Assembly: GCA_006226755.1 (NCBI GenBank) | Contig: SBGE01000059.1 | Span: forward strand, 1-52,254 | Length of the DNA stretch: 52,254 nucleotides | Direction: 5' to 3' | Source of the DNA: Deltaproteobacteria bacterium | Lineage (GTDB): Bacteria; Bdellovibrionota; Bacteriovoracia; Bacteriovoracales; Bacteriovoracaceae | In this document: piece after piece, positions 1 through 52,254 of the stretch | How positions within the stretch are numbered: the first letter of the stretch is position 1 | How the letters are laid out: each line of letters begins with the position of its first letter | The notes under the pieces: model-generated | Told to the model about the DNA's origin: nothing | What the model saw: the letters and a program-made list of their open reading frames with translations, nothing else | Databases searched by the model: none | Translations under genes and position numbers: made by a program

Positions 1-986
<986 letters not shown>

Positions 987-1280
987 AATATTTAATTCTA
1001 CATTTGAATTTAATACTGATTCATCCAATCATTTATTTCCGACCTCGGAATTGACAGAGATTTGAAAGAACTTTCGTTCATTCTATTTCTGGCAAAGGTC
1101 GGCTCAGTCTAAGCATTTTCTCTACATCAACTTACGTTCAACAGTAGCTTCAACAAAAACAACTATGCTTGATTGGTTACGACTGACTTTATTCAAGTTT
1201 AATTTGTACAATAAATTGTACACTCGAATCTCTTCTCGTCTTAAACGATCATCTAATGACAATCGCTTTTAATCTTATTC

Positions 1281-1295
1281 AGTTTTCAAAGAGCA
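1281..1295 (-). promoter_or_regulatory. boxA-like rRNA antitermination element
   Basis: Minus strand TGCTCTTTGAAAACT matches the bacterial rRNA boxA consensus (TGCTCTTTAACA / TGTTCTTTGAAAACT) and lies between tRNA-Ala and 16S. Confidence 0.75.
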
Positions 1296-1317
1296 AAGTG
1301 ATATATAACTCTAGAGT

Positions 1318-1393
1318 TGGTGGAGATGACTGGAATCGAACCAGCGACCCCTTGCGTGCAAAGCAAGTGCTCTCCCAACTGAGCTACACCCCC
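1318..1393 (-). tRNA. tRNA-Ala (anticodon UGC)
   Basis: Minus strand GGGGGTGTAGCTCAGTTGGGAGAGCACTTGCTTTGCACGCAAGGGGTCGCTGGTTCGATTCCAGTCATCTCCACCA; cloverleaf, TGC anticodon, encoded CCA. Confidence 0.97.
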
Positions 1394-1591
1394 AAACATA
1401 AATAACAATGTTAAAGAGTTAGAAATCACTTTTCCAAAGGTGAGGGAGAAAATAAGTGATTTGAGTTTTCATGTCAACAACGTTTTCACAAAAACTTTGC
1501 GTTTTTTTTTATGGTAGAGATATAATTTTTTATCAATAAAATTGGGAGCCTATAGGGACGGCTTGAAGCCACGTGAAGGAAGGAAAAAACC

Positions 1592-2176
1592 ATGGAAAAA
1601 CTCAAAAAAACAACTTTAATCACCCTCTTTTTTTCGCTCTTTTTCACGCTAAGTTCTTGTAATAAGCAACAGACAAAGAACCAAGAAGGCCAAAGCACTG
1701 CACAGGCCACAAACTCTGCCCAAATGCAGGTAGACTCTTCAGGGCTCTCAAAGACTAAGGCGATTTTAAAAACTGTTCATGGAAACATCGTCTTTAAATT
1801 CTATCCAAACAAAGCACCTAATACCGTTACCCGTATCTCAGAACTCATTAGTAAGGGATTCTATGATGGTCTTATCTTTCATAGGGTGGTTCCAAACTTT
1901 GTTATTCAAGGTGGAGATCCAACAGCGACAGGTACAGGCGGTAGTGGTCAAAGATTAAAGGCAGAATTTAACGATATCCAACACATTAAAGGAACAGTTG
2001 CGATGGCCAGAGCACAGGATAAAGACAGTGCCGACTCTCAATTTTATATTGCTCTAACCAATCTTCCACATCTGGATAGAAACTATACTGTATTCGGACA
2101 AGTGATTGAGGGATTGGAGATTCTAGAAAAGGTTCAACAGGGAGATAAGATGCTCTCTCTCTCCCTGGAAGAATAA
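1592..2176 (+). CDS. Cyclophilin-type peptidyl-prolyl cis-trans isomerase, lipoprotein
   Basis: Lipobox-like FTLSSC; cyclophilin motifs FHRVVPNFVIQGGDPTATGTGG and GTVAMARAQDKDSADSQFYIAL. Confidence 0.93.
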   Translation: MEKLKKTTLITLFFSLFFTLSSCNKQQTKNQEGQSTAQATNSAQMQVDSSGLSKTKAILKTVHGNIVFKFYPNKAPNTVTRISELISKGFYDGLIFHRVVPNFVIQGGDPTATGTGGSGQRLKAEFNDIQHIKGTVAMARAQDKDSADSQFYIALTNLPHLDRNYTVFGQVIEGLEILEKVQQGDKMLSLSLEE

Positions 2177-2179
2177 AAA

Positions 2180-2356
2180 CTACTTTCCGTGTCTTTTATC
2201 GTCTTTGATGTAAACAAAGCCTTTGAGAACAACAAAGGCGATAACAAGAGCAATCAGAATTCCCCATGTTGGGAATGAAGGTTGATCCTTTACAGGTGGC
2301 TTTCCTTCTTCTTTTTGTAAAACTGTAGATGGTTTAGAGTTTGTATTTTCGTTCAT
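2180..2356 (-). CDS. Small single-TM protein at the end of the cytochrome oxidase operon
   Basis: 58-aa ORF below the track cutoff: MNENTNSKPSTVLQKEEGKPPVKDQPSFPTWGILIALVIAFVVLKGFVYIKDDKRHGK; same strand and close to the cox genes. Confidence 0.6.
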   Translation of the reverse strand: MNENTNSKPSTVLQKEEGKPPVKDQPSFPTWGILIALVIAFVVLKGFVYIKDDKRHGK

Positions 2357-2374
2357 TTGATTGCCTCTCTTAGA

Positions 2375-2656
2375 TTACCTGTACATAGACTCAAGAATAA
2401 CAACAACTGTGTAGACCGCTGCTGAAATCGGAATAGCCGCAATAAACCACAACCACTTTTTCTCTTCATTCAAGTGCATATACCACCAAGCAACGACAAA
2501 GGCTTTGGCGATAGCTAGAAGAACTAGAGCAGAAGCTTTTAATGAGTAAGCTGTGTTAAGTTCTGGGACCATCAATTCCAAGGCAGTAAGAACTGCGAGA
2601 ACCACAAATATGATCAGATATTCTTTGATGTGGCTCTTATGCGTTTCTCCAGACAT
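2375..2656 (-). CDS. Cytochrome c oxidase subunit IV-like (prokaryotic COX4) protein
   Basis: 93 aa, three TM segments, KAFVVAWWYMHLNEEKK typical of prokaryotic COX4/CyoD-like family; operon context. Confidence 0.8.
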   Translation of the reverse strand: MSGETHKSHIKEYLIIFVVLAVLTALELMVPELNTAYSLKASALVLLAIAKAFVVAWWYMHLNEEKKWLWFIAAIPISAAVYTVVVILESMYR

Positions 2657-2666
2657 GAAAACTCTC

Positions 2667-3308
2667 CTACTTGTACAGTTGATCTCTGTTAATCAAGAGA
2701 CCGACGTCAATCATTAGTTTATTAATAGAATCTTTATCAGTTTTATAAAGTCCACGAACACGATTTCTTCTATCCACAAGAAAGAGCTTTCCGAGATATG
2801 AATCATCTAGTTCTTTTATTCTGAATCCATCGCTGAGAAGTTTATCGACTTTTGCTTTATCAGCGCTCAGGAAGTTCCAAAAGAATGGATTGGCATCCAA
2901 GGCCCTGGCGAACTTATTAAGAGACTCTGGCGTATCTTTTCCGGCATCAAGAGTGATGGAAACCATTGCAGACTCTTTACGAACACCTTTCATTCTTTTT
3001 TGAATTTTTTGGAGCTGCTTCATATTGCCTTCGCAAATTGAATCGCACTCAGTTCTGGTAAAGGTAACCAGATAAACTTTTCCATCCAGATCTTTTGAAC
3101 CAAACTCCGTTCCAAACTCATTGGTCAATGAATAAGAAGGGAGATTGAATTGCACAGGAAGCTCAGGAGGAAGTTCGCGGTTGTACGAGCGATAAATCGG
3201 GTAAGCAAAAAGAAATGCCCAAAACAAAATCCAGAAGGCTTTATTGCCCACCATTTTTTGTACGAATGTCTCTTCCCGCTTGTAACCGAGAGTGCTCGCC
3301 ATTTCCAT
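2667..3308 (-). CDS. SCO1/SenC family copper chaperone-like protein
   Basis: Thioredoxin-like fold pattern with FTRTECDSIC and downstream SITLDAGKDTPE; adjacent to cox genes. Confidence 0.85.
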   Translation of the reverse strand: MEMASTLGYKREETFVQKMVGNKAFWILFWAFLFAYPIYRSYNRELPPELPVQFNLPSYSLTNEFGTEFGSKDLDGKVYLVTFTRTECDSICEGNMKQLQKIQKRMKGVRKESAMVSITLDAGKDTPESLNKFARALDANPFFWNFLSADKAKVDKLLSDGFRIKELDDSYLGKLFLVDRRNRVRGLYKTDKDSINKLMIDVGLLINRDQLYK

Positions 3309-4180
3309 TACTTCAATTTGCTCATCAATGTCTTACGCTCTGGTGTGTCTTTTACGTCCATCAAAGATTTTACGTAGTAAGCCACTGCCCAGATTTCTTC
3401 ATCAGTAATTGTATCTTTCCAAGCTGGCATGGCAGTTCCGCCAACTCCGGCTGCAAGTCTCACGTAAAGCTCTTCAACTGTAGAAGCTGATCTCACGTGG
3501 TCCCAAGTGAAGTCAGGAGGGATGCTCAGGTAACCGTATTCTGTTTCTTGTGGCTTAACCTTATAGAAGTCGGCATCAAGCTCAGCAACACCTTCACCAT
3601 TGATCTTCTTGTTGATTCCAGAGAACTCCTCAAGTGAAACATATCCACGGTGACAAGACTGACAGTTTGCTACTCCGTGATAAATTTCTTTCCCTTTTTG
3701 GATGGCAGCTGATCTGTGAGCTTCACCAAAAGGATCGGCTGAAGGAAGGATTTCAGCTCCAAGCTTCTTGTCTTTTCCTTCCCAAACTTTAGGAGCAAAA
3801 GTTTTAATGTATTGAACGACAGCATCCATTTGGCCTTCAGTAAGATCCCAAGGAAGCATAGCTGTCCCATGAAGACCATACTTCAAGATGTCGTAGAAAT
3901 GTCTGTCATGTGGAAGTTCACCCGTTGTGATTTTTCCAAACTTGTAAATTCCAAGTGTGAAATCTCTTGGTGGAACTTTCATCCCTTTGTGAGCTGGACC
4001 TTTACCGTCCCCTTTCACACCGTGACAGGCCATACAGTATTCTTTGTAAATTTGCTCACCCTTGTTAAGTTTCCAAGCAGAAGCATGAACTCCTCCAGCA
4101 AAAACTTTGTCTTCAACGAATGTTTTTTTGCTACAGGAAACAAAAAAAGTAAGCATTAGAATAGAAAGTAAAACTCTCAT
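3308..4180 (-). CDS. Di-heme cytochrome c lipoprotein
   Basis: Two CXXCH motifs (CMACH, CQSCH), lipobox-like FFVSC. Confidence 0.9.
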   Translation of the reverse strand: MRVLLSILMLTFFVSCSKKTFVEDKVFAGGVHASAWKLNKGEQIYKEYCMACHGVKGDGKGPAHKGMKVPPRDFTLGIYKFGKITTGELPHDRHFYDILKYGLHGTAMLPWDLTEGQMDAVVQYIKTFAPKVWEGKDKKLGAEILPSADPFGEAHRSAAIQKGKEIYHGVANCQSCHRGYVSLEEFSGINKKINGEGVAELDADFYKVKPQETEYGYLSIPPDFTWDHVRSASTVEELYVRLAAGVGGTAMPAWKDTITDEEIWAVAYYVKSLMDVKDTPERKTLMSKLK

Positions 4181-4189
4181 TTTAGTCCT

Positions 4190-4783
4190 CTATATTACGA
4201 AAATGATAAAATACATCAGTAACCAAACAACATCGAGAAAGTGCCAAAACTTCCCGACGTTATTAACTTTATTCTCTTCTGAAATCGTACATTCTTTATT
4301 CATCGTCACTGGAATCAAATAAAGAAGTGTCAACAATGCGATCACAATGTGAGCTGCGTGAATCCAAGTGAATGAATAAACCAATGATTGAAACACTCCG
4401 CTGCTGGCATAGAATCCTCTGGATTTGAGATCTGCCCACAAGCTGAACTGAGTGTACATAAAACCTGCTCCAAGAATGATCGTAGCAACCAACCAAGGCA
4501 TGGTTTTATTTACAGCTCCACCACCAAAATACTTGGCCTTGAAAACCATAAATGTCATTGAACTCAAGACAATCGCAAATGTACTCAAAGTTGGAAAGAA
4601 AAGATCGACTTTTTCCATTCCCATGGGTGGCCACACAGGAGAAGTAATCCTGAAGTAGGAGTACCCAAGAAACAATGAAGCGAAAAGCATCGAAAAAGAA
4701 ACCAGTACAACGATCATCGCTATACTGGAAACCAATCGTTTTCCTTCAATGCTATCAGAATGGAGAATCGCAGTTCTTTCCAT
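4190..4783 (-). CDS. Cytochrome c oxidase subunit III
   Basis: Multi-TM heme-copper oxidase subunit III pattern (FTWIHAAHIVIAL, KFWHFLDVVWLLMY). Confidence 0.88.
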   Translation of the reverse strand: MERTAILHSDSIEGKRLVSSIAMIVVLVSFSMLFASLFLGYSYFRITSPVWPPMGMEKVDLFFPTLSTFAIVLSSMTFMVFKAKYFGGGAVNKTMPWLVATIILGAGFMYTQFSLWADLKSRGFYASSGVFQSLVYSFTWIHAAHIVIALLTLLYLIPVTMNKECTISEENKVNNVGKFWHFLDVVWLLMYFIIFVI

Positions 4784-6516
4784 TAAGCTTCCACCAACTC
4801 CTCAGTCTGATACTGGAAGTCTCTATCAGTAGTCAGATTTGGGTTTCCAAGTTCGTGTGGTCCACATTTAACCACAGGAATCTCAGCAAAATTGTAATGT
4901 GGAGCTGGAGATGGAATCGTCCACTCGAGAGTTCCAACTTTCCATGGGTTTGGATCTGTTTCTTCTTTCCCCCAGAAAACTGCGTAACAAAAGTTAACAA
5001 CAAAGATAATCTGAGAAAGTCCCATAAGGATTGCCGACCAAGTAATGAAAGTGTTGATCGGAACTAGCTTTTGAAGGAAGTCATAGACGAATGGGTCGTA
5101 AAGTCTTCTGTGCATCCCCGCGTATCCAACGAAAAGCATTCCGAAGAAAACTCCGTTAAGACCAAGCATGGTTAGCCAGAAGTGAATTTTTCCCCATGTC
5201 TCGTTGAGCATCTTTCCAAACATTTTTGGCATCCAGAAATAGATGGCTGCAAATGAACCAAAAAGAACTGAAGCAGCCATAGTGTAATGGAAGTGACCAA
5301 CAACAAAATAAGTATCGTGAAGATAAAGGTCAGTAGTTACAGTTCCAAGATAAAGACCAGTTAGACCTCCAAGACCAAAAACGAAAACAACACCAAGAGA
5401 GAAAAGCATTGGTGTATCGAATTTAATCGTTCCTTTCCAAATTGTTCCAAGCCAGTTGGCAAAGAAAATCGCAGAAGGGATTGAAATGGTCATGGTCAAC
5501 GTCATGAAGGTCTGAGTCAGTAGTGGACTCATTTGAGTCGTATACATGTGGTGACCGTAAACTAGTGTTGAAAGAATTGTAATTGAAGTCATTGAAAGAG
5601 CTGTTGCCTTGGCTCCAAACGCTGGCTTTCTTGAAAAGAAAGAAAGGATGTCTGAAACAATACCCCAAGCTGGAAGAATAAGGATGTAAACTTCCGGGTG
5701 ACCGAAAATCCAAAAAACGTGCTGGAAAAGTACCGGGTCACCTGTTCCACTTGTAGCGGCAGCACCGGCCAAGAAGAACTGGGTTCCAAAAACTCTATCG
5801 AATACAAGAAGAAGACCACCGGCACCAAGAACAGGAAGGAAGATAGCGTTTAGAATCGCAGTCAACCAAAGTCCCCAGATTGTAAGTGGCATATCAAAGT
5901 ATCCCATCCCTGGAGCTCTAAGCGTAATCACTGTAGTGATATAGTTAATTGCACCCATGGTGGAAGAGATACCAAGAACAAAGATGGCAACTGCCCAAAG
6001 AGTCTGCCCGACCCCGGGTGAACCAATCAGTGTTGAAAGAGTAGGATATGCTGTCCATCCACCTGCTGCAGCTCCTAGTGGAGTGAAGAGTGAACCGACA
6101 AGAAGAGCCGCTGAAAGAACTGCCAACCAGAAAGAGAGCATGTTCATTAACGGAAAGGCCATATCTCGACAGCCAATCATCAGCGGAATACAAAAGTTAC
6201 CAAAGGCACCAATCAAGATTGGAGTAATGGCATAGAAGATCATGATCGTACCATGCATCGTAAAAAGCATTGCGTACGTATCAGGAGGAATTACCCCTCC
6301 GGTTTCCGGGAACATGAATCTTCCAATCAATGGAAAAGCCTCTCCAGGAAATGCAAGTGCCCATCTGATCATCAAGGCCATGATTCCGCCAAGTCCGAGA
6401 CCTAAGATCCCGTACCAGAGGAATTGCTTCCCGATCACTTTATGATCGTATGAAAAGATATACTTGCTAATGAAAGTTGTTGGTTTAGGGTGAATATGCT
6501 GTTCGTAAAAAGCCAT
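4783..6516 (-). CDS. ctaD: Cytochrome c oxidase subunit I
   Basis: Heme-copper oxidase subunit I motifs: FWIFGHPEVYILILPAWGIVSDI, YGHHMYTT, DTYFVVGHFHYTM. Confidence 0.97.
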   Translation of the reverse strand: MAFYEQHIHPKPTTFISKYIFSYDHKVIGKQFLWYGILGLGLGGIMALMIRWALAFPGEAFPLIGRFMFPETGGVIPPDTYAMLFTMHGTIMIFYAITPILIGAFGNFCIPLMIGCRDMAFPLMNMLSFWLAVLSAALLVGSLFTPLGAAAGGWTAYPTLSTLIGSPGVGQTLWAVAIFVLGISSTMGAINYITTVITLRAPGMGYFDMPLTIWGLWLTAILNAIFLPVLGAGGLLLVFDRVFGTQFFLAGAAATSGTGDPVLFQHVFWIFGHPEVYILILPAWGIVSDILSFFSRKPAFGAKATALSMTSITILSTLVYGHHMYTTQMSPLLTQTFMTLTMTISIPSAIFFANWLGTIWKGTIKFDTPMLFSLGVVFVFGLGGLTGLYLGTVTTDLYLHDTYFVVGHFHYTMAASVLFGSFAAIYFWMPKMFGKMLNETWGKIHFWLTMLGLNGVFFGMLFVGYAGMHRRLYDPFVYDFLQKLVPINTFITWSAILMGLSQIIFVVNFCYAVFWGKEETDPNPWKVGTLEWTIPSPAPHYNFAEIPVVKCGPHELGNPNLTTDRDFQYQTEELVEA

Positions 6517-6532
6517 TTCTATCTCCGATAGA

Positions 6533-7402
6533 TTAGTTCATGCTAACTTCTTTGCGGGTTGTCTTCTGCCACGTCCAACCCCAGTAACGCTCTAGATTTT
6601 CAGAATCATTTTCCTGAATCGCTTTTTCCTGTGCTTCCGCCATCCAAGCATTCATATCTGCTTCTTCATAAACGGTAAGCTTTGCTTGCATTCTATAGTG
6701 ATAAGTTCCACACATTTCAGCACAAGCAATATCGTACTTGCCAGGCTTGTTGAGCTTGAACCAAATACGAGTGATTCTTCCTGGAATGGCATCAACTTTT
6801 CTTCTCGCGTTTGGAAGATAAAGTGAGTGAATCACATCTTTAGAAATCATTTGAATAACAACCTTCTTACCGGCCGGTACACGAAGATCATTCAAGTAAA
6901 CAACATCGTCTTCAGTGTTGAAGACACCATCTTTACCTGGGTAACGAAAATGCCATGCCCACTGTTGAGCCATAACTTGAACACGATAAACATCTTCTTT
7001 ATCTTCATCAGGCCAGTTAATGAAAACACCTGTGTAATCGTTGTTCGACATTCTGGTGATGTTCATATCAATTGCAAGGAATACTGATAGACCAATTGCA
7101 GTTGCAACCATGATGTGTGATTTTTTGTTTCCGTAAGTGTAGTAAGGCTTTGGGTTTCTCTTAGCAGAGTAAAGAAAAGAGAATCCAAAAAGACCGGCAC
7201 AAACCAAAGCAAAGAAAAAGATATTCAAGATCGTCGTGTAATTGAATAACCATTCAATCAAGTGACCATGCTCAGAAATATCTTCTGGTGGTTGGATTCT
7301 TTGCCAAAAAGTTAATCCATCATGAACTTTACCGTGACCTCCGGCCGCCATGATTAATCCTTCAAACAGAGATGAAACCAAATTCATAAAGTCTTCCTTC
7401 AT
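6533..7402 (-). CDS. ctaC: Cytochrome c oxidase subunit II
   Basis: CuA motif CAEMCGTYHYRM, AQQWAWHFRYPG, two N-terminal TM segments. Confidence 0.96.
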   Translation of the reverse strand: MKEDFMNLVSSLFEGLIMAAGGHGKVHDGLTFWQRIQPPEDISEHGHLIEWLFNYTTILNIFFFALVCAGLFGFSFLYSAKRNPKPYYTYGNKKSHIMVATAIGLSVFLAIDMNITRMSNNDYTGVFINWPDEDKEDVYRVQVMAQQWAWHFRYPGKDGVFNTEDDVVYLNDLRVPAGKKVVIQMISKDVIHSLYLPNARRKVDAIPGRITRIWFKLNKPGKYDIACAEMCGTYHYRMQAKLTVYEEADMNAWMAEAQEKAIQENDSENLERYWGWTWQKTTRKEVSMN

Positions 7403-7501
7403 TTACTTACATGAAGTAATTGCTAAAATTTAAATTTGTTAGACTGAGCCATTATACAAGTAAATACACGACTTTACTATGTAGGAATTAAAGACATTGT
7501 T

Positions 7502-9355
7502 CTATTTTAGAAAAATCATAGCCCCTAGCAGCAATGGAAGATAAAGAATTGTTCCCCAGAAATAACGCTTGGCCCAAAGCTCAACTTGAAGTGAGTTGGA
7601 TTGAAATTTTATTCCCGCAAGAGCGAGGAGCGTCATAGGGACAGCAAGAAGAAGAGCAACTATAAAATACGCTTTGCTGACTCCACTCCAAGAATAAGGA
7701 GCAAGAGTTGTTGCGATCATAGCAGCAGTCAGGACAAGTATCGCTTTCCATGTTGTGGAGGTGGAAATTTGATTTGGATAAACTTTTATATTTGCTGCGT
7801 CGTAATCCTTGGCATTAAAAATTGAAATCGCCATGAAATGCGGAAGCTGCCATACAAAAAGAATTAGAAATAAACCAAATGAATTGAGATCCAATGTTCC
7901 AGTTACAGTTGTCCAACCAAGAAGTGGAGGAATCGCTCCAGGAATGGCTCCAATCACAACAGCAAATGGAGATTTTTGTTTCATTGGCGTATAGGCCCAT
8001 AGGTAGAGAATAGCTGCCAAGGCCGAGAGTATTGCGGTGATCAAATTCACATAAAATACCATCAAAGCGATGGCTGAACCAACCAATACAATTCCAAATG
8101 ATAGAGCAACCATTGGGTTCAGTCTTCCAGCAGGAAGGCTTCGGTCTCTAGTTCTCTCCATTAGAGCATCGACATCTCTTTCGATATAACAATTGAGAGC
8201 GCAGGCACCCATAACAACAAAATAAATCATCAAAAGAGAAAAAATGCCTTTAAAGAAATTCAATTCACCCGGCGCTAGAAGGAATCCTACAACAGCAGTC
8301 ATCATAACCAGGCCAGAGAGTTTTGGTTTTGTGAGCTCAACAAAATCGGAAAAAATAGAATGAAAAGTTCTGTTTCCATACTTTTCTTCTGCAGAAAATA
8401 AAATCAAATTGAGTTTCCAAAGTCCTGCCAAACAAACAGCTGCCATTCCCAAGTGAAGTGTTGTTGGAACAACTGAAATATTCATAGCGACAGTCATAAC
8501 TCCAAGTGCGACTTGAAAGAAGATAGCTACTGGGATGATAACTGCCCAAATCATGGACGAAGTTCGAAAACTTTTAGCCGCGTCTTTAGTTTTAACGAAA
8601 AAAGTAAGGACCTTGGCACTATAAAGGAAAGAAACAAGTGTTACGAAAATAGCGAAATAGCGGTGAACCATATGAAGCTGGGCAATTGAAGCTTCTGGCC
8701 ACCAAGACTTAGTCCACGTCCCCATATCAAGGCATAAATTCCAAGCATCTGAGCCAAGTCCACACGAGGCGCCGGCACCAGAATGTCTCATGAAAGCACC
8801 GAGGACCATTTGCAAATAAATCAGAACACCAGAAATGAGAATTCCATGTCTATAGATAGGCTTCCAAGAATTTGAAAACTTTTCTTTTTCCAGATCATCT
8901 ACCTTGATCTCAGTTGATTCAAGCAAAGCAAGTTTGTGATGCAAAAGAATGATCGTGCAAAAGAAGATCATTGATAGACCCAAGTGAGTCGTTGAAACGA
9001 TTGTTGGGAGCCTATAAATAACAGTGATTCCCCCTAGAACTCCCTGAGCGATGACCATCACAAGTGAAAGAGTTGAAAGGTGAAAAACTTCCTGCCAATT
9101 AGAATCTGTCTTATTTCTCTTCCAAGTAAAGAAAGTTAAAAGGATCGTGAGAAAACCAACCAAACTCGCCAGAAGCCTATGGCTATGTTCAATCAAAACA
9201 CCATCTTTCATATCAGGAAAAACTTTTCCATAACAAAGAGGCCAATCAGGACATGCAAGACTCGACTGGGTATTGTGAACAATTCCTCCTAGAATCAGGA
9301 GAAGAAAAGTGATGACAATAGTACTTAGTGCTAGATTTTTAACGCGCATTATCAA
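7502..9355 (-). CDS. Fused heme A synthase (CtaA/COX15) - protoheme IX farnesyltransferase (CtaB/COX10)
   Basis: N-terminal half: LACPDWPLCYGK, EHSHRLLA (CtaA). C-terminal half: ELTKPKLSGLVMMTAVVGFLLAPG, CALNCYIERDVDALMERTRDRSLPAGRL (CtaB). Single 617-aa ORF. Confidence 0.93.
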   Translation of the reverse strand: MIMRVKNLALSTIVITFLLLILGGIVHNTQSSLACPDWPLCYGKVFPDMKDGVLIEHSHRLLASLVGFLTILLTFFTWKRNKTDSNWQEVFHLSTLSLVMVIAQGVLGGITVIYRLPTIVSTTHLGLSMIFFCTIILLHHKLALLESTEIKVDDLEKEKFSNSWKPIYRHGILISGVLIYLQMVLGAFMRHSGAGASCGLGSDAWNLCLDMGTWTKSWWPEASIAQLHMVHRYFAIFVTLVSFLYSAKVLTFFVKTKDAAKSFRTSSMIWAVIIPVAIFFQVALGVMTVAMNISVVPTTLHLGMAAVCLAGLWKLNLILFSAEEKYGNRTFHSIFSDFVELTKPKLSGLVMMTAVVGFLLAPGELNFFKGIFSLLMIYFVVMGACALNCYIERDVDALMERTRDRSLPAGRLNPMVALSFGIVLVGSAIALMVFYVNLITAILSALAAILYLWAYTPMKQKSPFAVVIGAIPGAIPPLLGWTTVTGTLDLNSFGLFLILFVWQLPHFMAISIFNAKDYDAANIKVYPNQISTSTTWKAILVLTAAMIATTLAPYSWSGVSKAYFIVALLLAVPMTLLALAGIKFQSNSLQVELWAKRYFWGTILYLPLLLGAMIFLK

Positions 9356-9508
9356 GATACTTCAATTTCAAAATTTGGTATGAGAACTTCTACAATGCAA
9401 GGCCCCGATTCGCAAATCAAATCGACAAAATCATGATGAAGATTGCCTTGTGCAAATACTCCTCAAACGACATAATCGGGGCGATTTTTCATAAACGGAG
9501 TTGAAATC

Positions 9509-10615
9509 ATGAAAGGAAGAATCCCCGAACCAGTATATTACGGTGATTATCTCAAACTTAATGAACTTCTTGCCACTCAGTCCCCTAAAAGTGCTGAATA
9601 CGGTAAAGAAGAACATGAAGAAACTTTATTTATCATCGTTCACCAGGTTTACGAACTTTGGTTTAAGCAAATCATTCATGATTTCGGAAGCATCGTTAAC
9701 GTCTTTAACAAAAATGCAATCGAGGAAAGCGAGCTTGGGACCGTGGTTTCAAGACTTGAGCGAATCATCAAAATTCAAGGTCTCCTTTTGGAACAACTAG
9801 ATGTCATGGAAACCATGACACCAATGGACTTCCTTGAGTTCAGAGATCTTTTGGTTCCAGCATCTGGTTTTCAATCTGCACAGTTTCGCGAAATTGAAAT
9901 TCGCATGGGACTTGGAACAGGAAATAGAATTGCTGTCGATAGAGAATATTTTCTGGGCCGCTTAAATGATCAAGATCGTGAACGATTAACAAAAATTGAA
10001 AAGGAACCTTCACTGCTTGAACTTTTGGAGAAGTGGCTTGAGAGAGTTCCATTCACTCAAGAAGGAAACTTTGACTTCTGGAAGGAATTTGAATCTGTTG
10101 TTAGTGAAATGCTGGACCAAGAACAGTCCATCATTGAAAGAAACAAAGCGACTCTTGCACCAGAAATGATGAATGCACAGTTGGCCAACCTTGAATCAAC
10201 CAGAGAAACTTTTCAAAGTCTTCTTTCTTCGGACACTCATGAAAAGCTCATGAAAGAAGGTCAAAGAAAACTTTCCCAGAAAGCGACATTGAATGCGCTA
10301 TTCATTCTCCTATACAGAGATGAGCCGATTCTTACTCAGCCATATAAGTTTCTACAACTCCTGATGGATATTGATCAAGGTTTCACGACGTGGAGATATC
10401 GTCATGCACTTATGGCCCATCGAATGTTGGGAACAAAAATTGGGACCGGAGGTAGCTCTGGCCACCTTTACCTAAAGAGAGCTGCAGACAATAATCGTGT
10501 CTATACAGATATTTTCAACTTATCCACATTCTTGATCCCAAGAAGTAAGCTTCCGACACTTCCAGTAGATGTGAAAAAGAAATTGAATTTCTATTTTTCA
10601 GAAGATCTCAATTAA
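9509..10615 (+). CDS. kynA: Tryptophan 2,3-dioxygenase
   Basis: Family motifs EETLFIIVHQVYELWFKQI, PASGFQSAQFREIE, WRYRHALMAHRMLGTKIGTGGSSGHLYL. Confidence 0.92.
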   Translation: MKGRIPEPVYYGDYLKLNELLATQSPKSAEYGKEEHEETLFIIVHQVYELWFKQIIHDFGSIVNVFNKNAIEESELGTVVSRLERIIKIQGLLLEQLDVMETMTPMDFLEFRDLLVPASGFQSAQFREIEIRMGLGTGNRIAVDREYFLGRLNDQDRERLTKIEKEPSLLELLEKWLERVPFTQEGNFDFWKEFESVVSEMLDQEQSIIERNKATLAPEMMNAQLANLESTRETFQSLLSSDTHEKLMKEGQRKLSQKATLNALFILLYRDEPILTQPYKFLQLLMDIDQGFTTWRYRHALMAHRMLGTKIGTGGSSGHLYLKRAADNNRVYTDIFNLSTFLIPRSKLPTLPVDVKKKLNFYFSEDLN

Positions 10616-11138
10616 AGAGTTTTAAAAAAACAAAAATCAAAACACCGGTAATGGAAACATACTGCCAGATGGGAAAAGTCCATCTGGCAAACTTCTTATG
10701 TTTTTCCCATTGCTCTGATTTAGCATGCCACAAAGTCGTAAAGACCAGTGGTACTAAAGGTATAGAAAGTAGAATGTGTGAAATCAAAATAAAAAAGTAG
10801 ATTGGTCTGACCATGCCCTGGGCCAAAAACTTGGTATCGCCATGAAACTGATGATAGACAATATAACTGATCAGAAAGAGACCGGAAGTCACAGTGGCAC
10901 AGATCATAATTTTCTTATGTGACTCTTTGTTTCCTTTGATTTTTATTTCAAAAAATCCCCAAGCAAGAAGGATGGCAGTTATTCCATTCAGCATGGCATT
11001 GAGAGATGGAAGTGCTGTAACCCAAGCAGGATAATTAGGTTCGGGATTCCGAAGATAAATAAGCCAGGTTAAAAAAACAAAAACAACGAGACTAAGAATT
11101 CCAATGATCAGATAGGCTGAGCGATTTTTTTCATTCAT
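10608..11138 (-). CDS. DUF420-like multi-TM protein
   Basis: 176 aa, membrane protein with conserved His residues (YHQFHGD, ISHILLSIPLVPLVFTTLWHA); heme-copper oxidase context. Confidence 0.7.
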   Translation of the reverse strand: MNEKNRSAYLIIGILSLVVFVFLTWLIYLRNPEPNYPAWVTALPSLNAMLNGITAILLAWGFFEIKIKGNKESHKKIMICATVTSGLFLISYIVYHQFHGDTKFLAQGMVRPIYFFILISHILLSIPLVPLVFTTLWHAKSEQWEKHKKFARWTFPIWQYVSITGVLIFVFLKLFN

Positions 11139-11352
11139 GAGCTTGTGGAGCAGCTACGCCTTTTCTGTGTTTGATAATCGTTCTGTAGAGGACGAAGAAA
11201 GGAATATAAGTCAGACCAATAAAAACCATCAAGATGTAAACAGTATAAGAATCCCTTTTACTTCCCATGGAACCGGCACAACCCGGACATGCATGGAGCA
11301 CATCCAGGTATAAAAGTGTCAGTGTAAAAATTAAAGATTTAACTAAATTCAT
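11131..11352 (-). CDS. Small membrane protein with CPGC motif
   Basis: ORF track start 11385; internal start MNLVKSLIF at 11352 more likely. HACPGCAGSMG plus TM segment. Confidence 0.6.
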   Translation of the reverse strand: MNLVKSLIFTLTLLYLDVLHACPGCAGSMGSKRDSYTVYILMVFIGLTYIPFFVLYRTIIKHRKGVAAPQAHE

Positions 11353-11984
11353 AGAAGATAAACAAAAGTGAAAACGAGAATCCAAACAAGGTCAACAAAG
11401 TGCCAGAAGAGTCCAGCAATCTCTAGTTGGTTGTAATTTCCGTTATCAAAAACTCCGTCGTGAGCCAGCTTGTACATGTAACAAAGATACATAACACCTG
11501 AAAAAACGTGAAGTCCGTGGAAACCAGTAATCGCAAAGAAGGTTGAAGCGAAAAGGTTATTCCCATGTGCATAGTTGTTAAAAGTCATTCCGAGGTCATG
11601 GGCCAGGTGGTTGTATTCGTATACCTGAAGACCAAGGAAGGCGAACCCACCAAGGATTGTAACAAGCAACCAAGTTAACATTCCTTTTCTGTCGTGTCTT
11701 TTACAGTAATCAATAGACATAACCATAGAAACGGAAGAACAGATCAGAAGGAAAGTCATGAAACCAGAAAGACCAACTCCACCTAGTGCTTGAACTGGGT
11801 TTGGCCAATCTCTTGTAGCCCTTAAGATTCCATACGCAAGCAAGAAGCCTGAAAAGGACATGGCGTCCGTTACAAGAAAGATCCACATCCCAATTTTACC
11901 GGGAGATGCTTTACCGAATTGTTCATCATTTGGGTAAACAATTGGCTCATTAGAGTGAGCGTGACTTCCCATATATTCCTCCAA
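11349..11984 (-). CDS. Second heme-copper oxidase subunit III-like protein
   Basis: 211 aa, FFAITGFHGLHVFSGVMYL, IAGLFWHFVDLVWILVFTFVYL. Confidence 0.88.
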   Translation of the reverse strand: MEEYMGSHAHSNEPIVYPNDEQFGKASPGKIGMWIFLVTDAMSFSGFLLAYGILRATRDWPNPVQALGGVGLSGFMTFLLICSSVSMVMSIDYCKRHDRKGMLTWLLVTILGGFAFLGLQVYEYNHLAHDLGMTFNNYAHGNNLFASTFFAITGFHGLHVFSGVMYLCYMYKLAHDGVFDNGNYNQLEIAGLFWHFVDLVWILVFTFVYLL

Positions 11985-12005
11985 AAAAGGCTTCCGTGCC
12001 TCTAA

Positions 12006-14834
12006 TTAATTCTTATCCAACGGTGAATATTTATCGTGCCCAATTTCAATCAAGTACTTAGTCAGGGCCTCCATTTGCTTCTTAGGATCTCCACCGAAAA
12101 TTTCAGTATCAGTAGATTCACCGTCTTCCCAGAAGTTCGGCATAACTGTTCCTTCAAGAATTGCTTGTGGATTAGAGAGCCACTTTTTAATCCATGAAGG
12201 TCTAAGTCTCTTTTTAGCGTAGTAAAGGTTTGGTGCACTTGGCTCGCTAGTTGTGAAACCTTCTGCGTGACAAGAAGCACAGTCAAGAGACTTGAACAGC
12301 TTTTGAGCTGCAGCTCTTTCACCTGGTGCCCAAACAACTTCTGAATTGAGGTCTTCAAAAGTTTTTTCAATCTCTGCTTTCGCTTGGAATCCGGCAACGA
12401 TAAGGTTTCTCTCTTCATTGGTAAGTTCAAATGAAGGCATTCTCACTTTCAACCAAGGTCTGATTGGATAGACATTGGCAAGGAAGTGATGGAACCAGTC
12501 AGCTTGAACTCTATGACCTTGACCCGCAAGTCTCGGTGGCCCTTCATTGATGTCGTCTTCATACATTTTAAGGATATCACCTCTGAATCCATCAACTTGG
12601 TGACAACCAATACAGTTGTACTTGTTGACGACTTTCATACCTTTCTCTGCAACTGTCTCAAGATGATTAAGTCTCTTAACACCAGCGAGTGGTACGTAAT
12701 CAGAAACTTGACCAATAAGAGCAATGGTAATCTGCTCTGCTTCTTTTTCAGTCATATAGAAGTTAGGCATTCTAAGAAGATCTTTAAATGGTTTATCAAC
12801 ACCGTTGTCCCATCTTCTTGGATTCAACAAGTGTGCTTTGATCCAACCATCTCTTGAATGCTCTACATCGTGCTCATGACTAAACCCAAACTGCGTAAGT
12901 GGTTTTGAACCAACTTTTGAAAGTTCTGGACCAATTGGAGATCGTCCTTCAAATCCAGAAATGTCGTGACATGAGTAACAACCGTATTTACCAACGGATC
13001 TCTTACCGAGCTCAAGCGTCTTCTCTCTGTCAGACATTTTAGCAAGTCTTCCTTGAGCAACTTCAACTGTGTCGAAAGCTGAGAAGTATGAAAGAAGAAC
13101 TTCGTCTCTAGCTTCCTTATTCATCTCTTCAAATGAAAGCTTGTCGAAGCTCTTATTTTTAAGACTCATTAAGTAAGCTGTAATGTCATTGGCTTCTTTA
13201 TTAGAAAGTCTGAAAGAAGGCATGATGGTATCTGGCGAGTAGTGAGATGGCTTAATTAACCAAGAAACCAACCAGTCAGCATTAACTTTTGATCCCGTTC
13301 CCGTAAGGAAAGGCCCTGCATAAGCATCGATTTTTTTTGATTCTGCTTCGAAACCTTCAGCTCCGTGACAGCCCATACAACCGACAGACTTAACAAGTTC
13401 TTTGCCACGTTTTTTATCACCGCCCGTAAATTTAGCAAATGGTTTGTAATCTTCAGAGATACTCCAAATATACTCTGCCATTGCGTTAACTTCAGCGACG
13501 TTCTTATCGATAAACTCTTTCTTGGTATTATTATTTACCTGGTCAAAGAATTGAGGCATTTTTGCATGTTTATTGAAACTCTTTGGACTCCATACCCATG
13601 ACTTGAAGAATTTTTTATCAACTTTGGCAGCGATTTTCTTCAAGCTCGGACCTGGCTTTCTCTTGTGTTCCCAGCCTTCGATCTTGTGACAGGCATAACA
13701 TCCAAACTTTTCCATTTGACGACGGCCTTCATTAAGAACGGTCGCACCTGGAATCCACTCAACACCTTGGTGACATTTCACACAAGAGGCTTCAGTCATG
13801 GACTTTTTGAACATCACATGAGGAACTTTGTGTGGCTCATGCCAGTTGTACTTTTCAACCCAATCTTTTCTTTGCTCTGGAGTTTCAGGAGTGTGAGCAA
13901 TTGAGCCGAAGTCCGTTACTCTATGCCCTTCACCACCGTGACAAGTCGTACATCCGAAAGACTTCATCGGGTGTGGTGAATCTTTATCAACCATAAGATC
14001 AAGATTCGGGTGAGTTTTGTGAGGATTTGGTTGATCTTCGTATCCTGGTGTTCCAATAAAAGTGTGACAAGTAATACATCTGTCTACTTTTGGAACGTGT
14101 TGAAAATAACGATCGTCAGTAATGTTTTTAGCAACGATTTGTTGAATCTTTACTGTTGGATCCAGGAAGTCCCCGAGAGGGGCGTTTCTGATGAAGAAAA
14201 CAGGATCAATGTCTGTTGTCTTCTTGGCTTTTTCCAAAAGTGTCTTCGTATTGAGAAGATCTTTGATTTCTCTTTCTACAGTAGTAACTTCAGCTTGAAG
14301 TTTCTCAACTTCTTTATTCAAGCCTTTCTTTTTACCTTCAAGTTCTTTGAGGTTGTTTTTCGACTTGGCATAACGTGACTTCAAATCCTGAAGCTTTGCA
14401 AACAAAGTATCAGCTTTCGGGTCATGGTTGGTATGAGCAACACCATACTGGAAACCAACAGCACCAATTTGAGCATTCAACTGACCATTAATGATGGTTT
14501 CGTCAGTCAAATCTCTTTGAATTGTGGCAAGTTCACCATGAAGTTTGCTGATATCATCCTTTCTTCCAGCAACAATCTTTTCACTTTCATCAAGCTTTTT
14601 GTTGAGCTCTTCGAGCTTTTTCTGGTCGATTTTCTTGGCCTCTGCTTCAATCTTGGCAGTCAGCTTTTCTCTTTTGATCTTTTGAGCTTCCAGCTGGACC
14701 ATTTTCCAGGGTCTCATATAGTCATCAAGGAAAACCCAAATCACCGTCAGTAAAAAAGCAACCGACAAGAAGGCGAAAACCTTGTTCAGTTTTTTCATGT
14801 CATAAGCCATGCCTGGCTCGTGTTTTTTGGTCAT
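12006..14834 (-). CDS. Octaheme c-type cytochrome with N-terminal TM and coiled coil, associated with bc-type complex
   Basis: Eight CXXCH motifs (CITCH, CTTCH, CVKCH, CYACH, CMGCH, CYSCH, CIGCH, CASCH); N-terminal TM then Lys/Glu-rich coiled coil. Confidence 0.9.
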   Translation of the reverse strand: MTKKHEPGMAYDMKKLNKVFAFLSVAFLLTVIWVFLDDYMRPWKMVQLEAQKIKREKLTAKIEAEAKKIDQKKLEELNKKLDESEKIVAGRKDDISKLHGELATIQRDLTDETIINGQLNAQIGAVGFQYGVAHTNHDPKADTLFAKLQDLKSRYAKSKNNLKELEGKKKGLNKEVEKLQAEVTTVEREIKDLLNTKTLLEKAKKTTDIDPVFFIRNAPLGDFLDPTVKIQQIVAKNITDDRYFQHVPKVDRCITCHTFIGTPGYEDQPNPHKTHPNLDLMVDKDSPHPMKSFGCTTCHGGEGHRVTDFGSIAHTPETPEQRKDWVEKYNWHEPHKVPHVMFKKSMTEASCVKCHQGVEWIPGATVLNEGRRQMEKFGCYACHKIEGWEHKRKPGPSLKKIAAKVDKKFFKSWVWSPKSFNKHAKMPQFFDQVNNNTKKEFIDKNVAEVNAMAEYIWSISEDYKPFAKFTGGDKKRGKELVKSVGCMGCHGAEGFEAESKKIDAYAGPFLTGTGSKVNADWLVSWLIKPSHYSPDTIMPSFRLSNKEANDITAYLMSLKNKSFDKLSFEEMNKEARDEVLLSYFSAFDTVEVAQGRLAKMSDREKTLELGKRSVGKYGCYSCHDISGFEGRSPIGPELSKVGSKPLTQFGFSHEHDVEHSRDGWIKAHLLNPRRWDNGVDKPFKDLLRMPNFYMTEKEAEQITIALIGQVSDYVPLAGVKRLNHLETVAEKGMKVVNKYNCIGCHQVDGFRGDILKMYEDDINEGPPRLAGQGHRVQADWFHHFLANVYPIRPWLKVRMPSFELTNEERNLIVAGFQAKAEIEKTFEDLNSEVVWAPGERAAAQKLFKSLDCASCHAEGFTTSEPSAPNLYYAKKRLRPSWIKKWLSNPQAILEGTVMPNFWEDGESTDTEIFGGDPKKQMEALTKYLIEIGHDKYSPLDKN

Positions 14835-14871
14835 TTCAAAAACCTCTTAAACTTATTTCTCTCGTCTACTG

Positions 14872-15948
14872 TTATAGGTTAAGTTCCCACTCAGGTAGAG
14901 CAATAATGTATTTCAAATCGATAGCCCAACGTAGAACCATTTTGATTGGTAAGCTGGTCATCCCCAAAACCAAGAAAATGAAAATATAGAATCTAATCTG
15001 TCCCATTTTCTCGATCAATTTTTGTCCAAATTTTCCTCTGGCAATCAAAACTGGAAGAACTGCTACATAAAGAACAGTCAGAATGATTCCGAAGATTTCT
15101 CTTACAACCAAGTTACCAGGCATTGGAACATTCAGAATTTTAATCCAGATGTATTCAGAGAGGTTGATGTTATACATCGCCTCAACTTTGTGGAAATCCC
15201 AGAACTCAAAAGGACCATAGAACGTCCAGTTCGGCCCCCTGAGGAAGGTACCTACAATGATCAGGTAGATCCAAAGGACCAACCATCCATATAAGAACGA
15301 CCAAATCGCCATCTTTCTCTCAGCGAAAGTGAAGTAACCGTTACCTTTAGGGTTTGTATCAATATAAGGAATAGCGATAAGACCAACGACAATAATACCT
15401 GGAAGAACAACACCGGCCATCCAAGGGTCAAAGTAAACAAGCATTTCTTGAAGACCAAGGAAGTACCAAGGTGCCTTGGCTGGGTTTGGAGCCCATGTCG
15501 GGTTGGCAGGTTCCTCTAGAGGAGCTTTAAAGATAATCGCCCAAACAATAAGGAAGATCGTACAAGCGATGATGGCGAAAAGCTCTGTATAAACAAGGTT
15601 AGGCCAGCACCAAACTTTTTCTCTGTTCTCTGGAAGAGCTTCTATTGGAACTTCTCCAGCTTCAATTCTTTTATCGTTTTCAGCACACTTATAAAGAGTG
15701 AACCAAGTGAAGAATGAAATCAGGATAACTAGAATGTTGATAGGAATGTTATCCGGCCAAAGAATAATCGCCAGAAAGTTTTTATCTGCTGCAAACCAAG
15801 CCACAACAGGAATTGAAACAAGAAGGGCTCCAATACCAAACTTCTTCGTTCCGACGACTCTGTAGTTCTTAACCATCAAATAGAACAGGACCGTAAAAAT
15901 CGGAAACGATCTAATTGGTTCTGCAAGCCAGTTAATAATCTCTTTCAT
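14872..15948 (-). CDS. Cytochrome b C-terminal domain protein (split cytochrome b)
   Basis: KAPWYFLGLQEMLVYFDPWMAGVVLPG typical of cytochrome b C-terminal/subunit IV; follows cyt b N-terminal gene. Confidence 0.88.
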   Translation of the reverse strand: MKEIINWLAEPIRSFPIFTVLFYLMVKNYRVVGTKKFGIGALLVSIPVVAWFAADKNFLAIILWPDNIPINILVILISFFTWFTLYKCAENDKRIEAGEVPIEALPENREKVWCWPNLVYTELFAIIACTIFLIVWAIIFKAPLEEPANPTWAPNPAKAPWYFLGLQEMLVYFDPWMAGVVLPGIIVVGLIAIPYIDTNPKGNGYFTFAERKMAIWSFLYGWLVLWIYLIIVGTFLRGPNWTFYGPFEFWDFHKVEAMYNINLSEYIWIKILNVPMPGNLVVREIFGIILTVLYVAVLPVLIARGKFGQKLIEKMGQIRFYIFIFLVLGMTSLPIKMVLRWAIDLKYIIALPEWELNL

Positions 15949-15970
15949 TTATTTCTTCCTTAAAACCCTC

Positions 15971-16753
15971 TTATAGAGGTGCTGAAATACCACCGTCTTT
16001 TCTCACTCTCCAGAAGTGAACTGCAATCAATACACCAACAACTAGAGGGATAAATACACAATGAAGAATGTAAAATCTCAAAAGCGCAGGCTCACCAACG
16101 AATCGACCAGCGAGAAGTTGGAAGCGCACATCGTTTTTGTCAGAAACCATGACGAAGTCACCGATCTGGGCAAGCATCGCACCTGGACCACCATGACCCA
16201 TGAAAGGAGTTGCTTTAGCCATGTTCGAACCAACGGTAATCGCCCAAATTGCAAGCTGATCCCAAGGAAGAAGGTAACCGGTAAACGAAAGAAGAAGCGT
16301 TAAAACTAGTAGAATAACACCAACGCCCCAGTTGAATTCTCTAGGTGGTTTATATGAACCGGTCATGAAAACACGGAACATGTGAAGCCAAACAGTAATA
16401 ACCATGGCGTGAGCACCCCATCTGTGAATCTCTCTCATGATCCCCAAAGGCACGTGCTCTTTAAGAGCAATGATATCGTTGTAGGCATATTCAGCTGTTG
16501 GTCTGTAATAAAACATCAGAAGAACGCCAGTCACTGTAAGAGCAAGAAAGATGAAGAAAGTTAATCCACCCATACACCACGTGTAGCCCAACTGCACACC
16601 AGACTTCTTTAGCTTAATTGGGTGCAAATGTAGGAAGACGTTACCTGCAACAACTGCAGCTCTGTTTCGAGCGTTATCAGGAGGACCGTGTCTGAAAATA
16701 GACTTCCAGACCTGAGTATCTCTAACTTTTTGAACTAAACCTTTACCAGCCAT
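15971..16753 (-). CDS. Cytochrome b N-terminal domain protein (cyt b6-like)
   Basis: [74 protein letters not shown]. Confidence 0.94.
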
Positions 16754-16776
16754 TTGTACTATCTCACTTTAATTAA

Positions 16777-17280
16777 TTAAACATCTAGGAATGAGCCCGG
16801 AAGCTCCCACTGACCTTTTTCATAACGATAGATTTTAGTTTTATCGACTTTGATCAAACCTTCCGGTGTCAATGAAACGTTATATCTCTCCAAAGGCCTT
16901 GGTGCAGGACCTTCGAAGTTGATTCCATTTGGATAATAACCAGAGCCGTGACATGGACACTTAAACTTCAACTCAGCAGGAAGCCAAGTAGGAATACATC
17001 CAAGGTGCGTACAGATGTTTGATAAAGCAACAAGTTTACCTTCGTTCTTGTAAACCCAAACACCATAACCATTTTTCCAACGTTCATCGACTCCCTCTTC
17101 ATAGTCTTCAGGGCGACCGGCCAAGAAGTCCATTTCAGGTTCGAAGTTAACGTTTGGATAAGAGAATCTAAAAGCAAGAGAAGCTAGACCTGCACATGCG
17201 GCCGTAAAAGTAATCCATCCCAAAGATAGAAAACTTAAAAATTCTCTTCGATTCAACTGCTGTCTTGTTTCAGAGCTCAT
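16777..17280 (-). CDS. Rieske iron-sulfur protein, Tat-like signal
   Basis: CTHLGC and CPCHGSGY motifs; N-terminal NRREFLSFLSLGW. Confidence 0.94.
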   Translation of the reverse strand: MSSETRQQLNRREFLSFLSLGWITFTAACAGLASLAFRFSYPNVNFEPEMDFLAGRPEDYEEGVDERWKNGYGVWVYKNEGKLVALSNICTHLGCIPTWLPAELKFKCPCHGSGYYPNGINFEGPAPRPLERYNVSLTPEGLIKVDKTKIYRYEKGQWELPGSFLDV

Positions 17281-17403
17281 GAAACATTCCTCGTGTATAT
17301 GAAATTCTTTCCAATATTAAGCTTTAAAAAAAAGCTATCCTATCGGGCAGTTAGGTAATACCTTACAACAAAATTCGGTAGCTTAGATTATGAGGATAAA
17401 CAT

Positions 17404-18309
17404 TCAGTTTTTCAACAGGTTTAATGCCTCTTGCGCCTTCACTACTAGCAATTTGTTACCCGATGTAGCTATCAATTTGCCCAATGCACCATTAAGCAAT
17501 TTCCATTCATTTTTTTGCAAAGCAGCCAGAATATTCAACTGCAATCCGACTGTTTCATTTGCACCAAATTGTCCCGGCTCAGGTTTTGTTGTTGGCGGAA
17601 CTAAAAAAAGAATCTCTTCCAATACAGGAAGGGCTTTCTCATCTTTGAAATTGATAAGGCCCAGTGCAGCAGCGTAACGAATGGAAGGATTAGTGGAGTC
17701 CAAGTAACCAACCATGTCCGCTTGAGCATCTTTCACTCTATGCGACGCGGCACCAAGAATGATTGCCTGACGCAGACCTTCATCTTTTGTTTCTCTCATT
17801 TTTTGTAGAAGCGGCGTCCACTCAATAGGGAATGTTGACGGCATATTTCCAATGGCCACAACTCCAGAAAATTGAACTTTTGGATCTTTGTCGTTCAATG
17901 CTTTTTGAATGATTGGAAGTGCGAGTTCTGTTTTAAGTGAACCAAGTGCAACGACAATAAAATCTCTGGTTCTTGGATCAACAGCTTGGTCATAAATTTC
18001 ACTTAAATTACTAATTAACCAAGGGACTTCTTCATTTGGAATTTTTTTAGCACTGATTTGCTTTGAAAGCTCGTAAGCCGCTATCCATCGGTTTCCGAAC
18101 GTTTTTGAATGAAGCTCTCTAACCAAGTCCTTGTAAGAACGATCAGTCGACAACATTTTAGTGACGCCAAAAATAATCAAGGCCCCAACAAGTACAATTG
18201 CAATAGGAACCACCAAGCTTCCAACTATTGGATTCTCAAGTAGCTTCTTTGTCTCACCTACTGGTGGTTGTTGAGGTTCAGTCACAGGGGCGCCCTTTTC
18301 TTTTTTCAA
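17404..18309 (-). CDS. HEAT-repeat-like protein with N-terminal TM
   Basis: Repeated ALP(I/V)...ALNDKDP.VQFSGVVAIGN, GYLDSTNPSIRYAAALGLINFKDEKALPVLEE units; TM near N-terminus. Confidence 0.75.
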   Translation of the reverse strand: MKKEKGAPVTEPQQPPVGETKKLLENPIVGSLVVPIAIVLVGALIIFGVTKMLSTDRSYKDLVRELHSKTFGNRWIAAYELSKQISAKKIPNEEVPWLISNLSEIYDQAVDPRTRDFIVVALGSLKTELALPIIQKALNDKDPKVQFSGVVAIGNMPSTFPIEWTPLLQKMRETKDEGLRQAIILGAASHRVKDAQADMVGYLDSTNPSIRYAAALGLINFKDEKALPVLEEILFLVPPTTKPEPGQFGANETVGLQLNILAALQKNEWKLLNGALGKLIATSGNKLLVVKAQEALNLLKN

Positions 18310-18417
18310 AATTTGGTCTATGTTGCCCAGAATAAAATTGCGATTTGTGGTTGCTTAATTAACAAATAACAGGGCCTTTAGCAATCAAATCACGACCATC
18401 GCAAGAAGGATTAAGAC

Positions 18418-18963
18418 ATGGCGTATCTACTTCGAGGACTACTTTTACTTATGGTTAGTGGTGTCATTCTCACGATGCTAACTGCGTTTGGTTATGTAGA
18501 ACTTTCTTTGAATCATATTCAAATTGCTATTCCCGTCTTTCTCTACACAATTTTTGCTCAGGCCTTTGTAATGTTCTATTTTATTGGCGTTTCAAGATTG
18601 ATTAATAATATTTGGACAATTCTTTCCACCTCAACAAATTTGAATGAGTTGTTTGATAACCCACCTGCAGATCTCACGCCTTACACTAAGAAAGTTGAAA
18701 AGTTTGTTTATGACTCTACTCGTTGTAAGAGACAAACAATTCCGTGGACAATGATGATGTTGATTCTTGGAATGATTGCTTTTCTTCTCGGTGGTGCACA
18801 CGACACCAACATTGTTGAAAAAACAACCCACTCTGGAGTTGTTTATGGTTTCTTGGCCGCCATGTTAATTGGTTTTTTCAGACAGTGGTTTTATTTAGGG
18901 AAGAGTCATATTCTTCTTCGAAAAGTGAAAACGCTTTTTGAAATTCCTGATGCGCAAATGTAA
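18418..18963 (+). CDS. Hypothetical multi-TM protein
   Basis: 181-aa ORF, hydrophobic helices, no recognised family. Confidence 0.7.
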   Translation: MAYLLRGLLLLMVSGVILTMLTAFGYVELSLNHIQIAIPVFLYTIFAQAFVMFYFIGVSRLINNIWTILSTSTNLNELFDNPPADLTPYTKKVEKFVYDSTRCKRQTIPWTMMMLILGMIAFLLGGAHDTNIVEKTTHSGVVYGFLAAMLIGFFRQWFYLGKSHILLRKVKTLFEIPDAQM

Positions 18964-18974
18964 ATTCAAGACTG

Positions 18975-20312
18975 TCAGATGTTTTTGATCCAGATGAAGA
19001 CTTTGTTTTGTCCTGGAGGATTTCTTCCTCGCGTTCTCGACTCATATAGAATTGAATCATCTATGTCCATAACTTGGGCCAGGAACTCTTTTAGAAATTG
19101 TCTCGGTACAAACAGGTTATAGTAAACACCGCCCGGAACAAACTTTCCTGGTTTAACTTTATCAACCTGTTTCACTTCATATTTTTCCAAGAGACCATTT
19201 AGTTTTGATTTGGCATCGACAGAGTTCACAGACTTCATCATCACCCGATAAACTTTCTTATTACCAAAGCGAGTATCTCGATATCCACCCTTACTCTTTT
19301 CTTCAAATTCAGATTCTTCTAAGTCCGCAACGTTGAAATCTTTAGGGAGAGAATCCCACGACGTCAAAACAACCTCGGATTCCACTTCGTAACGTTCTTC
19401 TTCGCGATAAAGAGTATCTTCTTCAATCTCAGATTCATCAATCTGCTCAATATCTTTGGGATCAAGAGTAAATCCTTTTTTGGCAAGATCCTCAGAAGAA
19501 GGTTTGAAGGTCAGCGTCCTGTTCAACCACTTGAACTGTGGTTCATAGATACTGATCTTATTGGAGAGGTAATCCTTATACCACTTGTTGGCGACTTGAA
19601 TTCCAGAAACAATCAAGAATCCAATAACGATAAATATAATGAACTCTTTGAAAATTTTAAACTGTTGCCCAACGGAAGCGTCTCTTCTGATCTTCTTTAT
19701 ATTGAGTTTATTGTGAAAAATCTCTTTTTTACTTTTTTCTAAAAGCTCTCCCCACTCCTCATATAAAGTCACTTCCATTGAAGGCATGATATCGTCATCA
19801 AGAGAGCGGCTGACAAGTGGAGGTAAATCAAAATCAGATTTGATTTTGTTATATTTCAAGTTCAAATTTTCTGATGAACGGTGTGGGATAAGAAAGCAGT
19901 CATTGAACTCCTCATCCAAATGAGGAAAACCTTCAATGAAAAAATTTCGAAGAATACCGGCCACTAATGTTGGATTGAGATTCATCTCGAAGGACAACTC
20001 TCCAATGGATAGTTCCTTCTTCATATAAACAAAACAAATGAACTTTTCTCGTAGCCACTGAAACCAACTCGATAGTGGACCAATCTTGACTCTTTCAGAA
20101 GCATAAACAAAACGCTCGGCCATTTGTCCTAGTGAAAGACCTTCAACAAAAAACATCTCCCAAAGATGTTCGAATTCATCCCGGTATCTGCCCTGCCAGG
20201 TCAAACCTTCCATATTGAGTTCAAGCCATTCTCTGAACTCAGCCAAGAACTCCTTATCTAATAAGGTGAAATGCTGAGGAGCCTGTACTGTTTCTGTTGA
20301 CATAATTTCCAC
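18975..20312 (-). CDS. Hypothetical single-TM protein with HTH-like N-terminal segments
   Basis: 445 aa; segments resembling HTH (EGLSLGQMAERFVYASERVKIG; KELSIGELSFEMNLNPTLVAGILRNFF) before TM IFIVIGFLIVSGIQVANKW; start may be 20303. Confidence 0.7.
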   Translation of the reverse strand: MEIMSTETVQAPQHFTLLDKEFLAEFREWLELNMEGLTWQGRYRDEFEHLWEMFFVEGLSLGQMAERFVYASERVKIGPLSSWFQWLREKFICFVYMKKELSIGELSFEMNLNPTLVAGILRNFFIEGFPHLDEEFNDCFLIPHRSSENLNLKYNKIKSDFDLPPLVSRSLDDDIMPSMEVTLYEEWGELLEKSKKEIFHNKLNIKKIRRDASVGQQFKIFKEFIIFIVIGFLIVSGIQVANKWYKDYLSNKISIYEPQFKWLNRTLTFKPSSEDLAKKGFTLDPKDIEQIDESEIEEDTLYREEERYEVESEVVLTSWDSLPKDFNVADLEESEFEEKSKGGYRDTRFGNKKVYRVMMKSVNSVDAKSKLNGLLEKYEVKQVDKVKPGKFVPGGVYYNLFVPRQFLKEFLAQVMDIDDSILYESRTRGRNPPGQNKVFIWIKNI

Positions 20313-20429
20313 AACTTACCCGACTGACAAGGGACAGTTTTTGCCTCCTTGTGAGCACCTGATGGTACTCCGTATCATATAGTATGAAGGCTCGTAATGA
20401 GTTGGTAAAGATACTTTGCGAGATAAAAT

Positions 20430-20858
20430 ATGAGTTCAACAGTCACAGATTATCAAGTCAGAAAGTTCAAAGAGCAGGAAGGTAAGCGCCTTTCTTATCA
20501 AATGAGAAAAGCCCGCGAAGAAGGGGCCAGGGACTATCAAAAAGAAGTTAAAAAGAATGAAAACATGCTTCATAGAATGAAAATGGAGTATGAAACCAAA
20601 ATTACCAATATGGAAAATGAGACTGAGCAGAAATTGGCAAAAATGCGAAAGAAGCACTCAAAATCCATTGAGATGGAGAACGAAAAACTCCAAGAAGAGC
20701 TGGTCAATTTAAGAACCGCTCATCAACAACAAAAAGACGAAATTAAGTCAGCTCAGTCAAATGAGCTCAGAGATATTAAGGAATCGCATGCCAAAACCCT
20801 TGAGCGTGCTGAGACCAAGTTCAAAAAAGAAATGTTGAAATACGAGACAGTATCATAA
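20430..20858 (+). CDS. Coiled-coil protein
   Basis: 142 aa, charged heptad-like sequence throughout; 14 nt upstream of FliG-C-like gene. Confidence 0.75.
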   Translation: MSSTVTDYQVRKFKEQEGKRLSYQMRKAREEGARDYQKEVKKNENMLHRMKMEYETKITNMENETEQKLAKMRKKHSKSIEMENEKLQEELVNLRTAHQQQKDEIKSAQSNELRDIKESHAKTLERAETKFKKEMLKYETVS

Positions 20859-20872
20859 GTAGGAGCGAATAG

Positions 20873-21298
20873 ATGGAATTTACAAGCGAAAATGGAATCT
20901 TCTTGAACGGTAAAGCACAAATTGTAGAAATGCTTCAAATTATGGATTCTGGCTCAAAAGAAAAACTACTAAGAAATATTCGAATGAGAAACCCTGCCCT
21001 GGCCAACGAGCTAGCAGAGCAAAGTTTAACCTTTGATGATCTTGATAACCTGGCCGACGAAGACATCATCAATCTTTTTTCATATATCAAAGCACCAATC
21101 ATTGGTGTAGCTCTTAAAAATGTAAAAGTGGAATTCCAAAGACGAGTTCTGGGGCTTGCTCCGAGAACTTTTGCCGAAGAAGCTTATACTATAATGACCA
21201 AAGACTTAAGAGACGAAAAAGCAATGATCAAAAAAGCTCAACAGAAAGTGATTGATACATTGGTTTCTCTTTCGAGAAGAGGAAGAGTTTCTCTTTAA
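20873..21298 (+). CDS. Stand-alone FliG C-terminal-domain-like protein
   Basis: NIRMRNPALANELAEQSLTFDDLDNLADEDIINLFSYIKAPIIGVALKNVKVEFQRRVLGLAPRTFAEEAYTIMTKDLRDEKAMIKKAQQKVIDTLVSLSRRGRV aligns by eye with FliG-C (..FTFEDLVDVDDRSIQ..LREVD...ALKGA...REKFLRNMSQRAA..LRDDL...R...VE..Q..I....RRLAE.G). Confidence 0.75.
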   Translation: MEFTSENGIFLNGKAQIVEMLQIMDSGSKEKLLRNIRMRNPALANELAEQSLTFDDLDNLADEDIINLFSYIKAPIIGVALKNVKVEFQRRVLGLAPRTFAEEAYTIMTKDLRDEKAMIKKAQQKVIDTLVSLSRRGRVSL

Positions 21299-21774
21299 TT
21301 GAGTCCTCTTCTATCACGATATTTTTGAATTTCAGTTTGAAGAAGTTTTTCTTCTTCAGTAGACAAATCATTTCCAACATCAAAGATATCATCAATAATT
21401 CTATGTTCACGAAGGATCTCAATCCCCCCACGAAGTCGATCTGTTAGGGTCTGCATAATATCATTAACCCACGACGGACAACTTTTGATTACTTTTCTAA
21501 TATCAGACTTCTTGATCATCAAGACTTCAGAATGTTGTGTGGCTACTGCACAAGCAGCACGAGGCTCATCAGAAAACATGGACAATTCACCAATGAAATC
21601 CCTTTCCCTCACAATCGAAATTGGAACTAACCTTTTTCCATTTTCTTTGAGAACTCGGATCTCTCCTGAAACAACAATATAAAGAAAATTAGAAGGTTCG
21701 CCCTCAACGAAAAGAACGTGTCCCTTTTTCATTTTAATGACGTCATCAAAATTACTTTCTTGTAAATCGCTCAT
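21295..21774 (-). CDS. Cyclic nucleotide-binding domain protein (no HTH)
   Basis: MKKGHVLFVEGEPSNFLYIVVSGEIRVL, RDFIGELSMFSDEPRAACAVA; ends after the CNB domain. Confidence 0.88.
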   Translation of the reverse strand: MSDLQESNFDDVIKMKKGHVLFVEGEPSNFLYIVVSGEIRVLKENGKRLVPISIVRERDFIGELSMFSDEPRAACAVATQHSEVLMIKKSDIRKVIKSCPSWVNDIMQTLTDRLRGGIEILREHRIIDDIFDVGNDLSTEEEKLLQTEIQKYRDRRGLN

Positions 21775-22669
21775 CTATACTCCCTTCATATAGGGTACCA
21801 TGTCTCAGTCCGTAAGTGGAAATTTCAAGTGTTTCGACTCCTAGACTCAACCCAAGTGCTCTTGCAACGCGAGCACCAGCACCTATAGTTCTGGTCCTCT
21901 TACCCAAAAATGGATACTGCTCATGAAGATCCTGTTTCTCCATAGTCAAAATTTTATCTGTAAAGTCACAGAATTCAGAAAAGACAATTTTCTGTTTGTT
22001 GATTTTTTTACCTTCAAAACTGGTTAGGCCTTTCATCATTCCGCCAAGGGAAGTCATACTACCAGCGACACCAATAATTGATTTGGTTTTATAGTTGGAG
22101 AGATCATTCTTTTTTAATATCTCATCCATTTTTTCCTGAAACTTTCCTTCATCAATCCAGTCTTGTGCGCGGACAGAACCCACTGGCAAAGACACTGTCT
22201 TTCTTACTTTGAATGGCTTGGACTTCACTAAAATAAGTTCCGTGCTGGCTCCGCCGACGTCCATAATAACGTCATCTTCACCATCTTCAGTAGTTGTTGA
22301 AAGAGTTACTCCCCTAGCCGTGTAATAAGCTTCACCTTCACCGGATATGATTTTAACGATGAATCCGAATTTCTTTCGAACTTCTGTGAAAAAATCTTCT
22401 GAATTCGATGCCACTCGACTAGCTTCTGTTGCAGTTACTAAAACTTCTGATGATTCTATGTCGTACTTTTTAAGTATTGTTTTGAATTCTTTGAACGCAT
22501 CAATAGTATCGAGCATCGCCTGCTTGGTGAATTTACCAGAAGAGTCCAAATTTCTACCGAGACCTGTAATAATTGAAGTATCAGAGATTTCCTCAATTCC
22601 ATTCTCAGTTACATCACCAATCAGCAATAATACGCTATTAGATCCAATATCAATCGATGCACGTAGCAT
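21752..22669 (-). CDS. Ppx/GppA family phosphatase
   Basis: RASIDIGSNSVLLLI, DVGGASTELILV, SLPVGSVR, YGLRHGTLYE. Confidence 0.92.
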   Translation of the reverse strand: MLRASIDIGSNSVLLLIGDVTENGIEEISDTSIITGLGRNLDSSGKFTKQAMLDTIDAFKEFKTILKKYDIESSEVLVTATEASRVASNSEDFFTEVRKKFGFIVKIISGEGEAYYTARGVTLSTTTEDGEDDVIMDVGGASTELILVKSKPFKVRKTVSLPVGSVRAQDWIDEGKFQEKMDEILKKNDLSNYKTKSIIGVAGSMTSLGGMMKGLTSFEGKKINKQKIVFSEFCDFTDKILTMEKQDLHEQYPFLGKRTRTIGAGARVARALGLSLGVETLEISTYGLRHGTLYEGSIDERFTRK

Positions 22670-22671
22670 GG

Positions 22672-23727
22672 TTATTCTCCAAGAATAGTTTTCATATTTT
22701 CACGATTCACAGGATGGACTTCCCCCTTCTCGCAAAAAATACTCGTCACAAGTTTGTGATCAGTCACATCAAAGCTCGGGTTAAAGGCCCTAGCCCCCTC
22801 AGGTGCCAATCGAACCCCTTTGCAAAAGAGTATTTCATCTTCTGGGCGCATTTCTATTTCAATCTGATTTCCAGAATCAAGTGACATATCAAATGAAGAG
22901 AATGGAGCAACTACAAAAAATGGTACTCCATAATGATTTGAAATAATTGAAAGACCTGATGATCCAACCTTATTTGCAGTATCTCCATTGGAAACAATTC
23001 GATCAGCGCCTATAAAAACAGCATCGACCTTACCCGATTTCATTAAGTGAGAAGCAGCTCCCTCGACCACGATTTCATGCTTAATATTTTCCTTCATCAA
23101 CTCCCAACTGGTGAGTCTGATTCCTTGCATGTACGGTCTCGTTTCCGAAGCGTATACATGATTAACTTTTCCGATAGCATTCATATGGGAAATGACTCCC
23201 AATGCTGTCCCCATTGGACCACAGGCCAAAAAACCAGTGTTACAAAGGGTCATCAGATTGAGCTTTTTATCACCATAAATAGCTTCCAGTCTTTTCTCAG
23301 CAAGTTTGGCCATGGTCATATTATCTGATTCAAGTTTTTTCATTGAATCAATCAATTTTTGCATCAATAAATCTGCAGTACCTTCCCATGTTCCTTTCTC
23401 TATTACATGAGCAGCGATAGCTTTATATGACATGTCTATTTCGTACATTAGGTTTACAGCAGTTGGTCTCGCTGTCTTCATATATTCGCAAGTTTGTTTA
23501 AACTCATCTAAGTTTTTATATTGTTTGGAATTTAGATCAAGAATAAGACCTGCAATGGCCGTAAAACCAATAAGAGGAGCTCCTCTTACAACCATATCTT
23601 TAATAGCAACAAAAGCATCATCCAGAGTATTTCCTGGTAGATAGATTTCTTCCAACGGAAGTTTCCTCTGATCGAGAAATTCAAATCCAGTTTTATTTCC
23701 TCTTATTGGTACATAGTTCACATTCAT
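22672..23727 (-). CDS. mtnA: S-methyl-5-thioribose-1-phosphate isomerase (eIF2B-like)
   Basis: VVRGAPLIGFTAIAGL, TLCNTGFLACGPMGTALGVI, SETRPYMQGIRLTSWEL, DAVFIGADRIVSNGDTANKVGS. Start reassigned to MNVNYVPIRG, overlapping upstream stop by ATGA. Confidence 0.92.
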   Translation of the reverse strand: MNVNYVPIRGNKTGFEFLDQRKLPLEEIYLPGNTLDDAFVAIKDMVVRGAPLIGFTAIAGLILDLNSKQYKNLDEFKQTCEYMKTARPTAVNLMYEIDMSYKAIAAHVIEKGTWEGTADLLMQKLIDSMKKLESDNMTMAKLAEKRLEAIYGDKKLNLMTLCNTGFLACGPMGTALGVISHMNAIGKVNHVYASETRPYMQGIRLTSWELMKENIKHEIVVEGAASHLMKSGKVDAVFIGADRIVSNGDTANKVGSSGLSIISNHYGVPFFVVAPFSSFDMSLDSGNQIEIEMRPEDEILFCKGVRLAPEGARAFNPSFDVTDHKLVTSIFCEKGEVHPVNRENMKTILGE

Positions 23728-25754
23728 TTTTTCAACCTCAACGCATTTATCGTGTACATCAGATCGGGTAACCATTCTTCATCATTCGCACGAATTCGAA
23801 TTGGTATAATTGCCGGAAGCTTTGCCTTATCCCACAAATCACCGCTCAAATTATTTACTTCTACAAAAACTTCAGAACCTTGATACGGAAAGACGTCTTT
23901 TTCTTTCAATATGCTGATTCGCCCGTTGGCAGATAATTGATAGTCATTTTTTTCTTCTCTTAATATCAACTCATCAATTAGAACTGTGCTGTCACCAATA
24001 TTCGAGCGTAGTTTAATGTAATTAATTCTACTTTTTCTGGTCGCCTTCATGGACTCTGGTGCAATCTTGGAGACAAACTCTGCAATTCTATCAACGACCT
24101 TGAACTTTGAGAGATCGGCATCGAAAACTTCCATATTTACGGCAATTGATCGGGTTTTAACTGGAGGAAAGTTGTAACTTCCAACAATCGCTCCTTGATA
24201 AATACCACTCAATCCGCTTTCAGCATTTGGAAGAAACGATGAAACTGCCATAATGTTGAACTTCTCAAACCCTAGAGATCCTGAAATTCTTTTCTCACTC
24301 ACCTTGAACTGACCGTCAAGTTTTCCTTCTTTTCCAAAAGTCATCTGGAAATCTTCAGAAACATAATTTTCAAGATTTTTTTGGAAGCTTGCCTTGGCAT
24401 TAAGAAGTTCACTACCGAAGGAACATTTTTCAACTTCCAGATTGATATTCTCAATCGTTTTACTCCAAGACTTGTCTTTTAGTAATTCCTTCAAAGCTGG
24501 GAAAAACGTTTTTTTCTTCAAGGCCATACTTCTAAGATCGACATTGAATAGTTTGACATCAATCAATCTAGGCTTGAACTGAGATAATCTTCCAATTGAG
24601 TCCGCTTTTGAAAACTCAATTTTAGTAAGGAGCTGACCTTCTGAAAAGCGCCCCTTCATCTCTATGCCAGCGCGATCAACATCCCAGTAGCCATTGAAAT
24701 TAGAAAAGAAATTCATTTCGCCAATATTTATTTCGATTGGAGACACTGTATTGAACTTCAAATCGACGGCTTCAACTCTTTTATCCTTGAAAGTAATGTC
24801 ACCCTTTAAGGCCAATGAACTCTTTTTTATTTGCTCTGGAAGCTCTTCAATTAGTCCCATTTTTATCAAAGTTTCCAAGTTTAGGTTTGCATCCAGTGAT
24901 TTTAAATCAACCTGACCACGTTCTTTGAATGTAATCTCTGAGTTAAAATAATTGTCCCCCATAAATGAAACTTTACCCTTCAATAGTTGCATTTCATCAG
25001 TAGTCAAAAGTAAAGAGCCATTCAAATCTTCTATATCGAGGTTCTTCTCGTCGATTGAAAGATTTGTGATAGTCAGTACGGATTTCGTATTTAATTTTCC
25101 ATAACTGACGGTTTCTTTTAAGTTCAACTCACCTACAGTTCGAAGACCTACAGAAAAGGTCTTTCCGATAATTTTTTTACTGATCTGCCCACTAACTTCA
25201 TAGGCTGTATAAGTGTCCCATTTGAAGTTCTTGATTTTCATCTCATCAATATTCAAGGACTGTTTCATTCCATTAAAGACTATTGTTTTCAAATCAAAAT
25301 CAAATTTCGAATCTTTATGAAATGTTGAAAAGCCTAATATGTTTCGATAGGCCGCTCTCTCTTGAAGTTTTTCTGCGGATATCACAGATTTAAATTTATC
25401 GTTGTAATTGATCTCCAGGCCTTCAATCCTAAATCTGACAGGCACGCCTGACCAAAACAAGGAGCTCCATGGAGTAGAAATTTCAAACTTTTTAAGATTG
25501 ATATATGTTTGTCCTGTAGTTGCATCAAGAACCTTGAGTCCATCTAGTTTGACTGAAATATTCAATCCAATAGAAGTACTCATTTTTCCAGGCAAGACTT
25601 TACTGTTTTCAAGAATCAAAGAAAGGTTTTCTTGAAGCTCTTTACTCAGAGTATCTTTATTCACTCTTTCATTGATAAGAAAACCAAATGCGACAACCAT
25701 CACAATGAAAAGCAAAGGGAAAACAATGAATGTGATTTTTTTGGTTTTTTCCAT
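23724..25754 (-). CDS. AsmA-like membrane-anchored protein
   Basis: N-terminal TM, long beta-rich sequence, C-terminal AsmA-like KFKVVDRIAEFVSKIAP...INYIKLRSNIGDSTVLIDELILREEKNDYQLSANGRI. Confidence 0.75.
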   Translation of the reverse strand: MEKTKKITFIVFPLLFIVMVVAFGFLINERVNKDTLSKELQENLSLILENSKVLPGKMSTSIGLNISVKLDGLKVLDATTGQTYINLKKFEISTPWSSLFWSGVPVRFRIEGLEINYNDKFKSVISAEKLQERAAYRNILGFSTFHKDSKFDFDLKTIVFNGMKQSLNIDEMKIKNFKWDTYTAYEVSGQISKKIIGKTFSVGLRTVGELNLKETVSYGKLNTKSVLTITNLSIDEKNLDIEDLNGSLLLTTDEMQLLKGKVSFMGDNYFNSEITFKERGQVDLKSLDANLNLETLIKMGLIEELPEQIKKSSLALKGDITFKDKRVEAVDLKFNTVSPIEINIGEMNFFSNFNGYWDVDRAGIEMKGRFSEGQLLTKIEFSKADSIGRLSQFKPRLIDVKLFNVDLRSMALKKKTFFPALKELLKDKSWSKTIENINLEVEKCSFGSELLNAKASFQKNLENYVSEDFQMTFGKEGKLDGQFKVSEKRISGSLGFEKFNIMAVSSFLPNAESGLSGIYQGAIVGSYNFPPVKTRSIAVNMEVFDADLSKFKVVDRIAEFVSKIAPESMKATRKSRINYIKLRSNIGDSTVLIDELILREEKNDYQLSANGRISILKEKDVFPYQGSEVFVEVNNLSGDLWDKAKLPAIIPIRIRANDEEWLPDLMYTINALRLKK

Positions 25755-25755
25755 C

Positions 25756-28002
25756 CTAGATTAAAGTCAATGGTGCGAATTTCACCATGAACTTCTTATT
25801 GACTCCATCCTTGAATCTAATTGTTACTTTTTCATCTGGTCCAAAGCCTTCACTATCAATGACAGACCCCTCACCATATAGAGAGTGAATCACTTTGGAT
25901 CCTGTTTTATATTTCGATTCGGGTTGGTTTCTTGAAACAACCCAAGTTTTTTCTTCAGAATCAAATTCCTGTTCTTGATTGAAATCATCATATTCATCAT
26001 CCATATCATCCCAACTATTTGAAGATGATCCTGAAATCTTTCCTACTTTTCTCCAAGTATAATACTTATTTGGGATTTCATTGATAAATCGACTAGGCCC
26101 ATTGAATTTCAACTGACCATAAAGCATTCTTCCCTGAGCAAAACAGATATAAAGTTTCTTCATGGCCCTAGTCATGGCAACATAAAACAGACGTCTTTCT
26201 TCTTCGAGACCAAAGTCCTGAAACTCTTCCAAACTTCTTATACTTGGAAATATATTCTCTTCTACCCCGCAAAGAAAAACGTGATTGAATTCCAATCCTT
26301 TTGCTCCATGAATAGTCATCAAAGAGACTTCCCCAAGATCCATTCCCATATCTTCATTATTTGAAGTATCAAGAGTTACTGTTTCGAGAAATCCCCCTAA
26401 ATCAGGTTTTTGAGTAGAGGTTTCATATTGCTTGATGGCCGAAGAAAGTTCTTCAAGGTTTTCGATTCGAGCCTGCGATTCATAGTCCTTTCTGGCCTTA
26501 AGACTGTCCAGATAACCAGATTCATGTAGAACAGACTCATAAATTTCACTTGGGAGCTTTCCAGAGCTATCTGAAAGTCTGGCCTCGACATACATATTGG
26601 CAAGAGTTCCCAAGCTAGACCTGACTTTGGCCGATAATTTCATATCTTTGTAATCTGATGGGTTATCCACAACTGTTTCCACAATTTCTGGAAGAGAGAC
26701 CCCATCTCTGATGGCAACATTTTCCAATTTTCTCAAAGTAGTGGCTCCAATTCCACGACTTGGAACATTCACGATTCTACTGAATGCCAAACTATCCTTT
26801 GAGTTCACGATTACTCGCAAATAGGCCAACATGTCTTTGATTTCTTTTCTCTCGTAGAACTTCACTCCACCGACTACACGATAAGGAATATTTGCTCTTC
26901 TCAATTGATCTTCAATAGTACGAGACTGAGCATTAGTTCTATAGAAAACCGCCATTTCTCTCGTGGGATTTCCCTCTTTACTCAGACTGATGATGGTATT
27001 TGTAATGAATTCAGCTTCTTCTTTTTCATTAAAACATTCAATGACTTCAATTTCCTCACCTGTAGGATTTGAAGTCCACATTTCTTTACCTTTACGATGC
27101 GTATTCCTAGCGATGACACTTGAAGCTGCTTCAATTATGTTTCGGCTGGATCTGTAGTTTTGCTCTAACTTCATCACATTGGCTTCAGGAAAATTTTCTT
27201 CAAACTCCAAGATGTTTCGAATGTCTGCCCCTCTCCAGCTATAAATGGATTGATCTTCATCCCCAACAACACAAATGTTTCTTTTGGCCTTGGATAGATA
27301 GTTTAACAATTTAAACTGGGCTCGATTTGTATCTTGATACTCGTCCACTAAAATATAATCAAATCGGTTGATATACTTAGTTAAGACATCCGGGAACTTT
27401 TCAAATAGATGTAAAACTCCGGTTATCAATCCGCCGAAATCAACAGCGTTCGATTTTCTAAGTTCATTGGTATATTCATTGTAGTAAGCAAAGAAAGGAT
27501 CTGATCGGTCTATATCAAAGTCTTCTTCGTCTTCAATTCCAACATAGTAACCAAGATTATTCAGCCCATCCATGTAGTTCAGGACTTCATAAGGACTCAG
27601 TTCTTTGGTAGAAATTCCATGCCGAGATAGAACTTGCTTGATGACTGCTTTGCTTTCAGAAGTATCGTAAATCGTAAAATTACGGCTTAGTCCTATATAT
27701 TGAGCCTCAGATCGCAAGACTCTGGCACAAAAGGCGTGAAAGGTTGTAACTGAAAGTGCCCCGGCATCAGATGAAACTTGAGTGGCAATTCTATCTCTCA
27801 TTTCACGAGCAGCTTTATTTGAAAATGTCAGGGCCAGAACTTTGAAAGGAGAAATTCCTTTTTGTTCAATTAGGTAACTGATTTTAGTAACGAGTGTTTT
27901 AGTTTTCCCCGATCCTGCACCAGCAAGAATCATCAAAGGACCATCAGTATGCAGAACTGCATTTCTTTGTTGGTCATTTAAACTTTTTAAAACCTCTTCC
28001 AT
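25756..28002 (-). CDS. UvrD/PcrA-type superfamily 1 DNA helicase
   Basis: LNDQQRNAVLHTDGPLMILAGAGSGKTKTL, VDEYQDTN, VVGDEDQSIYSWRGAD, LEQNYRSSRNI, MTIHGAKGLEF, RRLFYVAMTRA. Confidence 0.95.
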   Translation of the reverse strand: MEEVLKSLNDQQRNAVLHTDGPLMILAGAGSGKTKTLVTKISYLIEQKGISPFKVLALTFSNKAAREMRDRIATQVSSDAGALSVTTFHAFCARVLRSEAQYIGLSRNFTIYDTSESKAVIKQVLSRHGISTKELSPYEVLNYMDGLNNLGYYVGIEDEEDFDIDRSDPFFAYYNEYTNELRKSNAVDFGGLITGVLHLFEKFPDVLTKYINRFDYILVDEYQDTNRAQFKLLNYLSKAKRNICVVGDEDQSIYSWRGADIRNILEFEENFPEANVMKLEQNYRSSRNIIEAASSVIARNTHRKGKEMWTSNPTGEEIEVIECFNEKEEAEFITNTIISLSKEGNPTREMAVFYRTNAQSRTIEDQLRRANIPYRVVGGVKFYERKEIKDMLAYLRVIVNSKDSLAFSRIVNVPSRGIGATTLRKLENVAIRDGVSLPEIVETVVDNPSDYKDMKLSAKVRSSLGTLANMYVEARLSDSSGKLPSEIYESVLHESGYLDSLKARKDYESQARIENLEELSSAIKQYETSTQKPDLGGFLETVTLDTSNNEDMGMDLGEVSLMTIHGAKGLEFNHVFLCGVEENIFPSIRSLEEFQDFGLEEERRLFYVAMTRAMKKLYICFAQGRMLYGQLKFNGPSRFINEIPNKYYTWRKVGKISGSSSNSWDDMDDEYDDFNQEQEFDSEEKTWVVSRNQPESKYKTGSKVIHSLYGEGSVIDSEGFGPDEKVTIRFKDGVNKKFMVKFAPLTLI

Positions 28003-28007
28003 TCACC

Positions 28008-29831
28008 TCACTCCACAGTGACTGATTTTGCCAAGTTTCTTGGCTTATCAATATCAGTTCCCTTACAACGGGCGATATAATAAGCAAGTAGTTGGTTTAC
28101 AACGTTCACATAAATTGGAGACAATTCGTCCAAACCATCAAAATCCAGCTCGATGTAATAATCACTGATCTCTTTCAAGTGCTCATCACCTCTTGGACCG
28201 ATTGTGACAATAATGCCCTTTCTAGCTTTAATCTCTTGAATATTACTAATTGTTTTGTCGTAAAGTTCTGGACCAACCAAGGCAACATTGACCATGCTGT
28301 CATCAATCAATGCAATTGGACCATGCTTTAACTCTCCTGAAGCGTAACCTTCAGCATGAACGTAAGCGATCTCTTTCAGCTTCAAAGCTCCTTCAAGAGC
28401 AATTGGGAAGTAAATGCCTCGACCGGTATAGAAATAGCCTTTATGGATATGAATTTCTTTTGCGACATCTTCGATGATTTTCTCTTCTGCCAAAATTTTA
28501 TCAACTCTTTCAGCTAGCAGAGAAAATTTTGCAGCCATATCTTTTTTCTTCTCACCGTTTTCGAGAATACCGTTTAAAGCTGCTGAATATATCATCCCAG
28601 TCAAAACCTGCTGCGTGAATGCCTTAGTAGAGGCAACGCCAACTTCAATCCCGGCCCTAATCAAAAGATTATCATCACAATCTCTAAATAGAGTCGAGCC
28701 TTCGACGTTCACAATAGACATTGTGGATAGGCCATTCGTTTTACAAAGACTTTGAGCTGCTAAAGTATCAGCTGTTTCACCAGACTGGCTGATGAAAAGA
28801 CCTAGATCATTCTTCTCTAAAATTGGGTCCTTGTATCTAAACTCACTCCCAAGTTCCGCATAACATCGGATTCTATTGAGCTTTTCAATATGATCCTTAA
28901 TCACCAAACCAGCATAGAAAGCTGTTCCACAGGCAACCAAATGAATATTTTCAGGTTTTTTAGAAATTGCTTTTTCAAGAGAGGGAACGCCTTCTCCAGC
29001 AAAATAATAATGGGTCAATGATCTAATGAGCTCTGGTTGTTCATGAATTTCTTTATGCATGAAGTGATCATAATCACCCTTCTCACTTACGGAAGCTGAA
29101 AGATCTTGATTCTTTGACTTATACTTTTTTGTTTTTTCCAAATTTAAATCATAGAAGTTCAAAAGGTTTTTATTACCAGAACTCAAATGACAAATAACTT
29201 CATCTTCAGGGAAATAAAGTTTATCTACGAGTCCTGCCAAGGCGTAAGGATCACTTGAAGCAAAGACTTCTGACTGAACAGCATTGATTCCACATACAAG
29301 TGGCGCACATCGTTTGATCGCATAAATATCAGTAGTAACCGGATCAAGAAGTACAAAAGCGGAATTCCCTTCAACTTTCTTGAAGCTTTCAACAATAGCT
29401 TGTTTAAAGTTCAAACCTTTCTTGAGATTAACTGTCATCAATCCTAAAAATACTTCTGTGTCTGTTTGAGATTTAAATTCAAAACCTTCTGCTTGAAGTT
29501 CATTTTTTAGTGTTGGTGCATTCTCAATAATTCCGTTGTGAACCATTGAGAGAAGTTCGTTGGAATGTGGATGGCTATTAGTATCGTTAACTTCCCCATG
29601 TGTGGCCCAACGTGTATGCCCGATGCATGATCTTGCAACAAAAGGTCCCGCTCCCAAATGCGCCTTGAGATTTTCAAGTTTTCCTGACTTTTTAAAATTT
29701 TGAAGATTGCCTTGATCATCAATAAAACTGACGCCAGCAGAATCGTAACCTCGATACTCAAGTCTTTGAAGACCTTCAAGAACCAATTCAACTGAATTCT
29801 GAGGACCCAAATGCCCTACAATGCCGCACAT
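28008..29831 (-). CDS. glmS: Glutamine-fructose-6-phosphate aminotransferase
   Basis: MCGIVGHLG, LQRLEYRGYDSAGV, two SIS domains, ELKHGPIALID, DKPRNLAKSVTVE C-terminus. Confidence 0.97.
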   Translation of the reverse strand: MCGIVGHLGPQNSVELVLEGLQRLEYRGYDSAGVSFIDDQGNLQNFKKSGKLENLKAHLGAGPFVARSCIGHTRWATHGEVNDTNSHPHSNELLSMVHNGIIENAPTLKNELQAEGFEFKSQTDTEVFLGLMTVNLKKGLNFKQAIVESFKKVEGNSAFVLLDPVTTDIYAIKRCAPLVCGINAVQSEVFASSDPYALAGLVDKLYFPEDEVICHLSSGNKNLLNFYDLNLEKTKKYKSKNQDLSASVSEKGDYDHFMHKEIHEQPELIRSLTHYYFAGEGVPSLEKAISKKPENIHLVACGTAFYAGLVIKDHIEKLNRIRCYAELGSEFRYKDPILEKNDLGLFISQSGETADTLAAQSLCKTNGLSTMSIVNVEGSTLFRDCDDNLLIRAGIEVGVASTKAFTQQVLTGMIYSAALNGILENGEKKKDMAAKFSLLAERVDKILAEEKIIEDVAKEIHIHKGYFYTGRGIYFPIALEGALKLKEIAYVHAEGYASGELKHGPIALIDDSMVNVALVGPELYDKTISNIQEIKARKGIIVTIGPRGDEHLKEISDYYIELDFDGLDELSPIYVNVVNQLLAYYIARCKGTDIDKPRNLAKSVTVE

Positions 29832-29926
29832 AACTCACCCCATCAAAAAAGACGCTAATCCCCCATAGATAACATTTTTGGAGCGAAATGAACACTGAAT
29901 GAATTATAAAGAGTGGCAGCGATGCA

Positions 29927-31333
29927 TCAAGACTTAGACTTGATAAACCTCTTGGCCATGTTTTCTTTAGTCACTTGCTTTGCCCTTGCAATAGCAAATG
30001 ACCCACCTGGCATATTTTGGTTGATCGTCGATCCACTGGCCACATAGCAACTATCTCCGAGCTCTACAGGTGCAATCATTTGAGAATCTGAACCAATGAA
30101 AGAGTTTTTCCCAATTTTGGTTTTATGTTTTTGAGCGCCATCATAATTGCAAGTGATAAAGCCGCAGCCTATATTTGTATTTTCTCCAATTTCAGCGTCT
30201 CCTACATAACTCAAATGGGATACTTTAACGCCTTCTTCGAGAATTGATTTTTTCACTTCGACAAAATTGCCAATTTTTGCATGTGAACCAATATCCGATC
30301 CTGGTCGCAATCTACCGTAAGGACCGATGTCTGCAGCCTTTCGAACAACAGATTCTTCCAGATGACTGTAAGCCTTGATTTCGACCTCATCTTCGAGGAT
30401 TGAGTTTCTAATAATTGAACCTGGCTCAATGACACAATTTTTGCCAATGACTGTTTTTCCCTCAGCAAATACATTTGGATAAACGACAGTTCCAGAGCCA
30501 ATTTCAACTGATGGATCGATATAGGTATGAGAGAGATCAATAAACCGAACGCCTTCATCTCTAAGTTTTCTCATATGTTTCCATCTGAGATTTCTCTCTG
30601 CCGTTTGAAGCTGAGCCAAATCATTAACACCAATAAATAAACTTTCATCTTCGAATAGTACTGGAGCGACATTGGCATCTTCTGAAAAAATATCTGTCAG
30701 ATAAAACTCACCTGACTTGTTGTTGTCATTGATGTTTGAAATTCGATCAAGAAGATAACTTGTCTTGATCGCGTATAACCCCGAGTTTACCTCTGTAATT
30801 TTTCTTTGCTCTTCGTTAGCATCCTTCTCTTCAACGATTTTGAAACCCTTTCCACCTTTGACAATTCTCCCATAACCTTTTGGATTGGGCGTTTCAAAGG
30901 TTGCAGCAACTGCATCGAGTCCATTGTCTTTTAAGGCCAAGTAAAGCAACTGAAGCTCTTCCTCAGAAATAACTGGAGTATCTGCACATAAAATAAAAAT
31001 AACATCTGTCTTCTTGTGATCAGAAACGTCTTTCAAATAAGCGCGAACTGCGTCTGCTGTTCCTTTCTGTTCAACTTGATGGGCCTTGAAGAGAGGATAT
31101 TGCTGATTTGAAAAAGTTTGATCAAGATAAGATTCAACTTCTTCCTTTCCGTGACCTAGAACTAATCCTACGTGACCATTACATCCAGTTACCTTAAGAA
31201 AATTTAAAGCTGCCTGAACAGGAAAAGAGACCAATCGCTGGTTGCACATAGGTGCCAAGGGTTTTGGAAGATCCAACTTCAGACGCGTACCTGCACCAGC
31301 AGCGAGAATTACCAGACCGATATTGTCAGACAT
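29927..31333 (-). CDS. glmU: Bifunctional UDP-N-acetylglucosamine pyrophosphorylase/glucosamine-1-phosphate N-acetyltransferase
   Basis: LAAGAGTRLKLDLPKPL, left-handed beta-helix repeats, GCGFITCNYDGAQKHKTKIG. Confidence 0.95.
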   Translation of the reverse strand: MSDNIGLVILAAGAGTRLKLDLPKPLAPMCNQRLVSFPVQAALNFLKVTGCNGHVGLVLGHGKEEVESYLDQTFSNQQYPLFKAHQVEQKGTADAVRAYLKDVSDHKKTDVIFILCADTPVISEEELQLLYLALKDNGLDAVAATFETPNPKGYGRIVKGGKGFKIVEEKDANEEQRKITEVNSGLYAIKTSYLLDRISNINDNNKSGEFYLTDIFSEDANVAPVLFEDESLFIGVNDLAQLQTAERNLRWKHMRKLRDEGVRFIDLSHTYIDPSVEIGSGTVVYPNVFAEGKTVIGKNCVIEPGSIIRNSILEDEVEIKAYSHLEESVVRKAADIGPYGRLRPGSDIGSHAKIGNFVEVKKSILEEGVKVSHLSYVGDAEIGENTNIGCGFITCNYDGAQKHKTKIGKNSFIGSDSQMIAPVELGDSCYVASGSTINQNMPGGSFAIARAKQVTKENMAKRFIKSKS

Positions 31334-31561
31334 TTTTTACTCCTGAAATTTTTTTTTAATCCCGACTCAAAACGTAGCATTTTTGATCGCCCGTTATAAC
31401 GGGGCTTTAGCTCCAAAACGCCCAATTACAGAGGTTCTTCGTCAATTAATCTAACATAAAAGTTTCAATAATTATGACAAAAACTTTAAAGACTTACAGC
31501 TATTTGCCCGATTAATTTTTGGAAGTCGAGTTTTTTGCGAAAGTCGTTTTGGAGGACAGTT

Positions 31562-33982
31562 ATGGTTACAAACTACGAGGGTGACAACATAGAGTTCAAA
31601 GAAGATCTCCCCCTCTTACCCGTCAGGGACATCGTAGTTTATCCTTTCATGATTTTACCCCTATTCGTAGGAAGAGAGTCAAGTATTCAGGCAGTCGAAC
31701 ATGCACTGAATGAAAGTAACAGACTCATCTTACTCTCAAGTCAAAAAGACATTACTGCTGAGAGTCCTGCGCCAAGTGAAATTTACGAGCTTGGAACTGT
31801 GGCAATGATCATGAGAATGAGAAAGCTACCAGATGGTCGAATTAAAATTCTAGTGCAGGGTCTAACTAAGGCCAGAATCAAAGATTTTATCAGCGAAGAA
31901 CCTTACTTCGTAGCAAAAGTCGACAAAGTGGAAGACGCAAAAATTGAAGAGACTTCAGTTGCTGTGAACGCACTAATGAGAACAATCAGAGAACAACTTG
32001 AGAGGGTTATCACTCAAGGGAAAGTTCTTTCGCCAGATATCCTAATGGTACTTGAAGATATTCAAGACCCGGGAAGATTAGCTGATCTTGTTGCCTCAAA
32101 TCTAAACTTGCATGTTGGTGAAGCCCAAATGATTCTAGAAATTCTAGATCCAATTGAAAGGCTTAATAGAATCAACGATATTCTTGGAAGAGAACTTGAA
32201 ATTCTCGCCATGCAAGCCAAAATCAAAAATAATGCAAAAGAGGAAATCTCAAAAAATCAAAAAGAGTTTTTCCTTAGAGAGCAAATCAAAGCCATCAAAA
32301 ATGAACTTGGAGATGGTGTAGAAGAACCAGAAGATGAAATTGCAGAATTCAAAGCAAAAGTAGAGAAAGCAGGAATGCCGGAAGAGGTTGAAAAAGAAAC
32401 TCTTAAGCAAGTTCAGCGTCTTGAAAAAATGCATCCTGATTCTTCAGAGTCCAGTATTGTTAGAAGTTATCTCGAGTGGCTGACAGAACTTCCATGGTCA
32501 ACAAGCTCAGAAGAACATCTCGATCTGGATCTTGCTCAAAAGATTCTTGATGAAGATCATTTTGATCTTAGAAAAGTAAAAGAAAGAATTCTTGAATATC
32601 TTGCTGTGAGAAGACTCAAAGGCAAGAATATGAAAGGACCTATCCTTTGTTTCAGTGGACCTCCAGGTGTTGGTAAAACCTCTCTTGGGAAATCCATCGC
32701 TAAATCCATGGGAAGAGAATTTGTTAGAATTTCTCTCGGTGGTGTGAAGGACGAAGCTGAGATCAGAGGACATAGAAGAACTTATGTTGGCTCAATGCCA
32801 GGTAGAGTTATTCAAGCACTCAAGCAAGTCAAAACCAACAACCCAGTAATTCTTCTGGATGAAGTGGACAAGCTTGGTGGAGACTTCAAAGGCGATCCTT
32901 CTTCGGCGCTACTAGAAGTTCTTGACCCTGAACAAAATAGCACTTTCAGAGACCATTATCTGAATGTTCCTTTTGACCTCTCAAACGTGATGTTCATTGC
33001 AACCTCAAACGTCCTGGAAAATATTCCTGGTCCTTTGAGAGACAGAATGGAAGTCATCAACTTGAGCGGTTACACTCAAGAAGAAAAAGTACAGATTTCG
33101 AAGAAGTATCTAATTCCAAAACAAATGGAAGAAAATGGTATTTCTGATGACCATATCAAGTTTACGGATGAAGGTGTTCACGCTGTTATCGAGCACTTTA
33201 CTTCTGAAGCTGGTTTGAGAAATCTTGAAAGAAAAATCGGTGCACTTTGTAGAAAAGTCGCTATGAAAATTGCCAAAGGTGAAGCTGACAAGACACATAT
33301 TGTGACAAATACAGTTTTCAAACTTCTTGGACCTCCTGTTTTCACTAGAGAAGATGACAACAAGGAAAATGAAGTTGGTGTTTGTACAGGTCTTGCTTGG
33401 ACAGCTGCTGGTGGAGAGATTCTTTATATTGAATCAACCAAAATGAAAGGAAAAGGACTCACCCTTACCGGACAGCTTGGTGACGTGATGAAAGAATCTG
33501 CCCAAACTGCTGTTGGTTTCATTAGAAGTAAGGCGCTTGATTTTGGAATAAGTGAAGATGCATTTGAAGAAAATGAAATACATATTCACCTACCAGCAGG
33601 AGCCATTCCTAAAGATGGTCCAAGTGCCGGGATTACTCTTGCAACAACTCTTGTCAGTCTTCTCACAGAAAAGGCGATCAAGAAGTCAGTTGCCATGACA
33701 GGTGAAATCACCCTTACAGGAAAAGTTCTTCCTGTTGGTGGGATTAAAGAAAAAGCTTTGGCCGCCATGAGAAGAAATATTGATACAGTCATTATTCCAT
33801 GGAAGAACCAAAAGGATCTTGTTGATATTCCTGATGAATATAGAGCGAAAATCAACTTCATTCCTGTTAAGTCTTTTGAAGAAGTTCTGGAAATTGCCCT
33901 CGAAGGATGGGAAGGAAAGACAACATTCAAAAAGAAAGAAAAGACCAAAAAGAAAACCAATACAACTCCGATGGCAGCCTAA
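31562..33982 (+). CDS. lon: ATP-dependent protease Lon
   Basis: LPLLPVRDIVVYPFMILPLFVGRE, FSGPPGVGKTSLGKSIA, catalytic KDGPSAGIT; RBS GGAGGA before ATG at 31562. Confidence 0.97.
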   Translation: MVTNYEGDNIEFKEDLPLLPVRDIVVYPFMILPLFVGRESSIQAVEHALNESNRLILLSSQKDITAESPAPSEIYELGTVAMIMRMRKLPDGRIKILVQGLTKARIKDFISEEPYFVAKVDKVEDAKIEETSVAVNALMRTIREQLERVITQGKVLSPDILMVLEDIQDPGRLADLVASNLNLHVGEAQMILEILDPIERLNRINDILGRELEILAMQAKIKNNAKEEISKNQKEFFLREQIKAIKNELGDGVEEPEDEIAEFKAKVEKAGMPEEVEKETLKQVQRLEKMHPDSSESSIVRSYLEWLTELPWSTSSEEHLDLDLAQKILDEDHFDLRKVKERILEYLAVRRLKGKNMKGPILCFSGPPGVGKTSLGKSIAKSMGREFVRISLGGVKDEAEIRGHRRTYVGSMPGRVIQALKQVKTNNPVILLDEVDKLGGDFKGDPSSALLEVLDPEQNSTFRDHYLNVPFDLSNVMFIATSNVLENIPGPLRDRMEVINLSGYTQEEKVQISKKYLIPKQMEENGISDDHIKFTDEGVHAVIEHFTSEAGLRNLERKIGALCRKVAMKIAKGEADKTHIVTNTVFKLLGPPVFTREDDNKENEVGVCTGLAWTAAGGEILYIESTKMKGKGLTLTGQLGDVMKESAQTAVGFIRSKALDFGISEDAFEENEIHIHLPAGAIPKDGPSAGITLATTLVSLLTEKAIKKSVAMTGEITLTGKVLPVGGIKEKALAAMRRNIDTVIIPWKNQKDLVDIPDEYRAKINFIPVKSFEEVLEIALEGWEGKTTFKKKEKTKKKTNTTPMAA

Positions 33983-33992
33983 CTGCCATCGG
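33968..33992 (+). terminator. Hairpin straddling lon stop codon
   Basis: CCGATGGCAG-CCTAA-CTGCCATCGG followed by TCTTCATTTT; 10-bp perfect stem. Confidence 0.75.
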
Positions 33993-34121
33993 TCTTCATT
34001 TTAGTTTTCCGACTAATTCACTCCGGGACTCTCTTGTTCTGGAGCTAGATCTCAGAAATCATACTTTTTCCTAAACACGTTCTGCTGTAAAATCTAACTA
34101 AGACAAAATTAAAGGATTGAT

Positions 34122-34514
34122 ATGTCTTCAAGAAAGAAAAAGTTACGAATTGTTGTAGTTGATGATTCTGAATTCAGTCGACAAACTACAGTCGAAGTTT
34201 TGAATGAAGCTGGATTTGATGTTGTTGGGTCTTTTGGCTCAGCAGAGGAAACATTGAGTTTCATCAAAGTAGCTGAAGCCGACCTCTATCTTCTTGATGT
34301 TGTCATGCCTGAAATGTCTGGTATTGAATTGGCCAAAGAAGTCAGCGGCTTGATGTCTGAAAATCGTATAATCATGATGTCTAGTCTAAATACAGAAAGT
34401 ATAGTCATTGAATCTATTTCAAATGGAGCAATCGACTTTCTGCCAAAACCTTTTGAAAAAGATGATTTAATCAGAGCGGTTGGAAAAGTGGCCGTCGATC
34501 TTGAAAAGGATTAG
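34122..34514 (+). CDS. Single-domain CheY-like response regulator
   Basis: RIVVVDDSEFSRQTT, DLYLLDVVMPEMSGIEL, GAIDFLPKPFEKDDL. Confidence 0.92.
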   Translation: MSSRKKKLRIVVVDDSEFSRQTTVEVLNEAGFDVVGSFGSAEETLSFIKVAEADLYLLDVVMPEMSGIELAKEVSGLMSENRIIMMSSLNTESIVIESISNGAIDFLPKPFEKDDLIRAVGKVAVDLEKD

Positions 34515-34882
34515 TGATGTTTTTCATGCTTAAATTCACAATTTATTTCTCAATAAGCTTTGTTATTCTTTGTATACCAATACAAAACAGAACACTTTTT
34601 AATTTGATTCATAAACATGCAAGTCCATACACAACCCAGATCTTCTCAGAAGTAGAAAAGGCTGCATCCAATCAAATCCAAAAAGGGAGTAAATTCACCA
34701 AAAAGTTTTTCTCCAATTCGAATCCGGATCAACAAGACAAGGTTATTGCCAAGTTTTCATCAACTAAGAAGCCTATGATGGAAAATGTAGAAGAATTGAT
34801 GAAAGATGAGGATACGGAAGAAGAGGGATATACTGTCGAAGAAAAAGAATTACTGAACAAGATATTAAAAGAGGCCCGATAA
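34514..34882 (+). CDS. Hypothetical protein with N-terminal hydrophobic segment
   Basis: 122 aa, overlaps preceding gene by 1 nt, ends in terminator. Confidence 0.7.
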   Translation: MMFFMLKFTIYFSISFVILCIPIQNRTLFNLIHKHASPYTTQIFSEVEKAASNQIQKGSKFTKKFFSNSNPDQQDKVIAKFSSTKKPMMENVEELMKDEDTEEEGYTVEEKELLNKILKEAR

Positions 34883-34894
34883 CGGGCCTCTTTT
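34867..34894. terminator. Bidirectional rho-independent terminator
   Basis: AAAAGAGGCCCG-ATAA-CGGGCCTCTTTT, 12-bp perfect arms. Confidence 0.92.
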
Positions 34895-34904
34895 ATTACA
34901 CAAC

Positions 34905-35005
34905 AACTATGAACAACTTGAGCTGGAACGTGAACTACAACTAAAACAACTTCAACAACAACTTCAACTCTAACAACAACTACAACTTTTAACTAAACAA
35001 CTTGA
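34905..35005. repeat. AAC/GTT-rich low-complexity tract
   Basis: Irregular repeats of CAACAACTT / AACTACAAC between the terminator and the small peptide gene. Confidence 0.8.
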
Positions 35006-35013
35006 TTGGCATT

Positions 35014-35208
35014 TTATTGTTGGCCAACAACACTTCCGTTCGAAGTTTCAGCAGGCTGATTTCCACCTTCATTCTGATCTACATGAGATCTACTTACTGA
35101 ACTTCCATCAGAACACTCAGTACTTGCGTCTTCCGACAATGCAAATGCTGATGTAGCTGAACCAAAAACAATTAGAGATAGCAAAATTAGTGTATTGATC
35201 TTTTTCAT
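35014..35208 (-). CDS. Small secreted Ser/Gly/Asn-rich peptide (paralog 1)
   Basis: MKKINTLILLSLIVFGSATSAFA signal peptide, mature LSEDASTECSDGSSVSRSHVDQNEGGNQPAETSNGSVVGQQ; GGAGGG RBS before 35208. Confidence 0.8.
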   Translation of the reverse strand: MKKINTLILLSLIVFGSATSAFALSEDASTECSDGSSVSRSHVDQNEGGNQPAETSNGSVVGQQ

Positions 35209-35247
35209 AAACCCTCCAAAGCGTTTCACTCTTTTGCTATTTATAGA

Positions 35248-35263
35248 TGCACGCGGCGTGCCA
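35248..35263 (-). promoter_or_regulatory. Sigma54-like -24/-12 element upstream of small peptide 1
   Basis: TGGCACGCCGCGTGCA: GG and GC separated by 10 nt; about 41 nt from ATG. Confidence 0.5.
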
Positions 35264-35377
35264 AAGTTAAAATACCTAAATTCAGAGATTTAAGTACTAG
35301 AAGGCCGTCTAAAAAGCTGACTTTGACTAAAAATGTGACGATTTTTGGGCCTTAAAGGCCTGGAGCTAACCGAGAGG

Positions 35378-36763
35378 TTAGCCCATAAATTTCAACAACT
35401 TACGTATTTTACTAAGCTTTGAACTGGTGTAGGGTGGATATTTGATGGGAATGTCCAACATTTGGCGTCTCTTCATTACTGCCCTGAAGTGCGAAAACGT
35501 ATCGAAGGAGAACTTACCATGATACATCCCCATTCCACTGGCCCCTACGCCGCCAAACGGGAGGGTATCACTTGAAAGATGAAGAAGAGTATCATTGATA
35601 CAAACTCCACCTGAAGAAGTCCTCTCCAAAATCTTTGTTTCCAGTTCCTCATTATTAGTAAAAATATAGAGGGCCAAAGGTTTAGGCCTCGAGTTAACAA
35701 ACTTTATACCCTCATCAATATTCTTAATTTTTATCAAAGGACAAAGTGGTCCAAAAATCTCTTCTCTCATCACACTAGAATCGAACTGGGCCTTTAGAAT
35801 CGTGGGTGAAATATATTTGGCTTCACGATCAGAGTCTCCTCCAAGAAGAATCTCTTCTTTGGTGAAATAACCCATGAGTCGATCAAAGTGTCGTTGATTA
35901 ATTATTTTTCCATAGTCATCAGAGACTTTTGGATCCTTTCCATAAAGCTCATTAATGTACTTTTCAAACAAAGGTACTATCTTTTCGTAATGCTTTTCCT
36001 CGACGAGTAAATAATCTGGGGCGACACAAGTCTGACCGGCATTAAAGAACTTCCCCCAGGTAATTCTCTTGATTGTCAGGTCCAAATCCACATCACCCAC
36101 AATAAAACATGGGCTCTTACCACCCAGCTCCAATGTAACAGGAGTAAGATGCTTGGATGCCTTTTCCATTACGATTTTTCCAACAAACTCGTTTCCAGTA
36201 TAGAAGATATAGTCAAATGGTAGATCAAGAAGAGCTTGAGTTTCCTCTACAGCCCCTTCTACAACGCTTATATAGCTGTTTGAGAAGTGATTTTTGATGA
36301 GATCAGCAACTATTTTTGAAGTTGCAGGAGCTACCTCTGAAGGCTTTAAAATGGCAGTATTTCCGGCAGCAATCGCACCGACGAGAGGAGAAATCAATAA
36401 CTGAAATGGATAGTTCCAAGGACTGATGATCAGCACTGTTCCTAGCGGCTCAGGCTTAATATAGGAAGATGCTGGGAAGTGAAGCAAAGACGTCGAAACA
36501 GATTTAGTCCGCGCCCACTTGTCGATATTGTGAATGGCCTTATCTATTTCCAAGATACAAAATCCTGTCTCACTCACATAGGCCTCAAATTCACTTTTTC
36601 CAAGATCTTCCTTGAGGGCATCATGAATGGCCTTCTCATTTTTTTCAATGAGATCTCGGAGTCTTGCTAATTGATTTTTTCGAAAGCTAATTGAGAGAGT
36701 CTCACCTTCAGAAAAGTAATTCTTATGGTCTTCAAAAATGGATTTGATCGATTCGAGTGACAT
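35378..36763 (-). CDS. Aldehyde dehydrogenase (class 3-like)
   Basis: PLGTVLIISPWNYPFQLLISPLVGAIAAGNTAILKPSE, VTLELGGKSPCFI, FFNAGQTCVAPDY. Confidence 0.94.
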   Translation of the reverse strand: MSLESIKSIFEDHKNYFSEGETLSISFRKNQLARLRDLIEKNEKAIHDALKEDLGKSEFEAYVSETGFCILEIDKAIHNIDKWARTKSVSTSLLHFPASSYIKPEPLGTVLIISPWNYPFQLLISPLVGAIAAGNTAILKPSEVAPATSKIVADLIKNHFSNSYISVVEGAVEETQALLDLPFDYIFYTGNEFVGKIVMEKASKHLTPVTLELGGKSPCFIVGDVDLDLTIKRITWGKFFNAGQTCVAPDYLLVEEKHYEKIVPLFEKYINELYGKDPKVSDDYGKIINQRHFDRLMGYFTKEEILLGGDSDREAKYISPTILKAQFDSSVMREEIFGPLCPLIKIKNIDEGIKFVNSRPKPLALYIFTNNEELETKILERTSSGGVCINDTLLHLSSDTLPFGGVGASGMGMYHGKFSFDTFSHFRAVMKRRQMLDIPIKYPPYTSSKLSKIRKLLKFMG

Positions 36764-36807
36764 GATTTACCCCAGTGTTAAGGAGTATTATTCTACCTAA
36801 AAAATCT

Positions 36808-36845
36808 AAAAAGGCCCGCTGGACGTTTTTCCAGGGGGCCTTTTT
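36808..36845 (-). terminator. Rho-independent terminator downstream of small peptide 2
   Basis: AAAAAGGCCCGCTGGACGTTTTTCCAGGGGGCCTTTTT inverted repeat. Confidence 0.85.
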
Positions 36846-36880
36846 ATAAGAGACGCTTTTTAGGGGGGGATTGGTTTTTT

Positions 36881-37060
36881 TTACTGTTGTGTAGCATTAC
36901 CAGTGTTAGAAGTGCTCGTAGATGCATCATTAACAACTACTGGTTGAGCAGATCTTGAACTCTGGTCAGAATGAACACACTCAGTCGATGTATTTTCACC
37001 TGTTGCAAAAGTTGTATTTGCAATCATAAGTGTGAATACAATCAAAATAAGCTTTTTCAT
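36881..37060 (-). CDS. Small secreted Ser/Thr/Asn-rich peptide (paralog 2)
   Basis: 59-aa ORF missing from the track: MKKLILIVFTLMIANTTFATGENTSTECVHSDQSSRSAQPVVVNDASTSTSNTGNATQQ; GGAGG RBS; same layout as paralog 1. Confidence 0.8.
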   Translation of the reverse strand: MKKLILIVFTLMIANTTFATGENTSTECVHSDQSSRSAQPVVVNDASTSTSNTGNATQQ

Positions 37061-37097
37061 AACTACCTCCGGGCATTAACTCTTTGCCTAGAATAGT

Positions 37098-37113
37098 TGC
37101 AGAAAGCATGCCA
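37098..37113 (-). promoter_or_regulatory. Sigma54-like -24/-12 element upstream of small peptide 2
   Basis: TGGCATGCTTTCTGCA: GG-N10-GC; about 39 nt from ATG. Confidence 0.5.
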
Positions 37114-37194
37114 CTTTTCTCACTCAAATTTTCAGGGATTTATACAAGCTGAGGTGTTAATTTTTTAGACAGTATTTAAGAGAGTGAACAAAAA

Positions 37195-37218
37195 AAGGCA
37201 TGCCCGAAAGCATGCCTT
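37195..37218 (-). terminator. Rho-independent terminator downstream of small peptide 3
   Basis: AAGGCATGC-CCGAAA-GCATGCCTT; T run on the minus strand. Confidence 0.88.
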
Positions 37219-37252
37219 CATTATTAAGAAAAATTTTAACTAACTAATTATA

Positions 37253-37435
37253 TTATTCGTTTGTAACGTTACCACCGTTATTACCAGTAGTACCAGTTGT
37301 CGATCCAGCAGGAGCGCTTGTATCAACCCTTGTTCCATCTACATCAGCACAGTCCGTTGGAGACTCGTCAATTGCAAATACATTCAAACTTCCCACAACT
37401 AGCGTCATAACCATTAATAGCTTCAAAGTTTTCAT
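37253..37435 (-). CDS. Small secreted Gly/Thr/Asn-rich peptide (paralog 3)
   Basis: MKTLKLLMVMTLVVGSLNVFAIDESPTDCADVDGTRVDTSAPAGSTTGTTGNNGGNVTNE; signal peptide, single Cys at comparable position. Confidence 0.78.
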   Translation of the reverse strand: MKTLKLLMVMTLVVGSLNVFAIDESPTDCADVDGTRVDTSAPAGSTTGTTGNNGGNVTNE

Positions 37436-37557
37436 CTTTATCTCCCTCACTCTTAATCTAGTGTTCGTAAACCTATTATATCTCTCTTTACGGCAATTCC
37501 TAAAAAACGTTCAACTGCCTGTAAACACGTGGAGGCCTACGCCTCCAAAAGTGGTCA

Positions 37558-39186
37558 TTACATGTTCAGGTTAACACCTGCTGGCTTAACAATACTTAGT
37601 AGACTCTGGAACGCCTGGGTCACTTGAAGTGCCATCTTATGTCCAGACTTAGATTCTACTTTCTTGATCTCACCATAGTTGTCGTAAGCTACGTTGATCT
37701 TACCAACTTCACCCATAGCGATCTCAACAGGCTTTCCAAGAGCGTTGTACTTGAAAGTCAAAGTTCTCTTCTGCTTGGTACCTTTGTCGTAATCTACCAT
37801 TTTAGTGATTCGGCCTTTTCTATCGTAGATCAAAAGAACTGACTTCCCTTTAGCATTAGTAGCTTTTGAGAGGTTTCCTTTTTTGTCGTACTCAAAATTT
37901 GTCCAACCTTTATTGTTCACAACTCTTGTGATCTTGTTGAACTTGTCATGGTACTCAAGCTTAACAAAGTCACCTTTTGTACTTGTCTTAGAAGTCAAAA
38001 GACCTTTCTTGTTGTATTCGAAAGTTGTTACATGATTTCCTCTTGTGATCTTAAGAGGAAGTGAACAACACTCTGAGTAGATTGTCTCAGTCTTGAATCC
38101 ATTGATTTCAGTAAGAATTCTATAAGTGTACTGTGATCCATCAGGACGTGTCTTGATTTCGTACTCATACTTATTCTTAGCTTCTTTTCCATTTGGAGTT
38201 TTCTTAGTAACAACAGTCCAATAATGGAAATCTGGATTCTTTGGATTGGCACCATACTCATAATTTGTAGACTCTTTATTTCTGTCTACGATTTCTGTTA
38301 CGAACTGAGTTTTCTTGTCATAGTTGATGCTTTTTTGTGAACCGTCGGCATAATCAATACCGATCATATTATGTTGTCCATCATAGCTGTATTTAAAGAT
38401 GTTCCCCGCGATGTCTTTAGTCTCGATCAGGTCGTCACCTTTATATCTATAGAAAACCTTCTTGTCGCCAACAGACCAAACTTCTTTGATTTTCCCATCT
38501 GGATACCAAGAGAAGAAAAGTTGCTTAGCTTGAGAGTCTTTGATTGATTTAAGAACTCCACCTTTTTCATAGTCGAAAGAAACTGTATAACCGTTTTTGT
38601 CTTTGATTTTTGTAAGCTTACCGTCTTTATTGAAGTATTCTGTCTTACCGTCGTTATAAACTCTTTTGAAACCTTCTTTCTCTTTGTGAACTTCTTGAAG
38701 TCCTCTCGTATTAGAATAAAGAACTGTTCCAGCTGCCAATTTCGCCTGTACATCAAACTTTCTCGCATAAGCTTGTCTGATCTCAGCATCACCCATAAGT
38801 TTTTTCTTGAGGGTTTCAGCAACTTTGTCTGTAACTGTTGTTTTCTTTCTCATTGCTTCGATGATCTTGTCTGCAGCTGCAGCTGGATCAACGGCTGACT
38901 TAGGTGTAAACCTGGTCAAAGCACCTGAACCGTTCTCATGAACAACAACAGATCCATCAGCAGATACAGTTAGGAATGTTTCGTAATCACTACCCCAACC
39001 AAATCCAAACCAACCTTTCTCAGTCGCTCTAGAGTTATAAGTTCTGACAACTTTCAAATCATGTCCACCACCCGGAACAATAATGTCCGTGTAGGAAATG
39101 TAAAAGTTCCCGTTCTTCAAATTCACCCCAGCAAACAGCGTCGCTGGCAGCAAAAGACTTAGCAAAAACAGTTTTAACAGCTTCAT
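37558..39186 (-). CDS. Secreted RHS/YD-repeat protein
   Basis: Signal peptide MKLLKLFLLSLLLPATLFAG; DUF6531-like GNFYISYTDIIVPGGGHDLKVVRTYNSR; YD repeats (YEYGANP, FEYNKKGLLTSKTSTKGD, FEYDKKGNLSKATNAKGK, LIYDRKGRITKM). Confidence 0.9.
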   Translation of the reverse strand: MKLLKLFLLSLLLPATLFAGVNLKNGNFYISYTDIIVPGGGHDLKVVRTYNSRATEKGWFGFGWGSDYETFLTVSADGSVVVHENGSGALTRFTPKSAVDPAAAADKIIEAMRKKTTVTDKVAETLKKKLMGDAEIRQAYARKFDVQAKLAAGTVLYSNTRGLQEVHKEKEGFKRVYNDGKTEYFNKDGKLTKIKDKNGYTVSFDYEKGGVLKSIKDSQAKQLFFSWYPDGKIKEVWSVGDKKVFYRYKGDDLIETKDIAGNIFKYSYDGQHNMIGIDYADGSQKSINYDKKTQFVTEIVDRNKESTNYEYGANPKNPDFHYWTVVTKKTPNGKEAKNKYEYEIKTRPDGSQYTYRILTEINGFKTETIYSECCSLPLKITRGNHVTTFEYNKKGLLTSKTSTKGDFVKLEYHDKFNKITRVVNNKGWTNFEYDKKGNLSKATNAKGKSVLLIYDRKGRITKMVDYDKGTKQKRTLTFKYNALGKPVEIAMGEVGKINVAYDNYGEIKKVESKSGHKMALQVTQAFQSLLSIVKPAGVNLNM

Positions 39187-39231
39187 GAGTTCAATCCTTT
39201 TTATACAATCCTAAAGGTTCTCTTGTGTATC

Positions 39232-39261
39232 CTTATCGGCATCTATTTTAACCGACTTTAG
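39232..39261 (-). promoter_or_regulatory. Sigma28 (FliA)-like promoter for RHS/YD gene
   Basis: Minus strand CTAAAG-N13-ATGCCGATAAG, 46 nt before ATG. Confidence 0.6.
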
Positions 39262-39277
39262 CCCTTAATCTGAAAAA

Positions 39278-40168
39278 TCAGACCTCAATTTTAACGATTT
39301 TAAGGATCACCAATCCCCCTGCAATATCAAGTAGTAAGGCCGCGATAAGGAATGCCCAACCTACAGGAGTGGTAAACATCAACATCATAGATTTTGGATC
39401 TGAGAAGAAATAAATGGTCCCAATGGCAAAAGGCATACAAAAAATTGTGGCACCCTGGAACATCCCTTGAGCTACGTAAGTCTCGATTTTTTGTCGCAAA
39501 CGTATCCTTTCACGGATTACAAACACAATAGTATCAAATACTTCCGCAAGGTTACCCCCGGTCTCCCTGAGGATATTAATGGAAGCAACAAACATGTCGT
39601 TATCTTGAGTGGGCACCCGCTTGGCAAGATTGTCCAAACACTCTTCTAGAGGTACACCAATTTTGTTTTGTTGAAGAATCATGTTGAATTCCTGACTGAC
39701 AGGAGCAGGCATTTCATCAACAACCATGCCAATGGCCTGAGGAACAGACAAACCAGCTCGAATACCGTTGGAGAGAAGCTGGAGAGCATCAACCATTTGC
39801 CCAGAATAAGCATCAACTCGTTTCTTAAACATATAATCAATTACAGGTTTGGGTATTTTGAAACCAGCGAATGAAACCATTAATCCAAGAATAAAACCTA
39901 GTAACCACTTTCCAAAAACACCAAAAATCAAAAATACAATCGCGCCAAAACCGACAGATATGGCCAATAGCAAATAAGTGACATGCTCAGGCTTGACCTC
40001 AATAAACATGAGCTCAAGTTTTTCCATAATGTATGTTCTTGTACCGAGAGTTTGTCTCTCGATCCAGTCAAAGATGCTGTGTGAATATTTAAAACTGAAT
40101 AGAAAAACCATGAAGCCCGTAAGCCCGATGATTCCAGTGTCTCCTAACAGTTTTACAAAAGTATCCAT
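39278..40168 (-). CDS. tadB: TadB-like pilus assembly inner-membrane protein (T2SSF domain)
   Basis: MVDALQLLSNGIRAGLSVPQAIGMVVDEMPAPVSQEF, INILRETGGNLAEVFDTIVFVIRER. Confidence 0.88.
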   Translation of the reverse strand: MDTFVKLLGDTGIIGLTGFMVFLFSFKYSHSIFDWIERQTLGTRTYIMEKLELMFIEVKPEHVTYLLLAISVGFGAIVFLIFGVFGKWLLGFILGLMVSFAGFKIPKPVIDYMFKKRVDAYSGQMVDALQLLSNGIRAGLSVPQAIGMVVDEMPAPVSQEFNMILQQNKIGVPLEECLDNLAKRVPTQDNDMFVASINILRETGGNLAEVFDTIVFVIRERIRLRQKIETYVAQGMFQGATIFCMPFAIGTIYFFSDPKSMMLMFTTPVGWAFLIAALLLDIAGGLVILKIVKIEV

Positions 40169-40173
40169 CTACT

Positions 40174-42381
40174 TTAGCCCGCCTTCTGTCCGCCGCCTTT
40201 CTTCGGATCACCTTTTTTTGGATCACCTTTATCGGCCGCCGGTGCTTCTTCTTTTTTCTTTGGAGGAGGTGCTGCACTTGCGTTTTGAAACAATCCTCTT
40301 GGAATGTTGTAACCTTTCCTCTCGAGAACTTCGATAAACTTTGGAATGAAGCCTGTTGCTTGGTGCTCACCAATAATCTTTCCAGACTTATCAATTCCTT
40401 TTTGAACATAAAGAAAAATATCTTGTAGGGTTACAACGTCCCCTTGCATCCCACCAATTTCAGTAATGTGAGTAAGTCGTCTTGAACCATCGTCAAGACG
40501 GGATTGCTGAATCACCATATGCACAGCATTTGCGATCATTTCTCTAATTGCTTTAGGACTCAATCCTGCACCTGCGTATTGAACCAGGGTTTCAAGACGT
40601 CCAATACACTCTCTTGGATTGTTGGAGTGAACTGTTGTCATGGATCCATCGTGACCAGTACCCATGGCCTGAAGCATGTCCAGGGTTTCACCACCCCTAC
40701 ACTCCCCAACCACAATACGGTCAGGACGCATTCTCAGTGTTTGTTTAACAAGGCATCGAATATCGATTGCACCATCACCTTCTAGTGAAGGTGGACGAGT
40801 TTCAAGACGAACAACGTGATCTTGAGGGAAATCTAGTTCGGCGGAGTCTTCACAGGTAATGATACGTTCATTGGCCTGGATGAAACCTCCAAGAACGTTG
40901 ATCAAAGTTGTCTTACCAGAACCAGTACCACCAGAAACAACTATATTTCTGTGAGCTTCAACGGCAATTCGAAGAAAGTCACCCATGTTTTGTGTAATAG
41001 AACCGAACTTCACCAAATCTTTCCAAGTCAATCTATTCTCTGGGAATTTTCTGATGGTGATCGTACATCCATCTAGAGCACAAGGTGGAATAATGGCGTG
41101 AACCCTGGAACCATCTGAGAGACGAGCATCCACGTAAGGAGTTTTTTCATCAATACGACGTCCAATTGGTGCAACAATTCTTTCAATCACATTTAGAACC
41201 TGACGGTCATCTGTGAAGATAACATCAGATTTTTTAATTTTACCGCCATGTTCGAAAAAGATTTTCTCTGGGCCAACAACCATGATTTCTGAACATTCTT
41301 TATCAGCAAGTAGATCTTCTAGTGGTCCAAGACCTAGAGCTTCGTCTAGAATCTCTTTCACGATTCTATTCATATCATCTCTTGAATTGAGAATACCTTT
41401 CGTATCTTCTTTGCCCAAAAGATCTACGACCAATTTTTTTGTTTGTTCCCTCAAAATAATTTGAGCTTTAGGATCGTTATCATCCTGTTTGGAGAGATCC
41501 ATTTCTTCAACAAGTGATTTGTGAATTCTTCTTTTGAGTGCAACCCAAGCATTTTGCGCTTTCTTCTCTTCAGATCCTCCGGCCTTCGCAGCAGCAGTTT
41601 TCTTGGGATCAGTAGGCTTATTAAGCTTATCCAATGACTTTAAAACGTTCTTTTGAATAATCTTTCTGGCTACCTCAATCACTCCTTTTGCAAAAATAGA
41701 GTTTTTAGCAGCAACCATTGCTGGAACTTTTTTATTGAGAGCTTGAACCAGAGTTTGATCATCTCTTGGTACAGTTGCAAAAACCGGCTTGCCGATAGAC
41801 TTTCCAACGACTTCTGGAGTAACAGGGTGACCTTTTACAGCCTGATTCAATAGAATCTGGATCATGTCTTTTGGAAACATCATTGTCACAAGATCCGAAT
41901 ACATTCGCTTGGTCTGATTAATTGCAAGAATATCTGGCCCCGTAATCATCAAGATCATAGTGGTGTATTCCAATGCTTTTGTGCATAGATCACTTAATTC
42001 ACTTCCTCCATCGATAATCGTTAGAGGATAAATATTAGTAATAGCCTTGAGAGTTTTCCCCAGTGCTTCAGCATTAATCCCCTCACTTGCGTTGGGATCA
42101 TTTGGCATACCAATATACATGACACCCGCGGGGTGTGGTGAAATGAATTGAATAATGGACTTAGGATCAATTGCTCCTGGATACTCAGCTAAATCTTTTA
42201 CCGTTTTTTTCTGCTTAATACCGGTAATGAGGTTTTGATCACCAGAAGCTCTTTGGTCAAAGTCCAGCAAGAGCACTTTTTGTCTGGCCTCTTGAGCATA
42301 GGCGAAGGCAAGGTTGGCTGCAATCTGGGATTTACCCTGACCACCTTTTCCTCCAATAATTGTAATTATATGCCCGGCCAC
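40174..42381 (-). CDS. Fused TadZ/CpaE (MinD/ParA-like ATPase) - TadA/CpaF (secretion ATPase)
   Basis: N-term [24 protein letters not shown] deviant Walker A; C-term [82 protein letters not shown]. Confidence 0.93.
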
Positions 42382-43871
42382 TATCTTGTCCTCTGTCTAA
42401 ATTTCTTTTTAATCTCTTCAGTTCCCTGTGAAGCTGATTCAAGAATTTCCGGAGTTACGAAAATTACAAACTGACTTCTATTGGAAACATAACTTTTCGA
42501 CTTGATGAAAGAGAATAGCGCTTGGCCACCTTCAACTTGATCAACCCCGCCAGGAGGGTTTCTGTCAAAGTCGGTCGCACTTCTGTTAACGACAACCCCA
42601 CCCACGACAGCAGACTCTTTCGACTTAACCACAATATTGGTATTGATTGTATTCGACAGAACTTCTGGAGGTTGTCCAATTGAAGACGAAACTGAAATTC
42701 CCATATTCAAGTCAATCTTTTCTTCTTGAAGAATCTTCGGCTTAACGGTCAATTCAAAGCCTGACTTGGCCTCATCGGCACGAGTAAACTCTCCAGTACC
42801 TAGAGCAAACTTCTTACTTGAGTTTTTCTTAACAACACCTTGAACACCATCTTTTATGACAACCACACCAGATTGAATGACTCTAGCATGTCCAGCACTT
42901 TTGGCTGATGCAAGTTTTGGAAAAAGGTTTCCTATTGTGGCCTGAAGTGTTCCTTCTGACCCAGTGGTAACTCCACCGCCACCTTTACCAATATTAATTG
43001 AACCACCATCTCCACCAAGTGTAGGTGTCCAAGTGAAACCGAAAATTTTGTTGTAATCTCTAGTTAACTCTACAAATTGAGCTGTAATTTTGATCAACTT
43101 TGGAACTGGCTCTGGTTTTGATTTGGCATTTACTTGAACAAAATTCTGAATAATATTTTTTCTAGCGGTTTGGACAGCATCAGTTCTTTGGGCCAAAGTC
43201 TGGATTCTATCTGGAACATAGGCGTTGGCGATAATTTCAGCTCTAAGTTTATCTGGTTCGTTTGTAACAATACCTTCCAACCAAAAAAGATTGTTCACAA
43301 CCCTAACAGTTACATCACGAAGACCGTTCTTTTGAATCTCATCTTGCATTTTCTTTGCAATGATTCTTTGTGTTTGCGGTGAAAGCTCTACTAGTCTGAT
43401 CACATCTGGATACTTGTCCAGAATAACAACAACTTTCCCAATATCGGCCGGAACAACAATTCTCCCACCAACATATACATAATCACCTTTGACACCTATT
43501 TCTAAGCCTTCCACATCACCAAGGAAATCTTTCAACTCCCTTACAACTTTTGATTGATCGCTGGCCGTAACTGTTACGAGGTATCTGGCTTTGATATCTC
43601 CGACTGTGTTTCTTACTGTAACTGAAGTCTTACCAGGCTTCATTCCTTTGAAGGTCAATTCTCTTTTTGAAGGAATAAGCTGATAACTGAGAATAGACTC
43701 GTTACCAATCTGAATTTTTGTTGAAGGGGCGAAGTCAAGTTTTTCAATCGAATCGATACCCAATACAACTTCGATATTTTTTTCTGGTGGATCACCACCA
43801 GCAGCTTGTGCCCATACATTAGCAGTGAACAAGAATGTGACGATCAGTAAAAGATGTTTCAAACTTGTCAC
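42381..43871 (-). CDS. cpaC: Tad secretin (CpaC/RcpA)
   Basis: N-terminal pilus-assembly repeat then secretin domain (VELTRDYNKIFGFTWTP, LNMGISVSSSIGQ, VVGGVVVNRSATDFDR, FVIFVTPEIL). Confidence 0.9.
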   Translation of the reverse strand: MTSLKHLLLIVTFLFTANVWAQAAGGDPPEKNIEVVLGIDSIEKLDFAPSTKIQIGNESILSYQLIPSKRELTFKGMKPGKTSVTVRNTVGDIKARYLVTVTASDQSKVVRELKDFLGDVEGLEIGVKGDYVYVGGRIVVPADIGKVVVILDKYPDVIRLVELSPQTQRIIAKKMQDEIQKNGLRDVTVRVVNNLFWLEGIVTNEPDKLRAEIIANAYVPDRIQTLAQRTDAVQTARKNIIQNFVQVNAKSKPEPVPKLIKITAQFVELTRDYNKIFGFTWTPTLGGDGGSINIGKGGGGVTTGSEGTLQATIGNLFPKLASAKSAGHARVIQSGVVVIKDGVQGVVKKNSSKKFALGTGEFTRADEAKSGFELTVKPKILQEEKIDLNMGISVSSSIGQPPEVLSNTINTNIVVKSKESAVVGGVVVNRSATDFDRNPPGGVDQVEGGQALFSFIKSKSYVSNRSQFVIFVTPEILESASQGTEEIKKKFRQRTR

Positions 43872-44728
43872 CTGGCTCCTTTTTTAGCGCTGTACTTATC
43901 TGAAAAGAAAGCCTTTGCTTCCGAAGCGTCTTCACCCAAAAGGTCGAAGATTTTTGTAGGCTTGATTCTAACAACCTTATTGTCAGATTTTGCTCTAAGA
44001 GAAAGATAAGGTGGGATACCTGTAAACGTCAGAAGGAAAACTAATTTCTGAACCTGATAAGGGTCGAGTTCCATCGTCACAGTATTGTACTGACTGTAAG
44101 TACTCAAATTCATCTTACGAATAACTGTTGGAGTTTTAACACCAATCAGAGGAATATTATTCGTCATGTTCATCCCGGTAGAAAGAACGTGAACATCTTG
44201 AAGAATGGTCATAACTTTCTGCATGTCTTTTCGTCCGGCAGAGTAATCGATAGCTGCAATGATATCGACCTTGTCTCCAGGCTTGAGAAGCTTAGAAACC
44301 GCTTGCTTCTCTGTGATAGTAATTGCGACGGCCCTCTTACCATTTGAAACGGTGTGAGCAAGACCAGTTCTCATCCCCGGAAATGTAACTCGAGGCTTTG
44401 TTACTTGTTCATCTTTAAGGATTGGAACTGTCGCAATCAAACCATCATCAAGATCCTTCATACTTTTAAAATGTCCGGGGGCTGCAAAGGTTTGCGGAAC
44501 AGACTTAACTGTAACTTTTGAGTCATCAATAAGTTCAAGCTCTTTGATATCAACCTTCGCGACAACGACTGTGACGGGCTTTCCGTATTTTTCGACCAAA
44601 ACATTTTCTCGATCTTCAATGTAGGTATAAACCATAAACATCGCAAAAACGGAGATTATGAGAGCTAATGTAAACGCACGTGTGTTCATCAATTCCTTCC
44701 ATGGAAAAGTTTGCTTACATTTTATCAA
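43868..44728 (-). CDS. cpaB: Flp pilus assembly protein CpaB/RcpC (SAF domain)
   Basis: VVVAKVDIKELELIDDSKVTVKSVP, KDEQVTKPRVTFPG, KRAVAITITEKQAVSKLLKPGDKVDIIA. Confidence 0.9.
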   Translation of the reverse strand: MIKCKQTFPWKELMNTRAFTLALIISVFAMFMVYTYIEDRENVLVEKYGKPVTVVVAKVDIKELELIDDSKVTVKSVPQTFAAPGHFKSMKDLDDGLIATVPILKDEQVTKPRVTFPGMRTGLAHTVSNGKRAVAITITEKQAVSKLLKPGDKVDIIAAIDYSAGRKDMQKVMTILQDVHVLSTGMNMTNNIPLIGVKTPTVIRKMNLSTYSQYNTVTMELDPYQVQKLVFLLTFTGIPPYLSLRAKSDNKVVRIKPTKIFDLLGEDASEAKAFFSDKYSAKKGAR

Positions 44729-44771
44729 AAATTACGAAGGTTTATGCCGAGAGGCAATATTTACAGCTGTG

Positions 44772-45293
44772 TCAATTCTTGCGATTTACGCAGTCTTCAA
44801 GTTTGTTGAGGGCGCCGTTAAAAGCCAACCAAACTTCTCGGTATTGAGCCCCATCATCAAGCTTGAGTGAATAAGTTTCTCCACACACACCATAAGCGGT
44901 TGCTGGACGAATATAAGAGGTTTGATTTTCTTCCAAATCAGGTTCATCACAGGTTTCATCTTGCTTGATATCACCAAACAAAGCGTTGTATTTGAAACAA
45001 GTAGTATGTGGAAGTCTACTCACAATCTTTTCGGCCCAACCCAAGGCAAAATGTCCGACATCGACCAGACCAGACTCATCTTTCCAACTTTTTAAAATTC
45101 TGGCGTTTGGCAGTCGGGAATTATGTTGATTGAACATATAGAAATAGGCCCTTGTCGCTTTTTGTTGGTTAATTGAAGCATTGATTGAATTTCCTGTTAC
45201 AAGCAAGACTCCACAGAGCACCAACACCAATGGCAAAAATACAATGAATTCAAATAAGGCCTGTCCCTGCTCTGATTTCATCTCAACACCCAT
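44772..45293 (-). CDS. TadE-like pseudopilin
   Basis: MKSEQGQALFEFIVFLPLVLVLCGVLLV; prepilin-like GQxxxEF; start moved from 45335. Confidence 0.75.
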   Translation of the reverse strand: MGVEMKSEQGQALFEFIVFLPLVLVLCGVLLVTGNSINASINQQKATRAYFYMFNQHNSRLPNARILKSWKDESGLVDVGHFALGWAEKIVSRLPHTTCFKYNALFGDIKQDETCDEPDLEENQTSYIRPATAYGVCGETYSLKLDDGAQYREVWLAFNGALNKLEDCVNRKN

Positions 45294-45831
45294 TATCCGA
45301 CAACGTATGATGGGGAGTTCCCCCTGCTCCATCACAAGACGGGGCTCCCAAATCTCTTACAGCTTTGCAAGTTCTCTCAAGGCAAGTTTGCTTGGTTGGC
45401 TCTCTTCCCAAGAAGGCTTCTGAGATCATTTCCATTGGATCCAAACTAGCAAACGGAAAACCAAACGAGAATTTCTCCTGGTACTTCATGATCGCACCGA
45501 CATAAAGTCTGGCGGCCGTATCATCTGAAGGAGGATTGTTAAAAGTTGGATCACCTTGATTATGCTTCATGTATCTTTTGAAAACTTCTTTGGCCCTGGT
45601 GGCGGCCATTGTATCTGTGTTTGTATCACTCGTACTATTTCTATCGTAAACGAGGAATGCTCTCGCTGCTTGAAAAGTTGCATAATGAGTCATGTAACCT
45701 CTGGCAAAATTAAGAGCTATTTTTAAATACACAAACATAAATCCAAACATTAAAACAAAGACAACAATGAACTCAATCGTCGATTGTCCTTCTTCTCGCT
45801 CAATCAATGTTTTCTTCTTTTCACTCATCAT
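45283..45831 (-). CDS. TadE-like pseudopilin
   Basis: EEGQSTIEFIVVFVLMFGFMFVYLKIALNFARGYMTHYATFQAARAFLVYD. Confidence 0.78.
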   Translation of the reverse strand: MMSEKKKTLIEREEGQSTIEFIVVFVLMFGFMFVYLKIALNFARGYMTHYATFQAARAFLVYDRNSTSDTNTDTMAATRAKEVFKRYMKHNQGDPTFNNPPSDDTAARLYVGAIMKYQEKFSFGFPFASLDPMEMISEAFLGREPTKQTCLERTCKAVRDLGAPSCDGAGGTPHHTLSDNGC

Positions 45832-46124
45832 GGTTTTGGATAATCCTCATCATTTGAAAAGAAACGAGATCCTGAACCGTCTGCATTTGTGAAAGTATCG
45901 TGATTGCCAGTGTAAGTTGAGTTATCAAGCTCAGCAGTTCCTGGCCTTCCATGCCGATATGTGTACATCATTGAATTTCTCATCCCATTAACGATCGTTG
46001 AGTTCGGTCCCATGATCTCTCTGAATTTTTCATTTTGAATGACAACAAGAACAAGAGTGAGAACTACTCCCAAAAGCATGATGTATTCAACAATACTTTG
46101 TCCTTCTTCGTTATTCATCACCAA
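45828..46124 (-). CDS. Pilin-like protein
   Basis: NNEEGQSIVEYIMLLGVVLTLVLVVI; prepilin-like motif GQxxxEY. Confidence 0.75.
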   Translation of the reverse strand: MVMNNEEGQSIVEYIMLLGVVLTLVLVVIQNEKFREIMGPNSTIVNGMRNSMMYTYRHGRPGTAELDNSTYTGNHDTFTNADGSGSRFFSNDEDYPKP

Positions 46125-46630
46125 AACATAAGCTCCCGATTTTCAAACCCAAACCACATCCATGAAATAAGGATAACAGGCGCATAAGAGAATTTCGTTC
46201 CGAAAACCTCTTTGATCGCAGGTATATCCATACATTTTATCGCAGATAAAATTTTTTCAAAGTTATTCAAAGCATTCATGATGAGAAGAAAAAGACCGAC
46301 GATCACAGTCGACAATAATAAAAAGAGAAATGCACTTTCATGAAGATCAACTGGTGTTAAAAGGTAAAAGCTAACCAAATATTTAGAATCGCCTCCCCCC
46401 ATGATTTTCAACATAAAAAGAATGAAACCAACAAAGAAAAAAGCTATCGGGAAAATGAACGTCTTCATTTCCCAGCGGTACTGCTCAGGAAACAAGAAAG
46501 TGAGCAGGGCAAAAATTGAAATGTTAATGAGGGCCCAATAATTTGGAATCTTCCTGGTTTTAATATCCCCGTAAGCAACCAAGAGCAGCTGTAGGAGAAG
46601 GAAAATGAATACCGAAATCGGAAGCTTCAT
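46118..46630 (-). CDS. cpaA: Prepilin peptidase (TadV/CpaA, A24)
   Basis: GDIKTRKIPNYW and KIMGGGDSKYLVSFYLL catalytic Asp motifs; multi-TM. Confidence 0.9.
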   Translation of the reverse strand: MKLPISVFIFLLLQLLLVAYGDIKTRKIPNYWALINISIFALLTFLFPEQYRWEMKTFIFPIAFFFVGFILFMLKIMGGGDSKYLVSFYLLTPVDLHESAFLFLLLSTVIVGLFLLIMNALNNFEKILSAIKCMDIPAIKEVFGTKFSYAPVILISWMWFGFENRELMFW

Positions 46631-46638
46631 GCTCTCCC

Positions 46639-46851
46639 CTATTTATTATTCTTAAAAGAGTCCACGAAGCACTTCTTTTTGCAGACTCCTACTGATAGCT
46701 GCTGAGAGAGATAAAAGGCGAGATTCCCCATGGTGCCTGTGAGATAGCCATTGATAGCATCCACCATTTTCATAGCGATAATGGCCATGAAGGAGAAGAT
46801 GATAATGTATTCAATAAGTGCTTGTCCGGCGGCACTTCTTTTTAATTTCAT
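46639..46851 (-). CDS. Pilin-like protein
   Basis: AAGQALIEYIIIFSFMAIIAMKMVDAI; prepilin-like motif. Confidence 0.72.
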   Translation of the reverse strand: MKLKRSAAGQALIEYIIIFSFMAIIAMKMVDAINGYLTGTMGNLAFYLSQQLSVGVCKKKCFVDSFKNNK

Positions 46852-46950
46852 ATGGATACATTTTAAATGATGTCGGGATAGGACACAAAGAAGGGCAGAT
46901 TCTTCTTCGAAAGAAGATTACTCAAAAAACGGAAGGAAAACAAAATTATC

Positions 46951-46976
46951 GGAAGCCCTTGAGGGCCAGAGCTTCC
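46951..46976 (-). terminator. Hairpin downstream of flp (possible terminator/attenuator)
   Basis: Minus strand GGAAGCTCTG-GCCCT-CA-AGGGC-TTCC between flp and the rest of the tad genes; weak T run downstream. Confidence 0.5.
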
Positions 46977-46989
46977 TAAAAACTAAGCC

Positions 46990-47187
46990 TTACTGCATAC
47001 CTTCTAGCTCAGTAGTAATTTTGTTTTGAGCAGTGTCAAATACACCTTTCGTCAACGAATCCAGCTTTTCCTGGGCCGTAGTCTTGAACTTGAAAACGAT
47101 CAAGGCCACAACGGCTACCAGCAGGATGTATTCTGTTGAGGTCTGCCCTTCCTCGTCCTTAAGATATTCCAAAAACTTACTCATCAT
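46990..47187 (-). CDS. flp: Flp-type major pilin
   Basis: MSKFLEYLKDEEGQTSTEYILLVAVVALIVFKFKTTAQEKLDSLT. Confidence 0.9.
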   Translation of the reverse strand: MMSKFLEYLKDEEGQTSTEYILLVAVVALIVFKFKTTAQEKLDSLTKGVFDTAQNKITTELEGMQ

Positions 47188-47227
47188 ACCTCTCTCCTAT
47201 AACAAAGGATCTTGATAGTACTGGTCA

Positions 47228-47257
47228 CTTATCGGCATAAGCCCCAATACTCTTTAG
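47228..47257 (-). promoter_or_regulatory. Sigma28 (FliA)-like promoter for flp pilin
   Basis: Minus strand CTAAAG-N13-ATGCCGATAAG, same layout as the RHS gene promoter. Confidence 0.6.
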
Positions 47258-47449
47258 GGAAAATATAAATATAAACACTTATGGTTTACTTCTCCTTCTT
47301 TCCCATGTCTTATTATACCGCAACGCATTATATGCCTCAAGAGAAATTGACCCTAAAGGTCGGGTATAAGCATCTAGAATTATTGAAAATTAACAAGTGT
47401 GAAAATGTTTACTAGGGCCTATTCTCTCGCAAATTGCTATAATGGCTCT

Positions 47450-47632
47450 AGGACCTTGGTTAGGCGAAGACGAGTTTCGCCCTACAAGATTTTTCAAGGA
47501 AGCGGTCCCTGATCACGGTGAGCAAGCTCACATCACCAAAAGTGATAAGTGAGAAGCCTGAAGTGGTTACTAACTGCATCCACCTAGCAAATGCTGGGCG
47601 GAACCTAAAGCCGGCCAAGGTCCTTTATCTTT
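47450..47632 (+). ncRNA. ssrS: Probable 6S RNA
   Basis: TATAAT at 47438-47443; ~183 nt; perfect 10-bp end pairing AGGACCTTGG...CCAAGGTCCT; apical GGTGAGCAAGCTCAC and GAGAAGCCTGAA resemble E. coli 6S GGTGAGCATGCTC...GAGAAGCCTTAA. Confidence 0.7.
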
Positions 47633-47696
47633 TCTCTCGCCCTTCTAAACAGCCTATTTCATTGACAGCAGAGCACAAAGACTTCATCATTTTTAT

Positions 47697-48227
47697 ATGG
47701 AAAGCACTCAACATCCCCAAACAGAAATTAAAACAGATTGGATCGAAACTTTAGCTCTTGAAGAGTTGAATATGGATGAAACTGGGATCATTCACATTGA
47801 TGATCATTTGAATCCTTCTCACCTACTTGAAGAGTCTTCTATTCAATTCATGGATCAATTGAGAGAAAGAGTTGATATCTACGTTGGTAGATTCAATGAA
47901 TACAGAGGTGCCGCTTCTGGTTCACATATCAAGATTTTTAAGATCTCGAACACCATCAACGACTTTATGCTTTTTAGAAATTCTTTAAGACTTGTTTTTG
48001 CTCGTAAGGCGAATGATTTGATCTCTATTGGATTTCTTTCCAGTGGAAAGGATGTCTTTGCTGCGAGATTAAATAAAGATGATCAAGCACAGCATGGTAT
48101 CCATGAAATTCGTGCTCATGTTGGTCCATTTAATAAAATCTCTTGGAAGTTTCAGGGTGAATCTGTAGATTTAGATGCTCTCGTTAAGCACTATCTATCA
48201 GAATTTATCAGACATTCTTCTAGATAA
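47697..48227 (+). CDS. Hypothetical protein downstream of 6S RNA
   Basis: 176-aa ORF, no recognised family; start codon uncertain. Confidence 0.65.
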   Translation: MESTQHPQTEIKTDWIETLALEELNMDETGIIHIDDHLNPSHLLEESSIQFMDQLRERVDIYVGRFNEYRGAASGSHIKIFKISNTINDFMLFRNSLRLVFARKANDLISIGFLSSGKDVFAARLNKDDQAQHGIHEIRAHVGPFNKISWKFQGESVDLDALVKHYLSEFIRHSSR

Positions 48228-49212
48228 AACTTATTCCTGTTCCCTTTTTGACTTTTTTACCGCCAGTCTTCTTTCCGTGTAATCTTCGGAAAGTAAATTC
48301 CAGTGATTCTTCAACTGTTGGCATATTAACATTGAGAAAACCTTCAATGTTTGCGACATCTAAGTGAAAATAAAACTCACTTTGACCCCGTCTCGATTCA
48401 TCAGAAGGAAAATCCCACTTGCCTCTATCTATCAATCTCTTGTTTTCTTCAAAAATATCAGCATACATTTGGGAGAATTGATAATGTGTCACAGTGTCTG
48501 TCGAACAAACTTGGAAAAGCCTATTGGCGACTTTTTTTTCAAAGCAGATCTTCATCAAAGTTCCCAAATAAAATATATCCAGGAATCCCGTGTGGATGAA
48601 ATCATCGGCAACAACTCTTTCTCCACCAGAGAGATGGCGTTGAATGGTTTCAAACCAATTCTTTCCATTGGGAACAATACCTCTTCCATAGATATTGCAT
48701 GTTCGAAAAATAATATAATTTAAACTCGTCTTTTGCAGATAAAACTCGGCTTGCGATTGAGTTTTACCCATCGTGGTCGAAGAGTCTGGAATATCCATTT
48801 CAATATATTTTTTGTTTTGTCCGGCAAAAACATGATTTGAAGATATGTAACAAACTTGTGATCTGTAGCGATGGCAGTATTCCGCTACATTAAAGAGTCC
48901 ACTTGTATTCTTGGCCTCAGCGAGCTCTGGGCTCTTGTGCGCCTGAAGAAACGATTCCACACCCTCGGCGTAAATCGTAATATCAGGTTTGAAAGCATAA
49001 ATAATGAGCTGAACTTCATCTTTAGCAAGAACGTCGCAGGGTAACGTCAGAATTCCTGGAAGACTGACGGGGTTCTTGTGATAAGTTCCAATGACTTTGA
49101 AATCTCTTCTGAGAATTTCGGCAAGATTTGATCCAAGAAAAGAATTAACTCCGAAGATCAGAACTGTTCTGATTGCTTCTTTTTCTTTTTTTTCCTCTTC
49201 TTTGGTCGCCAT
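48220..49212 (-). CDS. NAD-dependent epimerase / RmlD-like reductase
   Basis: TVLIFGVNSFLGSNLAEIL, YISSNHVFAG, FRTCNIYGRG. Confidence 0.85.
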   Translation of the reverse strand: MATKEEEKKEKEAIRTVLIFGVNSFLGSNLAEILRRDFKVIGTYHKNPVSLPGILTLPCDVLAKDEVQLIIYAFKPDITIYAEGVESFLQAHKSPELAEAKNTSGLFNVAEYCHRYRSQVCYISSNHVFAGQNKKYIEMDIPDSSTTMGKTQSQAEFYLQKTSLNYIIFRTCNIYGRGIVPNGKNWFETIQRHLSGGERVVADDFIHTGFLDIFYLGTLMKICFEKKVANRLFQVCSTDTVTHYQFSQMYADIFEENKRLIDRGKWDFPSDESRRGQSEFYFHLDVANIEGFLNVNMPTVEESLEFTFRRLHGKKTGGKKVKKGTGISFI

Positions 49213-49257
49213 AAAAACTTCTTTTTAGAAAGTTTATCATATTCACAAAATAAAAAA

Positions 49258-49290
49258 ACGCCCTGGCCTCATTCGAGGCCCGCGGGCGTT
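49258..49290 (-). terminator. Rho-independent terminator for flagellin
   Basis: Minus strand AACGCCCGCGGGCCTCGAATGAGGCCAGGGCGTTTTTTT. Confidence 0.9.
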
Positions 49291-49303
49291 GGTTCTAACG
49301 AAA

Positions 49304-50137
49304 CTATCCAATCAATTTAAGTGCAGCGTTGGTTGACTGGTTTGCCTGTGATAGCACCGACACACCGGCCTGTACCAAGATGTTATTCTTGGCCATTGCT
49401 GCGGTTTCTTCCGCTACATCAACATCTCTGATCCTTGATTTCGCAGCCGACATATTTTCGTCTGCAATCGAGAGAGAGTTAACAGCTGAAGAAAGTCTAT
49501 TCTGCATCGCACCCAGGTTGGAACGGATACCGTTGATTTGCACAAGCGAGTCATCAAGTTTCTTGAGTACTGTTTGTGCTCCTTCCTTGGTTTGAATGCT
49601 TTCAGCACTGAGTCCGAGAGAAGCAAGCGTAGCGTTTGCGAAATTCCCATCGTAGTACAGTCTGTCGAGAGTTGGATCGTTGTGAATCCCGACCTGAAAC
49701 TCCATGATTCCGCCAGACCCATCGAGAAGTTTGACCCCGTTGAAGTCAGATCCTCTAGCGATCCTGTCGATCTCATCTTTAAGTTTCTGGAATTCAATGT
49801 CCGAAAATCCTCGCTCAGTTTCCCCGACAGTGTCAGAAGCTGCCTGCACTGATAGTTCTCTGAGTCTGATGACGATGTTCGAAATTTCATTCAATCCACC
49901 TTCCGCAACCTGTATTAGAGATATGGCATCGTTCGCGTTTCTCTTTGCCTGTCTATATCCTCTAATCTGTGCTTTTAAGTTTTCACTAATTGCCAATCCA
50001 GCTGCATCATCCGCTGCTCGGGTAATACGTTCCCCTGAAGAGAGTTTCCTCAAGTTATCGTTCAGTTTCCCTTTATTTGCCGAGAGTGTCCGCTGTGCCG
50101 AAATTGACGGTACATTGGTATTTATTCTCATTCCCAT
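49304..50137 (-). CDS. fliC: Flagellin
   Basis: RINTNVPSISAQRTLSANKGKLNDNLRKLSSGERITRAADDAAGLAISENLKAQIRG; C-terminal ILVQAGVSVLSQANQSTNAALKLIG. Confidence 0.96.
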   Translation of the reverse strand: MGMRINTNVPSISAQRTLSANKGKLNDNLRKLSSGERITRAADDAAGLAISENLKAQIRGYRQAKRNANDAISLIQVAEGGLNEISNIVIRLRELSVQAASDTVGETERGFSDIEFQKLKDEIDRIARGSDFNGVKLLDGSGGIMEFQVGIHNDPTLDRLYYDGNFANATLASLGLSAESIQTKEGAQTVLKKLDDSLVQINGIRSNLGAMQNRLSSAVNSLSIADENMSAAKSRIRDVDVAEETAAMAKNNILVQAGVSVLSQANQSTNAALKLIG

Positions 50138-50210
50138 GATTAATCTCCTTCAAACATATAAAACCTCCTGTTTTTATCAGCCGCACATCCTGGCAGCGAA
50201 AATTTGTTAA

Positions 50211-50235
50211 TTCGTTTCGTTTCGTTTCGTTTCGT
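50211..50235. repeat. Pentanucleotide tandem repeat (TTCGT)x5
   Basis: Five perfect TTCGT copies, then TCGTT, 74 nt upstream of the flagellin start. Confidence 0.97.
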
Positions 50236-50416
50236 TCGTTATTGGATAGTTCTCGTTAGTCCCTATCGATTTACGTTTTTGTTTTCAAGCAATTGGAACT
50301 TGCAGGTTAAACCAATTGCTCTACGTAGTTATCCATATAGTCCTAACATCATTTACTCCCATTTAATCTATTCGCGGTTCTTGTGAACCAATTTCTCAAT
50401 CTAGCTCTTAGAGTTC

Positions 50417-51265
50417 CTACGAAGCTCCAGCAGAGTTGATCAAGTTCAATGCGTTTTTGGTACTGGCGTTGGCTTGTGACAACACTGAGGTACCAGCTTG
50501 CATTAGAATAGATTGCTTGGTGAGTTCTGCAGTTTCTGCGGCAACATCAGTGTCACGGACCCTGGAGTTAGCTGCAGAAAGGTTTTCCACACTCACTTGA
50601 ATGTTATTGATGGTCGACTGGAGTCTGTTTTGGAGGGCACCAAAGTCCGCTCTAATACCAGAAACAGAAATAATCGCCTGATCAATGGCAGATAGCGAGT
50701 TCTGAGCTGAAATCTTGTCTGAAACAGAAGCAAGGTTAAGCCCTAGAGCTGCAATGTTGACGTCCGCGCTTGAAGCATCGAAAGTCAATCTGTCTGAAAT
50801 AGGATCATTTCTTGTACCGATCTGGATATCAAATACAGCACCAGTTCCGTTTAGTAGTGGAACACGGTTGAATTCAGTTGAGTTCGCGATTCTGTCGATC
50901 TCAGAAGTCAACTGCTCAAATTCCACGTTTAGGAACTTTCTTTCAGTTGGCCCAATAGTATCTGAAGCTGCTTGCACTGATAGTTCTCTAAGTCTGATCA
51001 AGATGTTTGATACTTCCCCTAGTGAACCTTCAGCAATCTGAACGAGTGAAATACCGTCAGCGGCGTTTCTCTCAGCTTGCTTAAGACCTCTTACTTGAGC
51101 TTTTAAGTTTTCAGAAATCGCTAGACCGGCAGCATCGTCGCCCGCTCTGTTGATTCTCTGACCTGATGACAACCTTTCGAGGGCAAGGTTAAGCCCTAGT
51201 CTCGTACCATTCAAATTTCTTTGAGCGTTTAGAGACGCAACGTTGGTGTTAATACGAAGTCCCAT
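50417..51265 (-). CDS. fliC: Flagellin (second copy)
   Basis: RINTNVASLNAQRNLNGTRLGLNLALERLSSGQRINRAGDDAAGLAISENLKAQVRG; C-terminal SILMQAGTSVLSQANASTKNALNLI. Confidence 0.96.
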   Translation of the reverse strand: MGLRINTNVASLNAQRNLNGTRLGLNLALERLSSGQRINRAGDDAAGLAISENLKAQVRGLKQAERNAADGISLVQIAEGSLGEVSNILIRLRELSVQAASDTIGPTERKFLNVEFEQLTSEIDRIANSTEFNRVPLLNGTGAVFDIQIGTRNDPISDRLTFDASSADVNIAALGLNLASVSDKISAQNSLSAIDQAIISVSGIRADFGALQNRLQSTINNIQVSVENLSAANSRVRDTDVAAETAELTKQSILMQAGTSVLSQANASTKNALNLINSAGAS

Positions 51266-51490
51266 TCTATCCTCCTTGATAATTGGGTCTGGAGAGAATC
51301 CTTTTCTCCAGGTAGAAAAACATCACCAAAATGCTTCTACATCATCCGTATCGTTCGTTAATTTTGCTTTGTTATTTATTTCTTAAAAATAATCCGAGTG
51401 GAACATTTTTGCCGGTTTCCCGAAAAACTGAACAATTTCAACACATTACAGCATGGAAAATGATACCAATTAAGTGCGAATACTAAAAAA

Positions 51491-52254
51491 ATGATAAAAT
51501 TTTATTCTATGAGCGAAATTTACTTAAGTAATTTAGAGAAAAAACCAGAGTTATATAAAGACACGATTCAACTGATCGAAAAATCCTTTAATTACTCCAA
51601 AGATCAAAGCTTTGAAATTGATTTTGCTCCTTTAATTCATAAAGAGAATCATGAAAATTGTCACATCCTTATAAAGGATGAAAAAGTCATCGGTCATATA
51701 GGGACTCGAAGAGTAAATTTTGGAAATAAAAATTCGACTTTTCCACTCATCATGATGGGTGGGATATGTATAAGTGAAGAAGAAAGAGGAAAAGGGCATT
51801 TCAAATCTTTTTTCGAACAAGTTTATAACCTTTATAAAGATAAAAGCGGTCTCTTTGCTCTTTGGTCAGATAAAGAGGATTTCTATTCTAAGCTTGGCTT
51901 TTATCAGGCCGGTGGACAAATCGTTGTGGAAAGCAATGGTAAACCTACAGGTGCAACAGAAGGTCCTTATAAATTTTCAGAATTAGGTATCGAAGATATT
52001 TCGCTCATGATGATGATCTATGAAGATTTTGCTTCTGATAAGTGGACCATTCAAAGAGATATGAGTGACTGGGAAATTCTTAGAAATATCGAAAGCTGTC
52101 AGATCCACTTTATTCCCTCTCGTCTTGAACCTCATGGCTATATCATTTCGAACAAGGGACAGGACTTGAATGATGTTTCTCATGAAATTGTTTTCTACGA
52201 AGGTTTGTATGATCAATATAAAAACCACTTATCCACAACACAGGCCTGGGTACC
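51491..52254 (+). CDS. GNAT-like acetyltransferase, truncated by window end
   Basis: Open frame to window end, not in ORF track: (MIKFYS)MSEIYLSNLEKKPELYKDTIQLIEKSFNY...LIMMGGICISEEERGKGHFKSFFEQVYNLYKDK...DKEDFYSKLGFYQAG. Start 51491 or 51509. Confidence 0.75.
   Translation, partial: MIKFYSMSEIYLSNLEKKPELYKDTIQLIEKSFNYSKDQSFEIDFAPLIHKENHENCHILIKDEKVIGHIGTRRVNFGNKNSTFPLIMMGGICISEEERGKGHFKSFFEQVYNLYKDKSGLFALWSDKEDFYSKLGFYQAGGQIVVESNGKPTGATEGPYKFSELGIEDISLMMMIYEDFASDKWTIQRDMSDWEILRNIESCQIHFIPSRLEPHGYIISNKGQDLNDVSHEIVFYEGLYDQYKNHLSTTQAWV

Follow-up and report, generated by a model that had tools for sequence, protein, structure and literature searches.

The locus at positions 34,866 to 47,256 of the window (the whole stretch of DNA analysed, 52,254 nucleotides) is, judged by sequence and gene order, an orthologue of the Bdellovibrio hit locus in its Bacteriovoracaceae form. 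Sequence analysis establishes, along with this orthology, predicted FliA promoters for the tad operon and for the unit of the YD gene and peptide A, terminators after peptides A and C, sigma-54 promoters belonging to peptides B and C themselves, paralogy of the peptides within each family, and genome-matched peptide tails. The promoter split between FliA and sigma-54 and the matched tails are the new points. Mutations in bd0108 are a main route by which Bdellovibrio escapes prey dependence, and the hit locus is known to be under FliA. The best explanation overall, with a probability of roughly 0.55, is a form of the hit locus in which the peptides would serve as swappable ligands of an RHS shell and share a tail partner, with predicted binding and phenotype.

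Gene order and orthology of the locus

The original prediction described three small secreted peptides beside a YD-repeat protein and a Tad/Flp cluster. Every gene that it named was found at its coordinates on the minus strand, but the peptides form the 3' (downstream) end of the array. All three peptides are present, and an aldehyde dehydrogenase gene splits C from B. The genes are:

35014..35208, minus strand: peptide C, secreted, ATG start, one Cys, C-terminus ...VVGQQ (family alignment)
35378..36763, minus strand: aldehyde dehydrogenase (Pfam), at this spot in only part of the family (synteny)
36881..37060, minus strand: peptide B, secreted, ATG start, one Cys, core GE..STEC...QSSR, C-terminus ...NATQQ
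37253..37435, minus strand: peptide A (position of Bd0108), secreted, ATG start, one Cys, C-terminus ...NVTNE
37558..39186, minus strand: YD/RHS protein, secreted, Bd0109 orthologue (DUF6531 and RHS_repeat)
39278..40168, minus strand: tadB (T2SSF; Pfam domain)
40174..42381, minus strand: TadZ-TadA fusion (ParA-like and T2SSE ATPase; domain matches)
42381..43871, minus strand: secretin (domain match)
43868..44728, minus strand: CpaB/RcpC (domain match)
44772..45335, minus strand: TadE-like pseudopilin, without Pfam match, type III signal-like QALFEF
45283..45831, minus strand: TadE-like pseudopilin, without Pfam match, QSTIEF
45828..46124, minus strand: pilin-like protein (weak Flp1_like match)
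46118..46630, minus strand: A24 prepilin peptidase (TadV/CpaA; Pfam)
46639..46851, minus strand: small pilin-like protein (ORF and synteny)
46990..47187, minus strand: Flp pilin (Pfam)

The TadA ATPase, secretin, CpaB, A24 peptidase and Flp expected of a Tad/Flp cluster are all there, with a single T2SSF (TadB/C-type) gene; a second one in the cluster, as in separate tadB and tadC, was not found. The only RNA families above cut-off in the window were 16S, tRNA and 6S, and a c-di-GMP riboswitch was not found there.

The YD protein is 36% identical to HD100 Bd0109 over residues 6-540 (full length; E 2.4e-92), and its gene lies, as in HD100, between tadB and the small secreted peptides, the first of which, of disordered-type composition, follows directly 3'. 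The proposal of a diverged hit locus in a related lineage is borne out by this orthology together with the equal gene neighbourhood. In the suggested synteny comparison across Bdellovibrionota, the YD gene closes the tad cluster and comes straight after tadB, and Bd0109-type YD proteins keep the same neighbours phylum-wide. The window's gene order recurs in about 30 other Bacteriovoracaceae loci and is also kept in Bdellovibrionaceae and other families, and therefore reflects more than chance. The locus had also been called expanded, a description that does not hold because such loci normally have two or three peptides, and HD100 also carries two. The host genome is a member of the Bacteriovoracaceae, and its nearest named genomes (Bacteriovoracaceae/Halobacteriovorax) place it in a predator lineage, as had been supposed; predation by the organism itself would be an extrapolation from these relatives.

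Promoters, terminators and activator-like sites

The candidate control elements are, in order of position:

34866..34895, minus strand: intrinsic terminator after peptide C (13-bp stem, T tail)
35248..35263, minus strand: sigma-54 (-24/-12) promoter of peptide C, TGGCACGCCGCGTGCA (consensus match)
37098..37113, minus strand: sigma-54 (-24/-12) promoter of peptide B, TGGCATGCTTTCTGCA (consensus match)
37155..37171, minus strand: activator-like site upstream, with a good match to one half of TGTCTAAANTTTAGACA; many relatives have the full palindrome
37194..37219, minus strand: intrinsic terminator after peptide A, at the same position in relatives and HD100
39233..39260, minus strand: FliA (sigma-28) promoter of the YD-peptide A unit, TAAAG-N15-GCCGATAA, perfect
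47229..47256, minus strand: FliA promoter of the tad operon, TAAAG-N15-GCCGATAA, perfect

The sigma-54 pattern (TGGCA-N7-TGC at -24/-12) occurs twice in the 52 kb window against 0.11 expected, and both occurrences are the promoters of B and C, whose position is conserved in relatives; the only two perfect FliA sites in the window are those listed. Among Bacteriovoracaceae, a sigma-54 site lies in the A-B gap of 42 of 49 loci (shuffled mean 0.10) and in the B-C gap of 24 of 32 (shuffled 0.14), and none precedes peptide A (0/55). The strict pattern was found in 21 of 40 Bdellovibrionaceae (shuffled 0.15). FliA sites precede the YD gene in 55 of 66 Bacteriovoracaceae and flp in 31 of 40 loci. Upstream of the sigma-54 sites, an activator-like palindrome was present in 35 of 44 (shuffled 0.9) and 19 of 37 cases (shuffled 0.3). 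These consensus sequences suggest that peptides B and C depend on sigma-54 with an activator, which would add a second regulator to the hit locus.

Across the organism's own genome, total matches to the palindrome hardly exceeded the reversed control. Several of its other targets stand upstream of sigma-54 sites and of genes whose products are mostly secreted; almost none of these products belongs to a Pfam family. IHF sites in the interval from activator site to promoter were only mildly enriched, and we make no claim for them.

The peptides and their C-terminal tails

Peptides A, B and C are paralogues (E 3e-21, 4e-15 and 5e-14) with no further copy in their own genome, where the next-best match covers only the signal peptide (E 0.003). 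Family-to-family profile comparison supported the paralogy of A and B in each family (0/150 permutations). By composition alone, the peptides are probably disordered. In the profile search that had been proposed, the YD protein matched Bd0109, but the peptides fell under the cut-off of the Bd0108 model (NCBIfam NF053838 hit_Bd0108, 40 bits): the best reached 17.1 bits, over residues 1-37 at the signal-peptide end, compared with 102 bits for HD100 Bd0108. The HD100 genome was recognised by this score and by exact primer matches. Comparisons of B/C with the Bd0108 family gave 2/150 permutations at a weak E of 0.07, those of B/C with Bdellovibrio peptide B gave 0/150 yet an E of 0.06, and A against the Bd0108 family gave 48/150. 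Homology of the window peptides to Bd0108 itself is thus only suggested by sequence. The CXXC of Bd0108 is not found in the window peptides, which have one Cys each; it is likewise missing from the Tad-linked JSS peptide A. Bd0108 would no longer be an orphan; it appears to be one of a locus-bound set of small secreted peptides across Bdellovibrionota, under two genetic controls and with a common, genome-specific tail.

HD100 also bears on this set through a small non-coding RNA (96455-96716) reported to be raised in bd0108 mutants (PMC3818213). That a discrete transcript was described there favors a regulatory RNA with an incidental ORF, but we regard this as very improbable, since the 66-aa ORF of peptide B (96483-96683) fills the interval, its dN/dS is 0.00-0.17 across 8 pairs (median 0.03), and its signal peptide, its Cys and the pattern at its C-terminus are seen again in other families. 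The ORF is under strong coding selection, and we re-read the published RNA as an mRNA that encodes a second peptide, although the unit may have a dual role as RNA and peptide.

The last 4 residues of peptides from one genome are far more alike than those across genomes (score 4.07 vs. a null of -0.57, n=43, p<=0.0002). No such within-genome likeness was found at positions -9 to -20, and that of the tails persists with the nearest genomes as control; genome composition was therefore rejected as its source. Like tails are encoded by differing codons, which points to selection at the protein level. Recent gene conversion or a common DNA/RNA element was discarded, as the codons differ and the +1..+30 flanks are unlike. 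The +31..+60 flanks are somewhat alike (p 0.0004), perhaps due to terminators. None of the other locus proteins tested has clearly the same tail; the best match, between peptide A and the 98-aa pilin-like protein (p 0.0022), is not significant after correction.

A proposed mechanism, its rivals and known systems

We propose that the RHS shell takes any of the peptides as its ligand, one in place of another. The front half of each, around the Cys...Arg core, would dock on the shell, as was measured for Bd0108, whose residues 24-66 bind Bd0109 and residues 89-101 do not (PMC4267844). The tail would stay free and be read by a common, lineage-specific partner. The comparison marks this segment, outside the Bd0109-binding part, as a conserved element that probably has a function. 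While FliA drives the attack state, the shell would carry peptide A; once a sigma-54 activator fires, B and C would replace it, and the identity of the bound peptide would tell the cell its pilus or prey-contact state. Counting against this mechanism are the low affinity of Bd0108 for Bd0109, the weak homology of the window peptides to Bd0108, their single Cys in place of its CXXC, and the activator site of the window itself, which is a half-site only.

Alternatively, the peptides may belong to the Tad machine, either as small structural parts such as a tip or plug or as cargo that it secretes, with the tail as an export or docking signal for a Tad component. The invariant tad linkage across the phylum, the signal peptide on every peptide and the fit of a common tail to a common export receptor make this conceivable, but we consider it unlikely: B and C lie outside the tad transcription units, behind the terminator after A and with their own sigma-54 promoters, and no Tad protein C-terminus matches the tails after multiple-test correction, although a receptor need not match. 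Somewhat less likely still, the peptides could carry, or be the precursors of, a C-terminal signal specific to each genome, with one receptor per lineage, one ligand being made under FliA and the rest under sigma-54. If true, this would be a peptide signalling code on a pilus and an RHS shell that decides between attack and growth in predatory bacteria. The tails might even be mature oligopeptides cut from secreted precursors, like Phr/PapR in Bacillus, one receptor accounting for the common tail. Short secreted precursors with free middles and genome-specific C-termini common to paralogues would suit this, but it is quite improbable given that the likeness spans only about 4 residues, that no protease or receptor was identified, and that Bd0109 is bound by the intact, purified Bd0108 protein (PMC4267844).

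An RHS toxin with the peptides as immunity or delivery cargo agrees with the shell fold, but is hardly credible. The YD protein is 542 aa long, near-constant among relatives (median 543), and in the structure model its RHS repeats continue up to a conserved helix at the C-terminus, whose last residues are PAGVNLNM; a toxin domain was not found there, nor the DPxG[LMWY] cleavage motif in any of 136 relatives, and the peptides, which are secreted, have a composition of the disordered type. With toxin end and cleavage motif both missing, identity as an RHS polymorphic toxin was rejected.

Returning to the hit locus reading, the YD protein shares the YD-repeat shell fold with the RHS shells of T6SS effectors, teneurins and Tc-type BC complexes, with Foldseek E values as low as 2e-22 but low TM of 0.2-0.4; unlike these it is half-size, Sec-secreted, without toxin domain or cleavage motif, and encoded beside Tad genes and peptides. 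The pilus genes resemble other Tad/Flp (type IVb) clusters in TadA, TadB, TadZ, secretin, CpaB, A24 peptidase and Flp, and differ in the fusion of TadZ to TadA, the single T2SSF gene, and the attached YD and peptide genes. BMS_0182-0184 of Bacteriovorax (Halobacteriovorax) marinus SJ, in the same lineage, is probably the direct counterpart, a Bd0109 homologue next to two small secreted proteins, for which no significant homology to Bd0108 was reported, in an account without promoters, tails, paralogy or a third peptide (PMC4267844). The HD100 hit locus (Bd0108, Bd0109 and tad genes Bd0110-Bd0119) likewise has the YD orthologue after tadB, a small secreted peptide directly 3' of it, a terminator and then a second peptide about 190 nt further with its own sigma-54-type promoter, and a tad operon under FliA. 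The window differs from HD100 in that its peptides are short, with one Cys, without CXXC and under the Bd0108 model cut-off, in its third peptide beyond the aldehyde dehydrogenase gene, and in the FliA promoter of its YD-peptide A unit, which has a parallel in 1 of 52 Bdellovibrionaceae loci.

Gene order and identity of the locus

Gene order, alignment to Bd0109 and shared neighbours bear out, at the level of the locus, the original prediction of a host-interaction (hit) locus for the array in the window. The array lies on the minus strand and, read 5' to 3', opens with Flp, a small pilin-like protein, an A24 prepilin peptidase, three pilin/TadE-like proteins, CpaB and a secretin, and continues with a TadZ-TadA fusion, TadB and the following genes:

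37558-39186, minus strand, 542-aa secreted YD/RHS protein (YD protein)
37253-37435, minus strand, short secreted peptide A
36881-37060, minus strand, short secreted peptide B
35378-36763, minus strand, aldehyde dehydrogenase
35014-35208, minus strand, short secreted peptide C

The genes originally predicted were as described, except that the aldehyde dehydrogenase was missed and the direction of the array was wrong. The closest named relatives of this genome (3.85 Mb, 309 contigs) are Bacteriovoracaceae and Halobacteriovorax assemblies, and the entire gene order is kept in approximately 30 loci within Bacteriovoracaceae. The YD protein is 36% identical to Bd0109 of Bdellovibrio bacteriovorus HD100 across residues 6-540, and Bd0109 has matching neighbours: the genes ahead of it are those of CpaB, secretin, TadZ-TadA and TadB, and those after it encode small secreted peptides. 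The TadB-YD pair also occurs in other Bdellovibrionota families, mostly with a secreted peptide next, and a precedent for the window's locus has already been published for B. marinus SJ. The predicted structure of the YD protein (mean pLDDT 87) has an RHS-type sheet and matches T6SS Rhs shells and teneurins with strong E-values but low TM-scores.

About half of Bacteriovoracaceae loci carry the aldehyde dehydrogenase gene between B and C; it is without its own sigma-54 site. A response-regulator gene (34122-34514) adjoins peptide C, and HD100 and several further genomes have a related gene next to the locus.

A peptide family beside the YD gene

Peptides A, B and C are paralogs of one family, confined within the genome to this locus; after the family core, GE...[ST][DE]C...Q-S-x-R, comes a low-complexity stretch. 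Profile comparison relates peptide A to B/C within Bacteriovoracaceae, and Bd0108 to a second peptide within Bdellovibrionaceae (each 0/150 column permutations, E about 6-8e-4). Between the families the signal is weak: B against B gave 0/150 permutations but an E of 0.06, Bacteriovoracaceae B/C against Bd0108 gave 2/150, and Bacteriovoracaceae peptide A against Bd0108 was not above chance by column permutation. The window's peptides also fall below the cut-off of the NCBIfam hit_Bd0108 model, which HD100 Bd0108 passes (102 bits). Therefore, by sequence comparison, they are positional counterparts of Bd0108 and possibly homologous to it, but are not placed in its family. The Bd0108-like ORF of G061 (L143), a genome that is probably from Bdellovibrio strain W, is apparently frameshifted mid-gene, which would account for the reported absence of its C-terminal region.

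The second peptide of HD100 is a 66-aa secreted ORF (96483-96683), 189 nt past Bd0108 on the same strand. A 'small non-coding RNA' at 96455-96716 was reported to be up in every bd0108 mutant tested (PMC3818213), and the RT-PCR primers for it match the HD100 genome (G060) exactly, inside the 66-aa ORF. Since dN/dS of this ORF among Bdellovibrio species is low (0.00-0.17, median 0.03, 8 pairs), it is coding. An annotated hypothetical gene, BD_RS00505, adjoins the hit locus (PMC5941755); no link between it and the 'small non-coding RNA' was found in the literature surveyed. In B. exovorus JSS, the Tad-linked YD gene (L103, G041:C1:2417000-2434000) also has A and B peptides. The former is Bd0108-like (124 aa, ...DIGEDPNMRM..., without Cys, C-terminus SGTGN); the latter ends in VGTGK and has a sigma-54-like site ahead of its gene. 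The JSS hit equivalent was previously assigned to the other YD copy, not the Tad-linked one (PMC4267844).

Separate predicted promoters for the peptides

Two predicted FliA sites (TAAAG-N15-GCCGATAA; 0.04 expected) occur in the window, before flp and before the YD gene, and two sigma-54 sites (TGGCAY-N6-TGCA; 0.11 expected) precede peptides B and C. A sigma-54 site falls within the A-B gap in 42/49 Bacteriovoracaceae loci (shuffled 0.10) and in 21/40 from Bdellovibrionaceae, most others having a GG-N10-GC variant. The B-C gap contains one in 24/32 loci, and none precedes peptide A in 55 Bacteriovoracaceae loci. The tad operon is under FliA in HD100 and JSS (PMC5430801). The unit of YD gene and peptide A has its own putative FliA promoter in 55/66 Bacteriovoracaceae loci versus 1/52 in Bdellovibrionaceae. 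Terminators lie 3' of peptide A and of peptide C. A 6S RNA (47449-47626, plus strand) lies next to the tad operon promoter in a back-to-back arrangement.

The palindrome TGTCTAAANTTTAGACA, which may bind an activator, is found in 35/44 Bacteriovoracaceae (shuffled 0.9), ~76 nt upstream of the -24 element, and in 19/37 Bdellovibrionaceae (shuffled 0.3). Elsewhere in three relatives there are 9-11 forward matches versus 0-2 with the reversed pattern, some preceding other sigma-54 sites and secreted proteins. Similar sites (L149, L157, L163-L165, L170-L172, L174, L182) lie above sigma-54 promoters whose genes mostly encode secreted proteins, all of them orphans. It is possible that these sites mark a sigma-54 regulon of envelope proteins.

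Shared C-terminal tails and a proposed role

Own-genome pairs of A and B were compared with shuffled pairings over their final four residues. Tails matched within the genome in Bacteriovoracaceae (n = 43; 4.07 vs. -0.57, sd 0.58; p 0.0002, the floor of the test) and in Bdellovibrionaceae (n = 29; p 0.004 at -1 to -4, p 0.0002 at -1 to -6); residues -9 to -20 had no own-genome similarity in the 43 Bacteriovoracaceae. Restricting the set to genomes below 80% YD identity leaves the match intact (n = 29, z 6.2), and it also stands when the five nearest genomes serve as the comparison (Wilcoxon p 0.0003). Because identical tail residues share a codon at about the rate expected from codon usage (28/52 vs. 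22.3/52), and the first 30 bases 3' of the stop show no resemblance between A and B, it is on the protein that selection acts to keep the tails of one genome similar. From +31 to +60, the Bacteriovoracaceae flanks of A and B from one genome bear some resemblance (p 0.0004), perhaps through similar terminators.

Bd0108 residues 24-66 bind Bd0109, with residues 89-101 unaffected (PMC4267844). The prey-independent mutant MHI179 has a bd0108 frameshift at codon 73, along with other mutations (PMC11323537); the frameshift retains residues 24-66 and removes 89-101. We propose that the peptides would be interchangeable ligands of the RHS shell, each leaving its tail free to be recognised by one common partner. 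Peptide A would belong to the FliA attack programme, whereas a sigma-54 programme would govern B and C; in HD100, loss of peptide A would raise peptide B. Sequence establishes the promoter layout, the coding status, the paralogy and the tail matches; binding of B and C to the shell, the tail's partner, the activator and the tie to predation are inferred. Relative to the literature surveyed, novelty appears to lie in the set of peptides, the new reading of the 'sRNA', the sigma-54 units and the matching tails. The window's locus is real and informative as an altered version of a known system, not a separate kind of system.
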